The translations under genes were made by a program, and so were the position numbers. Under the pieces are notes generated by a model that was given only the letters and a program-made list of their open reading frames with translations, had not been told where the DNA came from and ran no database searches. Positions 1 to 64,000 of a stretch of 64,000 nt of DNA are shown here, piece after piece. This DNA is from Cyclobacterium sp. SYSU L10401 (GTDB lineage: Bacteria > Bacteroidota > Bacteroidia > Cytophagales > Cyclobacteriaceae), in assembly GCF_010993705.1 (NCBI RefSeq), contig NZ_WOFO01000006.1:124001-188000 (forward strand). The letters run 5' to 3'. Numbering within the stretch: position 1 is the first letter of the stretch; each line of letters starts with the position of its first letter.

Positions 1-1218
1 GACATCAGCCACATCCAGCTCCAATGCTTCTGCTACCGAATCCCGGGCCCATTGTGGGTGTTGGGTCGGAGCCCAGATTTCGACGGTGCCATCTTCTTTA
101 TAATGGGCCAGTGCAGCGGGAGGTTCTATGGTTGCATGGGCATAATAAGGAGCACGGTAAGTTTTCTCTATCGTTTTTGCTGCACTACCCAGGACGTTTT
201 TCACATCCCCTTTTTCCCTTCTCAATCGTCCGTCCTCCAATGTTTCACGGATCATGTCCTCCATCTGGGTGGCGCATTGGTAATCTTTGTTCTCACCAAG
301 GTCCCATTCTATCTGCAGGGCAGCTCTTCCCTTAATGGCTGCCCAGGTATTGTCGGCAATCACTGCGATGCCCTCCAGTGGCTTGTTCAATCCCGGATGG
401 GCACCATTTCCGGAAATTTTAATCACCTGATTGACTCCTGGTACCTCTAGTGCTTTGTCTTCCGAATAATTGACCACCTTAGCCCCTACAGCAGGACTGC
501 GTTGGATCACGGCTATTTGCTGGTCGGGGAGATCCATGTCTGCCCCGAATACAGCCGTACCCCGGGTGATGGCTGCTACATCATAGATGGGAATATCCTT
601 TCCAATAAGTTTGTAATCGCTGAGTTTTCTGAGTTTTAAACCATCCTGATCAGGAATTTCCATATCCTGCAGCAAGTCCAGCAGGTCTGCAAACTTTGCC
701 TGTTGACCGCTTGCCGAATGAATCACCATTCCATCCCGGGTATCACAGTCGGAGGGTGCAACCTCCCATTTTTTTCCAGCCGCTTCAAGCAGCATGTGTC
801 TGGCTGTTGCTCCCGCCCTCCTCATGGGTTCGAAAAACATGCGAATCGAATAGGATCCATCGGTGTTTTGATCTCCGTAGGTAGCTTCATCACCAACCGC
901 CTGGATGATCTTAACCGATTTCCAATCTGCTCCCAATTCATCTGCGACAACCATTGGCAGGGAGGTTCTGATCCCTGTACCCATTTCGGATCGGTGGGCA
1001 ATGATGCTCACCAGGTTATCGGAATTGATGCTCAGGTAAGCGTTGGGGGCAAAGGTGAGGGTTTCACCTTTGGGGCCTGAACACTGGAAGTTGACTCCGA
1101 GCATAAAGCCACCGGTGGCCAGTGAGCCGATCTTCAAAAATTCCCTCCTGGAAGGACGGAATACTTTACTTTTATTGGTAAATTTTTTGAATGGGGAAAA
1201 GGAAAATTTTGGTATCAT
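1..1218 (-). CDS. Molybdopterin-binding large subunit of an isoquinoline 1-oxidoreductase/xanthine dehydrogenase-type enzyme, partial
   Basis: This is the first 406 codons of the large, molybdenum cofactor-binding subunit of a two-component molybdenum hydroxylase; the 3' end lies beyond the window. Translating the reverse strand from the ATG at 1218 gives one unbroken frame. Residues 23-29 read SRREFLK, a twin-arginine export motif, followed by a hydrophobic stretch, so the folded holoenzyme is probably exported. Downstream residues (for example HRSEMGTGIRTSLPMVVADE) match the IorB/CoxL aldehyde oxidase family. It starts 23 bp after the stop of the 2Fe-2S subunit, the usual small-to-large order of IorAB operons. 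The substrate cannot be read from the sequence; isoquinoline is only the family name, and aldehydes or N-heterocycles are equally possible. Confidence 0.9.
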   Translation of the reverse strand, partial: MIPKFSFSPFKKFTNKSKVFRPSRREFLKIGSLATGGFMLGVNFQCSGPKGETLTFAPNAYLSINSDNLVSIIAHRSEMGTGIRTSLPMVVADELGADWKSVKIIQAVGDEATYGDQNTDGSYSIRMFFEPMRRAGATARHMLLEAAGKKWEVAPSDCDTRDGMVIHSASGQQAKFADLLDLLQDMEIPDQDGLKLRKLSDYKLIGKDIPIYDVAAITRGTAVFGADMDLPDQQIAVIQRSPAVGAKVVNYSEDKALEVPGVNQVIKISGNGAHPGLNKPLEGIAVIADNTWAAIKGRAALQIEWDLGENKDYQCATQMEDMIRETLEDGRLRREKGDVKNVLGSAAKTIEKTYRAPYYAHATIEPPAALAHYKEDGTVEIWAPTQHPQWARDSVAEALELDVADV

Positions 1219-1241
1219 GAGCTTGTTGGAATGGCGTGAAA

Positions 1242-1697
1242 TCAGGATTTGGAGGCGGTTTGTATGGCGGCTTTGATCCGGTTGTAAGTCCCGCAACGGC
1301 AAAGGTTGCCTGCCATGGCGTTTTCTATTTCGGCTTCAGATGGGCTGGGATTCTCCTGAAGCAATGCGGCTGCATTCATGATTTGACCCGTCTGACAATA
1401 GCCACATTGAGGAACCACATGCTCCTGCCAGGCTTTTTGAAGGGGGTGCTCTCCATTGGCCGATAAGCCTTCTATGGTGGTGAGCTCCTGCGCACCCACT
1501 TCAGAAATGGGCATACTACAAGAGCGGATGGCTACACCGTCCAGGTGTACGGTACATGCACCACAAAGGGCCTGCCCACAGCCAAACTTGGTTCCCTTGA
1601 GGGAAAGCAAGTCCCTGATCACCCACAAAAGGGGCATGTCTGCGGGAGCGGTTACTTCCCGGCTTTCGCCATTGATTGAAATTGTAAACTTTTCCAT
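1242..1697 (-). CDS. 2Fe-2S subunit of molybdenum hydroxylase (IorA-like)
   Basis: This 151-residue electron-transfer subunit carries two [2Fe-2S] clusters. The N-terminal plant-type ferredoxin domain shows [15 protein letters not shown] with a fourth Cys further on (SCSM). The C-terminal alpha-helical domain shows CGYCQTGQ and LCRCGTY, the second cluster signature of the xanthine dehydrogenase/CoxS/IorA family. I chose the ATG at 1697; the frame opens six codons earlier at a TTG, but the family normally begins with MxKFxIxING-like sequence. It lies directly upstream of the molybdopterin subunit and should form a complex with it, passing electrons from the molybdenum centre to an outside acceptor. 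It has no Tat signal and is presumably co-exported with the large subunit (inference). Confidence 0.93.
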
Positions 1698-1815
1698 AGT
1701 ATTTAGTTTCTCCAATTATCCTTTCAATTTAATAAAATATTGTAAAATAAATCCAAAAAAGATCCCTGTTTTTTTCAGAAATCTAAACACTCAAATTAAA
1801 GCCCACCTACCATAC

Positions 1816-1849
1816 TACGTATAATTCGTAATTTTACGGTTTATTCGTA
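1816..1849. promoter_or_regulatory. Tandem inverted repeats, probable BlaI operator
   Basis: Two matching dyads, TACG-N7-CGTA, lie at 1816-1830 and 1835-1849, 19 bp apart start to start. They sit 34 bp upstream of the BlaI-type repressor start codon. BlaI/MecI proteins are known to bind pairs of short inverted repeats ahead of their own genes, so autorepression is likely. The sites also face the divergent molybdenum hydroxylase genes. Confidence 0.6.
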
Positions 1850-1882
1850 GGAAAACTAATATTTATTTTTTACCTTGCTTTC

Positions 1883-2257
1883 ATGGAACAATTAACCAAT
1901 AACGAAGAGCAGGTAATGGCCATCATCTGGCAATTGGAAAAGGCACTCATACGGGAGGTTCTTAAACGCTTTCCTGAACCGAAACCACCCTACACCACAT
2001 TGGCCTCAGTCATCAAACAACTGGAGAAAAAGGGTTTCCTGGATCACATTACCTATGGGAATACCCATCAGTATTACCCTTTGATCAGCAAAAAGATTTA
2101 CCGCCACAAAAGTTTTAACCAAATGGTTAAAAACTATTTTGATGGTTCTGCGCAAAATGTCTTGTCCTTTATGGTGAAGGAAAAGAAACTTTCCGATCAG
2201 GAATTTGAAGAACTGGAAAAAATGGTTGAGAATTTTAAAAATGAGAAAAAATCATGA
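1883..2257 (+). CDS. BlaI/MecI family transcriptional repressor
   Basis: This is a 124-residue winged-helix repressor of the BlaI/MecI/CopY family. The pattern is typical: an N-terminal recognition region (LTNNEEQVMAIIWQLEKALI), then PPYTTLASVIKQLEKKGFL over the recognition helix and turn, a wing with Y-rich sequence (YGNTHQYYPLI), and a charged C-terminal dimerisation helix rich in Lys and Glu. It overlaps the M56 peptidase gene by 4 bp (ATGA), so the two are translated together. In the classical system the partner peptidase senses a cell-envelope signal and cleaves the repressor. In Bacteroidota the signal is usually unknown and beta-lactamase is often absent; none is next to it here. Two TACG-N7-CGTA dyads just upstream are its probable operator. 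Confidence 0.93.
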   Translation: MEQLTNNEEQVMAIIWQLEKALIREVLKRFPEPKPPYTTLASVIKQLEKKGFLDHITYGNTHQYYPLISKKIYRHKSFNQMVKNYFDGSAQNVLSFMVKEKKLSDQEFEELEKMVENFKNEKKS

Positions 2258-3495
2258 ACCAGGTATTGAACTATTTGTGGGAAGCCAGCTTTTGCCTGGG
2301 CATTCTATGGATTTTTTATAGGCTGCTATTGGATGGAAATACATTTTTCTCCTGGAACCGGGCATTTCTGTTGCTGGCCCTGTTGGCCTCCCTGATCTTT
2401 CCAGGAATTCAGTTTCCAGCTCAGGTGGGCAGTAGTCAGCTGGCGGCAAGTTACGGCTTTCAATTTCCATTATTGGAAATTACTGCTCAGAAAGCCACGC
2501 CGGGAGCAGAGGAGTGGATATCCTTGACAAAGTTGCTTTTTGGCCTTTACCTTACCGGGCTTTTCTTTTTTCTCCTTCGCCTGATTTGGGGACTGACTGC
2601 CTTGAACAGACAAATCAGCATGGCCAGACACTCCTCCTGGGGCGATTTTATCTTGTTGGAACACCCAAATTTTGAACCTGCTTCATTCTTTCGGTACATC
2701 TTCCTACCTGCCAAACCGGATCGTGTAGTGGACCGGGACTGGATCCTGGCCCATGAAGCTGCGCATGGCAGGCATCAGCACAGCTGGGATATACTCCTGC
2801 TTCAGTTGGTGAAAACCCTTCTCTGGTTCAATCCTTTTGTCTGGCTTTTGGAAAAGTCATTGCGGGAAATCCATGAATACCAGGTAGACGAAAAAATCAT
2901 TGCCCAACATCCTAAAAAATCCTATGCCCAATTGCTCTTAAAATTACTCAGGCCTACACAAGCCAGTGCACTCGTTCATAATTTCAATCAATTTCAAATT
3001 AAAAAAAGAATCAAGATGATGAATCAACCAAAAACCCGATCCCTTGCCAGAAGCAGGTATGCTTTATCCATTCCCCTGTTTGGGCTACTATTTGTCCTGT
3101 TTGCCTGCGAATACCAGGATGAGATGATGGATCAAAACGACAAAAGCGACAACAAAATCACGGAAAGGCTGATGCAGGGAGAAGTATTCGATGTGGTAGA
3201 GGATATGCCGGTACCTAACGGTGGCCTGGAAGGCTGGAACCAATACCTGATGGACAACCTGACCTATCCGGAAGCCGCCAGAGAGGAAGGTGTGGAGGGT
3301 ACCGTTTATGCCAGCTTTGTGGTCAATAAGAACGGAGCCATCCAGGATGTAGAATTGCTCAGAGGGGTAGATGACAGGCTGGACCAGGCTGCCCTTAAAG
3401 TGATCCGTGATTCGCCCGCCTGGGAGCCCGGTAAGCAGAAAGGACAAGAAGTAAATGTCAAAATGAAGTTGCCTATCAGGTTTAAGACCAACTAA
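2254..3495 (+). CDS. M56 family (BlaR1-like) membrane peptidase fused to a TonB C-terminal domain
   Basis: This 413-residue protein has several N-terminal membrane helices (about residues 5-25, 35-52 and 92-115), then the zinc peptidase motif HEAAH at 167-171 with the downstream HEYQVDEK element of M56 peptidases. A further membrane segment lies around 270-285. The last 80 residues or so (YPEAAREEGVEGTVYASFVV to the end) are a TonB C-terminal domain. M56 peptidases of the BlaR1/MecR1 type sense an envelope signal and cleave the cognate BlaI repressor; there is no penicillin-binding sensor domain here, and the TonB-like domain takes its place in the periplasm. The start overlaps the blaI stop. 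A strong hairpin follows the gene. The fusion recurs in Bacteroidota; its ligand is unknown. Confidence 0.9.
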   Translation: MNQVLNYLWEASFCLGILWIFYRLLLDGNTFFSWNRAFLLLALLASLIFPGIQFPAQVGSSQLAASYGFQFPLLEITAQKATPGAEEWISLTKLLFGLYLTGLFFFLLRLIWGLTALNRQISMARHSSWGDFILLEHPNFEPASFFRYIFLPAKPDRVVDRDWILAHEAAHGRHQHSWDILLLQLVKTLLWFNPFVWLLEKSLREIHEYQVDEKIIAQHPKKSYAQLLLKLLRPTQASALVHNFNQFQIKKRIKMMNQPKTRSLARSRYALSIPLFGLLFVLFACEYQDEMMDQNDKSDNKITERLMQGEVFDVVEDMPVPNGGLEGWNQYLMDNLTYPEAAREEGVEGTVYASFVVNKNGAIQDVELLRGVDDRLDQAALKVIRDSPAWEPGKQKGQEVNVKMKLPIRFKTN

Positions 3496-3522
3496 AAACA
3501 ATCATTGTTTATTGTAAATAGC

Positions 3523-3561
3523 TCCCTGGCCGGTAGAATCTTCTATTCTATCGGTCAGGGA
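3523..3561 (+). terminator. Rho-independent terminator after the BlaI/M56 pair
   Basis: A 17-bp stem (3523-3539 with 3545-3561, two G-U pairs) closes a 5-nt loop 27 bp after the M56 stop codon. The following tract is only modestly T-rich (TTGTTT), so efficiency is uncertain, but the stem is long and well paired. Confidence 0.7.
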
Positions 3562-3793
3562 TTGTTTCAATCCTAAGTCATTAATTTAAAAAAAATGGCT
3601 TTAAAAAAACAATTCTCCACTTTTCCTGATTTTTACAAGCAACTATTCGAATTACCTGCACGGTTTAATTTTCTTTTTTTATATTATTTACCAGAAATTT
3701 ACGTTAAATTTCCTCACATGGTTGGGCTTTAAAACAACCTTCCTGTTAATCCTATTGGTTTGAAAGATTGAAATTTCTCAGGATTTTTTTTAC

Positions 3794-6178
3794 ATGAACG
3801 AAGCAGCTTTAGGTAACATCGATGAGGGAAAAAGATTGGAAGTGGTACAATCCTATGACATCCTGGATACACTTCCGGAGCAGGAATGGGATACCATTAC
3901 AGAATTGGCCGTACAGGTCAGTGGAGCAAAAGTTTCCTTCGTAACATTTTTCGGAGATAATAGGGTTTTCGTTAAATCTGCCTTTGGATTAAGTCGGGAG
4001 GAAATACCCGGGCTACACCTTCCTTCCCTTTTGTCCCTGAAAAAACACGGTACCCCTGTGAATATTCCGGATATACAGGCCGATACCAAAAACAAATCGC
4101 TACCAGAAACAAGCTTCCGCTTTTTTGCAGCCTTCCCGCTCTTTTCGCCAAATGGCTTCCTTTTGGGAGCTCTCTGTGTATTGGACCAAAATCCAGCCCA
4201 TCTCCAGAAGGGGCAATTGCGCTCCCTGAAGCTATTGGCCAAACAGATCATTTCTTTACTGGAGGGAAGGAAGAAGCAAAAGGTCATCCAGCAGAGCTAT
4301 CGCCTCCAAAGGGAAATGGAACTACAGCGGTCTCAGGAACGACTCAACAATGAAGCCTTGATCAATACCACCAGCGATGATATCTGGAGCATTGATAAAA
4401 ATTACCGCTTTATTACCTTCAATGAAGCTTTTTCACTTAAAATGAAGGACCTGATCGGGGAGACGTTGCGGCCGGGAATGATGGCGCTTTATCCCGAAAA
4501 AATTCCTGCGGATATGCACCGAAAATTTAAGAATTTTTTCGAGCGGGCCCTTTCCGGTGAGTCCTTTGTGGAAGAATACTGCCGACCGGAAAAAATGAAA
4601 AGTGGTTTATTGGTTTGGATAGAATTGAGCGGACACCCCATCATACAAGATGGAAAAATCACAGGGGCAGCTTTTTTTGCCAAAACCATTACCGAAAGAA
4701 AAAAGGCGGAAATCAAATTGCGGGAATCGGAGGCCAACTACCGAAAGCTTTTTGACCATAGCCCCTTGCCCAAATTATTACTGGAGCTGGACAGCCTGGA
4801 GATTTTGGAAATCAACCGGTCTGCCTTGGACAAATTCGGATACCAAAAAGAAGAAATGATCGGTAACAAGTTGGGTGTCCTGATGCAGGAAGAAGCCATA
4901 GGCTTTTTTTATGATTCCATTCAGCAGCTCACAGGATCAAACAAGGAGGTCAAATTAGACAACATTGTACAAAAGAAAAAGAATGGTGAACTGATTCAGG
5001 GAGACCTTATGGTCCATCAATTGGTATTTGACGATAAAAATTGCCTACTGGCCATCTTAAACGACCGCACGGAAGAGTTGAAATCCCTATCGGTCAAATC
5101 GCAAATGGCCAGTATTATGGAAAACAGCCTGAATGAAATATATATTTTTGATTCTAGAAACCTGTATTTCTGTTATGCCAACAGGGGAGCCCTCCTGAAT
5201 ATGGGCTATAGCCTGGCAGAACTTAAAAAGCTGACGCCCTATCTTATCAAGCCGGAATTTGATGAGCAACGGTTCCGGTCATTCCTGGCCCCCCTGCTTA
5301 CGGAAGAAAAGGAAAAGTTGACTTTTGTAACGGTACACGAACGCAAAAACGGTACCCGCTACCCGGTTGAAGTGCACCTGCAGAAAATGAAGTATGAAGG
5401 ACAACCCGCATTTGTGGCGATCATCATAGACATTACTGCAGCCAAAAAAGCAGAACAAAAACTTCAGGATTTGAATCAACTTTTGGAAAAAAGTAACCGG
5501 GAACTGGAACAGTTTGCTTCCATCACCGCTCATGACTTGCAGGAACCGCTCCGGATGGTTTCTGCCTTTACCTCACTACTCAAAAGAAAATATGGCCATC
5601 TGCTGGATAACAAAGCCCAACAATACATCCATTTTGCCATGGATGGCTCTATCCGGATGCAGCGGATGATCGAAGATATCCTGGACTATTCCCGGGCCGG
5701 AATGGGAACAAAGAAAATGAAATCTTTTCAATCAGCAGCAATCTTGCAAAATGTTGTCAATGACCTGCAAAAGCGCATAGAACAAGCGGGTGCCAATGTT
5801 AAGCTTCCTGATCAGGATGTACTGATCCATGGCCATGTGAATGATATCTACCGCCTGTTTTTAAATTTAATCAACAATGCCCTGAAGTTTGTTCCAGAGG
5901 ATAGAATTCCGGAGGTGCAAATAAAATTCCGGCAGGATGCCAGGTTTTATCATTTCACTGTGGAAGACAATGGCATCGGTATTGCACCGGAACACCTGCA
6001 AATATTGTTTCATCCCTTCAAAAGACTGCATAGCAAAAAGTCCTATGAAGGAACAGGTTTGGGCCTGGCTACCTGTAAAAAAATCGTGAACCAATACGGT
6101 GGGGCCATATGGGTAACCTCCCAGCCAGGGGAAGGAAGCCAGTTTCATTTTACTTTACCTAAATCACCAACCGAATAG
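3794..6178 (+). CDS. Soluble GAF-PAS-PAS-PAS hybrid-type sensor histidine kinase
   Basis: A 794-residue sensor kinase. A GAF domain spans about residues 20-160 (VVQSYDILDTLPEQEWDTIT is the usual opening of this GAF subgroup). Three PAS domains follow at roughly 185-300, 310-425 and 440-550, each with a linker ending in an ERKKAE/AAKKAE-type helix. A HisKA domain carries the phospho-acceptor His580 (SITAHDLQEPLRM), and the HATPase domain shows the N box (LINNALKFVP), GIGI and GTGLGL. There is no membrane segment and no receiver domain, so it should sense a cytoplasmic signal. This HAHDLQEPL subgroup resembles bacteriophytochrome-type kinases, but no chromophore Cys is evident. No response regulator gene adjoins it, so the partner is elsewhere. 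Confidence 0.92.
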   Translation: MNEAALGNIDEGKRLEVVQSYDILDTLPEQEWDTITELAVQVSGAKVSFVTFFGDNRVFVKSAFGLSREEIPGLHLPSLLSLKKHGTPVNIPDIQADTKNKSLPETSFRFFAAFPLFSPNGFLLGALCVLDQNPAHLQKGQLRSLKLLAKQIISLLEGRKKQKVIQQSYRLQREMELQRSQERLNNEALINTTSDDIWSIDKNYRFITFNEAFSLKMKDLIGETLRPGMMALYPEKIPADMHRKFKNFFERALSGESFVEEYCRPEKMKSGLLVWIELSGHPIIQDGKITGAAFFAKTITERKKAEIKLRESEANYRKLFDHSPLPKLLLELDSLEILEINRSALDKFGYQKEEMIGNKLGVLMQEEAIGFFYDSIQQLTGSNKEVKLDNIVQKKKNGELIQGDLMVHQLVFDDKNCLLAILNDRTEELKSLSVKSQMASIMENSLNEIYIFDSRNLYFCYANRGALLNMGYSLAELKKLTPYLIKPEFDEQRFRSFLAPLLTEEKEKLTFVTVHERKNGTRYPVEVHLQKMKYEGQPAFVAIIIDITAAKKAEQKLQDLNQLLEKSNRELEQFASITAHDLQEPLRMVSAFTSLLKRKYGHLLDNKAQQYIHFAMDGSIRMQRMIEDILDYSRAGMGTKKMKSFQSAAILQNVVNDLQKRIEQAGANVKLPDQDVLIHGHVNDIYRLFLNLINNALKFVPEDRIPEVQIKFRQDARFYHFTVEDNGIGIAPEHLQILFHPFKRLHSKKSYEGTGLGLATCKKIVNQYGGAIWVTSQPGEGSQFHFTLPKSPTE

Positions 6179-6245
6179 GTTTTCCATCGGCTGAACAGAT
6201 CCCTGGAAAGTACAATACGACTGTAGGAAAGCAAAAAAGTAGACC

Positions 6246-6279
6246 CAAAAAAACCCTGCCTCCGTCAGAAAGCAAGGTC
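6246..6279 (-). terminator. Probable terminator of the outer-membrane protein gene
   Basis: Read on the reverse strand, a 7-bp imperfect stem (6272-6278 with 6253-6259, one mismatch) is followed by a run of seven T. It lies 24 bp past the stop of the beta-barrel gene, in the convergent gap with the sensor kinase. Confidence 0.5.
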
Positions 6280-6301
6280 TATGCAGATAATTGATCTTAA
6301 A

Positions 6302-6982
6302 TTAAAAACCGAAGCCTAAATAAACCTGGACAACTGCATTTTTTGAATTGTCTGTCAGGTTTCCGGCAAGGCCGTCTTTACCGATATTTCTCAAGCCATA
6401 ATTGTAGCGGGCACCTACATTAACGGCATTGATATCAAAGCCTACGCCTACTACCAATCCATAATCAATTTTGTTGAAGTCATCGGTCTCCAGTTCCCTG
6501 ACCGGAGTAGGGCTTGTCTCTGAAGTTTTCCAGTCTTTCACATTTGCTGATAACAAATAGGATAAGTAGGGGCCTGCATGAACGTTCAAAGGCCCTAAAT
6601 TTACCGCTAATGCTACAGGTACCTGTATGTAATTCAGGTTAAACCGGATTTCGCCTTCCTGGATTCCAAACACATTTTCAAAATCTGATCCACCATAGGA
6701 TACTTTTGAACCCGTATTGGAGTACAGCACCTCAGGTTGAACCGCCAGAAAACTGTTGATGGGAATTTTACTGAATAAACCAAAGTGAATGCCCATTTTC
6801 ATGCTTTCACTTTCTACGTTAGGCTGATCCAGGTACAACTGGGACAAATTCAGCCCCCCCTTAATGCCAATCTTTGGACCTGGATTATTAGACTGTGCCA
6901 GCGCAAGACTGATGCCTGCAAACAGGGTAAGCAGGATCATTAACGCTCCGGAAAATATTTGTGTACGATAGGGCTTTTTCAT
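6302..6982 (-). CDS. Small outer-membrane beta-barrel protein (porin family/OMP_b-brl type)
   Basis: A 226-residue protein with a clear signal peptide (MKKPYRTQIFSGALMILLTL, then a run ending ALAQ). The mature part opens with GPKIGIKGGLNLSQL, the usual first strand of the Bacteroidota 'porin family protein' barrels (PF13568), alternates hydrophobic and polar residues, and ends with an aromatic C-terminal strand (VQVYLGFGF), as expected for insertion by the BAM machinery. I chose the ATG at 6982; the frame is open 14 codons further upstream, but only the later start gives a proper signal peptide. An exact -7 promoter box lies about 40 bp upstream. Function is unknown; proteins of this size are usually structural or small-solute barrels. 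Confidence 0.85.
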   Translation of the reverse strand: MKKPYRTQIFSGALMILLTLFAGISLALAQSNNPGPKIGIKGGLNLSQLYLDQPNVESESMKMGIHFGLFSKIPINSFLAVQPEVLYSNTGSKVSYGGSDFENVFGIQEGEIRFNLNYIQVPVALAVNLGPLNVHAGPYLSYLLSANVKDWKTSETSPTPVRELETDDFNKIDYGLVVGVGFDINAVNVGARYNYGLRNIGKDGLAGNLTDNSKNAVVQVYLGFGF

Positions 6983-7023
6983 TTTTCTAGGAAGTATGAT
7001 ATTTATATAATTTAGTATCATCA

Positions 7024-7031
7024 CAAAGATA
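7024..7031 (-). promoter_or_regulatory. -7 promoter element of the outer-membrane protein gene
   Basis: On the reverse strand TATCTTTG matches the Bacteroidota sigma-A -7 consensus TAnnTTTG exactly, about 42 bp before the chosen start. A TTG lies 24 bp upstream, slightly further than the usual -33 spacing, so the -33 box is less certain. Confidence 0.5.
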
Positions 7032-7185
7032 AATATATATTGAGTCTATATATTACAATATTATGTGTTTTTATTTCAAATTTGACACTTTAAATAATGA
7101 TCAATCCTGGATAACTAACATGGCATAACTATTGTGCCCAATTTGTTTAAATGTAGCTGTTTCATACCATTTTAAATTTTACTCC

Positions 7186-8340
7186 ATGCAATTGATAACC
7201 GAAAAACTAATTCAGGACCTATTGTCCATAGAGCAGGCATCCTGCCTTTCGCTTTACATGCCTACCTACCGAAACCACCCGGATAACCGACAAGACCCCA
7301 TTCGATTTAAAAACTTATTGAAAGAAATGGAGCAATCCCTGCTGCAGAAATACAGTTCAGATGAAACCAAATCCTTTCTGGCTCCCCTGGAGGAAATAGC
7401 CGAAAACCTTGACTTTTGGAACCATAGTTTGGATGGCTTGGCTGTATTCTCCGCCAAAGGACTGCTGGAGCTGGTAAAATTACCTGTAACTGTGGATGAA
7501 TTGGCCATTGCGGCAGATAGCTTCCACACCAAACCTCTTCGTAAATATTTGCAATCCACAGACCGATATCACCTGTTGGGTTTAAGCAGGCATGAATTCG
7601 CTTTGTTTGAGGGAAACAGGCATTCTTTGGATGAAATAGAACTATCCACCGACATTCCAAAAACCATAGAAGATGCCCTGGGTGAAGAATTAACAGATGA
7701 GCACCTTACCGTAGCCGCTTATGGTGGAGCTGGGGGAGAAAGCAATGCCATGCACCATGGACATGGGGGAAAGAAAGACCAGGTAGACCTGGATGCAGAA
7801 CGGTTTTTCCGTGTCGTGGCTAAATTGGTAGAGGAACATTATTCCAAACCCTCAGGCCTTCCATTGATATTGGCAGCATTGCCCGAACACCACCATCTCT
7901 TTCAAAAAGTGAATAAAAATGGGGCATTATTATCAGACGGCATCCAGGTTAATCCATCCTCAATAGGTAAGGAAAAACTGGCTGAAATGGCCTGGAAGGT
8001 AATGGAACCGGCCTACCTAAAAAACCTGGAAAACCAGGCAGGTCAATTTTGTCAGGCCAAGGCATCCGGAAAAGGAACTGACAATTACAAGGAACTGGCA
8101 GTGGCCGCCGTAGAAGGAAGAATTGGAACTTTACTTGTAGAAGCTGACCGGATCATTGCGGCGCGAATCACCAATTTAGTTACCGGCAATACGCAGAAAA
8201 AAGACATGGACAATCCCAGGGTAGATGACCTCCTGGATGATATGGGTGAATTGGTGATGAAAATGGGTGGAAAGGTAGTGGTCATGCCCCCAGAATATAT
8301 GCCTACCGATACTGGGCTGGCCGGGATCTACAGGTATTGA
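7186..8340 (+). CDS. Bacterial archaeo-eukaryotic release factor family protein (baeRF3-like)
   Basis: This 384-residue protein matches the baeRF family 3 proteins, bacterial relatives of eRF1/Pelota. The N-terminal part (residues 10-150) has the typical SLYMPTYRNHPDNRQDPIRFKNLL sequence split here only for recognition: SLYMPTYR, then NxxDPIRFKNLL. A middle loop at 176-200 is rich in Gly and His and contains GHGG at 192-195 followed by KKDQ; in eRF1 the equivalent loop is the catalytic GGQ. The C-terminal third (VAAVEGRIGTLLVEADRIIAARI) is the L7Ae-like part. I chose the ATG at 7186; an in-frame GTG at 7132 is possible but adds an unlike N-terminus. The family is predicted to act on the ribosome or tRNA, perhaps in stress; no biochemical role is established. 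It stands alone here. Confidence 0.8.
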   Translation: MQLITEKLIQDLLSIEQASCLSLYMPTYRNHPDNRQDPIRFKNLLKEMEQSLLQKYSSDETKSFLAPLEEIAENLDFWNHSLDGLAVFSAKGLLELVKLPVTVDELAIAADSFHTKPLRKYLQSTDRYHLLGLSRHEFALFEGNRHSLDEIELSTDIPKTIEDALGEELTDEHLTVAAYGGAGGESNAMHHGHGGKKDQVDLDAERFFRVVAKLVEEHYSKPSGLPLILAALPEHHHLFQKVNKNGALLSDGIQVNPSSIGKEKLAEMAWKVMEPAYLKNLENQAGQFCQAKASGKGTDNYKELAVAAVEGRIGTLLVEADRIIAARITNLVTGNTQKKDMDNPRVDDLLDDMGELVMKMGGKVVVMPPEYMPTDTGLAGIYRY

Positions 8341-8475
8341 GCTGCGCCTGATTAAAATCGGTTAATGGAGAGTTTGCAGAAATGGGGAGAGTAGGCTGGG
8401 TCGGTATCATTTGATCAGGGGGAGAAATCCCGCCGGAAATGCCATACCCTCCAATCTGTACGACTCCAAACACTT

Positions 8476-8505
8476 CCTCCACAGTGGAAAGCTGTGGGGG
8501 TTTTT
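8476..8505 (+). terminator. Rho-independent terminator after the baeRF gene
   Basis: A 9-bp stem (8476-8484 with 8492-8500, CCTCCACAG against CTGTGGGGG) closes a 7-nt loop and is followed at once by five T. It lies 136 bp past the baeRF stop and 28 bp from the end of the convergent AraC-type gene. Confidence 0.75.
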
Positions 8506-8533
8506 CGTTCATTACAAATTCATTGTTTTGGGA

Positions 8534-9499
8534 CTATCCAGCAAACTTCACCTTATAATCCAGGGGAGACATGTCCGTATACTTTTTAAAGACCTCCCGA
8601 AAAGCTTTTGGGTCATTGTAGCCCACATCAAACATGATTTCACTCACTGTTTTCCGGCCTGTTTCCAATTGCTTTTTAGCTGCTTCTATTTTGATGCGTT
8701 GCATGTATTCCACGATGGTATTGGTAGTTGATTGCTTAAACCTTCTTTCCAGGGTCCTTCTGCCCAGACCAAACCTTTCTGCTAATTCCTCAACCGTAAT
8801 TTTTTGGTCATAGTGTTTTTCCAGGTATTCCTGTGCTGCCAGGATTACTTTGTCCTCGTGAGCTTTTTGGCCTTTAAAAATACTGAAAGGCAGTTGACTG
8901 TTTTTTTCTATGTCCAATAAAAAATACTTGGAAGCCAATACGGCCATTTCCCTGCTGGAATATTTTTCTACCAGGTAGAGCAGCAGGCTCCAGTAAGCGT
9001 TGGCTCCGCCGCTGGAATAAAGTCCATTCTGTTCACTGATCACCCGGTCATCTACCAACTTCACTTCCGGAAACATCGTCCTGAAGGTTTGGGCGTGCAT
9101 CCAATGCGTGGAACAGGTCTTTCCCTTCAGAAGTCCGGTAGCCGCCAGAATAAAAGCACCTATACACAAACTGGCCACTTCCGCTCCCCTTTGGTATTGT
9201 TCGGTGATCCAGTGGATCATGCCCTTGTTCTTTTCTATGGCCTGTTTGATATCTCCACTGATGGCCGGAATGATAATCAAATCCGATTGCTCCACCTCCT
9301 GCATCAAACGATCTGGCCGGATGACCATCAGGCCATTGTTGAGCCTTATTTCTGGTTCAACTCCTACCAGATGAACTTTAAAAAAGGCCTCCTGCCCTGC
9401 AGCAATCAAAAAGCCGTTGATCGCTGTAAACATGTACTGGGGATCTACTATGGCAGCAGGTACAGCCGTTTCCGGGACAAGGATATGCACATTTTTCAT
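8534..9499 (-). CDS. GlxA family transcriptional regulator (DJ-1/PfpI domain plus AraC HTH)
   Basis: A 321-residue regulator. Residues 1-190 form a DJ-1/PfpI (class I amidotransferase-like) domain, with Cys112 in the nucleophile-elbow sequence ASLCIGAFILA. Residues 215-320 form an AraC-type DNA-binding domain with two helix-turn-helix units (ITVEELAERFGLGRRTLERR and KTVSEIMFDVGYNDPKAF). GlxA-type proteins usually activate a neighbouring metabolic gene; the amidase-like domain is thought to bind a ligand. The gene is divergent from a run of VOC proteins, which are the obvious candidate targets. A TATCTTTA box preceded by TTG at 20 bp lies only a few bases ahead of the start codon, so the mRNA may be nearly leaderless, or the start may be slightly downstream. 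Confidence 0.9.
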   Translation of the reverse strand: MKNVHILVPETAVPAAIVDPQYMFTAINGFLIAAGQEAFFKVHLVGVEPEIRLNNGLMVIRPDRLMQEVEQSDLIIIPAISGDIKQAIEKNKGMIHWITEQYQRGAEVASLCIGAFILAATGLLKGKTCSTHWMHAQTFRTMFPEVKLVDDRVISEQNGLYSSGGANAYWSLLLYLVEKYSSREMAVLASKYFLLDIEKNSQLPFSIFKGQKAHEDKVILAAQEYLEKHYDQKITVEELAERFGLGRRTLERRFKQSTTNTIVEYMQRIKIEAAKKQLETGRKTVSEIMFDVGYNDPKAFREVFKKYTDMSPLDYKVKFAG

Positions 9500-9582
9500 G
9501 GCCTAAAGATACGGTATAATCCTGTCGTATTCAACCCGTTACTTTGTCGGATTTGCACAGCGGATCATCAGTTAATTTGCAT

Positions 9583-9590
9583 TATGTTTG
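9583..9590 (+). promoter_or_regulatory. -7 promoter element of the VOC gene cluster
   Basis: TATGTTTG fits the TAnnTTTG consensus exactly, 47 bp before the first VOC start codon. No well-spaced -33 TTTG is present (the nearest is 27 bp upstream), which would fit a promoter that needs the divergent AraC-type activator. Confidence 0.4.
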
Positions 9591-9637
9591 TAGTAATCAA
9601 TGCTGAAATTAGAAGACCTCACCATAATCCTATCATT

Positions 9638-10069
9638 ATGAAACCCATGATTTTTGTGAACTTGCCAGTAAAAAATCTTCCGGCGGCAATGGAATTTTAT
9701 GCCGCGATAGGTTTTACCAATAACGCTCAATTTACGGATGAAACTGCGGCTTGCATGGTTTACTCCGAAACCATTATGGTCATGCTTTTGACCCATGATA
9801 AGTTTTCTACCTTCACCTCCAAATCGATTGCGGATACCAGGTCTCAGGTACAGGTATTGAATGCCCTCGCATTGGAAAGTAAGGAAAAAGTGGATCAAGT
9901 GACCGAAAAAGCTCTTAAGGCCGGCGGTAAACCTGAAAAACCGGTTTCAGATTATGGTTTCATGTACAGCACATCCATCAATGACCTGGATGGTCACATA
10001 TGGGAATTTTTCTGGATGGATCCACAGCATGTACATGAAGAAGAAAAGCAAACCAATTCCCCACAATAA
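9638..10069 (+). CDS. VOC family protein (glyoxalase/bleomycin resistance fold)
   Basis: A 143-residue single-module VOC protein. It begins MKPMIFVNLPVKNLPAAMEF, continues FYAAIGFTNN, and ends with the second half FMYSTSINDLDGHIWEFFWM, whose DLDGHxWE motif is typical of the PF00903 subfamily related to lactoylglutathione lyase. The ATG at 9638 is chosen because the family begins here; the open frame extends far upstream but that part overlaps the promoter of the divergent regulator and has no similarity I recognise. It is the first of three consecutive VOC genes, 12 bp before the next. The substrate is unknown; VOC proteins bind metals and act as lyases, dioxygenases or drug binders. Confidence 0.9.
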   Translation: MKPMIFVNLPVKNLPAAMEFYAAIGFTNNAQFTDETAACMVYSETIMVMLLTHDKFSTFTSKSIADTRSQVQVLNALALESKEKVDQVTEKALKAGGKPEKPVSDYGFMYSTSINDLDGHIWEFFWMDPQHVHEEEKQTNSPQ

Positions 10070-10081
10070 AATTTAAAACCA

Positions 10082-10489
10082 ATGAAAACGATAAACCCAT
10101 ACCTTGGATTTGATGGAAATTGCCGGGAAGCCATGGCTTTCTATCAAACCTGTTTCGGGGGAGAACTCCAATTCCAGACCTTTGAGGAATCCCCCATGGA
10201 ATGCCCAAGCGGTAAGGAAGGACAAATCCTGCATTCCAGCCTGACAGGAGACAATTTCCTCTTTATGGCCACGGATATGACACCACCGGATGGCTTTAAA
10301 TCAGGAAGTGAAATATCCCTTGCCATTAGTTTTGATACGGAGTCCGAAATTCGGAAAGTATACGTCCTTCTCAGTCAACAGGGAAAATTCATAGATGATT
10401 TAAAAGACTCTTTTTGGGGTTCTATCTTCGGCGTAGTTCAAGATAAGTTTGGAAAGATATGGATGCTGGACCATGAAAAAAAGCCATAA
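10082..10489 (+). CDS. VOC family protein, PhnB/YjdN-like
   Basis: A 135-residue VOC protein of the PhnB-like subgroup. It opens MKTINPYLGFDGNCREAMAF and carries the usual pattern FYQTCFGGEL, GQILHSSLTGDNFLFMATD and, near the end, FWGSIFGVVQDKFGKIWML, which is the signature end of the YjdN/PhnB group (FWG..G...D.FG..W). The E. coli relative was once linked to phosphonate use, but no catalytic role is proved. It lies 12 bp after the previous VOC gene and overlaps the possible early start of the next, so co-transcription is likely. Confidence 0.9.
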   Translation: MKTINPYLGFDGNCREAMAFYQTCFGGELQFQTFEESPMECPSGKEGQILHSSLTGDNFLFMATDMTPPDGFKSGSEISLAISFDTESEIRKVYVLLSQQGKFIDDLKDSFWGSIFGVVQDKFGKIWMLDHEKKP

Positions 10490-10523
10490 ACAGCAAAACC
10501 CCATCCACCTAAACGAACCTAAC

Positions 10524-11432
10524 ATGACCCAACAGAAAAAACCCATCGTACCCTGCTTGTGGTTCGATCAGGAAGCAGAAGAAGCGGTAAGCTTTTATTC
10601 AGAAATATTTGGAAATGGCACCATTCATCACGTATCCAGGTATAAGGAAGAAGGCGCTGAACACCATAAAAACCCTCCAGGAAGTGCCATGGCGGTCAGC
10701 TTTTCCTTGCATGGACAGGAATTTCTTGCCCTCAATGGGGGTCCCATGTATCGTCACAGTCCGGGCATTTCCTTTTACGTCACTTGCGAGACCCTGGAGG
10801 AAGCCGATAAGGTATGGAAAGCTTTGGCAGAAGGGGGCAATGTTCTGATGCCCTATGACCAATACCCATGGAGTGAAAAATACGGCTGGTTGAATGATCG
10901 GTATGGTGTTTCCTGGCAGATTTCTCTGGGAAAGCTTTCTGATGTGAAACAAAAATTCGTCCCCTCCCTGATGTTTGTCGGTTCAAAATTTGGGAAAGTA
11001 GGGGATGCCATAGATTTTTACCTGGGTATTTTCAAACCCTCCTCCCTGGAAGGAATATCCCGGTATACGGAGCAGGATCCAGATGAAACGGGGAAAGTCA
11101 AACACGCACAGTTTTACCTGCAAGGCAATACCTTTATGATGATGGAGAGTTCCCTTGCTCACCGGTTTGACATCAGCCCTGCGGTTTCCTTTATCATTAC
11201 CTGTGACAAGCAGGAGGAAATTGATTACTACTGGGATAAATTGACTCAGGGAGAAGGTAATGCCGTACAATGCGGATGGCTCTATGACCAGTTTGGCATA
11301 TCCTGGCAGGTAGTGCCGAGAATGCTAACAGAAGGCATGAAAGATCCTGAAAAGGCCCGGAAACTGACTGCTGCCTTTATGCCCATGAAAAAACTGGATA
11401 TTGGGGTTTTGGAAAAGGCCCTTGAATCCTAA
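10524..11432 (+). CDS. Double-module VOC protein (PhnB-like, PF06983 type)
   Basis: A 302-residue protein made of two tandem VOC modules. Module 1 (about residues 5-140) begins PIVPCLWFDQEAEEAVSFYS and ends YGWLNDRYGVSWQI. Module 2 (about 150-280) begins KFVPSLMFVGSKFGKVGDAI and ends CGWLYDQFGISWQVVPRML. The repeated GWLxDxFGxSWQ end is the mark of the '3-demethylubiquinone-9 3-methyltransferase' Pfam family, a misleading name; these are VOC proteins with no proven methyltransferase activity. I chose the ATG at 10524; an in-frame ATG at 10473 would overlap the preceding gene. Internal duplication means the monomer can form by itself the pseudo-dimer that single-module VOC proteins make as dimers. 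Confidence 0.88.
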   Translation: MTQQKKPIVPCLWFDQEAEEAVSFYSEIFGNGTIHHVSRYKEEGAEHHKNPPGSAMAVSFSLHGQEFLALNGGPMYRHSPGISFYVTCETLEEADKVWKALAEGGNVLMPYDQYPWSEKYGWLNDRYGVSWQISLGKLSDVKQKFVPSLMFVGSKFGKVGDAIDFYLGIFKPSSLEGISRYTEQDPDETGKVKHAQFYLQGNTFMMMESSLAHRFDISPAVSFIITCDKQEEIDYYWDKLTQGEGNAVQCGWLYDQFGISWQVVPRMLTEGMKDPEKARKLTAAFMPMKKLDIGVLEKALES

Positions 11433-11502
11433 CCGGTTCGGTTTAACCATCCTGAATAGTGATATAAACAGGATCGATTATTTCATCAAAAAAATATTGA
11501 CC

Positions 11503-11853
11503 ATGGAAACGAAACAAAAAGCTTTCCTCAAAAAATTAAACCAGGCCTTTGCAAATAGTGAAGTGGAATTTATACTGGATGCGGTTTCAGACAAAATTGA
11601 ATGGAGCATTGTGGGGGACAAAATCATCAGAGGAAAGGAACAATTTGCCAAAAGCCTTCAGGAAATGGCTTCACCCCAACCTATGAAATTAGAAATCCGG
11701 CATATTGTCACACATGGAAAGGAAGCCGTAGTAGAGGGCTCCATGATTACTCCGGAGGGGAAAAATTACTCCTTTTGTGATATTTATACCTTTAACAGCT
11801 CTAAAGATGCCAAAATCAAAACGATGAAAAGCTATGTTTTTGAAATCGGATAA
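11503..11853 (+). CDS. NTF2-like/SnoaL-fold small protein
   Basis: A 116-residue protein with the NTF2-like cone fold pattern: an N-terminal helix (QKAFLKKLNQAFANSEVEF), a turn into strands with WSIVGDKIIRGKEQFAKSL, and a C-terminal sheet (VVEGSMITPEGKNYSFCDIY). SnoaL-like proteins of this kind act as small hydrolases, isomerases or binding proteins; nothing here identifies the ligand. The start at 11503 is chosen from the family pattern; the open frame reaches back into the preceding VOC gene. It follows the VOC genes by 70 bp in the same direction and its stop is 1 bp from the end of the convergent epimerase gene. Confidence 0.82.
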   Translation: METKQKAFLKKLNQAFANSEVEFILDAVSDKIEWSIVGDKIIRGKEQFAKSLQEMASPQPMKLEIRHIVTHGKEAVVEGSMITPEGKNYSFCDIYTFNSSKDAKIKTMKSYVFEIG

Positions 11854-11854
11854 C

Positions 11855-12769
11855 TCAAACACAACGCTTTAAACCCTCCTCCAAATCCGTTGCCTTTAAA
11901 CCATAGGCCTTTTCGATTTTCCCGGAATCAAAACGATAATCTTGATCCAACTGATAGCGGAGCTCTTTGATTTCTTTCAGCAGGGGAATGAAAAGGGCCA
12001 AAATGCTTACCATAAAGCCCGGCAAAACCTGTACTTTGGGAGGCATGTCCAGTTCTTTGGATAAAATGTTCACACATTCCTGAGCAGAAGGATACCGGTC
12101 AGAGGTGGGAAGGTGCCACACCTGGTTCCAGGCATCCTGCTGTTGGGCCAGAAAAGCAGTGGCAAAAGCCGCATCCGGAATAAAGGTAAAGGAATGTTTT
12201 TTATCCTTGTCATAGAGCCACTGGGCCGTTTTTCCGGCTTTCATTCGTTTGACCACCGACTCATGGAGAAAACTGAGGCGGGCGTCCGGACCATAAAAAT
12301 CTGCTGCACGCACAATCATCGCCTGGAGTGTTCCGGCCGCTACTTCATTCAGAATCATTTGAGCAATGTCCGCCCGCACCTTACCTTTTTTACTTTTGGG
12401 ATTTACGGGTGTATCTTCCGTAAGGTGCCCTATGTAATTGGGGTCATAGCAATATATGTTGTCAAAAAACACCAATTTTGCCTCGAATTTTTGGCAGGCA
12501 TTGATCGTATTTTGCATGATTACCGGCCATTGCTCCTGCCATAAGCGTGATTTGTAAGTAATTCCTGCCACCAGGTAAACCGTATCCGAACCTTTCACGA
12601 CAGCCTCGACTTGAGCAGGTACCAGTAAATCAGCCTCCATTAAGGCTTCATCCCCATGTATAGATGTTGGGTTTCTACTGACCAGGCGTATGGCACCGGT
12701 ATACTTTCTCAAGTCTCTCGCCAGTTGGGTTCCTATATTGCCTGTGGATCCAAGAATGGTATGTAACAT
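11855..12769 (-). CDS. NAD(P)-binding epimerase/dehydratase family protein
   Basis: A 304-residue extended short-chain dehydrogenase. The N-terminal Rossmann motif is GSTGNIGTQLA (residues 7-17), followed by an acidic turn and DTVYLVAGITY. The central region has NIYCYDPNYIGHLTEDTPVN, close to the usual active-site stretch of NAD-dependent epimerases, although the canonical YxxxK is not obvious. The C-terminal part (WHLPTSDRYPSAQECVNIL) resembles family members that bind sugar nucleotides or act as isoflavone-type reductases. I chose the ATG at 12769; the frame is open eight codons earlier from a TTG. Its substrate is unknown. It runs convergent with the NTF2-like gene. Confidence 0.85.
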   Translation of the reverse strand: MLHTILGSTGNIGTQLARDLRKYTGAIRLVSRNPTSIHGDEALMEADLLVPAQVEAVVKGSDTVYLVAGITYKSRLWQEQWPVIMQNTINACQKFEAKLVFFDNIYCYDPNYIGHLTEDTPVNPKSKKGKVRADIAQMILNEVAAGTLQAMIVRAADFYGPDARLSFLHESVVKRMKAGKTAQWLYDKDKKHSFTFIPDAAFATAFLAQQQDAWNQVWHLPTSDRYPSAQECVNILSKELDMPPKVQVLPGFMVSILALFIPLLKEIKELRYQLDQDYRFDSGKIEKAYGLKATDLEEGLKRCV

Positions 12770-12809
12770 GGGGAAGACAATTAATTTTTTCAATTTAATA
12801 AAAATGCAT

Positions 12810-13304
12810 TTAATGTTTGGCCAGTTGGAGAGTTTTTTCTTTTACAAAATCAACCACCAATGGCACCACTCCCCTGGAGCGCAAATTATGCCCCAGATCT
12901 TGGGTGTTATGCAAAGCAGCCCCTTTCCAGTGTCTCCAGAGCTCCGATACATTTTGATTAGGGGTTTGTAGGTCCTCCTTGTCATGAGTCATCAGTCCCG
13001 GGACCAAAAGTTTATCCACCAAAACCGGCAGCTGTTTACTGTCCAAGTGCTCTTCGGCATATTTTTGAAATTCATGCTTGATGCAGGATACCGTATTTGC
13101 TTTAAGATTGAGCCTCTCCATGTTAAAGTCCATGGCTTCACTTGCCCTGGCCAGTGAAGCCATGGCCACCAATTTCCCTATCGGAGTAAGTTGATAATTG
13201 GACAGGGCATATATCAAAGAAAAACTACCGATGGATTGGAGAATAATTACACTTCTTCCAAAATCGAATTTCCCCGACTCCCATCTCCGGAGGTCCATTC
13301 CCAA
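12810..13304 (-). pseudogene. 5'-truncated alpha/beta hydrolase remnant
   Basis: This open frame of at most 164 residues matches only the C-terminal two thirds of an alpha/beta hydrolase. The nucleophile elbow reads LQSIGSF where GHSxGG is expected, then YALSNYQL and KLVAMAS follow as in the family. The acid (MTHDKED) and histidine (DLGHNLRS) regions are intact. About 100 N-terminal residues, including the oxyanion-hole strand, are missing, and only 62 bp separate the frame from the MFS gene, so there is no room for them. The frame opens at a TTG with an ATG two codons later. I read it as a decaying gene; a short expressed protein is possible but would lack a complete fold. Confidence 0.7.
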
Positions 13305-13366
13305 TTTTCATGAAGCCTTTTCTTCATGACCCTCCGGCTAATTGGCCAGAGCCTGTATTCAATTGG

Positions 13367-14599
13367 CTATTCGGCAGGGACTGGCACTTCCAAATCTTCC
13401 ACAATTGCTCCTGTGTCTACCACCCGGATCCTGCGGATTAGTGGAATACACAACAAGCTAAGAACGATGGCCGCATATCCGATCATTTCAAAATTGTAGA
13501 GTTTGCCATCTGCCCCTTCTACGAGTACCATGCCCCCAACAAAAGAGGCCAACCCGGCACTCAATTGCTGTACTGCTGAATTGAAACTCAGAAAGCTTCC
13601 CCTGTTCTCTGGTTTTGCGGTACCGGTAATCAAAGCTGCTGCCGGCACCATGCGGCCATTGGAGGTCACAAAAAACATCGTAGAGACGATCAAGGCATAG
13701 TAAACAGGGGTTTCTCCCAGGTGGGTAATGATGGCTATCGGAATCACGTTCAAGCTCATAAAAATGGTGAACACCCTGATCTTTCCGTATTTATCCGTCA
13801 TTCTGCCCACCCATGGGGAGGTAAAGACGGTGAAAAATCCCCCTGCCATATAAATAAAGGTGAGTTGAAGCTCCGTAAACCCAACATTGGACACCATAAA
13901 AGGGCTCAAAAAAGGAATGATCATAAACTGACCCAGCATCATCATGACCGTTAAGCCAATTGCCCTCATTTGGTTGGCGTTGCCGGTAACGCGGCGAATT
14001 ACCTGCAATGGACTTGGTTTCAGGCGGCCGGTAACCAGGTGGCTGGTAATAGAAGGCACAAATTTATAAATCAAAATCAGAATAATGACTGCCAAAATGG
14101 CCAGAAAAAGGAAGGGTGCATGCCAGTTGGAAATACTGGCAATATAAAGCCCGAAGGGCACACCAACCACTGAGGCTACGGAAAAAGCAGCCATCACCAT
14201 GCCCATGGCCCTTCCCCTTCTTTTGTCCGGAATGGCATCTCCCACAATGGCAAAAATCAGGGCGGAAGTCAGCCCCCCAAATAATCCTGACAAGATCCGG
14301 GCCGTTAATAGGAAAGCGTAGTTGGGTGACAGGGCACAGGCGATGGTTCCCAGCAAAAAACCCAGGAACACCCACATCAGGATGGTTCGCCGATCATATT
14401 TATCCAGAATAAAAGCCCCTACAAAACTGCTTACTCCGGCACTAAAAGTATATGAAGACACCAGAAGACCAAACTCCTGGGGGCTGATGCTAAAAATCCG
14501 CATCAGTTGTGGACCCAATGGCATCAATATCATAAAATCTACGATATGCGTAAAATTGACCGCAGCCAATGTCCAGAGTAAAAGTTTTTCTTTATTCAT
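13367..14599 (-). CDS. MFS transporter, 12 transmembrane segments (DHA1-like)
   Basis: A 410-residue major facilitator protein with 12 predicted membrane helices and a central cytoplasmic loop near residues 190-210. Motif A is visible after helix 2 (GAFILDKYDRRTILM), with a weaker copy in the second half (GRMTDKYGKIRVF). The arrangement fits the DHA1 drug:proton antiporter branch, often annotated as arabinose efflux-like or multidrug carriers. Helix 4 has the Arg-containing RILSGLFGG pattern. Substrate cannot be inferred. It lies upstream of, and in the same direction as, the hydrolase remnant; no regulator gene is adjacent. The 262 bp between it and the serine hydrolase gene on the right hold no recognisable gene. 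Confidence 0.9.
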   Translation of the reverse strand: MNKEKLLLWTLAAVNFTHIVDFMILMPLGPQLMRIFSISPQEFGLLVSSYTFSAGVSSFVGAFILDKYDRRTILMWVFLGFLLGTIACALSPNYAFLLTARILSGLFGGLTSALIFAIVGDAIPDKRRGRAMGMVMAAFSVASVVGVPFGLYIASISNWHAPFLFLAILAVIILILIYKFVPSITSHLVTGRLKPSPLQVIRRVTGNANQMRAIGLTVMMMLGQFMIIPFLSPFMVSNVGFTELQLTFIYMAGGFFTVFTSPWVGRMTDKYGKIRVFTIFMSLNVIPIAIITHLGETPVYYALIVSTMFFVTSNGRMVPAAALITGTAKPENRGSFLSFNSAVQQLSAGLASFVGGMVLVEGADGKLYNFEMIGYAAIVLSLLCIPLIRRIRVVDTGAIVEDLEVPVPAE

Positions 14600-14861
14600 T
14601 CCGCCAAAACGTGTCCAGTAAAAACCTTCATACTATACTGAAAGTTTTTAAAAATGAAGATTATTCTGAATCTTAATATTTTTACAATACCTGGAGATAT
14701 TTTATTTGGATTGAGGTCATGCCATTTGATAATGAGTTATCAAAAAGGTTCGCAGAAATCACCCCATCTGAAATAGGTATAAACTTGATTTAATCTTCAA
14801 AAAGTATCCTTGTATAGGGTTTCATCTTTATTAAGTTAATTTAATGAAAAGCCAAAGCTCT

Positions 14862-15884
14862 TTACTTCTCCACCACCCTCACATCCATTCGTTGAATAAA
14901 GGCTTCCTTCTGAGGATTCAGGGTAAAGAATATACGAATGTCTTTATGCGTTCCCTCAAGCAAAAAGCTTCCCCTTAATTGGTTCAAGGGATCCAGTTCC
15001 CCAACAGAAAGTATGGAACCAGCTTCATCAAAAACCTGATTTACAGCCTTTTTTCTCCTCTCATATGGAATATCCTGAAAGAAATTATCGGCAAAAATTC
15101 CCGGATCCTCCACCTTCCATTCCGGAAGCAATTGTAAGATCTCGGATTTTCGCTGACTTAAAATGTCTGATGGAGGGATTACCCTTTGTTGAAGGTTTCC
15201 AGCGGCCACCAGGGTATCCAATGCTCGGGCATTCACTGCCGAAGGAGCTCCGTAAGTATTGTTGCTGAAGGAAAAAACCCCAATCCCATAATCTGGATAA
15301 ATGCGCCATTCACTGCCAAAACCCGGTAAGCCTCCACTATGTGAAATACGAACAATTCCCCTGCAATCCTTTCGCCAGCTTAATCCATACCCATAAGCGA
15401 CGACATTCGGGCAACTTTCACCAGTTGAGGATTTGTCCTGAGAATTTAAGTTAATAAATTGCCAGGGCTGGTGCATTTCCCTGATGGAACTTCTCCGAAC
15501 AGGACCTGCTTCGTCCTCATCTCTCGGTGGCCAGGCGGACAAATGAAAGGCTACATATTTGCTGAAATCGGCAATGGAAGACCACATCCCACCCATTGCC
15601 CCATAAGCCCCATCGTGCATTAGTGGCACTCCTTCCCATTCTCCATCCTGCCAAAAGTATCCCAATGCCAGTTGTTCGGCTGGTATATCTGAATATTCAT
15701 ATTGGGTATCGTGCATGCCTAAAGGATCCAGTATGTTTTCCTTAACGTACGCTTGGTAAGGTTGACCACTTATATTGCCAATGACTTTACCCAATAGTGC
15801 ATAACCTAAATTACTGTATTCAAAACTTACACCGGGCACATTTGAAAAAATTAATAGAGCTGCCAATAAGGACAAATTTTTCAT
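14862..15884 (-). CDS. Serine hydrolase (beta-lactamase/DD-peptidase fold) lacking the SxxK catalytic motif
   Basis: A 340-residue protein with a short signal-like start (MKNLSLLAALLIFSN) joined directly to VPGVSFEYSNLGYALLGKVI, which is the second conserved block (YSN) of class C beta-lactamase-type hydrolases. In family members about 100-150 residues carrying the catalytic SxxK lie between these two parts; they are absent. The third motif is present as SHSGGLPGFGSEW, and a C-terminal domain (about 240-340) follows. The simplest reading is an in-frame internal deletion, leaving a protein that cannot form the acyl-enzyme. It may be a pseudogene caught early, since the frame is still open, or a non-enzymatic binding protein. 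The nearest neighbours give no functional clue. Confidence 0.75.
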   Translation of the reverse strand: MKNLSLLAALLIFSNVPGVSFEYSNLGYALLGKVIGNISGQPYQAYVKENILDPLGMHDTQYEYSDIPAEQLALGYFWQDGEWEGVPLMHDGAYGAMGGMWSSIADFSKYVAFHLSAWPPRDEDEAGPVRRSSIREMHQPWQFINLNSQDKSSTGESCPNVVAYGYGLSWRKDCRGIVRISHSGGLPGFGSEWRIYPDYGIGVFSFSNNTYGAPSAVNARALDTLVAAGNLQQRVIPPSDILSQRKSEILQLLPEWKVEDPGIFADNFFQDIPYERRKKAVNQVFDEAGSILSVGELDPLNQLRGSFLLEGTHKDIRIFFTLNPQKEAFIQRMDVRVVEK

Positions 15885-15986
15885 GGTGGGTATGTTAGGG
15901 TATGGTAAGATACTTCAATTCTCATTTTTCTCCAATAAGCTTTTCACATGAAAGTCTAATAATGCTCCTGTTAATCTTATTTTACT

Positions 15987-15994
15987 TACCTTTG
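15987..15994 (+). promoter_or_regulatory. -7 promoter element of the DEAD-box helicase gene
   Basis: TACCTTTG matches TAnnTTTG exactly, about 60 bp before the helicase start codon, leaving a leader of roughly 50 nt. No clear -33 TTTG was found at the usual distance. Confidence 0.5.
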
Positions 15995-16054
15995 CATCTT
16001 TTAAGGATATCGGTAACAGAGCAATATTCTTAATACAACAAAACTAAGAATATA

Positions 16055-17287
16055 ATGACATTCGAAGATCTTAAAATAATTCCCCCTTTATTAAAAGCAC
16101 TGGAAGAGAAAAATTACAAGGAGCCAACGGCCATTCAGCAAAAGGCCATTCCGGTAGTTTTGAATAAACGGGATATTTTGGGCAGTGCCCAGACGGGCAC
16201 AGGCAAAACCGCTGCTTTTGCCTTACCCATCATTCAGCTTTTACATGAATCCGGCACAAAGGAAAAAGGCAAGGTATCCATCAAATCCCTGATCGTGACG
16301 CCTACCCGTGAACTGGCCATTCAAATAGATGAAAACATTGATTTCTATGCCAAACATACCAAGCTACGGCATGCGGTCATTTTTGGTGGCGTGAAACAGG
16401 GCTCACAAGTCAATGAACTCAACAGAGGGGTAGATATTTTGGTGGCCACGCCGGGTAGATTACTGGACCTGATCAATCAGGGCTATATCAAACTGGATCA
16501 GGTCAAAATATTTGTTCTGGATGAAGCTGATCGGATGTTGGATATGGGGTTTATCAATGACATCAAAAAGCTGCTGAAGCTTCTTCCTGTCAAAAGGCAG
16601 TCCCTCTTCTTCTCTGCCACCATGCCGGACACTATCGTGGAGCTATCCTCAAAAATCCTGACTGATCCAGTTAAAATTGAGGTCAGCCCGGTCTCCTCGG
16701 CAGCGGAAACTTTGCAGCAAAACGTTTATTATACGAACAAATCTACCAAAAAGGACCTGTTGCTGCATATTTTAAAAAACAGGAAAATGGACCAGGTACT
16801 GCTTTTTTCAAGGACCAAACATGGGGCGGATAAGATCACCAAAAACCTGAAAGGAGAAAACATCAGTGCTGCCGCCATCCACGGCAATAAGGCCCAAAAC
16901 CACAGACAAAAAGTCCTGGGTCAGTTCAAAGACGGTACCATCCGTGTCTTGGTGGCTACCGATATTGCTGCAAGAGGCATCGATATCGACAAGTTGCAGT
17001 ATGTGATCAATTATGATATCCCGGAGGATCCTGAGACCTATGTGCACCGGATCGGTAGATCGGGAAGGGCAGGGGAATCAGGAACAGCCATTTCACTATG
17101 TGAGCCGGAAGAAAATGCCTACCTCAGGGACATTGAGAAATTGATTCGCCAGAAGATTGATGAGGTAAGAGACAATCCCTTTCCCCAAACGGAGTCGCCC
17201 ATGACGGCACAGGAGAAAAAAGAATTCAACAAGGAAAAGCAACGAAAAAAACAGGCCTTCTTTGCCAACCGCAAGAAATCACGGTAA
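16055..17287 (+). CDS. DEAD-box ATP-dependent RNA helicase, RhlE-type
   Basis: A 410-residue DEAD-box helicase with all family motifs in order: Q motif (PTAIQQKAIPV), Walker A (AQTGTGKT, about residue 47), PTRELA, TPGRLLD, DEAD (VLDEADRMLDMGF, about 153), SAT, then in the second RecA domain LVATDIAARGIDI and HRIGRSGRAG. The tail (residues 375-410) is short and very basic, as in RhlE and related proteins, which unwind short RNA duplexes during ribosome assembly, mRNA decay and cold adaptation. It lies alone, convergent with the DUF5995 gene, with 20 bp between the stops. An exact -7 promoter box precedes it. Confidence 0.95.
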   Translation: MTFEDLKIIPPLLKALEEKNYKEPTAIQQKAIPVVLNKRDILGSAQTGTGKTAAFALPIIQLLHESGTKEKGKVSIKSLIVTPTRELAIQIDENIDFYAKHTKLRHAVIFGGVKQGSQVNELNRGVDILVATPGRLLDLINQGYIKLDQVKIFVLDEADRMLDMGFINDIKKLLKLLPVKRQSLFFSATMPDTIVELSSKILTDPVKIEVSPVSSAAETLQQNVYYTNKSTKKDLLLHILKNRKMDQVLLFSRTKHGADKITKNLKGENISAAAIHGNKAQNHRQKVLGQFKDGTIRVLVATDIAARGIDIDKLQYVINYDIPEDPETYVHRIGRSGRAGESGTAISLCEPEENAYLRDIEKLIRQKIDEVRDNPFPQTESPMTAQEKKEFNKEKQRKKQAFFANRKKSR

Positions 17288-17307
17288 TACAAACACGTTA
17301 TAAAATT

Positions 17308-18000
17308 TCACAAATAGGCAATAAACTGCTCGCCTCTTCTCAAGACCCGGATTTCCTGGGCCTTGCGAATGCGGTTCCTTTGTTCTTCGGTGGGACAGGA
17401 AAGCAGCTCAAGGTTTACCTCCCAGACCTCATTTCTCCAGGAACTGATCAATTTTGATAAAAGCCATTCGTCCAGTCTACCCATCAACACATCAATGGCA
17501 GCCATACTCCAGGAAGAGGGGTTGATGATGCTATCCTGTACGGCATCTATGGTATCGGCGATGATTTCGTTCACCAATTCATGGTCCGTTCTCAGGGAAT
17601 GCTTATCCGGCTCGGATAGCTGATTCCAACTTTCCACCAGACAATCATACAAGGCCAGGGGCAAATCATAATTGATGTGTGCATTTACACCCAATAAAAG
17701 ATGCTGGGTGACGTTGATCTCCGGATTCAAACTGGCGTCATGTACCTGCCTCCAGACGGCAGGAGAAACCTTGGGATTCTCCTCATAATGCGCCAGGGCT
17801 TCAAAATAATATTCGGAAAACCGGAGTAGCAAACGCCCAACCCAGTCTGCATTGAGAAATTGCTCCTTCGTCAGGGCAGTATACATGTTGTGGCTCATCA
17901 TGCTGTAACATCCCAAAAAGACGTGTCTTTGATCACCGGTGTTTTTCCAGTTTTCTACCCTGTCCTGCATGTTTACCAATAAAGCTTGTACGTCCTGCAT
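17308..18000 (-). CDS. DUF5995 family protein
   Basis: A 230-residue, mainly helical protein that fits the uncharacterised DUF5995 family. Characteristic stretches are VTQHLLLGVNAHINYDLPLA in the middle, with conserved His and Asp residues that could bind metal, FSEYYFEALAHYEEN, and the C-terminal block VLRRGEQFIAYL. There is no signal peptide and no membrane segment. Family members are common in Bacteroidota and Actinomycetota; no function has been shown, though the His/Asp pattern in a helical bundle suggests a metal site (inference). It reads away from the molybdate operon's promoter but in the same direction, with a 223-bp gap before modC in which I see no gene. Confidence 0.8.
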   Translation of the reverse strand: MQDVQALLVNMQDRVENWKNTGDQRHVFLGCYSMMSHNMYTALTKEQFLNADWVGRLLLRFSEYYFEALAHYEENPKVSPAVWRQVHDASLNPEINVTQHLLLGVNAHINYDLPLALYDCLVESWNQLSEPDKHSLRTDHELVNEIIADTIDAVQDSIINPSSWSMAAIDVLMGRLDEWLLSKLISSWRNEVWEVNLELLSCPTEEQRNRIRKAQEIRVLRRGEQFIAYL

Positions 18001-18223
18001 GTTAACATTGATGAATAAGTTGATTAAATCAAATTTTAATAATTCCTATAAATACCCAAATAATAAAGCCACTTTGCTACCCACTAATTCCTATACCCCT
18101 TTCTGAGAAAACCGGCCACCCTCCAATTTAAAAATGAAAAGGTAAAAAGCCTGCACAAATAAAAAAAGTGTCCTTGGTTTTGCAGAAAGGTTCAAAATCC
18201 TTCTCCATTTATACAACCTGCAC

Positions 18224-18898
18224 TTAATGGCCAAAAAATTGAGAGGGCTCCCCATCAAAGCTGAATTGCCCATTTTCCAATACCAGAATTCTTTCCGCCA
18301 TGCGCCTGATTTCTGAAGCATCATGGCTGACCAAAAGGGTAGTGAGGGCATAGTCTTTATGAAATTGCACGATGTATTCCTGCAGCCTGCCCCGCATTTT
18401 CATATCCAAAGCGGAGAGCGGCTCGTCCAATAAAAGGATACCTGGCTTCCTGACCATGGCCCTGGCCAGTGCCACCCTTTGTTTTTGGCCACCAGATAAA
18501 ACCATGGGTTTCTTCGCCTCCAATTTTTCCAGGCCCACCCTTTCCAGCATTTCTGAAACTATTCCGGGATCCTGACCCTTTTCCAGCGCAAACTCCAGGT
18601 TTTCCCTGACCGTCATGTTGGGAAAAAGGGAATATTCCTGGAACACCATGCCCATATTTCTTTTTTGAGGCTTAAGGTTTACCCCCTGTTCCCTGTCAAA
18701 CCAGGATTCACCGGAAACACGCAAGGTTCCGGCATCGGGCTTCATCAATCCGGAAATCATCCGCAATACGCTTGATTTACCCGCACCGGAAGGCCCGTAA
18801 AGTCCCACTAGCTCCCCTTCATTGATTTGACAGGACACGGTGAGCTTCATCCTGCCCTCCGGTCCAAAAAGCGATTTTTCCAGATCCAGTTCAATCAT
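18224..18898 (-). CDS. modC: Molybdate ABC transporter ATP-binding protein ModC, short form
   Basis: A 224-residue ABC ATPase: Walker A GPSGAGKSS (about residue 35), Q loop FQEYSLFPNMTV, signature LSGGQKQRVALARA, Walker B LLLDEPLSALD and H loop VSHDASEI. Classical ModC is about 350 residues and ends with a MOP/TOBE domain that binds molybdate; this one stops soon after the ATPase core and lacks it. It overlaps modB by 8 bp and completes the order modA-modB-modC, so the assignment rests on context as much as on sequence. It powers high-affinity oxyanion uptake; tungstate is a possible alternative substrate. Confidence 0.88.
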   Translation of the reverse strand: MIELDLEKSLFGPEGRMKLTVSCQINEGELVGLYGPSGAGKSSVLRMISGLMKPDAGTLRVSGESWFDREQGVNLKPQKRNMGMVFQEYSLFPNMTVRENLEFALEKGQDPGIVSEMLERVGLEKLEAKKPMVLSGGQKQRVALARAMVRKPGILLLDEPLSALDMKMRGRLQEYIVQFHKDYALTTLLVSHDASEIRRMAERILVLENGQFSFDGEPSQFFGH

Positions 18899-19565
18899 AA
18901 CCCAATACCCTGTTTTTATCGTGATTGACCCAGTAAGTGATCAACAATACCATAAAGGAAAACCCAATCAGCAATAGACTGTATGTATTGGCCTGCCCAT
19001 AGTTCATGGCTTCTACCTCATTGTAAATGGCTACGGAAATTACCCTAGTTTCCTCAGGAATATTCCCGCCCACCATCAACACGACCCCAAACTCCCCAAC
19101 GGTATGGGCAAAAGAAAGCACGCCAGCAGATAGCAAGGAGTTTTTCATATTGGGTAGCAATACCCTGCTAAGGGTAAGCCACCTACCTTTACCCAGCGTC
19201 TGAGCTGTATCCAACCAGGCCTTGGGAATGGAAGTAAAGCCGGAACGCAACGGCTGTACCATAAAGGGCATGCTGTAGATAACCGAAGCCACTACCAGTC
19301 CGGGAAAGGTAAACACCAGGCGCAGGTCAAAAAAATCATCCAGAAAGGCTCCTACGGCATTTTCCGGACTAAAGGCGAGCAGCAGGTAAAAGCCCAATAC
19401 CGTGGGTGGTAATACCAGGGGTAGGCTCACAATCGCCTCCACCGCATATTTGATCCGGTATTTGCTGTATGCCAGCCAGTAGGCCAGGGGAATACCCAGC
19501 AAAAATAGGATCAGGCTGGTAAACAGTGCCAATTTAAATGTCAAATAAAAGGGGCTAAAATCCAT
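18891..19565 (-). CDS. modB: Molybdate ABC transporter permease ModB
   Basis: A 224-residue permease with about five or six membrane helices. The cytoplasmic EAA-type loop is well preserved: DTAQTLGKGRWLTLSRVLLP, with the conserved Gly and the LP ending typical of ModB/CysT permeases. The segment SLPLVLPPTVLGFYLL and the helix with FAHTVGEFGVVLMVGGNIP are nearly diagnostic of ModB. It overlaps modA by 1 bp at its start and modC by 8 bp at its end, so all three are translationally coupled. A ModB dimer forms the membrane channel through which the oxyanion delivered by ModA passes. Confidence 0.93.
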   Translation of the reverse strand: MDFSPFYLTFKLALFTSLILFLLGIPLAYWLAYSKYRIKYAVEAIVSLPLVLPPTVLGFYLLLAFSPENAVGAFLDDFFDLRLVFTFPGLVVASVIYSMPFMVQPLRSGFTSIPKAWLDTAQTLGKGRWLTLSRVLLPNMKNSLLSAGVLSFAHTVGEFGVVLMVGGNIPEETRVISVAIYNEVEAMNYGQANTYSLLLIGFSFMVLLITYWVNHDKNRVLGYD

Positions 19566-20344
19566 TAGTTTTCGGGTTGGTTAAATCCAAAACATTGGAA
19601 AATATTCCTGGCTGCGTCGGTTTTCAAAAAGGCCATAAAAGAAGCGGCTGCTTTGTTTTCAGCCCCAAAACTGGTAAGCACAGCTCCCTGATTCAGTGGT
19701 TGATGGCTCTCTTCAGGAATCAGGAAGTAGGATGTCTGGTATCGCTTCATGTTTGGTGCCATCGCCAAAGATAAAGCAATAATACCTGCATCTGCCGCCC
19801 CGGTACTTACAAATTGGGCCGCCTGCGAAATATTTTCCCCTAATACCAGACGGCTGGAAAGCTTTTCATATAAGTCATGATATTTCAAGGTTTCTACGGC
19901 TCGCTTGCCATAGGGGGCATGATCCGGATTGGCAATGGCTACTTTTTTGATTCCCGATTGCTTAAAAATACCCATACCTAAGGAACCTGCATCCATCTTT
20001 CTGCTCCAGATAACCAGCCTGCCCAGGCCATAAAGGTAAATTTCTGAACCTGTCAAACCTTTCCCGGCAAGCAGTTTCGGGTATTGATCATCTGCGGACA
20101 TGAAAATATGGAATGGTGCCTGATTGGAAATTTGTTCGTACAATTTACCCGAAGATCCGTAAATCGGGCGGATTATCACCTGGTTTGTTTCGGAGAAAAC
20201 GGTTATGATGGAATCCAGGGCAAATTTAAGGTCCGAGGCAGCAGCCACCAAAACCGGTTTTTCCTTTTGGGCCTGTGATGATATAGGTGGAACAAGTAGC
20301 GTAATCCATAAACTCAAAAAAAAGACAAGCAAAGAAGATTTCAT
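19565..20344 (-). CDS. modA: Molybdate ABC transporter substrate-binding protein ModA
   Basis: A 259-residue periplasmic binding protein with a signal peptide (MKSSLLVFFLSLWITLLVPP, then SSQAQ). The mature protein begins VLVAAASDLKFALDSI, the characteristic ModA start in which Ser residues bind the oxyanion, and continues IRPIYGSSGKLYEQI, the second binding segment. Later blocks (ANPDHAPYGKRAVETL and STGAADAGIIALS) also match ModA. I chose the ATG at 20344; the open frame begins five codons earlier at a TTG. It captures molybdate or tungstate and delivers it to ModBC. A ModE-like inverted repeat lies 27 bp upstream of the start codon. Confidence 0.94.
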   Translation of the reverse strand: MKSSLLVFFLSLWITLLVPPISSQAQKEKPVLVAAASDLKFALDSIITVFSETNQVIIRPIYGSSGKLYEQISNQAPFHIFMSADDQYPKLLAGKGLTGSEIYLYGLGRLVIWSRKMDAGSLGMGIFKQSGIKKVAIANPDHAPYGKRAVETLKYHDLYEKLSSRLVLGENISQAAQFVSTGAADAGIIALSLAMAPNMKRYQTSYFLIPEESHQPLNQGAVLTSFGAENKAAASFMAFLKTDAARNIFQCFGFNQPEN

Positions 20345-20370
20345 AGGAAGCGGAAACAAAAACAGGAAAA

Positions 20371-20396
20371 CCGATATATTTATAAATATATATCGG
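20371..20396. promoter_or_regulatory. ModE-like operator upstream of modABC
   Basis: An inverted repeat with arms CCGATATAT (20371-20379) and ATATATCGG (20388-20396), separated by 8 bp, lies between modE and modA. The E. coli ModE box has CG-TATAT arms around a spacer of 6-8 bp, so the resemblance is close. A TTG followed at about 21 bp by TATTTATA inside the repeat may be the promoter it controls (inference). Confidence 0.7.
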
Positions 20397-20474
20397 GTTT
20401 ATGAAAATTCAAAAAATTAAGGCAGATGCCTAGCTTGGTACTCGAATGGTAAGGTTAGTACCACAGAAAAAAGC

Positions 20475-20813
20475 TTAGAGCATTTCCAAAATGGCTGCTT
20501 CTTCACCTGCCATTCTCTCCATCTTTTCTACCAATGCCCTGAACCGGGAAATAAGGATTTGGGCCTGCCGGGTAATTTCGGCACCCCCACCTTTCTCTCC
20601 CCCTTTTTTTAGAATTACATAGGGCTGGCTTCCCCGGCTGTTGAGGTCATTGACCATGTCCCAGGCTTTCTTATAGGACATGCCCATCTGCTGGGCGGCT
20701 TTGGAAAGTGATCCTTCTGACTGGATCAACGCAAGAAGTTGCAGCCTGCCCGGACCAAAAAATTTTTCCTGGTCCATGGTAATCCAGCACCTGATATGTA
20801 ATTTTTTTTCCAT
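20475..20813 (-). CDS. ModE-type winged-helix regulator, DNA-binding domain only
   Basis: A 112-residue protein equal to the N-terminal half of ModE. The winged helix-turn-helix spans about residues 20-85: GRLQLLALIQSEGSLSKAAQ, then MGMSYKKAWDMVNDLN as recognition helix, and a wing with GGEKGGGAEIT. The last 25 residues form the dimerisation helix (FRALVEKMERM). E. coli ModE has 262 residues with two molybdate-binding MOP domains; those are wholly absent, as in other short LysR-substrate-less 'ModE N-terminal' proteins. It lies upstream of modABC in the same direction with a ModE-like box between them, so regulation of modABC is very likely. How molybdate is sensed is unclear. Confidence 0.88.
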   Translation of the reverse strand: MEKKLHIRCWITMDQEKFFGPGRLQLLALIQSEGSLSKAAQQMGMSYKKAWDMVNDLNSRGSQPYVILKKGGEKGGGAEITRQAQILISRFRALVEKMERMAGEEAAILEML

Positions 20814-20939
20814 AAGCTAAGTTTTTAAACAGGCTTTTAAAATGACAGAAAACTTATTCCGAACCAAAGTAAACCCGCATAAATCCGGAACCAATACAAT
20901 ATCGGAAACTAAAAGTACGATCCTTTTTACTATTTTTGA

Positions 20940-21116
20940 ATGAATAGTTTGACTGTTTCCTCAATTAAGCCTGCCATTATTGTGGAAAGAGGAGTGGAGA
21001 TATTAAAGCTTTATCCGATTCAAACCATTCATGGGAAAGATGGTGAAATGCCAAAAATGGGACTAAAAAAATCATTGAACCCTGAAATTATTATTACTGA
21101 AAGTTTTTCAAAGTGA
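20940..21116 (+). CDS. Short unassigned ORF (58 codons)
   Basis: An ATG-initiated frame of 58 residues ends 7 bp before the KilA-N remnant. I do not recognise it. It is Ile- and Lys-rich, has no signal peptide or membrane segment, and no Shine-Dalgarno sequence is evident. Given the truncated neighbour it may be another fragment of a lost element rather than a functional gene. Confidence 0.3.
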   Translation: MNSLTVSSIKPAIIVERGVEILKLYPIQTIHGKDGEMPKMGLKKSLNPEIIITESFSK

Positions 21117-21123
21117 GCGACTT

Positions 21124-21420
21124 ATGGCAAAGAATAAGAAAATAACGATTGAAGGAGCAGAAATCACTGTCCTATCTCAGGAGGCCGACGACTATATTTC
21201 CCAGACGGACATGGCCAGAAGTGGGATGCAGAATGTGGTCGTCATTAAGTGGTTGAGCCTGAAAAGCACCATTGAATACCTTGGGGAATGGGAGTCACTC
21301 TACAACCCGGATTTTAATTATACCGAATTCGGTACAATTAAAAATGCAAATCAAATGGCTATCACACAAATAAAGTCCCTGTTGAAACATAAGGACCAGA
21401 CGAAAAAATTGAATACTTAA
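21124..21420 (+). pseudogene. KilA-N domain protein, truncated remnant
   Basis: The first 75 or so residues match the start of KilA-N proteins found in phages and in many Bacteroidota genomes: a short basic N-terminus, EITVLSQEADDYISQTDMAR, VVVIKWLSLKSTIEYLGEWE, then NPDFNYTEFGTIKN. Full-length relatives run to about 270 residues, with a further conserved DNA-binding half that begins near the point where this frame diverges into a short Lys-rich tail. It is therefore a 3'-truncated copy. KilA-N proteins are predicted DNA-binding factors of mobile origin. A probable terminator follows. Confidence 0.65.
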
Positions 21421-21446
21421 ATCCGAATACCGGGCAATTGTTGCAT

Positions 21447-21485
21447 AAGCCCTCCACGGACTTTCTAGCTTTAAGAGGCTTTTTT
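21447..21485 (+). terminator. Possible terminator after the KilA-N remnant
   Basis: AAGCCCTC at 21447-21454 can pair with GAGGCTT at 21475-21481 (one bulged base, 20-nt loop), followed by a run of T to 21485. The long loop makes this only a moderate candidate. Confidence 0.4.
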
Positions 21486-21505
21486 ATATAGAAGGTATTG
21501 TTTAG

Positions 21506-21537
21506 TTTGTAATTATTTTTAACTTTAAATATATTTT
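21506..21537 (+). promoter_or_regulatory. Promoter of the small envelope protein gene
   Basis: TTTG at 21506-21509 and TATATTTT at 21530-21537 are separated by 20 bp, close to the Bacteroidota pattern TTTG-N19-TAnnTTTG (one mismatch in the -7 box). The start codon follows 27 bp after the -7 box. Confidence 0.5.
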
Positions 21538-21564
21538 TTTTAGGGCATTTAAATAACTTCTGCT

Positions 21565-22179
21565 ATGAACCTAATCCCATTCTCTTCGATGCTCCACCTT
21601 TTTTTGAAGGTCAATCGCTTTTTCCGACTCAAGTTAATTTTTGTTTTGGTTTTTTCCTTCGCCATTTCCTTTAAGGTAACAGCTCAAACAGAAGCTGAAA
21701 AATTTACAGCTAGGAATTTAGTTTATCTTGAAATTGGAGGAAATGCAGGTCAGTATGCATTCAATTATGGCAGTTTGATTTATCAAAAGAGAGCTTTTAA
21801 GGTAATTGGAAGTGTGGGTTTTTCCCTGTGGGTGGAACCTATAGAAGGTCCTACAATTTGGAATCCAGCGATACCTCTTGAAGTTTCTACCCTGTTTGGG
21901 GCGAAGAAACATCACCTGGAATTTGGGGTGGGAATTACCCCTTTTTTACAAGCGGGAGTAAATTCGTCTTGGGAGTCTGGGAATTTAGTCCAATCAAAGG
22001 GGGCTAGCCATCTGGGTGCCATTCTTCCAATTAGGGTAGGCTATAGGTATCAAAAGCCTGAAGGGGGATTCTTTTTTAGATTGGGGTACACACCATTTTT
22101 TGCCATGCCTAATAAGACCCGCGAATATTGGGCTTTTCAGCCGGTTTTTGCAGGCTTGGGTTTGGGAGTGAGTTTTTAA
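21565..22179 (+). CDS. Secreted or outer-membrane beta-barrel-like protein of unknown function
   Basis: A 204-residue protein with a signal peptide after a basic, somewhat long N-terminus (a start at the Met of residue 9 is also possible); the hydrophobic core LKLIFVLVFSFAISF is followed by KVTAQ as likely cleavage site. The mature part has alternating strands (YLEIGGNAGQYAFNYGSLIY, HHLEFGVGITPFL, ILPIRVGYRYQK) and ends in AGLGLGVSF with a C-terminal Phe, as in outer-membrane barrels. I recognise no named family beyond 'conserved Bacteroidota membrane protein'. It stands alone between the KilA-N remnant and the large TonB-type receptor, which is convergent with it. Confidence 0.75.
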   Translation: MNLIPFSSMLHLFLKVNRFFRLKLIFVLVFSFAISFKVTAQTEAEKFTARNLVYLEIGGNAGQYAFNYGSLIYQKRAFKVIGSVGFSLWVEPIEGPTIWNPAIPLEVSTLFGAKKHHLEFGVGITPFLQAGVNSSWESGNLVQSKGASHLGAILPIRVGYRYQKPEGGFFFRLGYTPFFAMPNKTREYWAFQPVFAGLGLGVSF

Positions 22180-22352
22180 ATCGCCATCAATCAAACTCGT
22201 TTGCATGCTTACGATTGAATGAGATGGAGGAAGATGGACTATCCATTCTCTAAAGTCTCTCCAGTCTCCCCTTCTCACATATCCATAGAAAAACTTTATT
22301 TGGTAATTGAAATATTCACCTAATTGAATGAAATGTCCTCCAAAATCAATTC

Positions 22353-25208
22353 TTACCAGCTCCTCGCTCCACCCCTTCCCGGTCCACGGAATCCTCCAGG
22401 TCTATCGCCTTCTTCGGGCAGATCAGACTTTTTGAAATTACCGATGATATAGGTAAAGGAAACCATGGCATATCGGGTCAACACATTGGAATACACATCG
22501 GTCACAGCTACATCCGAAACGGTCCTGGAAATGCTGTTGTTTTGCCTGAGCAGGTCAAAGACATATACCTTCAATTCTCCTTTGTTATTTTTCAGAAACC
22601 GGTAGCCCGCCTCGATGTTCCAAAGCCATACTGATTGGTCCAGACCCTCAGAAAGGCCCCGGTAAAGCATGTTGTTCACATTGTTGGCGATAAAGGTTTT
22701 GCCATCATTGGGGGAATAATAAAACCTCAGGTTGCTGTTTTGAATGAAATAATTTTGGTCAAGGTTGCTTTGAAGGCTGCTGTTCACGATGGTATAAGTG
22801 GCATTGGTGGAGAGGGTGAAATCCACATCCTTGCTGATATTACTGGCAAAGGTAATTCCTTGCCTGAAATCAATGTTTTCATTGATGTTGGTCTGCCCGT
22901 TTATAATACCTGGTGTCCTGCCATAACTGATGCCCGGATTGAAATTGACTTTTGTTTTCCACCTGGGAATACTGGTTCCATAATTGGCAAAAAGCCTGGT
23001 GCTCATTTGCCCATTTAAGTTGACCGGGCTGGTGATCTGTCCGCCTCTTCTGAGCAGTACTTCATTGTTGATCAGGGTATCCTGGGGGGCTACAAAGGTA
23101 TTGGTGCCTATAAAGTTGCTGTTAAAATTGGCAAACAAAAACATAAAAAAGCTCCTGTTGGTCTCCATATCAAATTTGGACAGATTGGCAAACAGGGTAT
23201 GGTTATAACTTTGGCCCAGATCCGGATTACCTACGGAGAGGTTCAGGGGATTGTTGTTGTTGATCACATTTTGCAATTGATTCACGCCGGGTTCGTCGGT
23301 CCGTGTACGGTATCGGAACCTGTAATTGGTGCCTTTCTCATTCCGGTAGTTCAGGGTAACAGTAGGCATGAAATTCCTGAACTCCCGGTAAAAAGTGCCC
23401 TCCAATGGAAAAACGCTTTCATTGTCCAGCACCGCATACTGGTAATCCAGGTTCAGGTTGATATTCAACCCCTCATTGTTGTAACGGTAACCCAGGCCTG
23501 TCCTTTGCGTGAGAAATTTATTGTCAAATTCATTGCTAAGGGCAGTATCCAGCACCATAATGCCCTGCTCATTGGCCAGCTGAAAAGTTTTCTGATCAGC
23601 AGCACTTTTGTTGTTGCCCACCTGATAGGAAAGGGTAGCCACTGATTTTTCACTTATGGGTTCGGTATAGGTAAAGTTTGCCCGGTAGTTGAATCCATCC
23701 GACAAAGCGGTGGTCTCCTGAACCAGGGTATCGAAGGAATTCCTTACATAGTCCTTATTGGAGGAGATCAGATCGGTGAGTTGGTCTCTTTGGTTCCAGG
23801 AAGTAAACAGGTCGGTGGAGAAGGTACGCCCTGTCTTTTCAAATTTGTAGCGGTAGGTCAGGTTATTGGAAAGGTTATAGCCCTGGGTTTCATTTTCGGT
23901 GAGGTTACGGGTATCACTCAGGGAGTCCTGGGATTGATTCAGGTTCAGGCCCTCCAAATTGCTATAGCGGCTATTGTTTTGAAAGTTGATACTGGGACTG
24001 ATGATCAGTGCATTTTTTTCATTGATGTCATATTCTACCCGGGCATTCATCCGGTGATTGTTGTTGTTTATGGTGCTGATCTGACTCTCCTGGTATACCT
24101 GGCTCTGCTCCTCATTGATCACAGTCTGCCTGTTGGTATTGTCAAAAACGGTATTGTCTGTTGAATTGAAGAAATAGCTGCCGGTAAAATTGATTTTTTC
24201 TCCCCATTTGTCGCTATAGTTTATTCCAATGGAATTGGTGGTAACGATCCCATTGTTGGACGCTACGCCAAAATTATTGCCACCACCACCGGGACCTCCG
24301 CGTCTGCCCCTGCGGCCACCGCCTCCCAGGCCACCGCTAACCCCTAAAAGATCGTCGGAGGCAAAATTCTGCTGGTTGACATTATTGGACATGCCGATGA
24401 TGGAAAACCGCCGGTCTCCATTGAAAAAATTGATATTGCCACCTACCGAGTAGGTATTGTCTGTACCATATCCTCCATATACCCTGCCGAAATAGCTGTT
24501 GCGCAAGTTTCCCCTGGTGATGATATTGATCGTCTTGGCATAGTTGCCATCATCCAAACCCGTAAGCCGGGACTGATCGGATCGCTGGTCCAGCACCTCC
24601 ACACTGGAAATGGCATCTGCCGGTAGGTTTCTCAGGGCGATGGAAGGATCATTTCCAAAGAATTCCCGGCCATCAACCAGGATCTTTTGCACCTGCTCTC
24701 CCTGCGCCTGTACCTGACCGTTTTCGATGGTAATCCCGGGAAGCTTGCCAATAAGGTCCTCTGCCATGGCATTTTCCTTGGTTTTAAAGGCGTTGGCATT
24801 AAACACAGCCGTATCTCCTCTCATTTCACCCACTGCATTTTCTCCTTCTATCAACACTTCGCCCAGCAAATTGCTGTCTTCACTGATGGCAATGGTGCCC
24901 AGGTCAAGTGGCATTCCCCGGCTAAATTCCCGGATTATTTTTTCAAATCCTACATAAGTGATTTCAAGTTTAAACACCGGCAGCCTTGGATAGGCAATGC
25001 TAAAAGTTCCATCCTGTCCGGTGGTCGTATTGCTGATCAGGGAATCTTGCTGGGTTTTTAGCAATACATTGGCCCCAATCATGGGTGCTTCACTGTTCTT
25101 CTCAATGATCTTACCCCTGATGAGGGGCAAATTTTGACGATCTTGCCTCGCCAGAAGCGGGCTGCTGACCAATAAACCAATGCAGGCAAATAAAATAAAA
25201 ATCCTCAT
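22353..25208 (-). CDS. TonB-dependent receptor-like outer-membrane protein (OMP_b-brl_3 family)
   Basis: A 951-residue outer-membrane protein. Signal peptide at 1-20 (MRIFILFACIGLLVSSPLLA), then a CarboxypepD_reg-like domain (about 28-115: IRGKIIEKNSEAPMIGANVL), a plug-type domain (about 140-235: LIGKLPGITIENGQVQAQGE and VDGREFFGNDPSIALRNLPA) and a large barrel of the PF14905 type. Residues about 290-312 are a Gly/Arg-rich insertion and the C-terminus is again Gly/Arg-rich (GGFRGPGRGGARSW), so it does not end in the usual aromatic strand signature. Members are often called 'outer membrane beta-barrel protein' and their cargo is mostly unknown. No SusD-type partner is adjacent, which argues against a polysaccharide utilisation pair. 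Confidence 0.9.
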   Translation of the reverse strand: MRIFILFACIGLLVSSPLLARQDRQNLPLIRGKIIEKNSEAPMIGANVLLKTQQDSLISNTTTGQDGTFSIAYPRLPVFKLEITYVGFEKIIREFSRGMPLDLGTIAISEDSNLLGEVLIEGENAVGEMRGDTAVFNANAFKTKENAMAEDLIGKLPGITIENGQVQAQGEQVQKILVDGREFFGNDPSIALRNLPADAISSVEVLDQRSDQSRLTGLDDGNYAKTINIITRGNLRNSYFGRVYGGYGTDNTYSVGGNINFFNGDRRFSIIGMSNNVNQQNFASDDLLGVSGGLGGGGRRGRRGGPGGGGNNFGVASNNGIVTTNSIGINYSDKWGEKINFTGSYFFNSTDNTVFDNTNRQTVINEEQSQVYQESQISTINNNNHRMNARVEYDINEKNALIISPSINFQNNSRYSNLEGLNLNQSQDSLSDTRNLTENETQGYNLSNNLTYRYKFEKTGRTFSTDLFTSWNQRDQLTDLISSNKDYVRNSFDTLVQETTALSDGFNYRANFTYTEPISEKSVATLSYQVGNNKSAADQKTFQLANEQGIMVLDTALSNEFDNKFLTQRTGLGYRYNNEGLNINLNLDYQYAVLDNESVFPLEGTFYREFRNFMPTVTLNYRNEKGTNYRFRYRTRTDEPGVNQLQNVINNNNPLNLSVGNPDLGQSYNHTLFANLSKFDMETNRSFFMFLFANFNSNFIGTNTFVAPQDTLINNEVLLRRGGQITSPVNLNGQMSTRLFANYGTSIPRWKTKVNFNPGISYGRTPGIINGQTNINENIDFRQGITFASNISKDVDFTLSTNATYTIVNSSLQSNLDQNYFIQNSNLRFYYSPNDGKTFIANNVNNMLYRGLSEGLDQSVWLWNIEAGYRFLKNNKGELKVYVFDLLRQNNSISRTVSDVAVTDVYSNVLTRYAMVSFTYIIGNFKKSDLPEEGDRPGGFRGPGRGGARSW

Positions 25209-25479
25209 ATGCTTGATGTAAGTAAATATGAGGGTTAGACCCTACTTTCTACCCTTGGTTTAACCGCACCTTAAAAAAGTTTTAGAAGGCAAAAAAAAGC
25301 ATCCAATGGCAATAATAGAGGGTTTTTTTGCTTTCCAACGTTTGATTCCTATCTTAACAAAACGGTTTGGAAGTATTAATAATGGCTCAAAAAAAGCCTG
25401 GCCACAAAATCACCAACTCCTTTTCTCCCCCCTTACATAAAATAAAAAGCCGTTTTTCTGCCAGGTGGATGCAATGCCA

Positions 25480-25818
25480 TTAAGCTCCAACAGATACAAT
25501 ATCCCGGTAATTGATACCCATGTGGCTGTTGTCATAGATGGCCTGCCCATCTTTGATGACAATGACCTGAGGGGAAGCATGATCCACACCAAATTCTGAC
25601 ACAATGGCATTGGAAATATCCCTATGGGCAATCAGATCCAGAAAATAGGCAGATATGCGCCCACTGTCTTCGGCTTTCCAACTCCTTTCCATGCGGTTCC
25701 AGGCCATGCTGCTAATGGAGCACCTGGTAGAATGCTTGAATATCACCACGGGCCTGGCTTTGCTCTCTTCCTTGATTTGATCCAATTGAGACAATTTATC
25801 TAATTTTTTCCAGCTCAT
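25480..25818 (-). CDS. ytxJ: Bacillithiol system redox-active protein YtxJ
   Basis: A 112-residue thioredoxin-fold protein. The single active-site Cys33 lies in FKHSTRCSISSMAW, the hallmark of YtxJ (a monothiol bacilliredoxin), and the rest matches the family: YFLDLIAHRDISNAI, then ASPQVIVIKDGQAIYDNSH. YtxJ is thought to remove bacillithiol from protein thiols, so its presence suggests that this organism makes bacillithiol, as many Bacteroidota do. It is a stand-alone gene, divergent from the DUF4403 gene. The 271 bp beyond its stop, up to the TonB-type receptor start, hold no gene I can identify. Confidence 0.88.
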   Translation of the reverse strand: MSWKKLDKLSQLDQIKEESKARPVVIFKHSTRCSISSMAWNRMERSWKAEDSGRISAYFLDLIAHRDISNAIVSEFGVDHASPQVIVIKDGQAIYDNSHMGINYRDIVSVGA

Positions 25819-25898
25819 AATTCAGGTTGATTTATGCAAAGAATAACCAAAAAGGAAGGGTTTAAAGTTCAAAACAGCTAAAAAATTTCGAATTAGCC

Positions 25899-25906
25899 TA
25901 TATTTG
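25899..25906 (+). promoter_or_regulatory. -7 promoter element of the DUF4403 gene
   Basis: TATATTTG matches TAnnTTTG exactly, 66 bp before the DUF4403 start codon. The expected -33 region has no clear TTTG. Confidence 0.45.
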
Positions 25907-25971
25907 TCATTACAATTAAAATAATCTGGATGCAGTACCTACTTTTATCCAATTAATCCGTTCTCATTAAC

Positions 25972-27363
25972 ATGTACCGTAATTTATTTATTATTCTTAT
26001 TCTTGCGATCTCCGGATGGGGCTGCCGGAGCCTGCCCATGGGAGGACCGGAAGCCGCTGCTCCTCCACCACCTCTTCCTAAGGCCGAGGCGTCAGTGAAC
26101 CTGAGCATGGAAATTCCCCTTTCCTTTCTGGAAGATCAGATCAATAAAAGCCTGGACAAGCAACTTTTCAATGAAAAAGACCTGGAGTTTGGGGATGGAT
26201 TATATGCCGATGTTGACCTGAAGAAAACCGGCCTGCTTAACCTGACAGCCCAGGAAAATGGCAATATCCTTTTGGGATTGCCCGTTTTTCTGGATGGGGA
26301 AGTCAGGTTGGAAAAAAGGCTTTTTGGGCAAAGGATAGCCACATCCATACCTTTTCAGGAAAATTTAAAACCGCAAATCAGCTTTTTACCGGTCTTGAAA
26401 GAAAACTGGGCCTTTGATGTAGAAGGACTGGATATTCAATCCTGGGGGAAAGACCTGGAATACGATTTACTGGGTTTTAAGATTGATTTTGAGCCCATGG
26501 TAAAGCGGCAAATGGTAACCATCATGGAAAGCCAATTGCGTAGCGGAGCATTGGAAGCTGTAGACTTCAAACAGATTGCCGATAAGTTCTGGACTTCTTT
26601 CAGTCGGCCCAGGTATGTAGAAAATGGCTTTTCGGGTAGCTATATCTACCCGCATCCAGAAAAACTAAGGGTTCATGATGCATTCACACCTGATCAGATG
26701 CTGCAATTGAATTTTGGGCTGGAGGGAGAAATGCGAAGCCAAAAGGACAGGCCACTGGCCACCCAGCTTTCGCCCCTTCCTGATATTTCCCTGGAACAGG
26801 TTGAGGGAAACCATTTATCCATTACTACTCCACTTACCATTGGCTTCGAAGAAATCTCCGTCTACCTCAATGAGACCCTTGCCGACAGCCTGATTGCGCT
26901 GGACAGCAAAACCAGGCTCTTACCCAAAGATTTTGCTGTTCGTCATTACGCTGAAAAAACCATGATCACCATGGATTTTCTGGCAAAAAGAACAGGCAAA
27001 AAAGATTTGGAAGGTAAATTCTACCTGGCTGGCAGTCCGGTTTATGACCCGGAAATTCAGGCCATCCGGCTGGAAAATGTAGCTTTCCGCCTGGAAACCG
27101 ATAATTTTTTTGCCAACATGACCAATTGGATGAGGCGCAGGAAAATCATGAAAATCATCCAAAAGCAGGGGGTAATTCCTGTAGCGGACTATTTGGAAAA
27201 TGCCCGGCTTGCTTTCCTGGAAATGGGAGACTGGCAAACAACCTTTGCCACATTTAAATTGGTTAGACCGGAAATTTCCATTTCGGGAATTTACCCCAGT
27301 ACCACAGATTTGGTCATTTATGTGAAAACCCAGGCCGACATACAAATGGAATGGGACAAATAA
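25972..27363 (+). CDS. DUF4403 family lipoprotein
   Basis: A 463-residue predicted lipoprotein: hydrophobic N-terminus then SGWGCRSLP, in which the Cys is the likely acylation site. It has the DUF4403 pattern: MEIPLSFLEDQINKSLDKQL near the start, GLDIQSWGKDLEYDLLGFKI in the first repeat and a second half with PSTTDLVIYVKTQADIQMEW at the end. DUF4403 proteins have two tandem beta-rich domains similar to TULIP lipid-binding folds; a role in lipid handling at the envelope is a structural guess, not established. It is convergent with the exonuclease gene, with 4 bp between their stops. An exact -7 box precedes it. Confidence 0.85.
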   Translation: MYRNLFIILILAISGWGCRSLPMGGPEAAAPPPPLPKAEASVNLSMEIPLSFLEDQINKSLDKQLFNEKDLEFGDGLYADVDLKKTGLLNLTAQENGNILLGLPVFLDGEVRLEKRLFGQRIATSIPFQENLKPQISFLPVLKENWAFDVEGLDIQSWGKDLEYDLLGFKIDFEPMVKRQMVTIMESQLRSGALEAVDFKQIADKFWTSFSRPRYVENGFSGSYIYPHPEKLRVHDAFTPDQMLQLNFGLEGEMRSQKDRPLATQLSPLPDISLEQVEGNHLSITTPLTIGFEEISVYLNETLADSLIALDSKTRLLPKDFAVRHYAEKTMITMDFLAKRTGKKDLEGKFYLAGSPVYDPEIQAIRLENVAFRLETDNFFANMTNWMRRRKIMKIIQKQGVIPVADYLENARLAFLEMGDWQTTFATFKLVRPEISISGIYPSTTDLVIYVKTQADIQMEWDK

Positions 27364-27367
27364 ACCA

Positions 27368-28042
27368 TCAACCCATGAGGTCACCATAAGTCCTGATCCC
27401 CTTTTTATCGGCAATTTTCAATAGCTTCACCAAAAGCTGAGCCGTCAAAAAAGCATCTCCTGCAGCCGTATGCCTATCATCTGCTGCAATACCAAACCGA
27501 TCACATAGCTGATCCAGGGAATAGTCCCGGGATACTACTGCCCGGGGGTCGTAAAATTTGCCCTTGTCCAACCTTACCGCCAGATCATAGGTATCCAGGG
27601 CCGGGTTTTTCACTTTCCGAAAACCAAAGCTTCTGCCCACCCTTTCCATCATGGCCAAATCAAAACCCACGTGATGACCTACCAGGATCTTTTGCTGGGC
27701 ATCATCCAGGAAACTACGAATCAGTTGTTCCCTGCTGACAAAGGGCCGCTCCCCAACCAATCCATGCACTTTAATCGCCTCCCGATTCCTTTTCTTTGGC
27801 CGCAGGTATAATTCCCTGGAGGTAGAAACCCTGATCCGGTTATGGTTTACCTGCACGGCCCCATAGGACAGCACATGATCTCTTTTGGTATCCAAACCTG
27901 TGGTTTCGGTATCCAAAACCAGAAAACCCAGTTCAGACACCGGTTTGCTCCCAGGGATTTTTCGCTCCAGGGACTTCTCATACATCTTGATAAATTCCGG
28001 TTTGGGAAGGGATGCAAAACCGAATAGCGCTTTCCAGTCCAT
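27368..28042 (-). CDS. DEDDh 3'-5' exonuclease (DnaQ/PolC-like) in the acetate gene cluster
   Basis: A 224-residue exonuclease of the DnaQ superfamily. Motif ExoI is LDTETTGLD (Asp44, Glu46), ExoII is GHHVGFDLAM and ExoIII is DRHTAAGDA, giving the four acidic residues and the His of the DEDDh class. The 40 residues before ExoI (PKPEFIKMYEKS) are not part of the nuclease core and resemble those of the exonucleases found next to DUF294 proteins in other bacteria. It begins 1 bp after the DUF294 gene, so the two are almost surely one translational unit. It may act on DNA, RNA or a small nucleotide; nothing here indicates replication. Its role in acetate use is unknown. Confidence 0.9.
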   Translation of the reverse strand: MDWKALFGFASLPKPEFIKMYEKSLERKIPGSKPVSELGFLVLDTETTGLDTKRDHVLSYGAVQVNHNRIRVSTSRELYLRPKKRNREAIKVHGLVGERPFVSREQLIRSFLDDAQQKILVGHHVGFDLAMMERVGRSFGFRKVKNPALDTYDLAVRLDKGKFYDPRAVVSRDYSLDQLCDRFGIAADDRHTAAGDAFLTAQLLVKLLKIADKKGIRTYGDLMG

Positions 28043-28043
28043 A

Positions 28044-29990
28044 TCAGTTACCGAAATAGTCTAACTGGAACCGTACCTTCAATATTTTTTGAATTTCATC
28101 TATCGGAAAAAAGGCGTTTTTTAACAATTGCCGCTGCAGCTTACTTAGGGAGTCGGGCTGAATAAACCTTCCCGAGGAGTCCGTTGATAATCCTTCCAGG
28201 GCCCTGATGCGCATAAAAATTTCATAGGCTTTCCCGGCATCCCTGTACAAGGCGGCCTGTTGGGGTTCCAGTTCGGCCAATTTTTCATACCTTTTAAAGG
28301 TGTTGTTGATGCCCACCACCTGGTGGCTCAGGATCAGCACCCTGGCAGCATCTGCAAGAGGCATCATGGCCCGCAGCTTGATATCAAATTTCTCTGCATG
28401 CTTTCCTGATTTTTCTACCATAAAATTCCTGAAAAACCCCAGCGGAGGTGGATTCAAAAGTGCGTTCTTTGCGAAAAAATTCAAAAAAAGTTTCCCCTGA
28501 CTGATTGCTTCATACACATGTTGGGTCAATGCCTCTGCAAGCGCCTGCTTTCCACTCACCGCCCGAAAATCGAAAAAAATGGTGGCCATCATCAGGGATT
28601 GGGGATCTGGCTCGCGGATCCATTGGCTAAAGTAATCCTTCCACTGACTGAGCGGCTGACACCAGCGCGGATTATTGGCCATCATCTCGGCAGGACAGGA
28701 AAGAAAGCCACAGGCAAAAAGGATATCCATCACATCTCTGGCCAGGAGATGCATGTAATCCTGGGCCTTTTCCTTCAGTTCTTCAGAAACATCCTCATAG
28801 ACAATGGCATTATCCAGGTCTGTACGAAGCAATTGCTCTCCCCTTCCTTCAGATCCCAATGCCAAAAAGCAAAATTGCATATCCCTTACCTCCGGAAAAT
28901 TTGCTTCATGTCTCGCTCTGGCCATGGCAATGGCTTGCCGGATGAGGGTATCGTTGATTTCGGTAAGGATTCCTGCAATAAAATCTATGGCCAGTTCATT
29001 CTCCAGAAAATATTTCAGCATCCCTTCCGCCTGATTTCTTAATTTTGCCAGCTCATGGATATCATGGCTTTCCTGAAGTGCTTTGATCAATACCGCCGGA
29101 CTATTCCCCTGAGAAAGCAGGATATCATGGTCAGAAATAATTCCCAGCAATGGGGAATCTGCACTGCCATCTTCTGTAAAAACCAGGTGATGAAGCCTGT
29201 GTTTGACCATATTCAGGTACACCTGGGAAAACTCCAGGTCCTTTCCTGCCGTCACCACAGGGTGACTCATGATTTTTTCTACAGGCGTATCATAGGGTAG
29301 GTTTTGGGCAATCAGCCGATTTCTAAGGTCTTTATCAGTAATGATTCCTCTGGGATGTTTGTTTTCATCCACAATGATGATGGAACCTACTTTCCCTCGG
29401 CTCATTTTTTCAACTGCTTCCGCTATGTTATTACCTGTATGGCAATGAATGACCGGATGGGAATATTGAATGGATGTCTGCCCGGAAAAAAGCATCAGCC
29501 CGTAATGGTTGGCCTTACCCCCAAAAAGAGCCCTGACTTTTTGTGTTTGTGACAATCCGGACCGTACCACTACCTGACCCGAAGCAAAGCCCGAGGCAAA
29601 GTAAAGGCTCACTTTATTGTTTTCCTCCAGTACCTTTTCAAAAATACCAACCGGCACAGCGATGATCAGGCTGGGTTCATCGGCTATGGCATCGAGGATA
29701 TAAGGTCTTTTGCCCAGCAGGGCCAAAACTCCAAATACGTCCCCTTCATCACAAATTTCTACGGTCTCTTCCTTTTCTTCAATATGATCTGTCAGCTTGA
29801 TGGCCCCCTCCTTGACCACAAAAAAGTAACTCTTGGCCGGTTCTCCTTTTTGAAATAAAAATTCACCCTTCTCATAATAGACCAAATCCACCTCTTGGGC
29901 TACCTGAGCGAGCAATTCAGCTGACAAAAAGCTAAATGGGGGGAAATTCTTTAAGAAATCAATGACCCTATTGACGATGACATTGGCCAT
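28044..29990 (-). CDS. cNMP-binding/CBS/DUF294 nucleotidyltransferase-like signalling protein
   Basis: A 648-residue multidomain regulator. Residues 1-130 are a cyclic-nucleotide-binding (CRP-type) domain, about 175-295 a CBS pair (HPVIHCHTGNNIAEAVEKMS, then GIITDKDLRNRL and GIISDHDIL), about 330-470 a DUF294 nucleotidyltransferase-like domain, and about 490-640 the DUF294 C-terminal helical domain. The NTase motif is complete: G379-S380 and D391-x-D393 (LGSEGRGEQLLRTDLDNA), as in GlnD uridylyltransferase, so catalysis is possible. There is no HTH. It lies between acs and the exonuclease. Its ligands, presumably adenine nucleotides at CBS and a cyclic nucleotide at the N-terminus, and its target protein are not known. 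Confidence 0.92.
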   Translation of the reverse strand: MANVIVNRVIDFLKNFPPFSFLSAELLAQVAQEVDLVYYEKGEFLFQKGEPAKSYFFVVKEGAIKLTDHIEEKEETVEICDEGDVFGVLALLGKRPYILDAIADEPSLIIAVPVGIFEKVLEENNKVSLYFASGFASGQVVVRSGLSQTQKVRALFGGKANHYGLMLFSGQTSIQYSHPVIHCHTGNNIAEAVEKMSRGKVGSIIIVDENKHPRGIITDKDLRNRLIAQNLPYDTPVEKIMSHPVVTAGKDLEFSQVYLNMVKHRLHHLVFTEDGSADSPLLGIISDHDILLSQGNSPAVLIKALQESHDIHELAKLRNQAEGMLKYFLENELAIDFIAGILTEINDTLIRQAIAMARARHEANFPEVRDMQFCFLALGSEGRGEQLLRTDLDNAIVYEDVSEELKEKAQDYMHLLARDVMDILFACGFLSCPAEMMANNPRWCQPLSQWKDYFSQWIREPDPQSLMMATIFFDFRAVSGKQALAEALTQHVYEAISQGKLFLNFFAKNALLNPPPLGFFRNFMVEKSGKHAEKFDIKLRAMMPLADAARVLILSHQVVGINNTFKRYEKLAELEPQQAALYRDAGKAYEIFMRIRALEGLSTDSSGRFIQPDSLSKLQRQLLKNAFFPIDEIQKILKVRFQLDYFGN

Positions 29991-30066
29991 ATCGGAGCTT
30001 AGCTAAGAAATGATGGGGAAAGAAGCTCGTTAAACGCCCCCTCCCCCGGGAAATATACAGCAGGTA

Positions 30067-31965
30067 TTATTCAATTCTACCTTCAATGATCTTGTCTACT
30101 ACATCTGGATCCAGCAGGGTTGAGGTATCTCCCATGTTGTCCATATTTCCTTCCGCTACCTTTCTCAGAATTCTGCGCATGATCTTACCGGAACGGGTTT
30201 TAGGAAGCCCCGGAACAATCTGAATCTTGTCCGGCTTGGCGATAGGTCCGATGATCTTGGTCACCGTATCCTTGATCTCGTTGGTCAGGCTTTGCTCAGA
30301 CCTGTTTTTCATATCACAAATCACATAAGCATAGATTCCCTGCCCTTTTACCTGATGTGGATAACCTACCACGGCAGACTCTACTACCAGCGGATGCTCA
30401 TTGATGGCATTTTCTACCTCGGCAGTTCCCATCCGGTGACCAGATACATTGATGACATCATCTACCCTTCCCAAAATGCGGTAATAGCCGTCATGGTCTC
30501 TTTTGACTCCATCTCCGGTGAAGTACATGCCCTTGTAAGCAGAAAAATAGGTTTGCTTGCAACGATCATGGTCGCCATAGGTGGTACGGATCATTCCAGG
30601 CCAGGGAAATTTAACACAAAGATTACCTTCAACGGAATTACCAGTCATTTCCTTACCCTCTGTATCCATGATGGCCAGCTGGATCCCCGGCAGGGGTAAG
30701 GTGGCATATGCTGGTTTGGTAGGGGTAATACCGGCCAGGGGAGAAACCATGATGCCTCCGGTTTCTGTTTGCCACCAGGTATCTACTATGGGACATTTCG
30801 TTTTCCCAATATGGGTATGGTACCAGTGCCAGGCTTCCTCATTGATGGGCTCTCCCACTGAACCGAGCACCTTAAGGGAGTCCAGCTTGAACGGCTCTAT
30901 CGGTTCCGTACCATGGGCTTGCAGTGCCCGGATGGCGGTGGGTGCCGTGTAAAACTGGTTGACTTTATACTTGTCCACAATTTCCCAAAAGCGTCCGGCA
31001 TGCGGATAGGTAGGAACCCCTTCAAACATGATGGAGGTAGCCCCGGCCAATAAGGGGCCATAAACAATATAGGAATGCCCGGTGATCCAACCGATATCTG
31101 CTGTACACCAGTACACATCACCAGGACTATATTGAAATACATTCTCAAAGGTATATTTGGAATACACCATGTATCCTCCGCAAGTATGCACTACCCCTTT
31201 GGGTTTTCCTGTAGATCCTGAAGTATACAAGATAAAAAGCATGTCTTCACTATCCATCTCCACTGCTTCCTGATGGGCATCTTTTCCTTCTATGGCTTCA
31301 TGCCACCAAAAATCCCTGCCGGCCTTCATGCTTACTTCCTGACCCGTCCTTTGGTAAATAATCACCGTACTCACCGTGCTGGTATTTTCCAATGCCTCAT
31401 CCACTACTGCCTTGACGGGGATCTTTTTATTTCCCCTGAAATTACCATCAGCCGTCAGGACCACCTTGGCTTCGCAATCATTGATACGATCAGCAAGGGC
31501 ATTACTGGAAAATCCGGCAAAAACTACCGAATGAATGGCTCCAACCCTGGCACAGGCCAGCATGGCAACTGCCGCTTCCGGCACCATGGGCATATAAATG
31601 ATTACCTTATCTCCTTTTTGTACGCCTTTTTCCTGCAAAACATTAGAAAAACGACACACTTCTTCATATAGCTGTCTGTAGGTAAGGGTCCGGCTATCCT
31701 CCCCAGGTTCATTGGGCTCCCATATAATGGCGGGTTTGTCTCCAATGGTGTACAAGTGCCTTTCCAGGATATTTTCGGTGATGTTTAATTTGCCATTCAG
31801 AAACCATTTGACATCAGGGCCCTCAAAATTCCAGTCCAAGACTTTGTCCCAGCGTTTTTTCCAATGAAAAGAATCGGCTACCCTGGCCCAAAAATTTTCC
31901 GGGTCAGCTACACTTTTCTGGTATTCATGAAAATATCCACTAAGGGTATGAATTCTATCACTCAT
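30067..31965 (-). CDS. acs: Acetyl-CoA synthetase
   Basis: A 632-residue AMP-forming acetyl-CoA synthetase. It shows the ATP-binding loop YTSGSTGKPKGVVHTCGGY, the WWQTETGG motif that shapes the acetate pocket (Trp), YFTGDGVKRDHDGYYRILGR, and the C-terminal PKTRSGKIMRRILRK, whose Lys is the residue acetylated by Pat-type enzymes in other bacteria. It converts acetate, CoA and ATP to acetyl-CoA, AMP and pyrophosphate in the cytoplasm. It lies 87 bp after the symporter and 76 bp before the DUF294 gene, reading the same way, so uptake and activation of acetate are coupled. Length and motifs match the family. Confidence 0.97.
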   Translation of the reverse strand: MSDRIHTLSGYFHEYQKSVADPENFWARVADSFHWKKRWDKVLDWNFEGPDVKWFLNGKLNITENILERHLYTIGDKPAIIWEPNEPGEDSRTLTYRQLYEEVCRFSNVLQEKGVQKGDKVIIYMPMVPEAAVAMLACARVGAIHSVVFAGFSSNALADRINDCEAKVVLTADGNFRGNKKIPVKAVVDEALENTSTVSTVIIYQRTGQEVSMKAGRDFWWHEAIEGKDAHQEAVEMDSEDMLFILYTSGSTGKPKGVVHTCGGYMVYSKYTFENVFQYSPGDVYWCTADIGWITGHSYIVYGPLLAGATSIMFEGVPTYPHAGRFWEIVDKYKVNQFYTAPTAIRALQAHGTEPIEPFKLDSLKVLGSVGEPINEEAWHWYHTHIGKTKCPIVDTWWQTETGGIMVSPLAGITPTKPAYATLPLPGIQLAIMDTEGKEMTGNSVEGNLCVKFPWPGMIRTTYGDHDRCKQTYFSAYKGMYFTGDGVKRDHDGYYRILGRVDDVINVSGHRMGTAEVENAINEHPLVVESAVVGYPHQVKGQGIYAYVICDMKNRSEQSLTNEIKDTVTKIIGPIAKPDKIQIVPGLPKTRSGKIMRRILRKVAEGNMDNMGDTSTLLDPDVVDKIIEGRIE

Positions 31966-32052
31966 CTTCAGGTATTTTTGGTTGTAAATCTTCTATAAAT
32001 TAAACTAAATTTTTTCTAATTCCAGTATCCCGGCATTCCAACAACACCTCTT

Positions 32053-33738
32053 TTAGTGATCTTGCGCTTTTCCAGCTCCCCTTGGAATCCGGATTTCCTG
32101 TATCATTTCCTGCACGTGTGCGGGAGGATCCGGTGTAAATTTGGAAACCACATAACACGCCACAAAATTGATCAGCATTCCCAGAGAACCAATGCCTTCC
32201 GGAGAAATCCCAAACCACCAGTTGTCCATGTTATTCGCTTCAGGATATACAAATTTAAAATAAATGATGTATCCCAGGGTAAATGTCAGGCCACAGATCA
32301 TACCGGCTATGGCTCCCTCCTTATTCATTCTGGTCGAAAAGATGCCCATAATAATTACCGGAAAGAAAGATGCCGCAGCCAAACCAAAGGCAAAAGCGAC
32401 TACCTCGGCTACAAAACCCGGGGGGTTGATGCCAAAATATCCCGCTATGACTACTGCCACCGCAGCTGCTGATCTGGCAATGATCAGTTCTGTTTTTTCG
32501 GTCATCTGTGGAACAAAGGTTCTGAAAAGGTCTCTTGACACCGAAGTAGAAATGACCAAAAGCAAGCCGGCAGCTGTAGACAGGGCAGCAGCCATTCCTC
32601 CTGCAGCCACCAGGCCGACCACCCAGTTGGGCAGCTCGGCTATCTCCGGGGCGGCAAGGACCATGATGTCTTTATCCACGGTAAGTTCGTTCATTTCCGG
32701 ATCAGCCAGGTATTGGACCAGGCCATCGTTATTCAGATCTTCCACCACAATCAGGTTGGTTTTTTGCCAGTTTTCTACCCATTCCGGCAGGTCATCTACG
32801 GGCTGTCCTGCTACGGTATCTATGGCATTGTAAATCCCAAAAGCAGCAACCGCAGGGGCCGTGGTGTACAAAATGGCGATAAAGACCAAGGCATAGCCAG
32901 CCGAAAGCCGCGCATCTTTCACTCTGGGAACTGTAAAAAAACGAACAATTACATGGGGTAAACCTGCAGTCCCTACCATCAGTGCCAGGGTAATCGCAAA
33001 AATATCTGCTACCGACTTTCTACCCGAGGTATACTGATGAAATCCAAGATCTACCAGGATTCCGTCTAATTTATCCAAAAGGTACGTTCCATCCTGCACC
33101 GTACCTCCCAATCCCAATTGAGGGATAGGATTTCCGGTCAGCTGGATAGAAATGAATATGGCAGGAACCATAAAGGCAAAGATCAACACACAATACTGGG
33201 CCACCTGTGTATAGGTAATCCCTTTCATTCCCCCCAAAACGGCATAGAAAAATACGATGGTCATGCCTATCAGCACACCGGTCTCAATATCCACCTCCAG
33301 GTACCTGGAGAAAACTATTCCAACCCCTCGCATTTGTCCCGCTACATAGGTAAAGGAAATAAATAAGGCACAAAAAACGGCCACTACCCTGGCCTTGTTG
33401 CTGTAATACCGATCCCCCACAAAGTCAGGAACGGTAAATTTGCCGAACTTTCTCAGGTAAGGGGCCAATAACAAGGCCAGCAATACATAACCGCCCGTCC
33501 AGCCCATGAGGTAAACAGAACCATCATATCCTGAAAAAGCGATGATTCCGGCCATGGAAATAAAGGAGGCGGCGGACATCCAGTCTGCTGCTGTAGCCAT
33601 TCCGTTGGCCAATGGAGAAACACCTCCTCCAGCTGTGTAAAATTCCTTGGTAGAGCTTGCTCTGGTATAAATGGCAATGCCTATATACAGGGCAAAGGAA
33701 AGGCCTACCAGAATGTAGGTCCAGGTTAAAATATCCAT
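32053..33738 (-). CDS. Sodium:solute symporter large subunit, VC_2705/ActP-like acetate permease
   Basis: A 561-residue member of the SSS family with about 13 membrane helices. Features of the VC_2705 subfamily are clear: MDILTWTYILVGLSFALYIG at the start, GWTGGYVLLALLLAPYLRKF, TYVAGQMRGVGIVFSRYLEV, and an insertion near residues 300-370 predicted to face the outside (DNGLVQYLADPEMNE-like acidic segment). This subfamily always pairs with a DUF4212 small subunit, which here precedes it by 17 bp. With acs downstream the likely substrate is acetate or another short monocarboxylate, driven by sodium. ActP of E. coli is the nearest named relative, but the pairing with DUF4212 sets this type apart. 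Confidence 0.92.
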   Translation of the reverse strand: MDILTWTYILVGLSFALYIGIAIYTRASSTKEFYTAGGGVSPLANGMATAADWMSAASFISMAGIIAFSGYDGSVYLMGWTGGYVLLALLLAPYLRKFGKFTVPDFVGDRYYSNKARVVAVFCALFISFTYVAGQMRGVGIVFSRYLEVDIETGVLIGMTIVFFYAVLGGMKGITYTQVAQYCVLIFAFMVPAIFISIQLTGNPIPQLGLGGTVQDGTYLLDKLDGILVDLGFHQYTSGRKSVADIFAITLALMVGTAGLPHVIVRFFTVPRVKDARLSAGYALVFIAILYTTAPAVAAFGIYNAIDTVAGQPVDDLPEWVENWQKTNLIVVEDLNNDGLVQYLADPEMNELTVDKDIMVLAAPEIAELPNWVVGLVAAGGMAAALSTAAGLLLVISTSVSRDLFRTFVPQMTEKTELIIARSAAAVAVVIAGYFGINPPGFVAEVVAFAFGLAAASFFPVIIMGIFSTRMNKEGAIAGMICGLTFTLGYIIYFKFVYPEANNMDNWWFGISPEGIGSLGMLINFVACYVVSKFTPDPPAHVQEMIQEIRIPRGAGKAQDH

Positions 33739-33755
33739 AATTGGGTCATAAGGGA

Positions 33756-34040
33756 TTATTTTTCATTGACATCAAATGCTTCGTCCAGCTTGTTCATCTT
33801 GTAGACGTAAACAAAAATCAGGATCACAAAGGTAAATATGGAGCCTTGTTGCGCAAACCAGAATCCAAGTTTGTATCCACCGATCTTAATGGCATTTAAA
33901 GGCTCCGCCAGTAAAATACCAAATCCAAAGGAGACCAGAAACCAGATGGAGAGCAGGATCAGCACTGTCCTGATGTTTCGCTTCCAGTATTTTTTCATTT
34001 GCTGTTTGTGGTCTTCCATATGAGGGTCCGTTTGCTTCAT
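33756..34040 (-). CDS. DUF4212 small subunit of the sodium:solute symporter
   Basis: A 94-residue membrane protein with two helices (about 24-46 and 62-82) joined by a short loop (LAEPLNAIKIGGYKLGFWFA). The pattern RNIRTVLILLSIWFLVSFGF and FTFVILIFVYVYKMNKLDEA identifies the 'putative solute:sodium symporter small subunit' family. It is the first gene of the acetate operon and is thought to be needed for assembly or activity of the large subunit. A near-consensus promoter lies about 70-95 bp upstream. A second Met at residue 8 is an alternative start. Confidence 0.93.
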   Translation of the reverse strand: MKQTDPHMEDHKQQMKKYWKRNIRTVLILLSIWFLVSFGFGILLAEPLNAIKIGGYKLGFWFAQQGSIFTFVILIFVYVYKMNKLDEAFDVNEK

Positions 34041-34107
34041 GGTTACTTATAAATGTTGAAAATATTTAAAATTTCCGAAAAATTCAGCCCGTTTGCCGTA
34101 TGCTTTC

Positions 34108-34137
34108 CAAATTATAACAGTTTCGGTGAAAGAACAA
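34108..34137 (-). promoter_or_regulatory. Candidate promoter of the acetate operon
   Basis: Reverse strand: TTG at 34137-34135, 18 bp, then TATAATTTG at 34116-34108, one base longer than TAnnTTTG. It lies about 70 bp before the DUF4212 start codon and is the best match in that gap. Confidence 0.35.
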
Positions 34138-34171
34138 GATAAATGGCCTGGCAAATACCGCGATTCGGGTT

Positions 34172-34693
34172 TTAATCTTTTTTTCTTGCCTCTATGGCCG
34201 CAACGCCTGCCCGGAATCGTTCTTTCGGACTACCGGAAATTTTAACCCAAGGTACTCCAGAAGATTCCAAAACCTGTTCGTATAACTGCATAAAATAGGT
34301 CCGCATATCCGGATCCGGATGTTCCCTTAGAGGATCATCCTGCCAGGGGATATCTATGTCTGTAAGCAAGTACAGGTCGTATTTTCGGTTTTGGATCTGT
34401 TGGGTTATCCAGGGATGGGTACGGCCGTATTTGTGCTCACTCCAGATCTTGATTACCCGCAGATCCGTATCGCAAAATAAAATTTCTTTCGCTTGTTTGG
34501 CCCGCTCATCCTCGCTTTCAATTTGTCCCCTGGCCATTTCCAGTAAATCATCAAAACGATATTTGCGGTCCAATTGGAGCAGATATTCTCTGGCAAATTC
34601 CGGCACCCAGGGCTCCGAATAGTAAGCAGCCAGGGCCTGTGTCAGGGTGCTTTTTCCAGTAGATTCGGGCCCTATGATTACAATTTTATCCAT
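34172..34693 (-). CDS. NadR-like nicotinamide riboside kinase/AAA-type ATPase
   Basis: A 173-residue P-loop kinase. Walker A is IGPESTGKSTLTQALA at the N-terminus, followed by WVPEFAREYL and ARGQIESEDERAKQAKEILF and CDTDLRVIKIWSEHKYG, all of which match the C-terminal ribosylnicotinamide kinase domain of NadR. The nucleotidyltransferase and HTH domains of full-length NadR are absent. It should phosphorylate nicotinamide riboside to NMN in the cytoplasm. It overlaps pnuC by 8 bp when read from the ATG at 34693 (a further ATG lies four codons upstream), so transporter and kinase are made together: phosphorylation traps the vitamin brought in by PnuC. Confidence 0.88.
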   Translation of the reverse strand: MDKIVIIGPESTGKSTLTQALAAYYSEPWVPEFAREYLLQLDRKYRFDDLLEMARGQIESEDERAKQAKEILFCDTDLRVIKIWSEHKYGRTHPWITQQIQNRKYDLYLLTDIDIPWQDDPLREHPDPDMRTYFMQLYEQVLESSGVPWVKISGSPKERFRAGVAAIEARKKD

Positions 34694-35309
34694 TATTGGC
34701 TGCATAAATTTTGGCCATTCTGATCCAGGCGACCAATCCCAATACTGCCAAAACCGTGAAAACCAGAAATTGAAAGGAGGTTAACAAAAGGCCTTTGTAA
34801 AGGTAAAGCGGGACGGATACCAGGTCTGTGATGATCCAGGCAATCCAGTTTTCCACCTTTTTTTTGGCCATCAGCCACATGCCCACAAAAGCTGTAGCCG
34901 TAGTGAAGGAATCCCAATAGGGTACATCACTGTCGGTAAAGTTATGAAGTACAACATACAAGGCAACATAGGAAACCAGCAATAGCAACAGGGCATTCAC
35001 CATCCCCCTGGTGCCCAGCCAGGTAATAGGAACATTGGCTTTTCCGGGTTTGGGATGCGTCCAGACATACCAACCGAAGATCGACATGACAAAATAATAC
35101 CCGTTGATGCCCATATCGGCATAGAGTCTGACCTGAAAACAGATCCATACATAAATCAGGGTGCTGATGATGCCCGTAGGGAAAACCAGAATGTTTTCCT
35201 TCATCGAATAAAATACAGAAGCCAGGCCAAAAAAGACGGCCACGGCTTCCAGCCAGCTCATTTCCTGTATACCTGCTTGCAGGCCTTCAATAATGTATTG
35301 CCAATCCAC
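34686..35309 (-). CDS. pnuC: Nicotinamide riboside transporter PnuC
   Basis: A 207-residue PnuC-family carrier with about seven membrane helices. The family's aromatic substrate motif is seen as ENWIAWIITDLVSVPLYLYK near residue 150, and earlier as VMSIFGWYVWTH; both match the WxxW-type substrate site of PnuC from Neisseria. It carries out facilitated diffusion of nicotinamide riboside, pulled inward by phosphorylation through the overlapping NadR-like kinase. PnuT (thiamine) is a close relative, but the kinase partner and the absence of any thiamin pyrophosphate riboswitch upstream favour nicotinamide riboside. A G-rich palindromic element lies between it and the GMC oxidoreductase. Confidence 0.9.
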   Translation of the reverse strand: MDWQYIIEGLQAGIQEMSWLEAVAVFFGLASVFYSMKENILVFPTGIISTLIYVWICFQVRLYADMGINGYYFVMSIFGWYVWTHPKPGKANVPITWLGTRGMVNALLLLLVSYVALYVVLHNFTDSDVPYWDSFTTATAFVGMWLMAKKKVENWIAWIITDLVSVPLYLYKGLLLTSFQFLVFTVLAVLGLVAWIRMAKIYAANNG

Positions 35310-35360
35310 GGCGTGAATTTGAATTAAATCCCTTAGATAAAAAAATCAGAACGCCCCCGG

Positions 35361-35449
35361 AACCCCAACTTTGGGGTTTTCCCAACCCCGAAGGTCTTTC
35401 CCAGAGTGTTCACGAAATAGCCGTCGGGGACTCAAAGACCCCAAAGGTT
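35361..35449. repeat. Palindromic intergenic element with alternative hairpins
   Basis: A GC-rich block in an AT-rich gap holds several inverted repeats: AACCCCAA/TTGGGGTT (35361-35368, 35371-35378), GGTCTTT/AAAGACC (35393-35399, 35434-35440), and CCCCGA/TCGGGG (35386-35391, 35424-35429). The last two compete for overlapping bases. It follows the GMC oxidoreductase stop and precedes pnuC. It may be a terminator, a leader structure or a dispersed REP-like unit. Confidence 0.5.
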
Positions 35450-35463
35450 AAAGATTAATCCAT

Positions 35464-37206
35464 TTACCCAATATTCTTCTTTTTCAATTGATCCACAATG
35501 TATTCTGAAGTCCGGATTGAAAGGGCCATAATGGTCCAGGTAGGATTTTTATCAGCCTGGGAAACAAATGAAGCAGCGTCCACTACAAAAAGGTTTTTAC
35601 ATTCATGTGCCTGTGAATACTTGTTCAAAACCGATGTTTTAGGGTCATCTCCCATCCTGGCTGTACCCACCTCATGAATGATTCTGCCAGGAGCAGCCAG
35701 TCCATATTGGTTCTCTGCACCGGGTTTGGTACCCATCACCTGTGCCCCCATGGCATCAAAAATTTCTTCAAAGGTATCCTGCATGTGCCTGGCCTGCTTC
35801 ACCTCATGTTCTGTCCAGTTGTAATGAAAGCGCAAAACAGGAATGCCGTATTTGTCCACGGTATTGGGATCTATTTCGCAGTAGTTGTCATATTGGGGCA
35901 CACTTTCCCCTCTTCCTGCAATTCCTACTGTAGCACCATACACACTTCGGATATCTCTTTTCAATCCGGCTCCATATCCTCCATTAGGACTGGCATTGCC
36001 AAATTCGTCCCTGATGTACTTCCTCATGGAATCCATTCCAAAACCAAAGCCATAATTGGGCATGCGCATGCCTCCGCCAAATTCCAGGTGGTATCCTCTG
36101 GGGAAATCCAGCTTTTTGTTGTCCAACCACCAGGGTGTATACACGTGCATAGAGCCTACCCCATCCTCGTTGTACTTATCCCTTCCAATAAACTCAGGCA
36201 TCAGGGCCGAGCGGCTGGCTCCTGTAGAGTCATGCAGGTAGCGACCCAGGGTGCCACTGCTGTTGGAGATCCCATTGGGGTGCTGCGGTGAGCTGGAGTT
36301 CATCATGATCCGGGCACTTTCACAAGCAGAAGCACCCAAGACCACCACCCTGGCCTTTAATTTGTATTCCTGCATATCCACCTTGCTGACGTAGGATATT
36401 CCTGTGGCTTCCCCCTTTTCATTGGTGGTCACCTTCCGCACCATGGCATAGGTATACAGGTCCACATTTCCCTTTTTCATGGCAGGTTTTACCAGTACGG
36501 TGCCCGCGGAAAAATCTGCATATACCTGGCAGGCCCGGTTACACTGGGCACAGAAAAAACAGGTACCCCTTTCATTGTTTACGGGCCGGGTCAAAACAGA
36601 AATTCTGGAAGGGATAACGGGAAGATTGATCTTTTTTCCACCTTTCATAAAAGCCAGTTCATGCAACCTGGGTTTGGGTGGGGGAAGAAAGTATCCGTCA
36701 GGCTCATTGGCTATACCTTCCCTGGTGCCGAAAACGCCAACTATTTTATCCACCCTGTCATAATAGGGCTTTACATCCTCATAACCTATGGGCCAGTTAT
36801 CTCCCAATCCATCAATGTTTTTTCTTTTGAAATCATCAGGTCCAAACCGCAGAGAAATCCGGCCCCAGTGATTGGTCCTTCCCCCTACCATTCGGGAACG
36901 GAACCAGTCGAATTGAGTACCGTCTTTTCGGGTATAGGGCTCCCCTTCAATTTCCCATCCACCATAGGCAGCATCAAAATCTCCAAAAGCCCTTACCGTA
37001 TTGGCTCCCCTCCTGGGGGATTCCCATGGCCAGCGCAATTGGGTCCGGTACTCTTCGAGGGCAGGATCAAAATCACTTCCTGCTTCTACTACCGCCACAC
37101 TCAGGCCGGATTCTGAAAGGATTTTGCTGGCCATACCGCCTCCTGCACCTGAACCCACAATGATTACATCATAGGTGTCCATGGATGATTGAATTTCAAA
37201 ACTCAT
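35464..37206 (-). CDS. GMC family oxidoreductase with a CX2CX2CX3C cysteine cluster
   Basis: A 580-residue FAD-dependent oxidoreductase. The dinucleotide motif is [20 protein letters not shown] (residues 14-33) with VVEAG following. The substrate half ends with [20 protein letters not shown] and a catalytic-type [17 protein letters not shown], as in glucose, choline and gluconate dehydrogenases. Residues 216-226 read [11 protein letters not shown], a CX2CX2CX3C pattern like that of iron-sulfur clusters; FAD-glucose dehydrogenase relatives carry a 3Fe-4S cluster in this region. Such proteins usually neighbour a small 'gluconate 2-dehydrogenase subunit 3' gene with a Tat signal, but none is present on either side. 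It most likely oxidises a sugar or sugar acid and passes electrons to a cytochrome (inference). Confidence 0.9.
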
Positions 37207-37581
37207 TGTTATTTATTTTTAATTGACAGCCCAAAATAGAAGATATTCGGTAATTTTTCACCATGCCCTATGCCTCCTTTTTTTTGGAACAGGTATTTTA
37301 TCAAAAGCCAACCGAATATTCATTTATCACATCTATCTTTCACGTTAAATCAACCTGCATTTTCCAGACTTATGTGCTATTTTCCAATGATTATTTTTAT
37401 TTCCTGTTTCAAAAATAAATGTCACATGAGTTTAAATCACAATCCCATTCACCGGAATGAGGATTTTACAGGTTTAAATTTTATTTTGACCAAACATTTA
37501 CTAATCTTATACTTCCAAAATAACAAAAGTACTAGCCTTCAAGGAAAGTAACTTTTTAGATAGAAAAACACCTAGCATAAA
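37207..37581. other. 375-bp intergenic region between divergent GMC oxidoreductase and sugar-acid dehydratase genes
   Basis: AT-rich, with no coding frame I can support. TTTG at 37485-37488 followed after 19 bp by TATACTTC (37508-37515) has the spacing of a Bacteroidota promoter but a poor -7 box; it would serve the dehydratase operon. A transcription factor site for the sugar genes is expected here but I cannot single one out. Confidence 0.4.
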
Positions 37582-39297
37582 ATGAGTAAAAAGGAAAGAA
37601 GAAGTCAGGGCTGGTTTGGAAAAACCGGCAAAGACGGCCTGATTTACAGGTCATGGTTTAAAAAGCAGGGAATTCCAACCCATGAATTGGGTGGCAAGCC
37701 TATCATTGGTATTTGTAATACCTGGTCGGAGTTGACTCCCTGTAACTCCCATTTCAGGGAATTGGCTGAATTTGTGAAAAAAGGGGTATTGGAAGCAGGA
37801 GGCTATCCGGTGGAATTTCCTGTGATGTCTCTGGGGGAAACCGTCATGAAGCCCACTGCCATGCTTTACAGAAACCTGGCCAGCATGGACACCGAAGAAT
37901 CCATCAGGGCCAATCCTTTGGATGGAGTGGTTTTGCTTTGTGGCTGTGATAAAACCACCCCTTCCCTTGTCATGGGTGCCAGTAGTGTGAACCTGCCTAC
38001 CATCGTGGTTTCTGGTGGCCCCATGCTCACCGGAAGATACAGGGGAGCTGAAGTAAGTACCAGTGATATCTGGCGATTCAGCGAAGCCTCCAGGCAAGGA
38101 AAAATGACTCAGGAAGACCTCTACGTGGCCGAATCGGCCCTTTGCCGAAGTGACGGCCACTGCGGGGTAATGGGAACAGCCTCCACCATGGCCTGTATGG
38201 TTGAAGCCCTGGGACTTACATTACCCGGTAATGCGGCGATTCCTGCACCCGACACTGCAAGAAAAGTTCTTGCGCATATGTCGGGAATGGAAATTGTGAA
38301 AATGGTGGAAAATGACCTGAAGCTTTCTGATATCCTGACCCGGGAAGCCTTTGAAAATGCCATCATGGTGAATGCTGCGATTGGCGGTTCTACCAATTTT
38401 GTCATCCATTTGCTGGCCATAGCAGGCAGAATGGGGGTTCAGTTAAACCTGGAAGATTTTGATCGGTTCTCCTCAAAAATCCCTCTCCTGGCCAATTTGC
38501 AGCCCTCAGGCAAATATTTTATGGAGGATTTTTACTATGCCGGTGGTCTTCCACCTGTAATCCGTCAATTGAAAGATCACCTGCACAATGATGCCATCAC
38601 CGTAACCGGACAAGGTATTGGTAAAAACAATGAAAGATTTGAAAATTTCAATGAGGAAGTAATCGCTGCCATTGATTCTCCTTTCAATCCCATTTCCGGC
38701 ATAGTGGTCCTCAAGGGAAACCTCTGTGAAACCGGAGCCATTATCAAACCTTCGGCGGCTAGTCCGGAATTGATGAAGCATACAGGAAAGGCGGTGGTTT
38801 TTGAGGACATTGACGATTATAAAAATAAAATTGATGACCCTGAGCTGGATATAGATGAAAATTCTGTGATGATCCTCAAAAATGTGGGACCAAAAGGCTA
38901 TCCCGGAATGCCCGAGGTGGGCAATATGGGATTACCTCCTAAAGTGTTGGAAAAGGGTATTCAGGACATGATCCGGATTTCGGATGGTAGGATGAGTGGT
39001 ACTGGTTTTGGTACGGTGGTCCTGCACGCTACTCCGGAAGCTGCAGAAGGGGGAAATTTTGCCGTAGTACAAACCGGCGACCTGATCGCACTGGATGTAG
39101 AAGGTCGGAAACTAGACCTGCTGGTGTCGGACGAAGAGCTGACAAAAAGGAAGGCTGCCTGGCAAAAACCAGCATTGCCGGCCGAAAGGGGTTATGTAAG
39201 CCTGTATGTAAAACATGTAGAGCAAGCCAATCTGGGCGCAGACCTGGATTTTCTGAAGGGCAGTTCCGGAAGTGAAGTAACCAAGGACTCGCACTGA
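37582..39297 (+). CDS. IlvD/Edd family dehydratase, sugar-acid (L-arabinonate-like) type
   Basis: A 571-residue iron-sulfur dehydratase. Cluster ligands are visible in CNTWSELTPCN (about residue 50), LCGCDKTTPS (about 117) and CRSDGHCGVMGTASTMACMV (about 187). The opening WFGKTGKDGLIYRSWFKKQG is typical of the sugar-acid branch (L-arabinonate, D-xylonate and related dehydratases), not of the branched-chain amino-acid enzyme IlvD. It removes water from an aldonate to give a 2-keto-3-deoxy acid. It is the first gene of a co-directional run that continues with an SDR and rhamnose genes. The exact aldonate cannot be read from sequence: L-rhamnonate, a pentonate, or an apiose-derived acid are all possible. 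Confidence 0.9.
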   Translation: MSKKERRSQGWFGKTGKDGLIYRSWFKKQGIPTHELGGKPIIGICNTWSELTPCNSHFRELAEFVKKGVLEAGGYPVEFPVMSLGETVMKPTAMLYRNLASMDTEESIRANPLDGVVLLCGCDKTTPSLVMGASSVNLPTIVVSGGPMLTGRYRGAEVSTSDIWRFSEASRQGKMTQEDLYVAESALCRSDGHCGVMGTASTMACMVEALGLTLPGNAAIPAPDTARKVLAHMSGMEIVKMVENDLKLSDILTREAFENAIMVNAAIGGSTNFVIHLLAIAGRMGVQLNLEDFDRFSSKIPLLANLQPSGKYFMEDFYYAGGLPPVIRQLKDHLHNDAITVTGQGIGKNNERFENFNEEVIAAIDSPFNPISGIVVLKGNLCETGAIIKPSAASPELMKHTGKAVVFEDIDDYKNKIDDPELDIDENSVMILKNVGPKGYPGMPEVGNMGLPPKVLEKGIQDMIRISDGRMSGTGFGTVVLHATPEAAEGGNFAVVQTGDLIALDVEGRKLDLLVSDEELTKRKAAWQKPALPAERGYVSLYVKHVEQANLGADLDFLKGSSGSEVTKDSH

Positions 39298-39347
39298 TCC
39301 TAACCCCTAAAAGAGATTACCAACTGCTGTAAATCTTTCTAAACCAG

Positions 39348-40127
39348 ATGGAAAAAGAAAATGACCCTGCTCCACAGGTTGCCCTGGTAACGGGAGCGGG
39401 AATGGGAATAGGCTTTGAAATATGCCGGCATTTTGCTGCGGAGGGCTTAAGGGTCATGCTAAATGACCTGGACCGGGATCTTACCCAAAACGCAGTGGAT
39501 AAGATCAACTCGGAATTTCCCAGTAGCTGCTCAGGGCATGCAGGGGATGCATCAGATACCGGTTTTATTGAACAATTGGTGCAGCAAACGGTGAGACAAT
39601 TTGGCCGCTTGGATATTGCGGTAGCCAATGCGGGGATTACCGTTTTTGGGGAATTTCTGACCTATAAAGAATCAGATTTTCATAAACTTCTTCAACTCAA
39701 TTTGGTTGGCAGTTTCTTTTTGGCACAGCAGGCGGCGAAGCAGATGATGGCCCAGCAATCCGGAGGTAGCATCCTTTTCATGTCCTCTGTAACAGGCCAC
39801 CAGGCCCATAAAAATCTCGCTGCCTATGGCATGAGCAAGGCTGCCCTGGAAATGCTCGCCAAAACGCTGGTTCTGGAACTATCTCCTTTTAAAATCAATG
39901 TCAATGCCGTGGCCCCCGGGGCCACAATGACAGAGAGGACGGCATCAGAAGATGGATATGAGCAAACATGGTCCAGGATTACCCCCATGGGGAGACCGGC
40001 ATATCCCAGAGATATTGCAGCAGCAGTAGGGTTTTTGGTATCTCCCAGTGCCCGGCACATTACCGGCCAAAGCCTGGTGATTGACGGTGGCTGGACCGCT
40101 ACCAGCCCCTCACCCTATAAAAAATAA
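39348..40127 (+). CDS. SDR family oxidoreductase
   Basis: A 259-residue classical short-chain dehydrogenase. The cofactor loop is GAGMGIGFEI (about residues 17-26), then NDLD at the end of the second strand, NAGI at about 97, SSVTGHQ with catalytic Ser, and Y-x3-K as YGMSKAALEM. The C-terminal QSLVIDGGWT is normal. It lies 50 bp after the sugar-acid dehydratase. In non-phosphorylative sugar pathways such an SDR oxidises a sugar to the lactone, or a 2-keto-3-deoxy acid further on, so a joint role with the dehydratase is likely but the substrate is open. A 228-bp gap separates it from the aldolase fusion, which may have its own promoter. Confidence 0.9.
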   Translation: MEKENDPAPQVALVTGAGMGIGFEICRHFAAEGLRVMLNDLDRDLTQNAVDKINSEFPSSCSGHAGDASDTGFIEQLVQQTVRQFGRLDIAVANAGITVFGEFLTYKESDFHKLLQLNLVGSFFLAQQAAKQMMAQQSGGSILFMSSVTGHQAHKNLAAYGMSKAALEMLAKTLVLELSPFKINVNAVAPGATMTERTASEDGYEQTWSRITPMGRPAYPRDIAAAVGFLVSPSARHITGQSLVIDGGWTATSPSPYKK

Positions 40128-40355
40128 TGAGAATTCAGCATTTCCAGACTGAAATGAATGATTTCACTACCAAAGGCCACTAAAAACTGTTAATATTTCC
40201 GATTTGCATGATACTTGATCCTTTAAAGGTAAAAAAACCTGTGTTTTTGAAGGTAAAATCAATTTAAGTCAGCATAGAACAGGACAGTTGAAATTAAAAA
40301 ATAAATTAAATTCGCTAAATAATAATTAGCATTCAAATCTATTCATATCTAAAAT

Positions 40356-42464
40356 ATGGCAATTACAAAAAACACTTTTAAGCACGTAGATTATTTGTGG
40401 GACGAAGAAAAAGCAAAAGCCCTGGGGGACGATCAGATCGCCCTGCTGCTTTACAGGTCCAATATATTGGGTGCAGACTTAAGAATAACCAACTACGGCG
40501 GTGGAAATACCAGCTGTAAAACCATTGAAAAAGATCCGTTGACCAAAAAGGATACAGAGGTCATGTGGATCAAGGGATCCGGTGGTGACATTGGAACCCT
40601 AAAAAGGAGTGGGCTTGCCGGTCTGTACATGGACCAGTTGCTTTCTCTTAAAAATGTCTACAGGGGACTGGAATTTGAAGATGAAATGGTAGCCCTTTTT
40701 AACCATTGCATTTATGATCTGGATTCAAAGGCGCCTTCCATCGACACACCCCTTCATGCAGTTTTACCCTTCAAGCACATCGACCACCTTCATCCCGACG
40801 CAGCCATTGCGATTGCCGCCTCCAAAGACGGTGAAAAAATCACACAGGAATTGTTTGATGGACAAATCGCCTGGGTTCCCTGGCAGCGGCCCGGTTTTGA
40901 CCTGGCACTTAAATTAGAAGAGGCCCTCAATGAAAATCCCGGTATCCGCGGTATCATGCTGGGAGGCCACGGTCTTTTCACCTGGGGAGAAACCTCTTAC
41001 GAATGCTATATCAATAGTCTGGAAGTAATTGACATGGCTTCTCAATACCTGGAAGAAAATTATGGTAAAAAGCGACCTGTTTTCGGTGGCCAGAAAGTAA
41101 CTTCCCTACCTGCCAATCAAAGAAAAGAACAAGCTTCCAAAATTGCCCCACACCTGAGGGGACTAGCTTCCAGTTATAACCGGATGGTAGGACATTTTTC
41201 GGATGATGACCGGGTTTTGGAATTTATCAATAGCAATGATTTGGAAAAATTGGCTCCATTGGGAACCAGCTGTCCGGATCACTTTTTGCGCACAAAAATA
41301 AGACCCCTGGTTTTGGAAATTCCTGCGGATAAGGATTTGGAGGACATGACCGAAGTCAAAGCATACCTCGAAAAGGAATTTGAAGACTACCGTCAGTATT
41401 ACACCAAATACTACGAGGACCACAAACGGCCCAATAGCCCTGCTATGAGGGATTCCAATCCGGTAGTCATTCTATGGCCGGGAGTGGGGATGTTTTCCTA
41501 TGCAAAAAACAAGCAGACTGCCAGAGTTGCCAGCGAATTTTATACCAATGCCATCAATGTGATGAAAGGTGCCGAGGCGATTTCATCCTATGTATCCTTA
41601 CCTCTTCAGGAGGCTTTTGATATTGAGTATTGGTTATTGGAAGAAGCTAAGCTTCAACGCATGCCCAAAGAACAGCCCCTTTCCAGAAAAGTCGCTTTTG
41701 TAACCGGCGGAGCGGGAGGCATTGGTAAGGCCATTGCTGACAAACTTGCAGCAGAAGGTGCCTGTGTATTTATTACTGACATCAATCAGGACAGGCTGGA
41801 TGAAGCTGTAGGCACCTACAACAAAGATACCGGTTCGGGTGCCGTAATGGATGTCACCAGGCTGGAAGACATTGACCAGGCTTTGAAAGCTGCATCCCTC
41901 AAATTTGGAGGGGTAGATATCATTGTCAACTGTGCAGGGCTGGCCATTTCCAAACCTATCGAACAAACCTCCGAAAAGGATTGGGATACGCTTCAGAATG
42001 TCCTGGTAAAAGGCCAGTTTGCTGTTTCCAAAGCAGCTGTCTCCATTCTCAGGGCACAAAACAAAGGCGGAGACATCATCAATATTGCCAGTAAGAATGC
42101 CCTGGTGTCTGGTCCGAACAATGTGGGCTATGGTACAGCCAAAGCGGCTCAGGTACACATGAGCAGATTGCTCGCAGCCGAACTTGGTCCGGATAAGATC
42201 AGGGTAAATGTGGTGAACCCGGATGCCGTGATCGAAGGCAGTAAAATATGGGAAGGTGAATGGGCCAAAGGTCGTGCTAAAGCCTACGGCATTTCTGTGG
42301 AAGAACTTCCTGCCTTTTACGCCAAGCGAACCATTATGAATGAGATCATCGGTGTAGACGATATCGCCAATGGAGTTTTTGCTTTTGTTGGCGGCCATCT
42401 CAGCAAAAGTACCGGCAATATTTTAAACGTAGACGGCGGCGTAGCTGCAGCTTTCGTAAGATAA
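40356..42464 (+). CDS. Bifunctional rhamnulose-1-phosphate aldolase/lactaldehyde dehydrogenase
   Basis: A 702-residue fusion. Residues 1 to about 430 are a class II aldolase; metal-binding His residues lie in HAVLPFKHIDHLHPDAAIAI and MLGGHGLFTWGE. Residues about 440-702 are an SDR with GGAGGIGKAI, NCAGLA and Y-x3-K (VGYGTAKAAQ). This architecture is known as RhaEW-type: the first half splits L-rhamnulose-1-phosphate into dihydroxyacetone phosphate and L-lactaldehyde, and the second oxidises lactaldehyde to L-lactate. Having the isomerase and kinase in the next two genes (9 and 33 bp apart) makes the assignment firm. Channelling a toxic aldehyde within one chain is the likely benefit. Confidence 0.93.
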   Translation: MAITKNTFKHVDYLWDEEKAKALGDDQIALLLYRSNILGADLRITNYGGGNTSCKTIEKDPLTKKDTEVMWIKGSGGDIGTLKRSGLAGLYMDQLLSLKNVYRGLEFEDEMVALFNHCIYDLDSKAPSIDTPLHAVLPFKHIDHLHPDAAIAIAASKDGEKITQELFDGQIAWVPWQRPGFDLALKLEEALNENPGIRGIMLGGHGLFTWGETSYECYINSLEVIDMASQYLEENYGKKRPVFGGQKVTSLPANQRKEQASKIAPHLRGLASSYNRMVGHFSDDDRVLEFINSNDLEKLAPLGTSCPDHFLRTKIRPLVLEIPADKDLEDMTEVKAYLEKEFEDYRQYYTKYYEDHKRPNSPAMRDSNPVVILWPGVGMFSYAKNKQTARVASEFYTNAINVMKGAEAISSYVSLPLQEAFDIEYWLLEEAKLQRMPKEQPLSRKVAFVTGGAGGIGKAIADKLAAEGACVFITDINQDRLDEAVGTYNKDTGSGAVMDVTRLEDIDQALKAASLKFGGVDIIVNCAGLAISKPIEQTSEKDWDTLQNVLVKGQFAVSKAAVSILRAQNKGGDIINIASKNALVSGPNNVGYGTAKAAQVHMSRLLAAELGPDKIRVNVVNPDAVIEGSKIWEGEWAKGRAKAYGISVEELPAFYAKRTIMNEIIGVDDIANGVFAFVGGHLSKSTGNILNVDGGVAAAFVR

Positions 42465-42473
42465 CCGATTTCC

Positions 42474-43757
42474 ATGCGAATTGATAAAAATCAACTACAT
42501 AGTCTCAATGATAAAGCTCTCCCGGACCACCGGGAGAGTTTTGAGTATATAAGCCGCCGGCTGAATAACAAAGGCCTGGATGCCCAAAAAATAATCCAAA
42601 AAATTCAGGCCTTTCAGATCGCTATACCCAGTTGGGCGCTGGGAACGGGGGGCACCCGTTTTGGACGATTCCCAGGTGGGGGAGAGCCCCGGTCACTGGA
42701 AGAAAAAATAGATGATGTCGGTATCCTTCATGCTTTAAATGCAGGTTCTGGGGCCATTTCCCTGCACATTCCCTGGGATATCCCCGAAAACGTAGATCAG
42801 ATAAAAGCCCATGCGGCTTCCCATAACCTGCTTTTCGATGCCGTAAATTCCAATACCTTCCAGGATCAAGCGGAACAAGAGAATTCTTATAAGTTCGGCT
42901 CCCTTTGCCATACCGACGCCAAAGTGAGAAAATTGGCTGTGGAGCATAATTTAGAAGTTATCCGACATGGAGAAGCCCTGGGTTCCAAATCACTTACCGT
43001 TTGGTTGGCAGATGGCTCGTCTTTCCCCGGGCAGATGAATTTTAGAAAAGCCTTACAACGCACCCTGGATTCACTCAGGGAAATTTATGCGGGTATGCCG
43101 GAAGATTGGAAAATGTTCATTGAGTACAAGCCCTACGAACCCTATTTTTACCATACCGTCATCCAGGATTGGGGTACTTCCCACCTGCTGGCTTCCCAGC
43201 TGGGAGAGCGGGCCTTTACCCTGGTAGACCTTGGACACCACCTGCCCAATACCAATATCGAGCAAATCGTCGCTACCCTGATGATGCAGGGTAAATTGGG
43301 AGGCTTTCACTTCAACGATTCCAAATTTGGAGATGATGACCTGACTGTAGGGGCGATGAAACCTTACCAACTCTTTTTGATCTTCAATGAATTGGTAGAA
43401 GGAATGGAAGACAAGGAGTCTAACAATCCCTATCCTGCCTGGATGATCGATGCCAGCCACAACCTGAAAGATCCAATGGAGGACTTGCTTCAATCTATAG
43501 AAGCCATACAATTGGCCTATGCCCAGGCCTTATTGGTAGACAGGCAGGCTTTGGAGCATGCCCGGGAGTCCAATGATCCTGTCTTGGCGCAGGAAATGCT
43601 TCAGGAAGCTTTCAGAACGGACCTCAGGCCCCTCATAGCCGAAGCCAGGATGCAGGCAGGCGCTGCCCTGAATCCCATCGCTGCTTTCCGGCAACTGAGC
43701 ATCAGAGAAAGCCTGATCCGGGAAAGGGGAAGAAAGAGCATGGCCACAGGCTTGTAA
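42474..43757 (+). CDS. rhaI: L-rhamnose isomerase, Pseudomonas/Rhizobium type
   Basis: A 427-residue TIM-barrel sugar isomerase. The sequence matches the RhaI group (not the E. coli RhaA group): WALGTGGTRFGRFPGGGEPR near residue 55, SKSLTVWLADGSSFPGQMNF, MFIEYKPYEPYFYHTVIQDW, DLGHHLPNTNIEQIVA and HFNDSKFGDDDL supply the Glu, Asp and His residues that bind two metal ions. It converts L-rhamnose to L-rhamnulose; relatives also act on other aldoses such as L-lyxose or D-allose. It lies 9 bp after the aldolase fusion and 33 bp before the kinase, in one operon. Confidence 0.94.
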   Translation: MRIDKNQLHSLNDKALPDHRESFEYISRRLNNKGLDAQKIIQKIQAFQIAIPSWALGTGGTRFGRFPGGGEPRSLEEKIDDVGILHALNAGSGAISLHIPWDIPENVDQIKAHAASHNLLFDAVNSNTFQDQAEQENSYKFGSLCHTDAKVRKLAVEHNLEVIRHGEALGSKSLTVWLADGSSFPGQMNFRKALQRTLDSLREIYAGMPEDWKMFIEYKPYEPYFYHTVIQDWGTSHLLASQLGERAFTLVDLGHHLPNTNIEQIVATLMMQGKLGGFHFNDSKFGDDDLTVGAMKPYQLFLIFNELVEGMEDKESNNPYPAWMIDASHNLKDPMEDLLQSIEAIQLAYAQALLVDRQALEHARESNDPVLAQEMLQEAFRTDLRPLIAEARMQAGAALNPIAAFRQLSIRESLIRERGRKSMATGL

Positions 43758-43790
43758 GTAAATCAATTCATCCAAACTAACACATAGAAA

Positions 43791-45122
43791 ATGCCCATAC
43801 CGGTAATTGCCATATTTGATATAGGAAAGACCAACAAGAAATTTTTTCTCTTTGATGAAAATTTAAAGGAAATCAAAGAAGAATACGTCAAGTTTCCTAC
43901 CATCAAAGATGAAGATGGGGAGGAGTGTGATGACCTGGAAAAAATCACGGCCTGGGCGAAAGAAAAGGTGGAGAAATTGTGCCATGACCCTGAATACGAG
44001 ATCAAAGCCTTGAATTTTTCCACTTATGGCGCTTCGTTCGTTTCCATCGATGAGAACGGAAAAGCCGTTACACCCATTTACAACTACCTGAAAGATTTCC
44101 CGGAAGACCTTCATCAGGAGTTTTATGCTACCTATCCGGAAGAAAGCATCAACCAAACCACGGCTTCCCCAACTTTGGGCATGCTCAATTCTGGCCTGCA
44201 GCTGTATTGGCTGAAAAAGAAAAAGCCGGAAATATTCCGAAAAATAAAGTATTCCCTGCATCTGCCCCAGTACATCTCTTATCTATTTACCGGTGAAGTG
44301 GTCACTGAGCCTACCTCCATAGGCTGTCACACCAAGTTATGGGATTTTCCCAGGGGAGATTACCATGAATGGGTGTATAAAGAAGGGATCCATGAAAAAC
44401 TCCCCAAGCAAGTGCCCACCACCCACAGCTTTGAAAAAGTAATCTGTGGTAAAAAAGTACAGGTAGGCGTAGGGATCCACGACAGCTCTTCTGCCCTGGC
44501 ATCCTATCTGATCAAAATAAAGGAACCCTTCCTGTTGATTTCCACAGGTACCTGGAGCATTACCCTGAACCCCTTCCCGCAAAGGGAACTCACTTTCGGG
44601 GAACTCCAAAACGATTGCCTCAATTTTCTGTCAATACACGGAAAAACAGTAAAGGCCAGTCGGTTCTTTTTGGGCTATGAACTGGACCATCAGCTCCATA
44701 AACTGAATACGCATTTTAAGGTGGAAGCGAAGTATTACAAGAATATTCAGCCAGATGAAAAGCTGGTTAATGAATTACTCTCCGAAGGAACAGCAGGCAG
44801 TTTTTTCCCGGAGACCATTGCAAGAACCCCTCTGGTAGCTGAAATTTTTCCTGAAAATAACTGGAACATTTCTTCCTTTAGGGATTTTGATACAGCCTAC
44901 CACCATTTGGTGTTTGGCCTGGCCAGAATGCAGGTTGCTTCATTACTCCTGGCCAAAGGTGCTTCAGAAACCAAAAAGGTGTATATTGACGGGGGTTTTG
45001 TTCATAATAAAGTATTCATCCGCTTTCTGAATGGATTGTTGAAGGGGTATGATCTGGAATTTTCAGATTTCCCACTAGGCTCTGCCTACGGTGCAGCCCT
45101 TATGCTCAAAGCTTTTAATTAA
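43791..45122 (+). CDS. FGGY family carbohydrate kinase, probable L-rhamnulokinase
   Basis: A 443-residue sugar kinase of the FGGY/ASKHA fold. The N-terminal phosphate-binding loop is AIFDIGKTNKKFFLFD, the middle has VGVGIHDSSSALASYL, which carries the catalytic Asp, and STGTWSITLNPF, and near the end VYIDGGFVHNKVFIRFL and GSAYGAALM contribute the adenosine site. It is shorter than classical rhamnulokinases (about 490 residues), as expected for the Bacteroidota form. Placed after the isomerase and the aldolase fusion, it should phosphorylate L-rhamnulose at O1. A neighbouring transport gene for rhamnose is not present in this window. Confidence 0.9.
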   Translation: MPIPVIAIFDIGKTNKKFFLFDENLKEIKEEYVKFPTIKDEDGEECDDLEKITAWAKEKVEKLCHDPEYEIKALNFSTYGASFVSIDENGKAVTPIYNYLKDFPEDLHQEFYATYPEESINQTTASPTLGMLNSGLQLYWLKKKKPEIFRKIKYSLHLPQYISYLFTGEVVTEPTSIGCHTKLWDFPRGDYHEWVYKEGIHEKLPKQVPTTHSFEKVICGKKVQVGVGIHDSSSALASYLIKIKEPFLLISTGTWSITLNPFPQRELTFGELQNDCLNFLSIHGKTVKASRFFLGYELDHQLHKLNTHFKVEAKYYKNIQPDEKLVNELLSEGTAGSFFPETIARTPLVAEIFPENNWNISSFRDFDTAYHHLVFGLARMQVASLLLAKGASETKKVYIDGGFVHNKVFIRFLNGLLKGYDLEFSDFPLGSAYGAALMLKAFN

Positions 45123-45143
45123 AACCAATACTCCCGAATACCT

Positions 45144-46067
45144 ATGCTTAAGTTTTACCTTTTTGCCTGCCTGACCATGATGAGCGGAATTTCCATTGCC
45201 CAAACGACACCCATCACACTGGATATCTATCCCGGAGAAGCACCCTTTCAAAAAACTACCGATGTGCAGGAAGTCGTTCAGGAAAACGATATCCTGGTAA
45301 TCAGCAAGGTACAAAAACCCCAGGTCCAGGTATTTCTACCTGCCAAAAGGTCATCTACTGGTAAAGCAGTGATCATTTGCCCGGGAGGGGGATATGGTGT
45401 TTTGGCCTATGATTGGGAAGGACTGGACATAGCCAAATGGCTTAACAGTAAGGGAATAGCGGGAATTGTCCTGAAATATCGCCTCCCTTCTTCAGACACG
45501 CAAAGCAATCCCCATATTGTACCCATGGCGGACGGTCAAAGGGCCATCCGGCTGGTCAGGCACCATGCTGAAGAATGGGGCATAAATCCGGAACAAATTG
45601 GCATCATGGGTTTTTCTGCCGGCGGACACCTGGCATCCACCTTAGGAACCCATTTCGATGAGGGTAATCCCGGTGATGAAGACCCCATCGAACACCAATC
45701 AAGCCGACCCGATTTTATGATTTTAGGTTATCCCGTGATTTCCTTTACCGAACACATTACCCATATAGGATCCAGAAATAACCTTCTTGGACAAGAGCCG
45801 GACGAGAAATGGGTGGAATATTTCAGCAATGAAAAGCAGGTAAGAGCAGATTCGCCTCCTACTTTTATTTTTCATTCACAGGATGATACTGCAGTGCCTG
45901 TACAACACAGCCTGTTGTTTTATCAGGGACTATTGGAAAAGCAGGTGCCCGCCGAAATGCACCTTTATCCTACAGGAGCTCATGGATTTTCCCTGTCCAT
46001 CAATAAAGCAGGGACACAAAAAGGCTGGATGGAAAGTTGTATAAATTGGCTGCAACATTTACCTTGA
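45144..46067 (+). CDS. Secreted alpha/beta hydrolase, acetyl-xylan/feruloyl esterase-like
   Basis: A 307-residue esterase of the BD-FAE/prolyl-oligopeptidase-like group. A signal peptide (MLKFYLFACLTMMSGISIAQ) predicts export. The oxyanion-hole segment is CPGGGYGVLAYDWEG, the nucleophile elbow GFSAGGHLAS, the acid HSQDDTAVP and the catalytic His GAHGFSL, so the triad is complete. Relatives remove acetyl or feruloyl groups from plant cell-wall sugars. It lies 21 bp after the rhamnose kinase and 4 bp before the GH140 gene. RG-II and RG-I carry O-acetyl groups, so deacetylation of pectin fragments fits the locus (inference). Confidence 0.88.
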   Translation: MLKFYLFACLTMMSGISIAQTTPITLDIYPGEAPFQKTTDVQEVVQENDILVISKVQKPQVQVFLPAKRSSTGKAVIICPGGGYGVLAYDWEGLDIAKWLNSKGIAGIVLKYRLPSSDTQSNPHIVPMADGQRAIRLVRHHAEEWGINPEQIGIMGFSAGGHLASTLGTHFDEGNPGDEDPIEHQSSRPDFMILGYPVISFTEHITHIGSRNNLLGQEPDEKWVEYFSNEKQVRADSPPTFIFHSQDDTAVPVQHSLLFYQGLLEKQVPAEMHLYPTGAHGFSLSINKAGTQKGWMESCINWLQHLP

Positions 46068-46071
46068 GTGA

Positions 46072-47388
46072 ATGAAGCAACACCTGGAGGCACTCGGGAT
46101 TAGTAAAAACGAACGCTATCTGGTCACATCAGGTGCTCAACCCTTTTTCTGGTTGGCAGACACCGCCTGGGAAATGCTGCACCGCTTAGACCTGGAAGAC
46201 ACCCTTCACTATTTCAAAAACCGAAAGGAAAAAGGTTTTACCCTTATTCAGACAGTTATCCTGGCTGAACTTGATGGCCTGCATTCCCCGAATGCTAGCG
46301 GTCAGGTCCCGCTGAAGAAACTAGATCCCAAACAACCCAATGAAGCTTATTTTAAGCATGTGGACCAGGTTGTTTCCCTGGCCGATGAAATGGGATTGTA
46401 CCTGGGCCTGCTTCCCACCTGGGGAGACAAATTCAATAAAAAGTGGGGTATAGGACCGGAAATTTTTTCTCCGGAAAATGCCCGAAGTTACGGCCGTTTC
46501 CTGGGTCAAAGATATGGGCATTGGAACCATATCGTCTGGATTTTAGGAGGGGATCGGATACCGGAAAATGAGCATCAAAAGGAAATCATTGAGGAAATGG
46601 CAGCCGGAATAAGGGAGAAGGATCAGAACAGCTTGATGAGTTACCACCCCAATGGGGGTTACCTGGCCAGTGATATTTTTGGAGAGGCCTCCTGGCTGGA
46701 CATAGACCTATTCCAATCGCGCCACCAAAAAGGATTCAGGGAATACCGCTTTACCCAAAAGGCCAGAAAAAGAAAACCGCTAAGACCGGTAATAGATGGG
46801 GAACCTGGGTACGAGAATATCCCCAACCTATTGAATAAATGGCATTTTCAACGGTTAAATCCCACGGATATACGCAGGTCTGCCTATTGGAACATGCTTT
46901 CCGGCGCTGCAGGCCACACTTATGGCTGCAATGAAATCTGGCAAATGTATGACGGATCGACAGATCCCAAATTCGGCGCACAATTTTCCTGGAAAGAAGC
47001 CATGGATCTTCCGGGATCAGGTCAAATGGGAATCATGAAATCCCTTTTTGAAAGCTTGCCCTGGCAGGAAATGGCACCTGATCCAAAAGTTTTGGCGGGA
47101 ATAAACTGGAAGCTGCATCCACAAAAGCTGGCCATTGCTACGGCAGACAGGGATTGGCTGCTGGTCTATTGTCCAAAAGGGAAAAAGATTGGTCTTAAAG
47201 GAAAAATATTTCGCAAAACAAAAAGGAAGGCCTATTGGATAGACCCTGAAAACGGTCAGAAACAGGAAGTAAAGGGAACCTGCGGACCTGTTTTTCCTAT
47301 ACCGGATAAATCCAGGGACTGGCTTTTGCTGGTGCTTTCCCCTTCAAGTGTCGAAAAATGGCAATACCCCAGGTTGCCGGAAACTTGA
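46072..47388 (+). CDS. Glycoside hydrolase family 140 (apiosidase-like, DUF4038) enzyme
   Basis: A 438-residue (beta/alpha)8-barrel hydrolase of the DUF4038 type with a C-terminal 'putative collagen-binding' beta domain (about 350-430, from LAIATADRDWLLVYCPKG). N-terminal FFWLADTAWEMLHRL, IVWILGGDRIPEN and PVIDGEPGYENIP are family blocks; the Asp and Glu in the last two are likely catalytic. The founding member, BT1012 of Bacteroides thetaiotaomicron, cleaves the apiose-galacturonate bond in rhamnogalacturonan-II. There is no signal peptide, and the frame begins right at the catalytic domain, so the enzyme appears cytoplasmic unless exported by another route. It starts 4 bp after the esterase stop. 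Confidence 0.87.
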   Translation: MKQHLEALGISKNERYLVTSGAQPFFWLADTAWEMLHRLDLEDTLHYFKNRKEKGFTLIQTVILAELDGLHSPNASGQVPLKKLDPKQPNEAYFKHVDQVVSLADEMGLYLGLLPTWGDKFNKKWGIGPEIFSPENARSYGRFLGQRYGHWNHIVWILGGDRIPENEHQKEIIEEMAAGIREKDQNSLMSYHPNGGYLASDIFGEASWLDIDLFQSRHQKGFREYRFTQKARKRKPLRPVIDGEPGYENIPNLLNKWHFQRLNPTDIRRSAYWNMLSGAAGHTYGCNEIWQMYDGSTDPKFGAQFSWKEAMDLPGSGQMGIMKSLFESLPWQEMAPDPKVLAGINWKLHPQKLAIATADRDWLLVYCPKGKKIGLKGKIFRKTKRKAYWIDPENGQKQEVKGTCGPVFPIPDKSRDWLLLVLSPSSVEKWQYPRLPET

Positions 47389-47671
47389 ATCTGATTCCTT
47401 ACTCTCCCTGAAGCGTTGCTCCTTATTTGCGCCAGCTCCAGGGAATACTCGGCTAAAAATTCTCGGTTCCCAAGAAAACACAAGCCTTGACTTCCCCTAT
47501 GGCTGCGTCTTTTTCCTCTTTATCTGGCTGCAATTGCTACCGGCCACAGTTTTTCTGAGATTGACATACATTAACCCTAGTTTTCTATTAACTTTACGCC
47601 TTCTTTTGAGGCAGCATCAACGGCCATAAAAGCAAAATTATAAGCTTAACAGAAAATATTTTCTAATTACA

Positions 47672-50600
47672 GTGAAGAAATATCAGGAGTTTAAACAGGT
47701 AGATTATCCCGGCATCGGAGAAGACATATTGGCTTTTTGGAAAAGCAACAAGATCTTTGAAAAATCTGTGGACAATAGAAAAGGGGCCCCAAGCTATACC
47801 TTCTATGAAGGCCCCCCTTCTGCCAATGGTACGCCGGGTATTCACCACGTGATGGCCCGTGCCATCAAAGATGTTTTTTGTCGGTATAAAACCCTGAAGG
47901 GATTCCATGTTAAAAGAAAAGGGGGCTGGGATACCCACGGTCTGCCGGTGGAATTACAGGTAGAAAAAGAACTGGGTATCACCAAGGAAGACATTGGTAC
48001 CAAAATTACCGTAGCCGAATACAATCAGAAATGCCGCGAGACCGTCATGCGATACAAGCATGAATGGGATGAACTGACAGAAAAAATTGGCTATTGGGTA
48101 GACCTGGATGATCCCTATATCACTTTTGATGTAAACTACGTCGAAACTCTGTGGCACCTGTTGAAGCGCCTTTATGAGAAAGATTTGCTGTACAAGGGAT
48201 ACACCATTCAGCCCTACTCTCCGGCAGCAGGCACAGGACTCAGCTCGCACGAGCTCAATCAGCCAGGCTGCTACCGGGATGTGAAAGACACCTCTGTCAC
48301 GGCACAGTTTAAGGTAAAGGGAGAACAGGACCTCTACATTCTTGCCTGGACCACCACCCCCTGGACATTGCCGTCCAATTCTGCTTTGGCCATAGGAGAA
48401 AAACTGGACTATGTAAAAGTCAAAACCTACAATCCCTACACCTTTCAGCCACAAACGGTGATTTTGGCGGAAGGAAGACTATCTGCCTACTTCCATCCAA
48501 AAGGAGCAGATCTGCCACTCGAAGATTACAAGGCAGGGGATAAAATCATCCCCTACCAGGTAGTGGAAACCCTCAAAGGAAGGGATTTGCTGGGCATGCC
48601 CTACGAACAACTATTCCCCATTAAAGCCCTGGCCCTTCCGGACCCCGCATTTACCGTTATCTCCGGTGATTATGTAACCACCGAAGATGGAACGGGGGTC
48701 GTCCACCTGGCCAAGGCTTTTGGTGCGGATGACTTCAGAACCCTGGAACAACAGGGCATTCCGGGTATTTTCCTTAAGGATGACAGTGGACAGGAAATCC
48801 CGGTAGTTGACAAAAAAGGTAAATTTCTGCCGGTAGTGGGCACATACTTGAAAGCCAAAATGGAAGAACATGGAATACATGCCCATAAGGTTTTCACCGA
48901 GGATGATTTTTTTGTCAAAAACTATAGCCTGGATGATGAGAGTCACAAGGATTTTAAAAGCACCGATGTGATCATTTCCATCATCTTGAAAAATGAAAAC
49001 AAGGCCTTCAAGGTAGAAAAATATGAGCACAGTTATCCCCACTGTTGGCGTACCGATATGCCCATTTTGTACTATCCGCTGGAAAGCTGGTTTATCAAAA
49101 CTACGGCCTATAAAGACCAACTGGTAGCCCAAAACAAAACCATAAACTGGATGCCGGCCTCAACCGGTACCGGTAGGTTTGGCAACTGGCTGGAAAACCT
49201 GGTGGATTGGAACCTCAGCCGCTCCAGGTTCTGGGGTACTCCTCTTCCGATTTGGAGAAACAAGGCAGCAACCGAAACCAAATGCATCGGTTCAGTGGCA
49301 GAATTACAGGCGGAAATCCAGCAGTCCATTGACAAGGGATTCATGAAGGAATCTCCCTTTAAGGATGGAAATGTGGACCTGCACCGGCCCTATGTGGACG
49401 AAATCATATTAGTTGGAGAAAATGGGGACAAACTGTTCCGCGAGCCGGATCTGATTGATGTTTGGTTTGACTCGGGGGCCATGCCCTATGCACAATGGCA
49501 CTATCCCTTTGAAAACGAAGATTTGTTCAAAGCCAATTATCCGGCCGACTTTATTGCGGAAGGAGTAGACCAAACCCGGGGTTGGTTTTTCACCCTGCAT
49601 ACCCTGGCCGTGATGCTCTTTGACAGTGTGGCGTTTAAAAATGTAATCGCCAATGGGCTGGTACTGGATAAAAATGGCAACAAAATGTCTAAAAGGCTGG
49701 GCAATGCGGTAGATCCTTTCCAGAGTCTGAAAACCTTTGGTCCGGATGCCTTGCGCTGGTACATGCTCAGCAATGCCAACCCATGGGACAACCTGAAATT
49801 CAACGAGGAAGGAGTAACCGAGGTACAGCGAAGGTTCTTCGGTACCCTTCAAAATACCTATAACTTCTTCGCCCTGTATGCCAATCTGGATGATTTTGTG
49901 TACCTGGAAGAATCAAAAGTACCGGAAAAGGAAAGACCTGAACTGGACCAATGGATCCTATCTAAGCTTCAATCTCTCATCATAGAAAGCGAAAGGGCCT
50001 ATGAGGCGTATGATGTGACCCCAGCTACCCGTGCGATCATGAATTTTACGGTAGACCAATTGTCCAATTGGTATGTCCGGCTGGCCAGAAAACGTTTTTG
50101 GAGAGGAGAAATGAATGCAGACAAAAAAGCAGCCTATGAAACGCTATTTGAGTGCCTGATCAGCATCTCCAGGATCATGGCGCCGGTAGCCCCTTTCTAT
50201 GCAGATTGGATGTACCAAAACCTCACCGCCAGCCAGCCAAAGAAATTGGCATCCGTACATTTGACAGACTGGCAACAGGTAAATGAACCTTTGATCAATG
50301 AAGGCCTGGAAAACAGCATGCAGCTTGCTCAGGACATCTCTTCTTTGGTACATTCCCTGAGAAAAAAGGAAAAGCTGAAGGTACGACAACCCCTTCAGAA
50401 AATCCTAATCCCAATACTTAATCCCGAAACCCGGGGTTTTATCGAGCATGTGGAAGAACTTATCAAGTCAGAAGTGAATGTGAAATCCATCGACTATATC
50501 GATGATACCTCCGGAATATTGGTCAAAAGCGTTAAGCCTAATTTTGCCTTATTGGGTAAACGTTTTGGGCCAAGAATGAAATTGGTGAATCAGGCCATTC

Positions 50601-51046
50601 AGCAATGGGGGCAGGAGGAAATTGCCAGCATCGAAAAGGATGGACAAATAAAAATTGACCTGGGTGGTAATGCAGAAAGCTTAAGCTTAGAAGAGGTACT
50701 GATACAATCCCAGGATATTCCAGGATGGTCTGTGGCCAGTGATAATGGCATTACGGTAGCCCTGGATGTAAGCCTGACTGTTCCGCTTAAAGAAGAGGGA
50801 ATTGCCAGAGATTTTGTCAACCGCATCCAAAACCTAAGAAAAGATCTTGGATTGGAAGTTCAGGATAAAATACAAATCAGCGTCATTCCGCAAAGTGAGG
50901 CGGTAGATTCCGCCCTGGAAAACTTTGCCGAATACATCAAAACAGAAACCCAGGCGTTGAAACTGACGTTGGATGATCAAATAACTAACCCTACCCTATT
51001 GGATATGGATGAGTTTGAGTTATCCGTAAAAGTAGAGAAAGTATAA
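47672..51046 (+). CDS. ileS: Isoleucyl-tRNA synthetase
   Basis: A 1124-residue class I synthetase of the eukaryote-like long form. The HIGH-type motif is PPSANGTPGIHHVMARAIKD, the KMSKS motif is GNKMSKRLGN (about residue 670), and the editing domain between them has the expected TWTTTPWTLPSNSALAIG-like stretch. The long length and sequence type correspond to mupirocin-resistant-type IleS, common in Bacteroidota. The frame opens at GTG 47672; there is no nearby in-frame ATG that would keep the conserved YQEFKQVDYPGI start. A perfect 14-bp palindrome (AGAAAATATTTTCT) lies 7 bp ahead of the start. It charges tRNA-Ile. No T-box leader is visible. Confidence 0.97.
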   Translation: MKKYQEFKQVDYPGIGEDILAFWKSNKIFEKSVDNRKGAPSYTFYEGPPSANGTPGIHHVMARAIKDVFCRYKTLKGFHVKRKGGWDTHGLPVELQVEKELGITKEDIGTKITVAEYNQKCRETVMRYKHEWDELTEKIGYWVDLDDPYITFDVNYVETLWHLLKRLYEKDLLYKGYTIQPYSPAAGTGLSSHELNQPGCYRDVKDTSVTAQFKVKGEQDLYILAWTTTPWTLPSNSALAIGEKLDYVKVKTYNPYTFQPQTVILAEGRLSAYFHPKGADLPLEDYKAGDKIIPYQVVETLKGRDLLGMPYEQLFPIKALALPDPAFTVISGDYVTTEDGTGVVHLAKAFGADDFRTLEQQGIPGIFLKDDSGQEIPVVDKKGKFLPVVGTYLKAKMEEHGIHAHKVFTEDDFFVKNYSLDDESHKDFKSTDVIISIILKNENKAFKVEKYEHSYPHCWRTDMPILYYPLESWFIKTTAYKDQLVAQNKTINWMPASTGTGRFGNWLENLVDWNLSRSRFWGTPLPIWRNKAATETKCIGSVAELQAEIQQSIDKGFMKESPFKDGNVDLHRPYVDEIILVGENGDKLFREPDLIDVWFDSGAMPYAQWHYPFENEDLFKANYPADFIAEGVDQTRGWFFTLHTLAVMLFDSVAFKNVIANGLVLDKNGNKMSKRLGNAVDPFQSLKTFGPDALRWYMLSNANPWDNLKFNEEGVTEVQRRFFGTLQNTYNFFALYANLDDFVYLEESKVPEKERPELDQWILSKLQSLIIESERAYEAYDVTPATRAIMNFTVDQLSNWYVRLARKRFWRGEMNADKKAAYETLFECLISISRIMAPVAPFYADWMYQNLTASQPKKLASVHLTDWQQVNEPLINEGLENSMQLAQDISSLVHSLRKKEKLKVRQPLQKILIPILNPETRGFIEHVEELIKSEVNVKSIDYIDDTSGILVKSVKPNFALLGKRFGPRMKLVNQAIQQWGQEEIASIEKDGQIKIDLGGNAESLSLEEVLIQSQDIPGWSVASDNGITVALDVSLTVPLKEEGIARDFVNRIQNLRKDLGLEVQDKIQISVIPQSEAVDSALENFAEYIKTETQALKLTLDDQITNPTLLDMDEFELSVKVEKV

Positions 51047-51050
51047 ACAA

Positions 51051-51137
51051 ATGAAATCGAGCATGACGTACCCGTCACACACCGGGATGATTATAAACCA
51101 TGCGAGATTCCAGGTGACCGCTAAAAGACAATTATAA
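51051..51137 (+). CDS. 28-codon ORF between ileS and lspA
   Basis: ATG at 51051, stop at 51135-51137. Its start and the lspA start share the 16-bp sequence TATAAACAAATGAAAT (51042-51057 and 51133-51148), so the same translation-initiation context is used twice. In many Bacteroidota a TraR/DksA-type gene occupies this position; here only this short frame remains. It has no similarity I recognise and may be a remnant, a leader peptide or chance. Confidence 0.3.
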   Translation: MKSSMTYPSHTGMIINHARFQVTAKRQL

Positions 51138-51141
51138 ACAA

Positions 51142-51777
51142 ATGAAATATTGGAAATATTTTGGTATCACTTTAATCGTGATCCTGATTGATCAGGCAGT
51201 AAAAATGCTGGTGCACAACGGAATGGATTTCGGTACTGCAGGTCAAATTAAAGTGTTTGGAGACTGGTTCAAGCTTCACTATACCACCAATCCGGGAATG
51301 GCATTCGGGATGCAATTGGGTTCTGAATACGGAAAACTGATTCTCACCAGTTTCCGGCTGATAGCCATGTTTGGAATCGGCTTTTATCTGTTTATGCTGA
51401 TCCGGAAAAAATCCCATCCGGGCTACCTGATCTCCATAGCCATGATCTTAGGCGGTGCCGTGGGCAACCTGATCGACAGTGTTTTTTATGGTGTTTGGTT
51501 AAAAAATGCTCCATTTGATGCGCCCAACCCCTGGTTTCATGGGCAAGTAATAGACATGTTTTATATTGACATTTGGGAGGGATTTGTTCCAAAATGGATT
51601 CCGCTTTTTGGCGGCAGCTATACGGCTTTATGGCCGATATTCAATATCGCTGATGCATCCATATTTATTGGGGTGGCCATCATCCTTATCTTTCAAAAAC
51701 GTTTTTTCGAAGAAGAAAACAATAAGGACTCAGAGGACGAGGTGCAAAAGCAATTCATTGATGAAAAACAGGCTTAA
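51142..51777 (+). CDS. lspA: Lipoprotein signal peptidase II
   Basis: A 211-residue membrane peptidase with four membrane helices. The catalytic aspartates are in GNLIDSVFYGVWL and FNIADASIFIG, and NPGMAFGM is the conserved Asn-containing block. It is longer than E. coli LspA (164 residues) because of a periplasmic insertion between the two Asp motifs (WLKNAPFDAPNPWFHGQVID and on) and an acidic C-terminal tail, both normal in Bacteroidota. It cleaves the signal peptide of diacylated prolipoproteins, of which this window encodes at least two. It follows ileS, the widely conserved neighbour. Confidence 0.95.
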   Translation: MKYWKYFGITLIVILIDQAVKMLVHNGMDFGTAGQIKVFGDWFKLHYTTNPGMAFGMQLGSEYGKLILTSFRLIAMFGIGFYLFMLIRKKSHPGYLISIAMILGGAVGNLIDSVFYGVWLKNAPFDAPNPWFHGQVIDMFYIDIWEGFVPKWIPLFGGSYTALWPIFNIADASIFIGVAIILIFQKRFFEEENNKDSEDEVQKQFIDEKQA

Positions 51778-51924
51778 GCTTAATTTTTGAAGCAAACTTA
51801 GCAATGAAATATTTGCTATAGCAGAAGAATTTCAAAGGAATTGCCCTCCTGCCTTGGTGAGTTGAGTTCTTACAGGCTGGCTTCCTATAAACTGTGAAAC
51901 CCTATTTTCTACCGGCCATATACC

Positions 51925-52263
51925 CTAAGGGCGGGAAGCGCAATGAATACACAAGGTACTTTCTGGCATAAATAGCAAACGGTTGATATTGATCTCATTT
52001 CCGCATCTGCTGCATTTACCAAAATCAGGGCTACCTAATTTAGTCAGCCAGTTTTTCAGTGCTTTCAGCTTGGCTTCATTTTTCCTCAGCTGGGACTCGT
52101 TGATGGATTTATTGTTGATATAATCCATTCTACTGACCCTTCCTATGGCACTGTCCAATCCCTGTGGTTGGGTCATTTCTTTCAGGGTAATGTTTTCCCT
52201 GGTAAGTGTTGTTATTTTCTCCTGTATTACCGCTTTTATTTTTGCCTCTTCTGATGGATTCAT
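51925..52263 (-). CDS. TraR/DksA family C4 zinc finger protein
   Basis: A 112-residue protein with a coiled-coil N-terminal two thirds (LRKNEAKLKALKNWLTKLG) and a C-terminal C4 zinc finger: Cys84, Cys87, Cys105, Cys108 in CSRCGNEININRLLFMPEST and CIHC. The segment GRVSRMDYINNKS is a family marker. DksA/TraR proteins insert their coiled coil into the RNA polymerase secondary channel and change promoter response, often with ppGpp. The start at 52263 (ATGA overlap with the SulP stop, preceded by GGAGAAA) is preferred over the earlier alternative. Translational coupling to an anion carrier is unusual for a global regulator. Confidence 0.88.
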   Translation of the reverse strand: MNPSEEAKIKAVIQEKITTLTRENITLKEMTQPQGLDSAIGRVSRMDYINNKSINESQLRKNEAKLKALKNWLTKLGSPDFGKCSRCGNEININRLLFMPESTLCIHCASRP

Positions 52264-53840
52264 AGTTTCTCCTTCCAAAAACTTTTGGTTTTGTTTGGTT
52301 CAATACCAATTAACTCCAACTTAATATTTTTGTATTCGGCAGTCTTTTTAAAATCCATAATAATCTCAAAGATATCCGGATGCATGAATTTTGTATCCCT
52401 GCCGTCAATTACCAGGTGGTGGTTTTCCGGAAGGTGATCCAAGAATAGCATGATATCGGCCTTGTTTAAAAAGGTCGTTTCCTGAGAAAGCCTGATAATG
52501 GTTTTTTCTTCTCCTTCGTGCTCCACCTTATCATGAAGATACGCATTTTTATAGTTATCCCTTAAAACAAAAAATATGGCTACGGTACCACCCACGATTA
52601 TACCGGTAATCAGGTCCGAAAACATGACCACCAATATGGTAATGATAAAAGGTAAAAACTGCTTTTTTCCCTGTTCGAAAACGGATTTGTATACCGAGTA
52701 ACTTGTAAGCTTGTAACCAACTACAAACAGCACTGCAGATAAGGATGCCAAAGGAATCATGTTGAGTAACTGTGGAATAAGGGCCACACAAACCAGCATG
52801 ATGGTACCATGCGTAATGGTAGAGGTTTTGGTAAGGCCGCCTGCATTGACATTAGCAGACGTCCGGACGATTACGGCTGTCACCGGCAAACCACCCACCA
52901 ATCCTGAAACTATATTGCCAAGCCCCTGGGCCTTCAGCTCTGTATTAGTGGATGTCCTCCTTTTGTAGGGATCCAGTTTATCTCCCGCCTCGGTACTCAA
53001 CAAGGATTCCAGGCTGGCAATGAAAGCAATACTTAATGCGATGGTCACAATCTGAGGATTGCCAATTTGTGAAAAATCAGGAAAAGTAAAAAATCCGAAA
53101 AATTCACCTAAACTTCCTGCCTCCGGCAACTGAACCAAATGGTTTCCTGTCAGTGCCAATTCAGGAATAAAAGCGTGATAGGCCACATTTACACCAATAC
53201 TTACCAGTACTGCCGCCAGCGCAGAGGGAAAAAACTGAAAAAAGGTATATTTTTTCATGACAGGCCTGTCCCAAAGCAGAATAATGGCCAATGATATCAG
53301 GGTAATAATGGTAGAACCCCAACCAATATTTCCCAATACGTAAATGATTTCAGTAAAAGTGTTTCTTCCATCATTTTGACTGAAAGACTCCATCCCTTCA
53401 AACACCTCATTGATACCCAGGGCATGGGGTATTTGCTTTAAAATCAACACCAGGCCAATGGAGGCCAGGATTCCCTTGATCATGGCATTCGGAAAAAAGT
53501 AAGCTACCGTACCGGCCTTCAGGTATCCCAATCCAATTTGAATGATTCCTGCCAACACAACCGCCAGGAGGACAGCCTCATAATTTCCCAGGGTTTGTAT
53601 GGCCGTATAGATGACCAGGGCAACACTTGCTGCAGGGCCACTGACATTGATATTCGAGTTACTGAAAAAACCCACCACAATACCGCCTATTATTCCAGCT
53701 ATGATGCCGGAAAATAAAGGCGCTCCGGAAGCCAGAGAAATACCCAAACAGAGGGGAAGGGCAATTAAAAACACCACCAATCCGGCAGATAAGTCTGTTT
53801 TAAAATGTTTTCTCTTGGATAATTTATCAGCTGGAGTCAT
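52260..53840 (-). CDS. SulP family inorganic anion transporter with STAS domain
   Basis: A 526-residue carrier of the SulP/SLC26 family: about 12-14 membrane helices from residue 15 to 410 and a C-terminal STAS domain (about 435-520: MLFLDHLPENHHLVIDGRDT, then LELIGI). Signature pieces are VFLIALPLCLGISLASGAPL, the substrate region around VNVSGPAASVAL-like NINVSGPAASVALVIYTAIQ, and ASLESLLSTEAGDKLDPYKR. The substrate may be bicarbonate, sulfate or chloride; the Bacteroidota branch is often called 'SulP family inorganic anion transporter' without proof. No carbonic anhydrase domain or gene is attached. The TraR/DksA gene overlaps its stop codon. Confidence 0.92.
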   Translation of the reverse strand: MTPADKLSKRKHFKTDLSAGLVVFLIALPLCLGISLASGAPLFSGIIAGIIGGIVVGFFSNSNINVSGPAASVALVIYTAIQTLGNYEAVLLAVVLAGIIQIGLGYLKAGTVAYFFPNAMIKGILASIGLVLILKQIPHALGINEVFEGMESFSQNDGRNTFTEIIYVLGNIGWGSTIITLISLAIILLWDRPVMKKYTFFQFFPSALAAVLVSIGVNVAYHAFIPELALTGNHLVQLPEAGSLGEFFGFFTFPDFSQIGNPQIVTIALSIAFIASLESLLSTEAGDKLDPYKRRTSTNTELKAQGLGNIVSGLVGGLPVTAVIVRTSANVNAGGLTKTSTITHGTIMLVCVALIPQLLNMIPLASLSAVLFVVGYKLTSYSVYKSVFEQGKKQFLPFIITILVVMFSDLITGIIVGGTVAIFFVLRDNYKNAYLHDKVEHEGEEKTIIRLSQETTFLNKADIMLFLDHLPENHHLVIDGRDTKFMHPDIFEIIMDFKKTAEYKNIKLELIGIEPNKTKSFWKEKL

Positions 53841-54024
53841 AGGTTATGGTATAATGGATTTCCTTGAAAATAAAAGGTAATGGTTTACCGCAAAAGGATA
53901 GCTCTAAAGATCCGGAGGGACAAAAATGCTTAGGTTAATCGTTCGTTTTTTCTGGTAAATTAAGGTGCAAAAATAAATCTTTGCCGAACAAAAAGAAATT
54001 TTTTCGGAAAAAACAGTAAAAAAT

Positions 54025-57000
54025 TTAACGAATCAGTATAAATGTTCCTGAAAGTTGCTGCTTGCTCCCGTCCGGAGCTGTATATTGAAGTTTGTAAACA
54101 TAGGTTCCGGCCATGGCTTCCCTGCCCTGAACAGCCCCATCCCATCCAGAAGAATTCGCATCATCGGTATAGAAAATCACCTCTCCCCATTTATTAAATA
54201 CCCAAAACTCCAGATCACCTATCTTTGCAAAAACCGGGAAATAGTGGGTATTGTTACCGTCAGCGGATCCGGGAGTAAAGGCATCCGGCATCCGGACCTG
54301 AAACTCCAGGATAGAAATTTCCCTGGTTTCCATGGCTGTGCATCCATTGGCATCTGTTACCTCCAAGGTCACCTGATAATTTCCCTGCCGGCTGTACCTG
54401 TGCGTTGGACTGGCTTCCACACTATTGCTCCCATCACCAAAGTCCCAGAGGTAAGTACTGATGTTTCCTAAAGATTGGGCTTCAAACCGGATTTCATCTG
54501 CAATAAAGAAGTCAGTACTGGAATCCGGACCAAAAAAATCAAAGGCCGCATCCAGAGCATAAGGCAATACCTGCACCTGCTGTTCTGACTCACATCCATT
54601 GTCATCCAATAGACTGACTGTGTAGGTCCCAGGCTCGGAGCTGACCATTTGCTTCCCATCATCTGTAACTTGTCCACTACTCCATGTTATACTTGTAGCT
54701 TCCACCCCGTCCGGTAGCTCTACAAAAAAAGTTGTTCTTAGGCCCGGCTCACCACAAATCACCTCAGATGCAGAAGCAATCGAAAATGTGGTAGGTGCAA
54801 TGGGGTCTATGGTAAATTGTTCCTCCCTGCTACAACCAAATTGATCAGAGATTACCACGGAGTAGTCTCCGGCACCCAAATCCTGAATGCCGGCCGTGGT
54901 TGCTCCATTGGACCAGAGATAATTGTACGCTCCGGGATCTCCATCAGGTATGATGGAAATGGCAGCAGCCTCCGCTTGCTGGCAAGAGGTTAAAGGGCTC
55001 ACCGATGTGGTATATGATAAAGTAGGAGGGCCCTCAACCGTAAAAGAAATTTCCTGGGTACAGGCATTGGTATCGGTTGCCTTAATGATATAATTACCCG
55101 CTTGAAGGGCATCAAAGCCAAAATTCCTGTTGACCCGGAAATCATAGTCACCTATTGATTCCTCCGCCCCAGACTCACCGATCATTAGCAATTCCGCCTT
55201 TACCGGTACACTACCACCCCTGATTTCAAAATTGACAATTCCTCCATCTTCGGTTCCACAATCCAGGTTAAATACAGAACTTTCATCATCTACCTGGATT
55301 TCAAGTGGCTGGGGCTGTTCCAGGGTAACAGCAGCGGTGGCGGTACAGGACTGGCTATCTGTGATGGTGACAGTATAGGTCCCTGCCGGCAGACCTTCCA
55401 GGCTACTGGAAGTGGAATTACCAGGATCATCCCACTGGTAACTGTAGGGAGGAATACCTCCCTCTACCAGGGCAAGTACAGAACCGTCTGAAGCACCATG
55501 ACAGGAAATATTGGATCCTTGAAAAGCTGAAGTGACCGTAGGTAGTGCTTCCATGTCCTGGTAGTTGATGGAAAATGGTCGAAAACATCTCCCATCACCT
55601 TCCAAAACCGCAACATAATCCTGCTTCTCATTTGTTTTGGGAAAGGGGTTACGCGCAGTATACTCCTTGGCAGCAGGATCGGGTGGAAAAGTATCGTAAA
55701 ACCTAACTCCTGCTGGAAAATATCCTGCCATTTCCGAAAGCGGTATGTCCTCTCCGGGAACATTACACAGGTTAATTTCCAATACAGCATCATCCGTTGA
55801 ACAAGCATTACCATCTGTCAACACCTCAAAAAGCATGGGTTCTGAATTGGGGTTTGAAGGACAGTCCTCATCAGCACTAAATTCCTGAATAACGGGAGTG
55901 GAAAATGGAATATTGTTTTCAGCGTTCTTTCCGGTTACCTCTCCAGACAGCGAAAAATCCGTTTCACATTGAAAGCCATCCGGCCCGGCACAATTATCCG
56001 GTGAAACCAAAGTATATTCCAGGTAACCTAGCAATTCTTCCGGATCATTTGAAACGGGAATAGCTCCAATTTCCCAGATGAGCGTACCACCAGGACCTAT
56101 GGATGCATCAAAAAAGGCCTCTTGCGGATTTCCAGAATCATCCAGCCAATGGGTAGATACTTCAGAAAATTCAGCAAGCAAGGGCAGGGGAATTTCTACC
56201 CGGGCATCCTCAATAGGCTCCTGTCCCTTGTTTCGGACTTCCAAACGAAAAGTCAGGTCCTCATTGGCCGCTACCTGATGTACCTCTTCGTTCAATTCGC
56301 TGGCACTGATCAATTGATTCAGTGCTTCAAGTTTGGTTTGCCTGGCATTGATAGAAAAAGTAATGTTAAAAATAACATAGGTATCAATAACAGTAGCGTA
56401 TTTTATCCTTGTTTTGGTTTGCCCATTTGCAATGATACCATTGTTTTCATTGGGAAGCTCAAAAACCGCCAAATCCATTCCGGTATTGTTTATCAGATCC
56501 GGGTTGCGTGGGTTACCTCCTGTAAAAATACTGGAATTGAAAAAATTAAAAGTGTCATTGCTTTCATGCTCCAGTCGGACAAATTCTCCTGTGTTTTCCC
56601 CTTTCTCAATTTCGACAAAATCTCCAGTACCCCCTCTTTCTCCCTCAGCACCCATCACACCCATTTTTACCTTTACATCCCCGGACTCCACGGCAGAAAA
56701 ACCCTCCAGATTTAAGAAATAATCATCCTCCAAATAAGAGGCTACATAGGCATATCCATCAAAAACCACCACATCTCTGGCCTCCATTACCGGGTTTTCA
56801 TAAATAACTACCAGTCCCCATCCCCCAAAAAACCCGATGGATCCCCCGGTTCCTTCTTCCAAAGCAATATCTGCCAACCAGTATTCTCCCTGACCTGCAG
56901 CTTTTACCAGATCGGTTACTTCCGCATAACCTACAAACAATCCATCTTGCTCCAGGTAGGATTCCGGAAACCAAATCTGTTCGTTCTGGGCGCTAATGGT

Positions 57001-57477
57001 CGTATACTCAGATTGACCGGGTACTTTAAACGAGACAGATTGCTTATCATAGCTCTTTGTAACACCTGATTTGGCTACTTCAAACTGACTCTCCTCCGAC
57101 GATCTTCCAGTCCAATACAAGCCTGCATAAACCACCTGGGTGCAAGAGGGGTCGGCACCGTTTTCATCGGAAAAAACCAGACTAGCTGAGGAAGAGTTGA
57201 GGGTTTGGGGGTCATCATCTGCATCCACATAAACCATGGGGTAGTTATTTTGAAAATTGAGACTGTAATTTTCAAGCGTCAGGTTGGTATTGCCCAGAAT
57301 GGCAAAATCCCCGTTGATATTATAAATATTGGTGCTGGGCCCCTTATCGCCTACCCGGGGTAAAAATGGCTGTACCAACTGTGCATGTAACTGTAAGACA
57401 GGCATCAACACCAACAAAAAAACAAACAGGCAGATTTGTTGGTAAAAATTTGTATAAGATCCCTGTGCAGCAATCAC
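54025..57477 (-). CDS. Large type IX secretion cargo (type B sorting domain) with SprB-like repeats and a PKD domain
   Basis: A 1150-residue surface protein. After a signal peptide (about 1-33, ending LQLHAQ) comes a roughly 370-residue domain typical of DUF11-bearing adhesins (MGVMGAEGERGGTGDFVEIE), then a DUF11 repeat (LTFRLEVRNKGQEPIEDARV), one clear SprB repeat (SCHGASDGSVLALVEGGIPP then AGTYTVTITDSQSCTATA) and two diverged copies, a PKD domain (YLWDFGDGSNSVEASPTHRY) and the gliding-motility C-terminal (CHU_C) domain (MPDAFTPGSADGNN, VFNKWGEVIF, GTYVYKL). The last is the type B sorting signal for the T9SS. Such proteins act in adhesion or motility. The gene stands alone. Confidence 0.93.
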   Translation of the reverse strand: MIAAQGSYTNFYQQICLFVFLLVLMPVLQLHAQLVQPFLPRVGDKGPSTNIYNINGDFAILGNTNLTLENYSLNFQNNYPMVYVDADDDPQTLNSSSASLVFSDENGADPSCTQVVYAGLYWTGRSSEESQFEVAKSGVTKSYDKQSVSFKVPGQSEYTTISAQNEQIWFPESYLEQDGLFVGYAEVTDLVKAAGQGEYWLADIALEEGTGGSIGFFGGWGLVVIYENPVMEARDVVVFDGYAYVASYLEDDYFLNLEGFSAVESGDVKVKMGVMGAEGERGGTGDFVEIEKGENTGEFVRLEHESNDTFNFFNSSIFTGGNPRNPDLINNTGMDLAVFELPNENNGIIANGQTKTRIKYATVIDTYVIFNITFSINARQTKLEALNQLISASELNEEVHQVAANEDLTFRLEVRNKGQEPIEDARVEIPLPLLAEFSEVSTHWLDDSGNPQEAFFDASIGPGGTLIWEIGAIPVSNDPEELLGYLEYTLVSPDNCAGPDGFQCETDFSLSGEVTGKNAENNIPFSTPVIQEFSADEDCPSNPNSEPMLFEVLTDGNACSTDDAVLEINLCNVPGEDIPLSEMAGYFPAGVRFYDTFPPDPAAKEYTARNPFPKTNEKQDYVAVLEGDGRCFRPFSINYQDMEALPTVTSAFQGSNISCHGASDGSVLALVEGGIPPYSYQWDDPGNSTSSSLEGLPAGTYTVTITDSQSCTATAAVTLEQPQPLEIQVDDESSVFNLDCGTEDGGIVNFEIRGGSVPVKAELLMIGESGAEESIGDYDFRVNRNFGFDALQAGNYIIKATDTNACTQEISFTVEGPPTLSYTTSVSPLTSCQQAEAAAISIIPDGDPGAYNYLWSNGATTAGIQDLGAGDYSVVISDQFGCSREEQFTIDPIAPTTFSIASASEVICGEPGLRTTFFVELPDGVEATSITWSSGQVTDDGKQMVSSEPGTYTVSLLDDNGCESEQQVQVLPYALDAAFDFFGPDSSTDFFIADEIRFEAQSLGNISTYLWDFGDGSNSVEASPTHRYSRQGNYQVTLEVTDANGCTAMETREISILEFQVRMPDAFTPGSADGNNTHYFPVFAKIGDLEFWVFNKWGEVIFYTDDANSSGWDGAVQGREAMAGTYVYKLQYTAPDGSKQQLSGTFILIR

Positions 57478-57594
57478 TTTGCCTATTCATTGACATTCCA
57501 AGAGTCAATTATACAAAGAATTATTGAATGAGAGGTAATGCACCTAAAAAAATAAAACTGAAACATAAAACTTCAGGAAATCCTGGTGAACCGA

Positions 57595-58689
57595 TCAATC
57601 CCTGAAAAGCTGACTTACTTTCTCCTTAGGTAGAGCTTTAACTATCCTTCCATTTTTGCCTTTCATATCATCTGCGGCAAAGAGAGAGTTAATGATGGCT
57701 TCTTCAGTCGCTTCAATGGCAGCCAAAAATAAAGGCGTGACCTGATCATTACCCAATACGGCTATTTCTCCGGAAGTTATATGCTGCTCCTTGGTAGTAC
57801 TGAAAGCCAGTACATAGTCTCCACTACCATTGGAGGCAATACCTCCTGTTCTTGCCAATCCCATCATCGCCCTTTTGGCGATACGTTCCAGGCTTCGGTG
57901 ATCCAGCGGTGCATCCGTGGCTACCACCATCATACAAGAACCATCTGCAGATTCCAGTTGATTTTTAAAGCTATACTGCCCCAGGATTTTACCTACCGGC
58001 TGGCCGGCTATTTGTAAAACTCCTCCAAAATTACTTTGTACCAATACCCCCACCGTAAATCCTCCCAGGCTCTCGGGAAGTTTTCGGGAAGCAGTACCTA
58101 TGCCTCCTTTGAAGCCAAAACATACAGTACCAGTACCGGCACCCACATTTCCTTCCTTAACAGGACCATCTTTTGCTTTCCTGATGGCTTCCACTACATG
58201 CTCAGGCTTCACATGCCTTCCCCTGATGTCATTTAAATACCCATCGTTTGTTTCTCCCACGACGGCATTTAGTGATCCCACATGCTCATTTCCTTTTAAA
58301 AACAACATGTAATCCAGTATGCCTTCCATACCTGCGGCCACACTCAGCGTATTGGTAAGAATAATGGGGGACTCCAGATTTCCCAATTCCTGAATCTGGG
58401 TGCTCCCAACCAGCTTACCAAAACCATTCCCTACAAATACTGCTGCCGGGATCTTTTGTTGAAAAAGGTTACCCTGATGGGGCAAAATGGCAGTAACCCC
58501 GGTACGGATATTTTCTCCCTCATTTAAGGTGACCTGACCAACGGCTACACCAGGTACATCTGTAATTGCGTTCCATTCTCCCGGAGCCAGCACACCCAAA
58601 TTAATGCCCTGATCTCTTGCACTGTTCTGAGCCAAAAGCAGCTTGGGGACCATCCCAACCAGTAAAAAGAAGATTAATGTAATACGCAT
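57595..58689 (-). CDS. P1 family peptidase (DmpA-like), exported
   Basis: A 364-residue DmpA/BapA-type aminopeptidase with a signal peptide (MRITLIFFLLVGMVPKLLLA). The N-terminal half has GVLAPGEWNAITDVPGVAVG and GFGKLVGSTQIQELG. Self-cleavage in this family occurs ahead of the catalytic Ser; here ADG-SCMMVVATDAPL puts the nucleophile at Ser251. The tail has GGIASNGSGDYVLAFSTT. Members are N-terminal nucleophile hydrolases that remove D-amino acids or beta-amino acids from peptides, so a role in using peptidoglycan-derived or secondary peptides is plausible. It lies 4 bp after the pyrophosphohydrolase gene, in the same direction. Confidence 0.92.
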   Translation of the reverse strand: MRITLIFFLLVGMVPKLLLAQNSARDQGINLGVLAPGEWNAITDVPGVAVGQVTLNEGENIRTGVTAILPHQGNLFQQKIPAAVFVGNGFGKLVGSTQIQELGNLESPIILTNTLSVAAGMEGILDYMLFLKGNEHVGSLNAVVGETNDGYLNDIRGRHVKPEHVVEAIRKAKDGPVKEGNVGAGTGTVCFGFKGGIGTASRKLPESLGGFTVGVLVQSNFGGVLQIAGQPVGKILGQYSFKNQLESADGSCMMVVATDAPLDHRSLERIAKRAMMGLARTGGIASNGSGDYVLAFSTTKEQHITSGEIAVLGNDQVTPLFLAAIEATEEAIINSLFAADDMKGKNGRIVKALPKEKVSQLFRD

Positions 58690-58693
58690 CTTT

Positions 58694-59164
58694 TCAGGGG
58701 TTTTGCAAAATGGATTCCAAATCTGCCGGTGAGTAATGAATGGATTTTAGGGTCTTATTATCAGCACTTCTGTAGACCAGGTAAGTGCCCTGATCACAGA
58801 CAAAATAGCAATCTATCCCTTTGTTTTGGTAATGGTTTACGGTTTCCATCGCTTCCGCTTCTTTATTGCAGGCCTTGCTCATGTTTGATCGCTGGACTTC
58901 CTCAAACAACGCTTGAAATTTATCTCCAAGGCCAAATTCCAGGATGGCTCCAGATAGCACATATTGAATATCGCATAAAGCATCGGCTACCTCTGTGAGA
59001 TCCTGCTTGTCAATGGCTTCCTTTAATTCCTGCAATTCTTCAGCGATCAAGTCCACCCGGAGTTGACACCTGGAAGGAGAGGGGATGCGGGGTTCAGCTA
59101 AAACAGGGTGCTTAAAGGTCTGGTGGAATCTGGCTACAGCAGACAGGCATTGTGGTTCTTTCAT
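58694..59164 (-). CDS. Nucleoside triphosphate pyrophosphohydrolase-like (MazG/PRA-PH fold)
   Basis: A 156-residue all-alpha pyrophosphatase. The metal-binding helix pair is EELQELKEAIDKQDLTEVADA with D-x2-D as ADALCDIQYVLSGAI, which is the EExxE...ExxD signature of the PRA-PH/MazG superfamily. The N-terminus (FHQTFKHPVLAEPRIPSPSR) matches the subgroup found in Bacteroidota and phages. The last 60 residues (HYQNKGIDCYFVCDQGTYLV) add a small domain of unknown role, also seen in other members of this subgroup. It probably hydrolyses a damaged or non-canonical NTP. It is transcribed with the P1 peptidase gene. Confidence 0.82.
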   Translation of the reverse strand: MKEPQCLSAVARFHQTFKHPVLAEPRIPSPSRCQLRVDLIAEELQELKEAIDKQDLTEVADALCDIQYVLSGAILEFGLGDKFQALFEEVQRSNMSKACNKEAEAMETVNHYQNKGIDCYFVCDQGTYLVYRSADNKTLKSIHYSPADLESILQNP

Positions 59165-59191
59165 TTGTCGTTAGCGTATGTCTTTCCAAAT

Positions 59192-59221
59192 AAAAAAAGA
59201 GCCTGCTTAAGAAGCAAGCCC
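59192..59221 (-). terminator. Rho-independent terminator of the lipoprotein gene
   Basis: On the reverse strand a 10-bp stem with two G-U pairs (59221-59212 with 59208-59199), a 3-nt loop and a run of seven T follow the lipoprotein stop by 25 bp. This is one of the best formed terminators in the window. Confidence 0.8.
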
Positions 59222-59246
59222 TTTTAAATTTAAAACCTTTTTTTGG

Positions 59247-60008
59247 TTAGGATTTCCTTTCGAATTTAACCGATGATTCCAGGTTACCTTCTATTTTGCT
59301 GTACAAACTGGAATTGCCATCCACATCACCGGGTCCAATCTCTATTATTCCATCGGAATTTCCATCTACGGCAGCCTCAAAATCTACTCCCTGGAACAAA
59401 TCTTCCAAATCAAAGACCAGCAACAGTTCCGTGTTTTCATTGACCTCATGTCCCTCATCATTTTCCGCCATGGCCCTGATTTCACTTTCCACATCCATCC
59501 AAATCTGGCTGGTTTCTCCGTTAATTTCTCCATTTATCCACAGGGATTTTCCATACATGGGATCATCATTGTCCACTGAGGTATTGGTATACAATTCAAA
59601 TTGAATTTCCTGATAGTTGCCTTTTGGCGTGTTTCCTTCGCCGATAGCAGAAACCCTGGCCTGTCCATCACTGATCAACACCAGCGTTTGGGGTTCCCCG
59701 GAAGCAGCACCAAGCGCTGTATTTACATTAGATTTCAAGATTATACTGCCCAGGTCTATGCCGGCTACTATATCTGCTTCAGCAGCATATTTCATCTCCA
59801 TATCTTTCGTACCTACTTGAAATGCCGACACTACCATGGCATTTAGCATGCTTCTGGCTCCCGGATCCGAAGCTGCAGATTGCCTCGCTGTGGATTGTAG
59901 CTGTACTTCTTCCTGATTTTCCGGTGGATTGTTTTCTTCTTCCGTTTGGCACGAAACCAACAACAGAAAAATTCCTAAACAAAGTCCGGAGGTAGTCAAT
60001 TTCTTCAT
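59247..60008 (-). CDS. Lipoprotein of unknown function
   Basis: A 253-residue protein with a lipoprotein signal (hydrophobic run then LLVSCQTEEE, Cys as acylation site). The next 40 residues are acidic and low-complexity (EEENNPPENQEEVQLQSTAR). The rest is beta-rich, with acidic repeats such as DGNSDGIIEIGPGDVDGNSS that could bind calcium. I chose the ATG at 60008 so that the signal peptide starts MKKLTTSGL; the frame is open four codons earlier. I do not recognise a family. A terminator follows and a 472-bp gap precedes it, so it is probably transcribed alone. Confidence 0.75.
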   Translation of the reverse strand: MKKLTTSGLCLGIFLLLVSCQTEEENNPPENQEEVQLQSTARQSAASDPGARSMLNAMVVSAFQVGTKDMEMKYAAEADIVAGIDLGSIILKSNVNTALGAASGEPQTLVLISDGQARVSAIGEGNTPKGNYQEIQFELYTNTSVDNDDPMYGKSLWINGEINGETSQIWMDVESEIRAMAENDEGHEVNENTELLLVFDLEDLFQGVDFEAAVDGNSDGIIEIGPGDVDGNSSLYSKIEGNLESSVKFERKS

Positions 60009-60480
60009 TGTGATTAGCATAATAAATTGGTTTGGTTCGGGTTTCCAACAGGCAAGGTATATGCCAAAAATTATATCAACAGCGTGATAATAGATGTAAA
60101 TGGCTTATTTTAAGTGATTAATAAATTTTAATTTTCAAAAAGGCTAATCCTGAGTTTGGCACTTCCGGGCCTCTATTCCTGATTGTTTCAGGAAAAATTC
60201 TACAAATTGAGGTTGTCCTACAAGTAGTATATCCAACGGACATCAGGGCGTTATACATGTCTTTATTTAAGATTCCATTTTCCAATCCTCAAACATGCAT
60301 TCCAAAACATCCGTACTTTCCCCGGGAAATTCCATAGTTAATTGAATATAAACCCGAAATTTCGGACAAGATGATTATTTTTGTATTTCATGCTGATATT
60401 GGTGAGGTTTTTGATGCAGTAAGCGCACCAAACCTGTTTCCTTTAAGTTAGTTATCAGGATGTAACTTGTTTAGCTTCAA
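60009..60480. other. 472-bp intergenic region between the lipoprotein and dapF
   Basis: No coding frame or RNA gene that I can support. It must hold divergent promoters. A perfect 12-bp palindrome, CCGAAATTTCGG at 60354-60365, lies 10 bp ahead of the candidate -7 box of dapF and could be a regulator site. Confidence 0.6.
60376..60383 (+). promoter_or_regulatory. -7 promoter element of dapF-secA
   Basis: TATTTTTG fits TAnnTTTG exactly and would give a leader of about 90 nt. No properly spaced -33 TTTG was found. Confidence 0.45.
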
Positions 60481-61293
60481 ATGGATATCAAATTTTATAA
60501 ATACCAGGGTACAGGAAATGATTTCATCATGTTGGATGGAAGGGAATATTCACTTGGAGAGGATGCTATCCACCAAATAAAGTTCCTTTGCCATAGAAAA
60601 TTTGGAATCGGGGCAGATGGTCTGATCATTCTCCAGGAAAAAGAGGGGTATGATTTTGAAATGTGCTACTATAATGCGGATGGAAGCCAAAGCATGTGTG
60701 GCAATGGTGCCAGGTGTGCCGTCGCTTTTGCCGCCTTTTTGGGTATCATTTCGGAAAAAACCGTTTTCCTTGCCATAGATGGCCCGCACCATGCCCGCAT
60801 TTCAGGCGATTGGGTGGAATTGGAAATGGGGGATGTACAGAAGGTCCAGCCTGTGGGAGAGGATTTTTTTGTGGATACCGGATCTCCTCATCATATCGTT
60901 TTTGTGGACCAACTGCAGCAGTTTGATGTGTTGGGTAGGGGCAAAAAAATCCGGCATGATGTGCAAAGATACCCCAAAGGCACCAATGTGAATTTTGTGC
61001 AAGGGCTAGCAAAAAATCACATTCAAGTCAGAACCTTCGAACGTGGGGTGGAAGATGAAACCCTTTCCTGTGGAACCGGTGTGACCGCCTGCGCTTTGGT
61101 ATATGGTGCACAACAGCAACAAAATTCAATAAAAATTACCACCTTGGGAGGAAACCTTGAAGTACGGTTTAACGAAGATAATAATGGTGGATTCAAAAAC
61201 ATCATTCTGGCAGGACCTGCCAGGCAAGTATTTTCAGGAAATATTGCATTAATTCCTGAGGTCAAAGAAAAAGAAAATTTAGGACAGCGATAA
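60481..61293 (+). CDS. dapF: Diaminopimelate epimerase
   Basis: A 270-residue DapF. The two catalytic Cys are in ADGSQSMCGNGARCAVAFAA (Cys73) and ETLSCGTGVTACALV (Cys197); the opening YKYQGTGNDFIMLDG is the family signature. It interconverts LL- and meso-diaminopimelate in the cytoplasm, a step needed for lysine and peptidoglycan synthesis. It lies 13 bp ahead of secA and is probably co-transcribed with it, although the two have no functional link. An exact -7 box about 100 bp upstream and a 12-bp palindrome precede it. Confidence 0.97.
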   Translation: MDIKFYKYQGTGNDFIMLDGREYSLGEDAIHQIKFLCHRKFGIGADGLIILQEKEGYDFEMCYYNADGSQSMCGNGARCAVAFAAFLGIISEKTVFLAIDGPHHARISGDWVELEMGDVQKVQPVGEDFFVDTGSPHHIVFVDQLQQFDVLGRGKKIRHDVQRYPKGTNVNFVQGLAKNHIQVRTFERGVEDETLSCGTGVTACALVYGAQQQQNSIKITTLGGNLEVRFNEDNNGGFKNIILAGPARQVFSGNIALIPEVKEKENLGQR

Positions 61294-61306
61294 AGAATTT
61301 ACATAT

Positions 61307-64000
61307 ATGATAGAAGCAATAGCAAAGGGGTTGGCAAAAGTTTTTGGTACAAAATCTGACCGTGACATCAAAACCTTGAGCCCAGCGGTGGCGCTGATCA
61401 ATTCCGCCTATGATCAACTGTCATCTGTTTCGGATGATGAATTGAGAAATGAAACCAAAAGCATCAGAAATACTATAGACGAAGACCTCAAGGAGTTTGA
61501 TGATAAAATTGCCCAATTGAGACAAGAGATTGATTCGCTTAATCCGGATCAGGTACAGGCAAAAGATGCCTTGTTTAATGATATAGATAAAGTAGAAAAA
61601 GACCGGGACGAGGCTCTTGAAGTCAGCCTTGAAAAGGTACTGCCGCGTGCATTTGCTGTGATTAAAGAAACAGCCCGCCGACTCAAGGAAAACAAACAAC
61701 TGAAGGTTACTGCCACGGAAACTGACCAGGAAATGGCAGCATCCAAGTCCTATGTGGAGTTGGAAGGAGAACATGCCATCTGGCACAACAAGTGGACGGC
61801 AGCTGGGGTGGAAGTCACCTGGGACATGCTGCATTATGATGTACAGCTTTTGGGTGGTGTTGCCTTGCACAGGGGCAACATTGCAGAGATGGCAACCGGT
61901 GAAGGTAAAACCCTGGTTTCAACACTTCCGGCCTACCTCAATGCACTTTCCGGAAGAGGCGTCCATATCGTTACAGTAAACGATTACCTGGCAAAAAGAG
62001 ACTCCGAGTGGAATGCGCCATTGTTTGAGTTTCATGGATTAAAGGTAGATTGTATCGACAAGTATCCACCCAATTCGGAAGGCAGAAAAAAAGCCTATCA
62101 ATGTGATGTGGTATATGGCACCAATAATGAGTTTGGATTTGACTACCTGAGGGATAACATGGCCAGAGATGCCAAGGATCTGGTACAGGGAAAACACCAT
62201 TTTGCCATGATTGATGAGGTTGACTCCGTTTTGATAGATGATGCGAGGACGCCACTGATCATTTCCGGTCCGATTCCAAAGGGAGATCAGCACGAGTTTT
62301 ATGATATGAAGCCCCGGGTATCTACTCTGGTGGATGAACAAAGGAAACTGGTTCAAAACTTCCTTACCGAAGCCAAAAAACTCATCAAGGAGGGTAAGGA
62401 AAAGGAAGGCGGATTGGCCTTATTCAGGGCATTCCGGGGACTTCCCAAATACAAGCCATTGATCAAGTACCTTTCCGAACCAGGTATCAGGGTTATCCTT
62501 CAGAAAACAGAGAACTTTTACCTGCAGGATAATAAGCGCAACATGCCTGAGGCGGATGAACCCTTATTGTTTACCATCGATGAAAAATCCAACAGTGTAG
62601 ACCTGACAGACAATGGCATTGAAACCATTACCAGAAAAAATGAAAATGCAAGCTTCTTTATCCTTCCGGATATAGGTAGCGAAATTGCCGACCTGGAAAA
62701 AGACGAGGCAATAGATGACAAGGAAAAGCTGATAAGAAAAGAAGAACTGATCAAGGATTACGGGGTAAAGGCGCAACGAATTCATACGGTCAATCAGCTG
62801 CTCAAGGCCTATTGCATGTTTGAAAAAGACACCGAATACATTTTGGTAGATGGCAAAGTGAAAATTGTGGATGAGCAGACAGGTCGGGTCATGGAAGGAA
62901 GAAGGTATTCTGACGGCTTGCACCAGGCAATAGAGGCCAAGGAAAATGTAAAAGTAGAAGATGCTACGCAAACCTATGCGACCATCACCTTGCAGAATTA
63001 TTTCCGGATGTACCACAAACTTTCCGGCATGACCGGTACAGCAGAAACCGAAGCCGGAGAGTTCTGGGAAATTTACAAGTTGGATGTAATTGTCATACCA
63101 ACCAATAAACCCATACAGCGACAAGACCGCGAGGACAAAGTATATAAGACCGTTCGGGAAAAATTCAATGCTGTTGTTGATGAAATCAATGAACTGACAG
63201 ATGCCAACAGGCCTGTATTGGTGGGTACCACATCCGTAGAAATTTCAGAATTGCTCAGCCGGATGCTGACCATCCGGAAAATCAAACACCAGGTCCTGAA
63301 TGCCAAGCAACACGCCCGGGAAGCAGATGTGGTAGCAGAAGCGGGCAAACCCAAAACCGTCACCATTGCCACCAACATGGCCGGTAGAGGTACAGATATC
63401 AAACTTACCCCTGAATCCAAACAGGCCGGCGGCCTGGCAATCATCGGTACCGAGAGGCACGAATCCCGAAGGGTAGACCGACAGCTAAGGGGTAGATCCG
63501 GCCGGCAGGGAGACCCCGGTTCCACCCAGTTTTTTGTATCCCTGGAAGATAACCTGATGCGCCTTTTTGGCTCAGAAAGAATAGCCAAACTTATGGACCG
63601 CATGGGCTTGGAAGAAGGGGAAGTGATCCAACATTCCATGATTACCAAATCCATTGAAAGGGCACAGCGTAAAGTGGAAGAAAACAACTTCGGAGTAAGG
63701 AAGAGACTGTTGGAATACGATGATGTAATGAACAGCCAACGGGAAGTCGTTTACCGAAGAAGAAAAAATGCTTTGATCGGCGACCGTCTGGAGCTTGATA
63801 TCCTGAACATCATGTATGATGTTGCGGAGGATTTGATTGAAATGGCCAAGGCTACTGAAGACCTGGAAAACCTGAGAATGAATATTTTCAGTTCATTGGG
63901 ACTGGATTACCAGTTTACCGAAACGGACCTCAAAGAAAAAGATGTCGCCAGCCTGACCAAAATCCTTTTCAATGCAGCTTACGAAAATTACATCAAGAAA
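61307..64000 (+). CDS. secA: Preprotein translocase ATPase SecA, partial
   Basis: The first 898 codons of SecA, running off the window's right edge (Bacteroidota SecA is about 1100 residues). NBD1 has Walker A MATGEGKTLVST and Walker B AMIDEVDSVLIDDARTP; the DEVD and the GTAETE block (MTGTAETEAGEFW) are followed by NBD2 with TNMAGRGTDI and LRGRSGRQGDPG. An insertion near residues 45-110 is charged and coiled-coil-like, as is usual in the phylum. SecA drives protein export through SecYEG; this supports export of the many signal-peptide proteins here. The start ATG lies 13 bp after the dapF stop. Confidence 0.98.
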   Translation, partial: MIEAIAKGLAKVFGTKSDRDIKTLSPAVALINSAYDQLSSVSDDELRNETKSIRNTIDEDLKEFDDKIAQLRQEIDSLNPDQVQAKDALFNDIDKVEKDRDEALEVSLEKVLPRAFAVIKETARRLKENKQLKVTATETDQEMAASKSYVELEGEHAIWHNKWTAAGVEVTWDMLHYDVQLLGGVALHRGNIAEMATGEGKTLVSTLPAYLNALSGRGVHIVTVNDYLAKRDSEWNAPLFEFHGLKVDCIDKYPPNSEGRKKAYQCDVVYGTNNEFGFDYLRDNMARDAKDLVQGKHHFAMIDEVDSVLIDDARTPLIISGPIPKGDQHEFYDMKPRVSTLVDEQRKLVQNFLTEAKKLIKEGKEKEGGLALFRAFRGLPKYKPLIKYLSEPGIRVILQKTENFYLQDNKRNMPEADEPLLFTIDEKSNSVDLTDNGIETITRKNENASFFILPDIGSEIADLEKDEAIDDKEKLIRKEELIKDYGVKAQRIHTVNQLLKAYCMFEKDTEYILVDGKVKIVDEQTGRVMEGRRYSDGLHQAIEAKENVKVEDATQTYATITLQNYFRMYHKLSGMTGTAETEAGEFWEIYKLDVIVIPTNKPIQRQDREDKVYKTVREKFNAVVDEINELTDANRPVLVGTTSVEISELLSRMLTIRKIKHQVLNAKQHAREADVVAEAGKPKTVTIATNMAGRGTDIKLTPESKQAGGLAIIGTERHESRRVDRQLRGRSGRQGDPGSTQFFVSLEDNLMRLFGSERIAKLMDRMGLEEGEVIQHSMITKSIERAQRKVEENNFGVRKRLLEYDDVMNSQREVVYRRRKNALIGDRLELDILNIMYDVAEDLIEMAKATEDLENLRMNIFSSLGLDYQFTETDLKEKDVASLTKILFNAAYENYIKK

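Follow-up and report, generated by a model that had tools for sequence, protein, structure and literature searches.

Why should an operon for the import and activation of acetate end in a sensor-bearing nucleotidyltransferase and a nuclease? The question is raised by five genes in the window, a stretch of 64,000 nucleotides from Cyclobacterium sp. SYSU L10401, which all lie on the minus strand in the order DUF4212, SSS symporter, acs, a cNMP-CBS-CBS-DUF294-DUF294_C protein and an exonuclease. ORF coordinates together with Pfam and NCBIfam profiles bear out the co-directional genes and the families given in a preliminary description, and the intergenic gaps calculated from the coordinates (17, 87, 76 and 1 bp in that order) agree with its placing of the exonuclease 1 bp from the DUF294 gene. 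A consensus scan found no terminator-like site in any of the four gaps. The features are:

33756..34040, minus strand: DUF4212 small subunit of the SSS symporter, 94 aa (TIGR03647, PF13937; Pfam E 3.2e-35)
32053..33738, minus strand: SSS symporter large subunit, VC_2705 family, 561 aa (TIGR03648; NCBIfam 853 bits, cut-off 320.75)
30067..31965, minus strand: acs, AMP-forming acetyl-CoA synthetase, 632 aa (TIGR02188; 968 bits, cut-off 725)
28044..29990, minus strand: DUF294 protein, proposed writer, 648 aa (Pfam; predicted fold similar to GlnE and DrrA)
27368..28042, minus strand: DEDDh 3'-5' exonuclease-fold protein, proposed eraser, 224 aa (PF00929, E 2.5e-19)
32056..32079, minus strand: symporter C-terminal tail GAGKAQDH-COOH, candidate docking site, a lead only
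28809..28856, minus strand: nucleotidyltransferase motif GSEGRGEQLLRTDLDN, residues 379-394 of the DUF294 protein
28569..28571, minus strand: D474 (FFDFR), the third carboxylate in the nucleotidyltransferase site, conserved in every row of the alignments A1 (14 rows) and A2 (42 rows)

The DUF294 protein and its relation to protein modifiers

By Pfam, the DUF294 protein consists of a cNMP domain, two CBS domains, DUF294 (a nucleotidyltransferase of the GlnE/GlnD type) and DUF294_C. It had been described as combining cNMP and CBS domains with a complete nucleotidyltransferase; residues, profiles and fold uphold the nucleotidyltransferase, while the cNMP domain turns out to lack its canonical Glu. 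Residues G379, S380, D391, D393 and D474 are all present, and the catalytic positions are intact in 153 of the 159 DUF294 homologues that have an exonuclease within 1.5 kb. Seven writers from Desulfobacterota are degenerate, each time with an intact DUF294 copy in the same locus. When the predicted model (pLDDT 85.7, pTM 0.62) was compared by Foldseek, its nucleotidyltransferase half matched each of the two halves of E. coli GlnE (3k7d, TMt 0.43-0.50, and 1v4a, 0.53) and the AMPylase DrrA (6yx5, TMt 0.60). Of the 50 fold matches listed, the ones spanning this catalytic half are the protein modifiers GlnE and DrrA. The likeness to GlnE and GlnD thus comprises the predicted fold of the catalytic half, the GS...DxD...D motif and a helical C-terminal domain of the same clan, and one DUF294 relative also matches the GlnD_UR_UTase profile. 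A passage of PMC3710099 assigns DUF294_C to the Pfam clan of the GlnD/GlnE helical domain, and a table there gives 'No' for GlnD/GlnE/DUF294_C in what we take to be the HEPN active-site column.

Nucleotide transfer to a protein is the probable activity of the sensor enzyme, and its nuclease-like partner may remove the nucleotide. In GlnD and GlnE the eraser is built into the same chain, as an HD domain or a second nucleotidyltransferase domain. A Pfam search of the DUF294 protein found neither, and a separate eraser is therefore to be expected, in contrast to GlnE and GlnD, with CBS and cNMP-like sensors attached to DUF294. DrrA (SidM), whose fold the modelled catalytic half matches, is a secreted effector acting on host GTPases, whereas DUF294 proteins belong to metabolic operons.

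The nucleotidyltransferase superfamily also includes second-messenger synthases, and nucleases often clear such nucleotide signals. One could thus speculate that DUF294 makes a small nucleotide signal, a dinucleotide or short oligomer, which the exonuclease degrades, and the joint conservation of writer and degrader would suit this arrangement. However, the listed matches to the catalytic half are protein modifiers, and no conserved effector is seen among the neighbours, where no family besides the exonuclease, acs and symporter exceeds 15 of 80 loci, so that we regard a diffusible signal as rather improbable.

The assignment of the cNMP domain is right by both profile and fold. In cAMP receptors of the CRP/PKA type, a Glu of the phosphate-binding cassette touches the ribose; this residue is absent from 42 of 42 rows, where V, L, I, A, Y or F is found, and the protein was for this reason rejected as a cAMP sensor. 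Taken alone, the cNMP fold of the model also matches true cGMP and cAMP binders. CBS pairs with adenosine ligands carry T/S-x-x-D in each CBS. The first CBS has T218 and D221, both invariant in A2, and the second has S286 and D289 in the window, the latter kept in at least 90% of A2, so that the pair is by its signature a putative binder of an adenosine ligand. Pat acetyltransferases, which carry a cNMP domain and control Acs, likewise fuse a cNMP-fold sensor to a modifying enzyme in acetate metabolism; their chemistry differs from that of DUF294, whose cNMP domain lacks the canonical Glu. Another architecture among the writer homologues is Cache-PAS-CBS-DUF294.

The exonuclease partner

The DEDDh residues D44, E46, D128, H191 and D196 are all present in the exonuclease, and this catalytic site is intact in 139 of 157 partner exonucleases. 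Its model (pLDDT 93.4) matches the folds of PolC, DnaQ and RNase T, the nearest solved relatives being the PolC/DnaQ proofreading domains and RNase T. The fold and the five catalytic residues are thus common to DnaQ/PolC epsilon, RNase T and the window protein; unlike the others, the family of the latter has a fixed nucleotidyltransferase partner and, in some members, predicted membrane segments. It falls below the cut-off of every one of the 22 NCBIfam models that it matched, including the PRK09145 3'-5' exonuclease equivalog (95.5 bits against 189). DEDDh enzymes are familiar to us only as nucleases, and we know of no DEDDh-type eraser in protein nucleotidylylation.

Membrane anchors are predicted on some writers and on some erasers, and the sensors, too, sit on either enzyme. 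Two N-terminal membrane segments are predicted in 5 of the 157 erasers, all of them long (from hydropathy of the nine ORFs longer than 270 aa); all five lie in loci with SSS or ActP, and each of the three exonuclease-linked writers without sensor domains has an eraser of this kind as its partner. Ten Flavobacterium-like second pairs consist of a degenerate exonuclease beside an intact writer (L202-L204, L206, L207, L209-L213). No natural fusion of DUF294 and exonuclease was found among the ORFs of 172 loci (L034-L113 and L123-L214, the Desulfobacterota loci not among them).

The solved relatives and the largely intact DEDDh site would equally suit an RNA-degrading enzyme that trims the mRNAs of carbon metabolism or transporters, with DUF294 as its regulatory sensor or separate from it, which comes close to the mRNA decay that the authors of a P. 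putida study propose for the exonuclease, without excluding other mechanisms (PMC9927547). A nuclease of free mRNA needs no membrane anchor, yet the five long partners have predicted ones, and the conserved catalytic site of DUF294 argues that this protein is not merely a scaffold. We consider the RNA reading unlikely, though by no means negligible.

Conservation of the pair and its neighbours

Neighbours were counted in 80 Bacteroidota loci (85 DUF294 places minus G057, G068, G218, G102 and G060), 40 Desulfobacterota stretches (one of which, L254, has a DUF294 match below the 100-bit limit), 12 of 61 plasmid records and 80 loci of the nearest relatives. The exonuclease is found at 51/80 Bacteroidota and 16/40 Desulfobacterota loci and in none of 40 control stretches, and an SSS-type symporter at 14/80 and 17/40 loci and in one control stretch. 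The grouping of DUF294, exonuclease and symporter is thus far above chance, as the preliminary description had anticipated, and its functional unit spanning phyla is supported as well: pairs accompanied by symporter genes are found in Bacteroidota, Desulfobacterota and Pseudomonadota, and both enzymes are conserved as catalysts. When the neighbours in 80 loci were clustered without prior names, the exonuclease came out at 74, ACS at 29 and SSS at 18, the next family reaching 15; proteins of 90 aa or less, and hence DUF4212, were excluded from this clustering.

The same five-gene order occurs in two Algoriphagus loci (L034, L039) and in three genomes of the family to which the window belongs (L166, L175, L177). 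The pair stands alone in one Myxococcota locus and on one Bacillota plasmid, and DUF294_C is above the cut-off in 20 of 95 Myxococcota genomes. Neither a transporter nor acs lies within 3 kb in 61 of the 80 Bacteroidota loci, and pairs are also found in KDG/alginate, arabinan and proline-gene regions (L128, L129 and L130). Together with a published phenotype on pyruvate (see below), the latter weaken the notion of an acetate-specific module.

Could the pair be no more than co-regulated with other organic-acid genes, its two products having no biochemical link? No more than 60 bp separate the exonuclease from DUF294 in 51/80 Bacteroidota, 14/40 Desulfobacterota, 9/12 plasmid and 76/80 nearest-relative loci (immediately downstream in 76 of the latter), the pairing is clustered on a deep tree (18 label changes against 48 when shuffled), and sensors are found on either partner. 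All three speak against mere co-regulation, which we consider very improbable, despite the mild or absent phenotypes of single deletions and a pair in P. putida that lies apart from actP-I with its first gene still in the regulon.

The distribution of acs bears on a further candidate, modification of Acs by DUF294 and its reversal by the exonuclease. Covalent acetylation controls Acs elsewhere, and acs lies within 3 kb of DUF294 in 13/80 Bacteroidota, 5/40 Desulfobacterota and 28/80 nearest-relative loci. Loci with a transporter and no acs are nevertheless commoner than the reverse in Desulfobacterota (13 against 2) and on plasmids (5 against 1); the corresponding counts are 6 and 6 in Bacteroidota and 5 and 18 among the nearest relatives. 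As the pyruvate phenotype of the exonuclease mutant, the same as that of actP-I, would not be explained by modification of Acs either, we hold this target to be quite unlikely.

At the level of genomes, DUF294 and DUF4212 occur together in 47 of 247 Bacteroidota genomes against 24 expected, a count from which relatedness was not removed and which omitted five genomes with weak or GlnE-like DUF294_C matches and two with DUF4212 below the cut-off. The two genes are at most 6 kb apart in 13 of these 47, and DUF294 is absent from 38 of 85 genomes with DUF4212.

Genetics of the pair in Pseudomonas

The preliminary description held that no role had been established, which overlooks three papers on the MxtR/ErdR (CrbS/R) regulon whose passages place the DUF294/exonuclease pair in it (PMC8402216, PMC9927547, PMC5715377). 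PP_0354/PP_0353 and Pflu5625 show the domain architecture and the DUF294-then-exonuclease order of the window, and the same direct succession of a cNMP-CBS-DUF294 gene and an RNase_T exonuclease is seen in plasmid-borne homologues of P. aeruginosa; one P. aeruginosa plasmid also shows the arrangement with actP and yjcH known from PAO1. Pseudomonas uses an ActP/DUF485 symporter, whereas that of the window is of the VC_2705/DUF4212 type and its operon includes acs. In Pseudomonas the DUF294 gene shares an operon with the exonuclease, and homologues adjoin actP and yjcH in PAO1 (PMC9927547); we infer that PA3233 and PA3232, within the cluster PA3232-PA3235, are the pair. Promoters to which ErdR of P. 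putida binds include those of PP_0354 and the actP-I operon; binding to acsA-I fragments was not found. For P. fluorescens, passages of PMC5715377 give Pflu5625 a regulon shared with actP and acs and describe the CrbS/R DNA motif for Gammaproteobacteria.

Deletion of either gene alone leaves growth of P. putida on 20 mM acetate unharmed (PMC9927547); the strain table in a passage of that paper contains no double mutant, only single deletions. Normal acetate growth, which had been counted in advance as evidence against a functional link, was observed with single-gene deletions in two Pseudomonas species, according to passages of PMC9927547 and PMC5715377, but on pyruvate the exonuclease mutant of P. 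putida grows slowly, as does the actP-I mutant, while the DUF294 mutant is normal (PMC9927547). According to a passage of the same paper, transposon fitness data show PP_0353 and actP-I alike at 5 mM acetate and not at higher concentrations. Judged by titles and passages, the literature found on the pair comprises only these Pseudomonas papers, with no report of a nucleotide modification or a substrate; neither DUF294 in combination with acetate nor DUF4212 as a search subject returned anything, and the passages of PMC5436829 and PMC7918813 mention neither an exonuclease nor CBS.

A possible switch for symporter activity

The presence of the pair beside uptake genes in several phyla is suggestive of a hitherto unrecognised switch that turns nutrient uptake on and off. 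From gene order, conservation, catalytic residues, folds, architectures and mutant phenotypes we infer a modification, its target, its sign and a ligand, and tentatively propose a regulatory pair that nucleotidylates the symporter to lower uptake, with the DEDDh enzyme reversing this. The last two genes would then form a conserved pair controlling SSS-type symporters of monocarboxylates (acetate, pyruvate and similar). The DUF294 protein would sense a metabolite, probably an adenine nucleotide, through its CBS pair, with the cNMP-like domain as a second putative sensor. The GlnE-like domain would place a nucleotide monophosphate on a membrane target, for which the symporter or its small subunit is the likeliest candidate; there the mark would lower uptake until the DEDDh enzyme cleaves the phosphodiester, releasing 5'-NMP and restoring uptake. 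The slow growth on pyruvate of the exonuclease and actP-I mutants, and not of the DUF294 mutant, is what one would expect if the exonuclease erased an inhibitory mark. That the 'exonuclease' is specifically a protein de-nucleotidylase, removing an NMP set on a membrane symporter by a sensor-bearing GlnE-like enzyme, is a more doubtful claim.

The original suggestion that the nucleotidyltransferase modifies a target and the nuclease removes the mark thus fits the P. putida genetics. A simple cAMP input finds no support, and neither does Acs as the target, because the exonuclease phenotype appears on pyruvate, which should be usable without Acs, and resembles that of a mutant lacking the symporter. 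Against the mechanism stand genetics that other models could explain equally and that were obtained in Pseudomonas instead of this clade, pairs away from transporters, the degenerate exonucleases and writers, the DUF4212 genomes without DUF294, the non-significant tail association described below, and the fact that we know DEDDh enzymes only as nucleases. If true, reversible nucleotidylylation of a carbon-source transporter would add a post-translational layer above the known acetate switch, and a modification switch for carbon uptake would exist across several phyla. It would also reveal what DUF294 and an exonuclease family resembling the DNA polymerase epsilon subunit do, and account for a pyruvate phenotype that its authors left open.

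Candidate sites on the symporter

Modified residues were sought in 44 symporters and 45 small subunits from DUF294 loci, compared with 20 of each from a family without a DUF294 match (f23). At the thresholds used, no Tyr specific to the DUF294 set was found in either protein, and no candidate Tyr, Ser or Thr stood out in the DUF4212 small subunits; in the symporters, only T535 and the last residue, His 561, did so. A tail of the GAGKAQDH type, picked by a post hoc column scan, is present in 45 of 48 rows from genomes that have the pair and in 6 of 36 from genomes without it; with relatedness allowed for, 3.8 independent pairs agree and 0.5 oppose, which is not significant (median p 0.25). The conserved C-terminal GAGxAxxH tail is possibly a docking guide for the writer. 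E. coli ActP also ends in AH, in a control genome without a DUF294_C match.

Results

The five-gene run and its flanks

The run proved to be as the preliminary description had it, with all five genes present in the order given there:

34172-35309, minus strand: overlapping genes for an NMN transporter (PF04973) and a NadR-like kinase (AAA_28), directly upstream of the run
27368-34040, minus strand: DUF4212, SSS symporter (VC_2705 family), acs, DUF294 protein, DEDDh exonuclease, in that order
32056-32079, minus strand: symporter tail GAGKAQDH, a conserved C-terminus
25972-27363, convergent: DUF4403 gene, against which the run ends

The five genes are separated by 17, 87, 76 and 1 bp, and a scan found no terminator-like sites in these four gaps. 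The DUF294 protein (648 aa) carries a cNMP-like, two CBS, a DUF294 and a DUF294_C domain, and the DEDDh exonuclease-fold protein has 224 aa. One additional DUF294 protein is encoded in the genome (C3 of G000, the window's own genome; L176:8222-9706, L numbers denoting DNA stretches around DUF294 genes), a CBS-DUF294 protein of 494 aa without the cNMP domain; homologues of the exonuclease, symporter and acs are absent within 16.5 kb of it. The NMN transporter and NadR-like kinase genes form a compact NAD-salvage pair.

Neighbours of DUF294 genes

Neighbours were counted in a Bacteroidota sample (247 genomes drawn evenly, 72 above the family cut-off, 80 of 85 DUF294 places fetched), a "Desulfobacterota" sample (40 stretches; 148 genomes were drawn, all from the phylum to which a Desulfarculaceae genome belongs) and a plasmid sample (12 of 61 records). 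For control, 40 stretches were placed at round coordinates on larger contigs in these genomes.

Table. Loci with a homologue (Bacteroidota; Desulfobacterota; plasmid; control)
Exonuclease: 51/80; 16/40; 10/12; 0/40
Symporter, either SSS type: 14/80; 17/40; 7/12; 1/40
acs: 16/80; 6/40; 2/12; 0/40

The co-occurrence that the preliminary description proposed to count lies far above the controls, and the functional unit it had implied is real. The exonuclease aside, the symporter is a commoner neighbour than acs in Desulfobacterota and plasmid loci; the two are level in Bacteroidota, and acs comes first among the nearest relatives.

Among the best 80 relatives on genome contigs, which may have species in common with the other samples, the exonuclease lies directly downstream of DUF294 in 76, one of the four misses being a contig end. 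Since this set was picked by similarity to a 14-member alignment rich in exonuclease neighbours (8 members with one adjoining), the count describes the window's subfamily and not DUF294 at large. Name-free clustering of neighbours above 90 aa in these loci returned the exonuclease 74 times, acs 29 times and the symporter 18 times, the next family reaching at most 15. In a tree of 183 nucleotidyltransferase cores, built by a quick method and with many open forks, the window falls inside a 94-member clade in which 91 have the exonuclease, a label that changes 18 times over the tree as compared with 48 when shuffled. DUF294 and DUF4212 share a genome in 47 of the 247 Bacteroidota genomes against 24 expected, relatedness not removed, and in 13 of the 47 the genes lie at most 6 kb apart.

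Similar groupings in other phyla, which the preliminary description had mentioned, were located in Pseudomonadota, with both enzymes in the first four of these loci:

Ruegeria: DUF4212-SSS-DUF294-(small gene)-exonuclease
Paracoccus: acs-DUF4212-SSS-DUF294-(two small genes)-exonuclease
Methylocella: DUF485-ActP-DUF294-exonuclease
Pseudomonas aeruginosa plasmid: DUF485-ActP-DUF294-exonuclease
Skermanella: DUF4212-SSS-DUF294, no exonuclease nearby

Because both DUF4212-SSS and DUF485-ActP loci carry the DUF294 and exonuclease genes (hereafter the pair), one pair is combined with two subtypes of symporter that differ in their small subunit. In Paracoccus, one of the two small genes that separate DUF294 from its long exonuclease (L126:8802-9670) has no Pfam match, and the other encodes a single-domain response regulator.

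Catalytic sites and predicted folds

The nucleotidyltransferase domain, earlier described as catalytically complete, is so in most homologues as well: of 159 DUF294 proteins that have an exonuclease no more than 1.5 kb away, 153 keep its residues. The six degenerate proteins, and a seventh whose exonuclease lies farther away (together L215, L220, L222, L226, L241, L245 and L251), are all from Desulfobacterota, and an intact copy accompanies each of them in its locus, which suggests that they may be pseudoenzyme partners or subunits. Bacteroidota DUF294 proteins that have no exonuclease close by number 28, and 7 of these are degenerate. Of the 157 exonucleases, 139 keep their catalytic residues; the other 18 comprise ten short second copies (L202-L204, L206, L207, L209-L213), mostly with SEDND in place of DEDHD, four with E at the third acidic residue (possibly a matter of alignment), two at contig ends and two further Flavobacterium cases (L097, L112). 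In the pairs of the ten short copies the nucleotidyltransferase is intact, and several of these genomes hold a second, intact pair.

For the DUF294 protein, AlphaFold gave a model (pLDDT 85.7, pTM 0.62) whose catalytic half matches the folds of the AMPylase DrrA and of E. coli GlnE, the latter in either half; the modelled exonuclease (pLDDT 93.4) has PolC, DnaQ and RNase T among its fold matches. Both models are predictions, with alignments of 42 (DUF294) and 37 (exonuclease) rows. In GlnD and GlnE the eraser is part of the same chain, whereas the DUF294 protein has none built in. By chemical analogy, protein-O-NMP could in principle be cleaved by a DEDDh enzyme that attacks phosphorus and frees 5'-NMP, the protein hydroxyl replacing the 3'-oxygen. 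Snake venom phosphodiesterase takes AMP off adenylylated glutamine synthetase.

Sensor domains and membrane segments

The cNMP-like domain has fold matches to DNR, NtcA and a cAMP-independent protein kinase A subunit, and also to true cGMP and cAMP binders, so that it is not the fold but the missing Glu of the canonical cassette, absent in 42 of 42 rows, that argues against cAMP as its ligand. Both CBS repeats of the window's protein keep T/S-x-x-D, a feature of adenosine-nucleotide binders.

Sensors vary between loci and shift from one partner to the other. Nine DUF294 proteins of 963-1005 aa (L145, L149, L205, L208, L223, L229, L233, L244, L247) have predicted N-terminal membrane segments flanking an outer loop, and Pfam scans of two of them (L145, L205) gave Cache, PAS and CBS domains; SSS or ActP adjoins four of the nine, and no exonuclease was found within 1.5 kb of any. 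Nine of the 157 exonuclease ORFs exceed 270 aa, and among these nine, which the hydropathy results cover, five (L123, L126, L131, L172, L200), all in SSS or ActP loci, have two predicted N-terminal membrane segments; a PAS match lies above the cut-off in L172, below it in L131 and is lacking in the other three. Where a sensor-less DUF294 protein has an exonuclease partner (L131, L172, L200), the partner is always the long form, which amounts to about two independent events since L172 and L200 are close on the tree. Two further short DUF294 proteins have no partner nearby (L230, at a contig end, and L236). In three more genomes a short DUF294 protein lies in a DUF4212-SSS-acs operon and a long exonuclease is encoded elsewhere, with two predicted segments in two cases and one in the third. 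Sensor interchange and predicted membrane anchoring of both catalysts would be expected of two enzymes that act in opposite senses on a target in the membrane.

The symporter tail

The symporter ends in P-x-G-A-G-x-A-x-x-H or close to it in 45 of 48 rows with the pair versus 6 of 36 without. Relatedness accounts for much of this association: once allowed for, the independent pairs stand at 3.8 to 0.5 (median p 0.25). The tail is kept in four genomes (families f7, f8) without a DUF294_C match, and is absent though the pair is present in L172, L200 and L104. Among ActP proteins adjoining the pair, several have a similar ending, GxGAxxAxAH, and others end in GIGAE; the E. coli protein ends in GRAH. 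The tail is at most a possible docking site.

Published genetics and a proposed writer/eraser reading

For Pseudomonas, the literature already records in part that the pair exists and that it is tied to acetate-type uptake. PP_0354 of P. putida and Pflu5625 of P. fluorescens, both DUF294 genes, belong to the MxtR/ErdR (CrbS/R) regulon (PMC8402216, PMC5715377, PMC9927547); PP_0353, the exonuclease gene, shares an operon with PP_0354, and the PAO1 homologues of the pair adjoin actP and yjcH (PMC9927547). Normal acetate growth in deletions, which the preliminary description had named among its grounds for rejecting the model, is published for single deletions of PP_0354, PP_0353 and Pflu5625 under the tested conditions (PMC9927547, PMC5715377). 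Growth on pyruvate is impaired by deletion of PP_0353, with complementation, and of actP-I, a symporter gene, and is unaffected by deletion of PP_0354; transposon fitness data cited in that paper indicate that at 5 mM acetate, a condition its authors were unable to test, both PP_0353 and actP-I matter (PMC9927547). In P. aeruginosa the PA3232-PA3235 cluster is reported to be up about 16-fold on propionate, yet the mutant in the actP homologue grows normally on it (PMC9765439).

On our preferred, still tentative reading, the DUF294 protein would add an inhibitory mark to the symporter and the exonuclease would take it off. In that case a strain lacking the eraser should resemble one lacking the symporter, and a strain lacking the writer should show no phenotype; the reported P. 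putida pattern matches this, a fit made after the fact. The one sharp prediction is that a PP_0353 PP_0354 double mutant would be rescued. PMC5715377 already predicts nucleotidylation of some protein by Pflu5625, and the authors of PMC9927547 suggest mRNA decay. Our literature search on the pair found no account of its spread over phyla, the sensor interchange, the whole-protein GlnE-like fold or a writer/eraser reading of the genetics.

Other settings of the pair

The pair is not confined to the acetate operon, for it also occurs without a symporter: in Vibrio pelagius beside KDG and alginate genes, in Hymenobacter beside arabinan genes (gene order reversed, exonuclease match weak), in Cytobacillus beside proline genes and in the Myxococcales locus L082. 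In Lutibacter and Gelidibacter (L050:8438-12262, L094:8583-12407) a 1274-aa tandem acetyl-CoA synthetase, with two ACAS_N/AMP-binding/AMP-binding_C sets in one frame, lies beside two tandem DUF294-exonuclease pairs.
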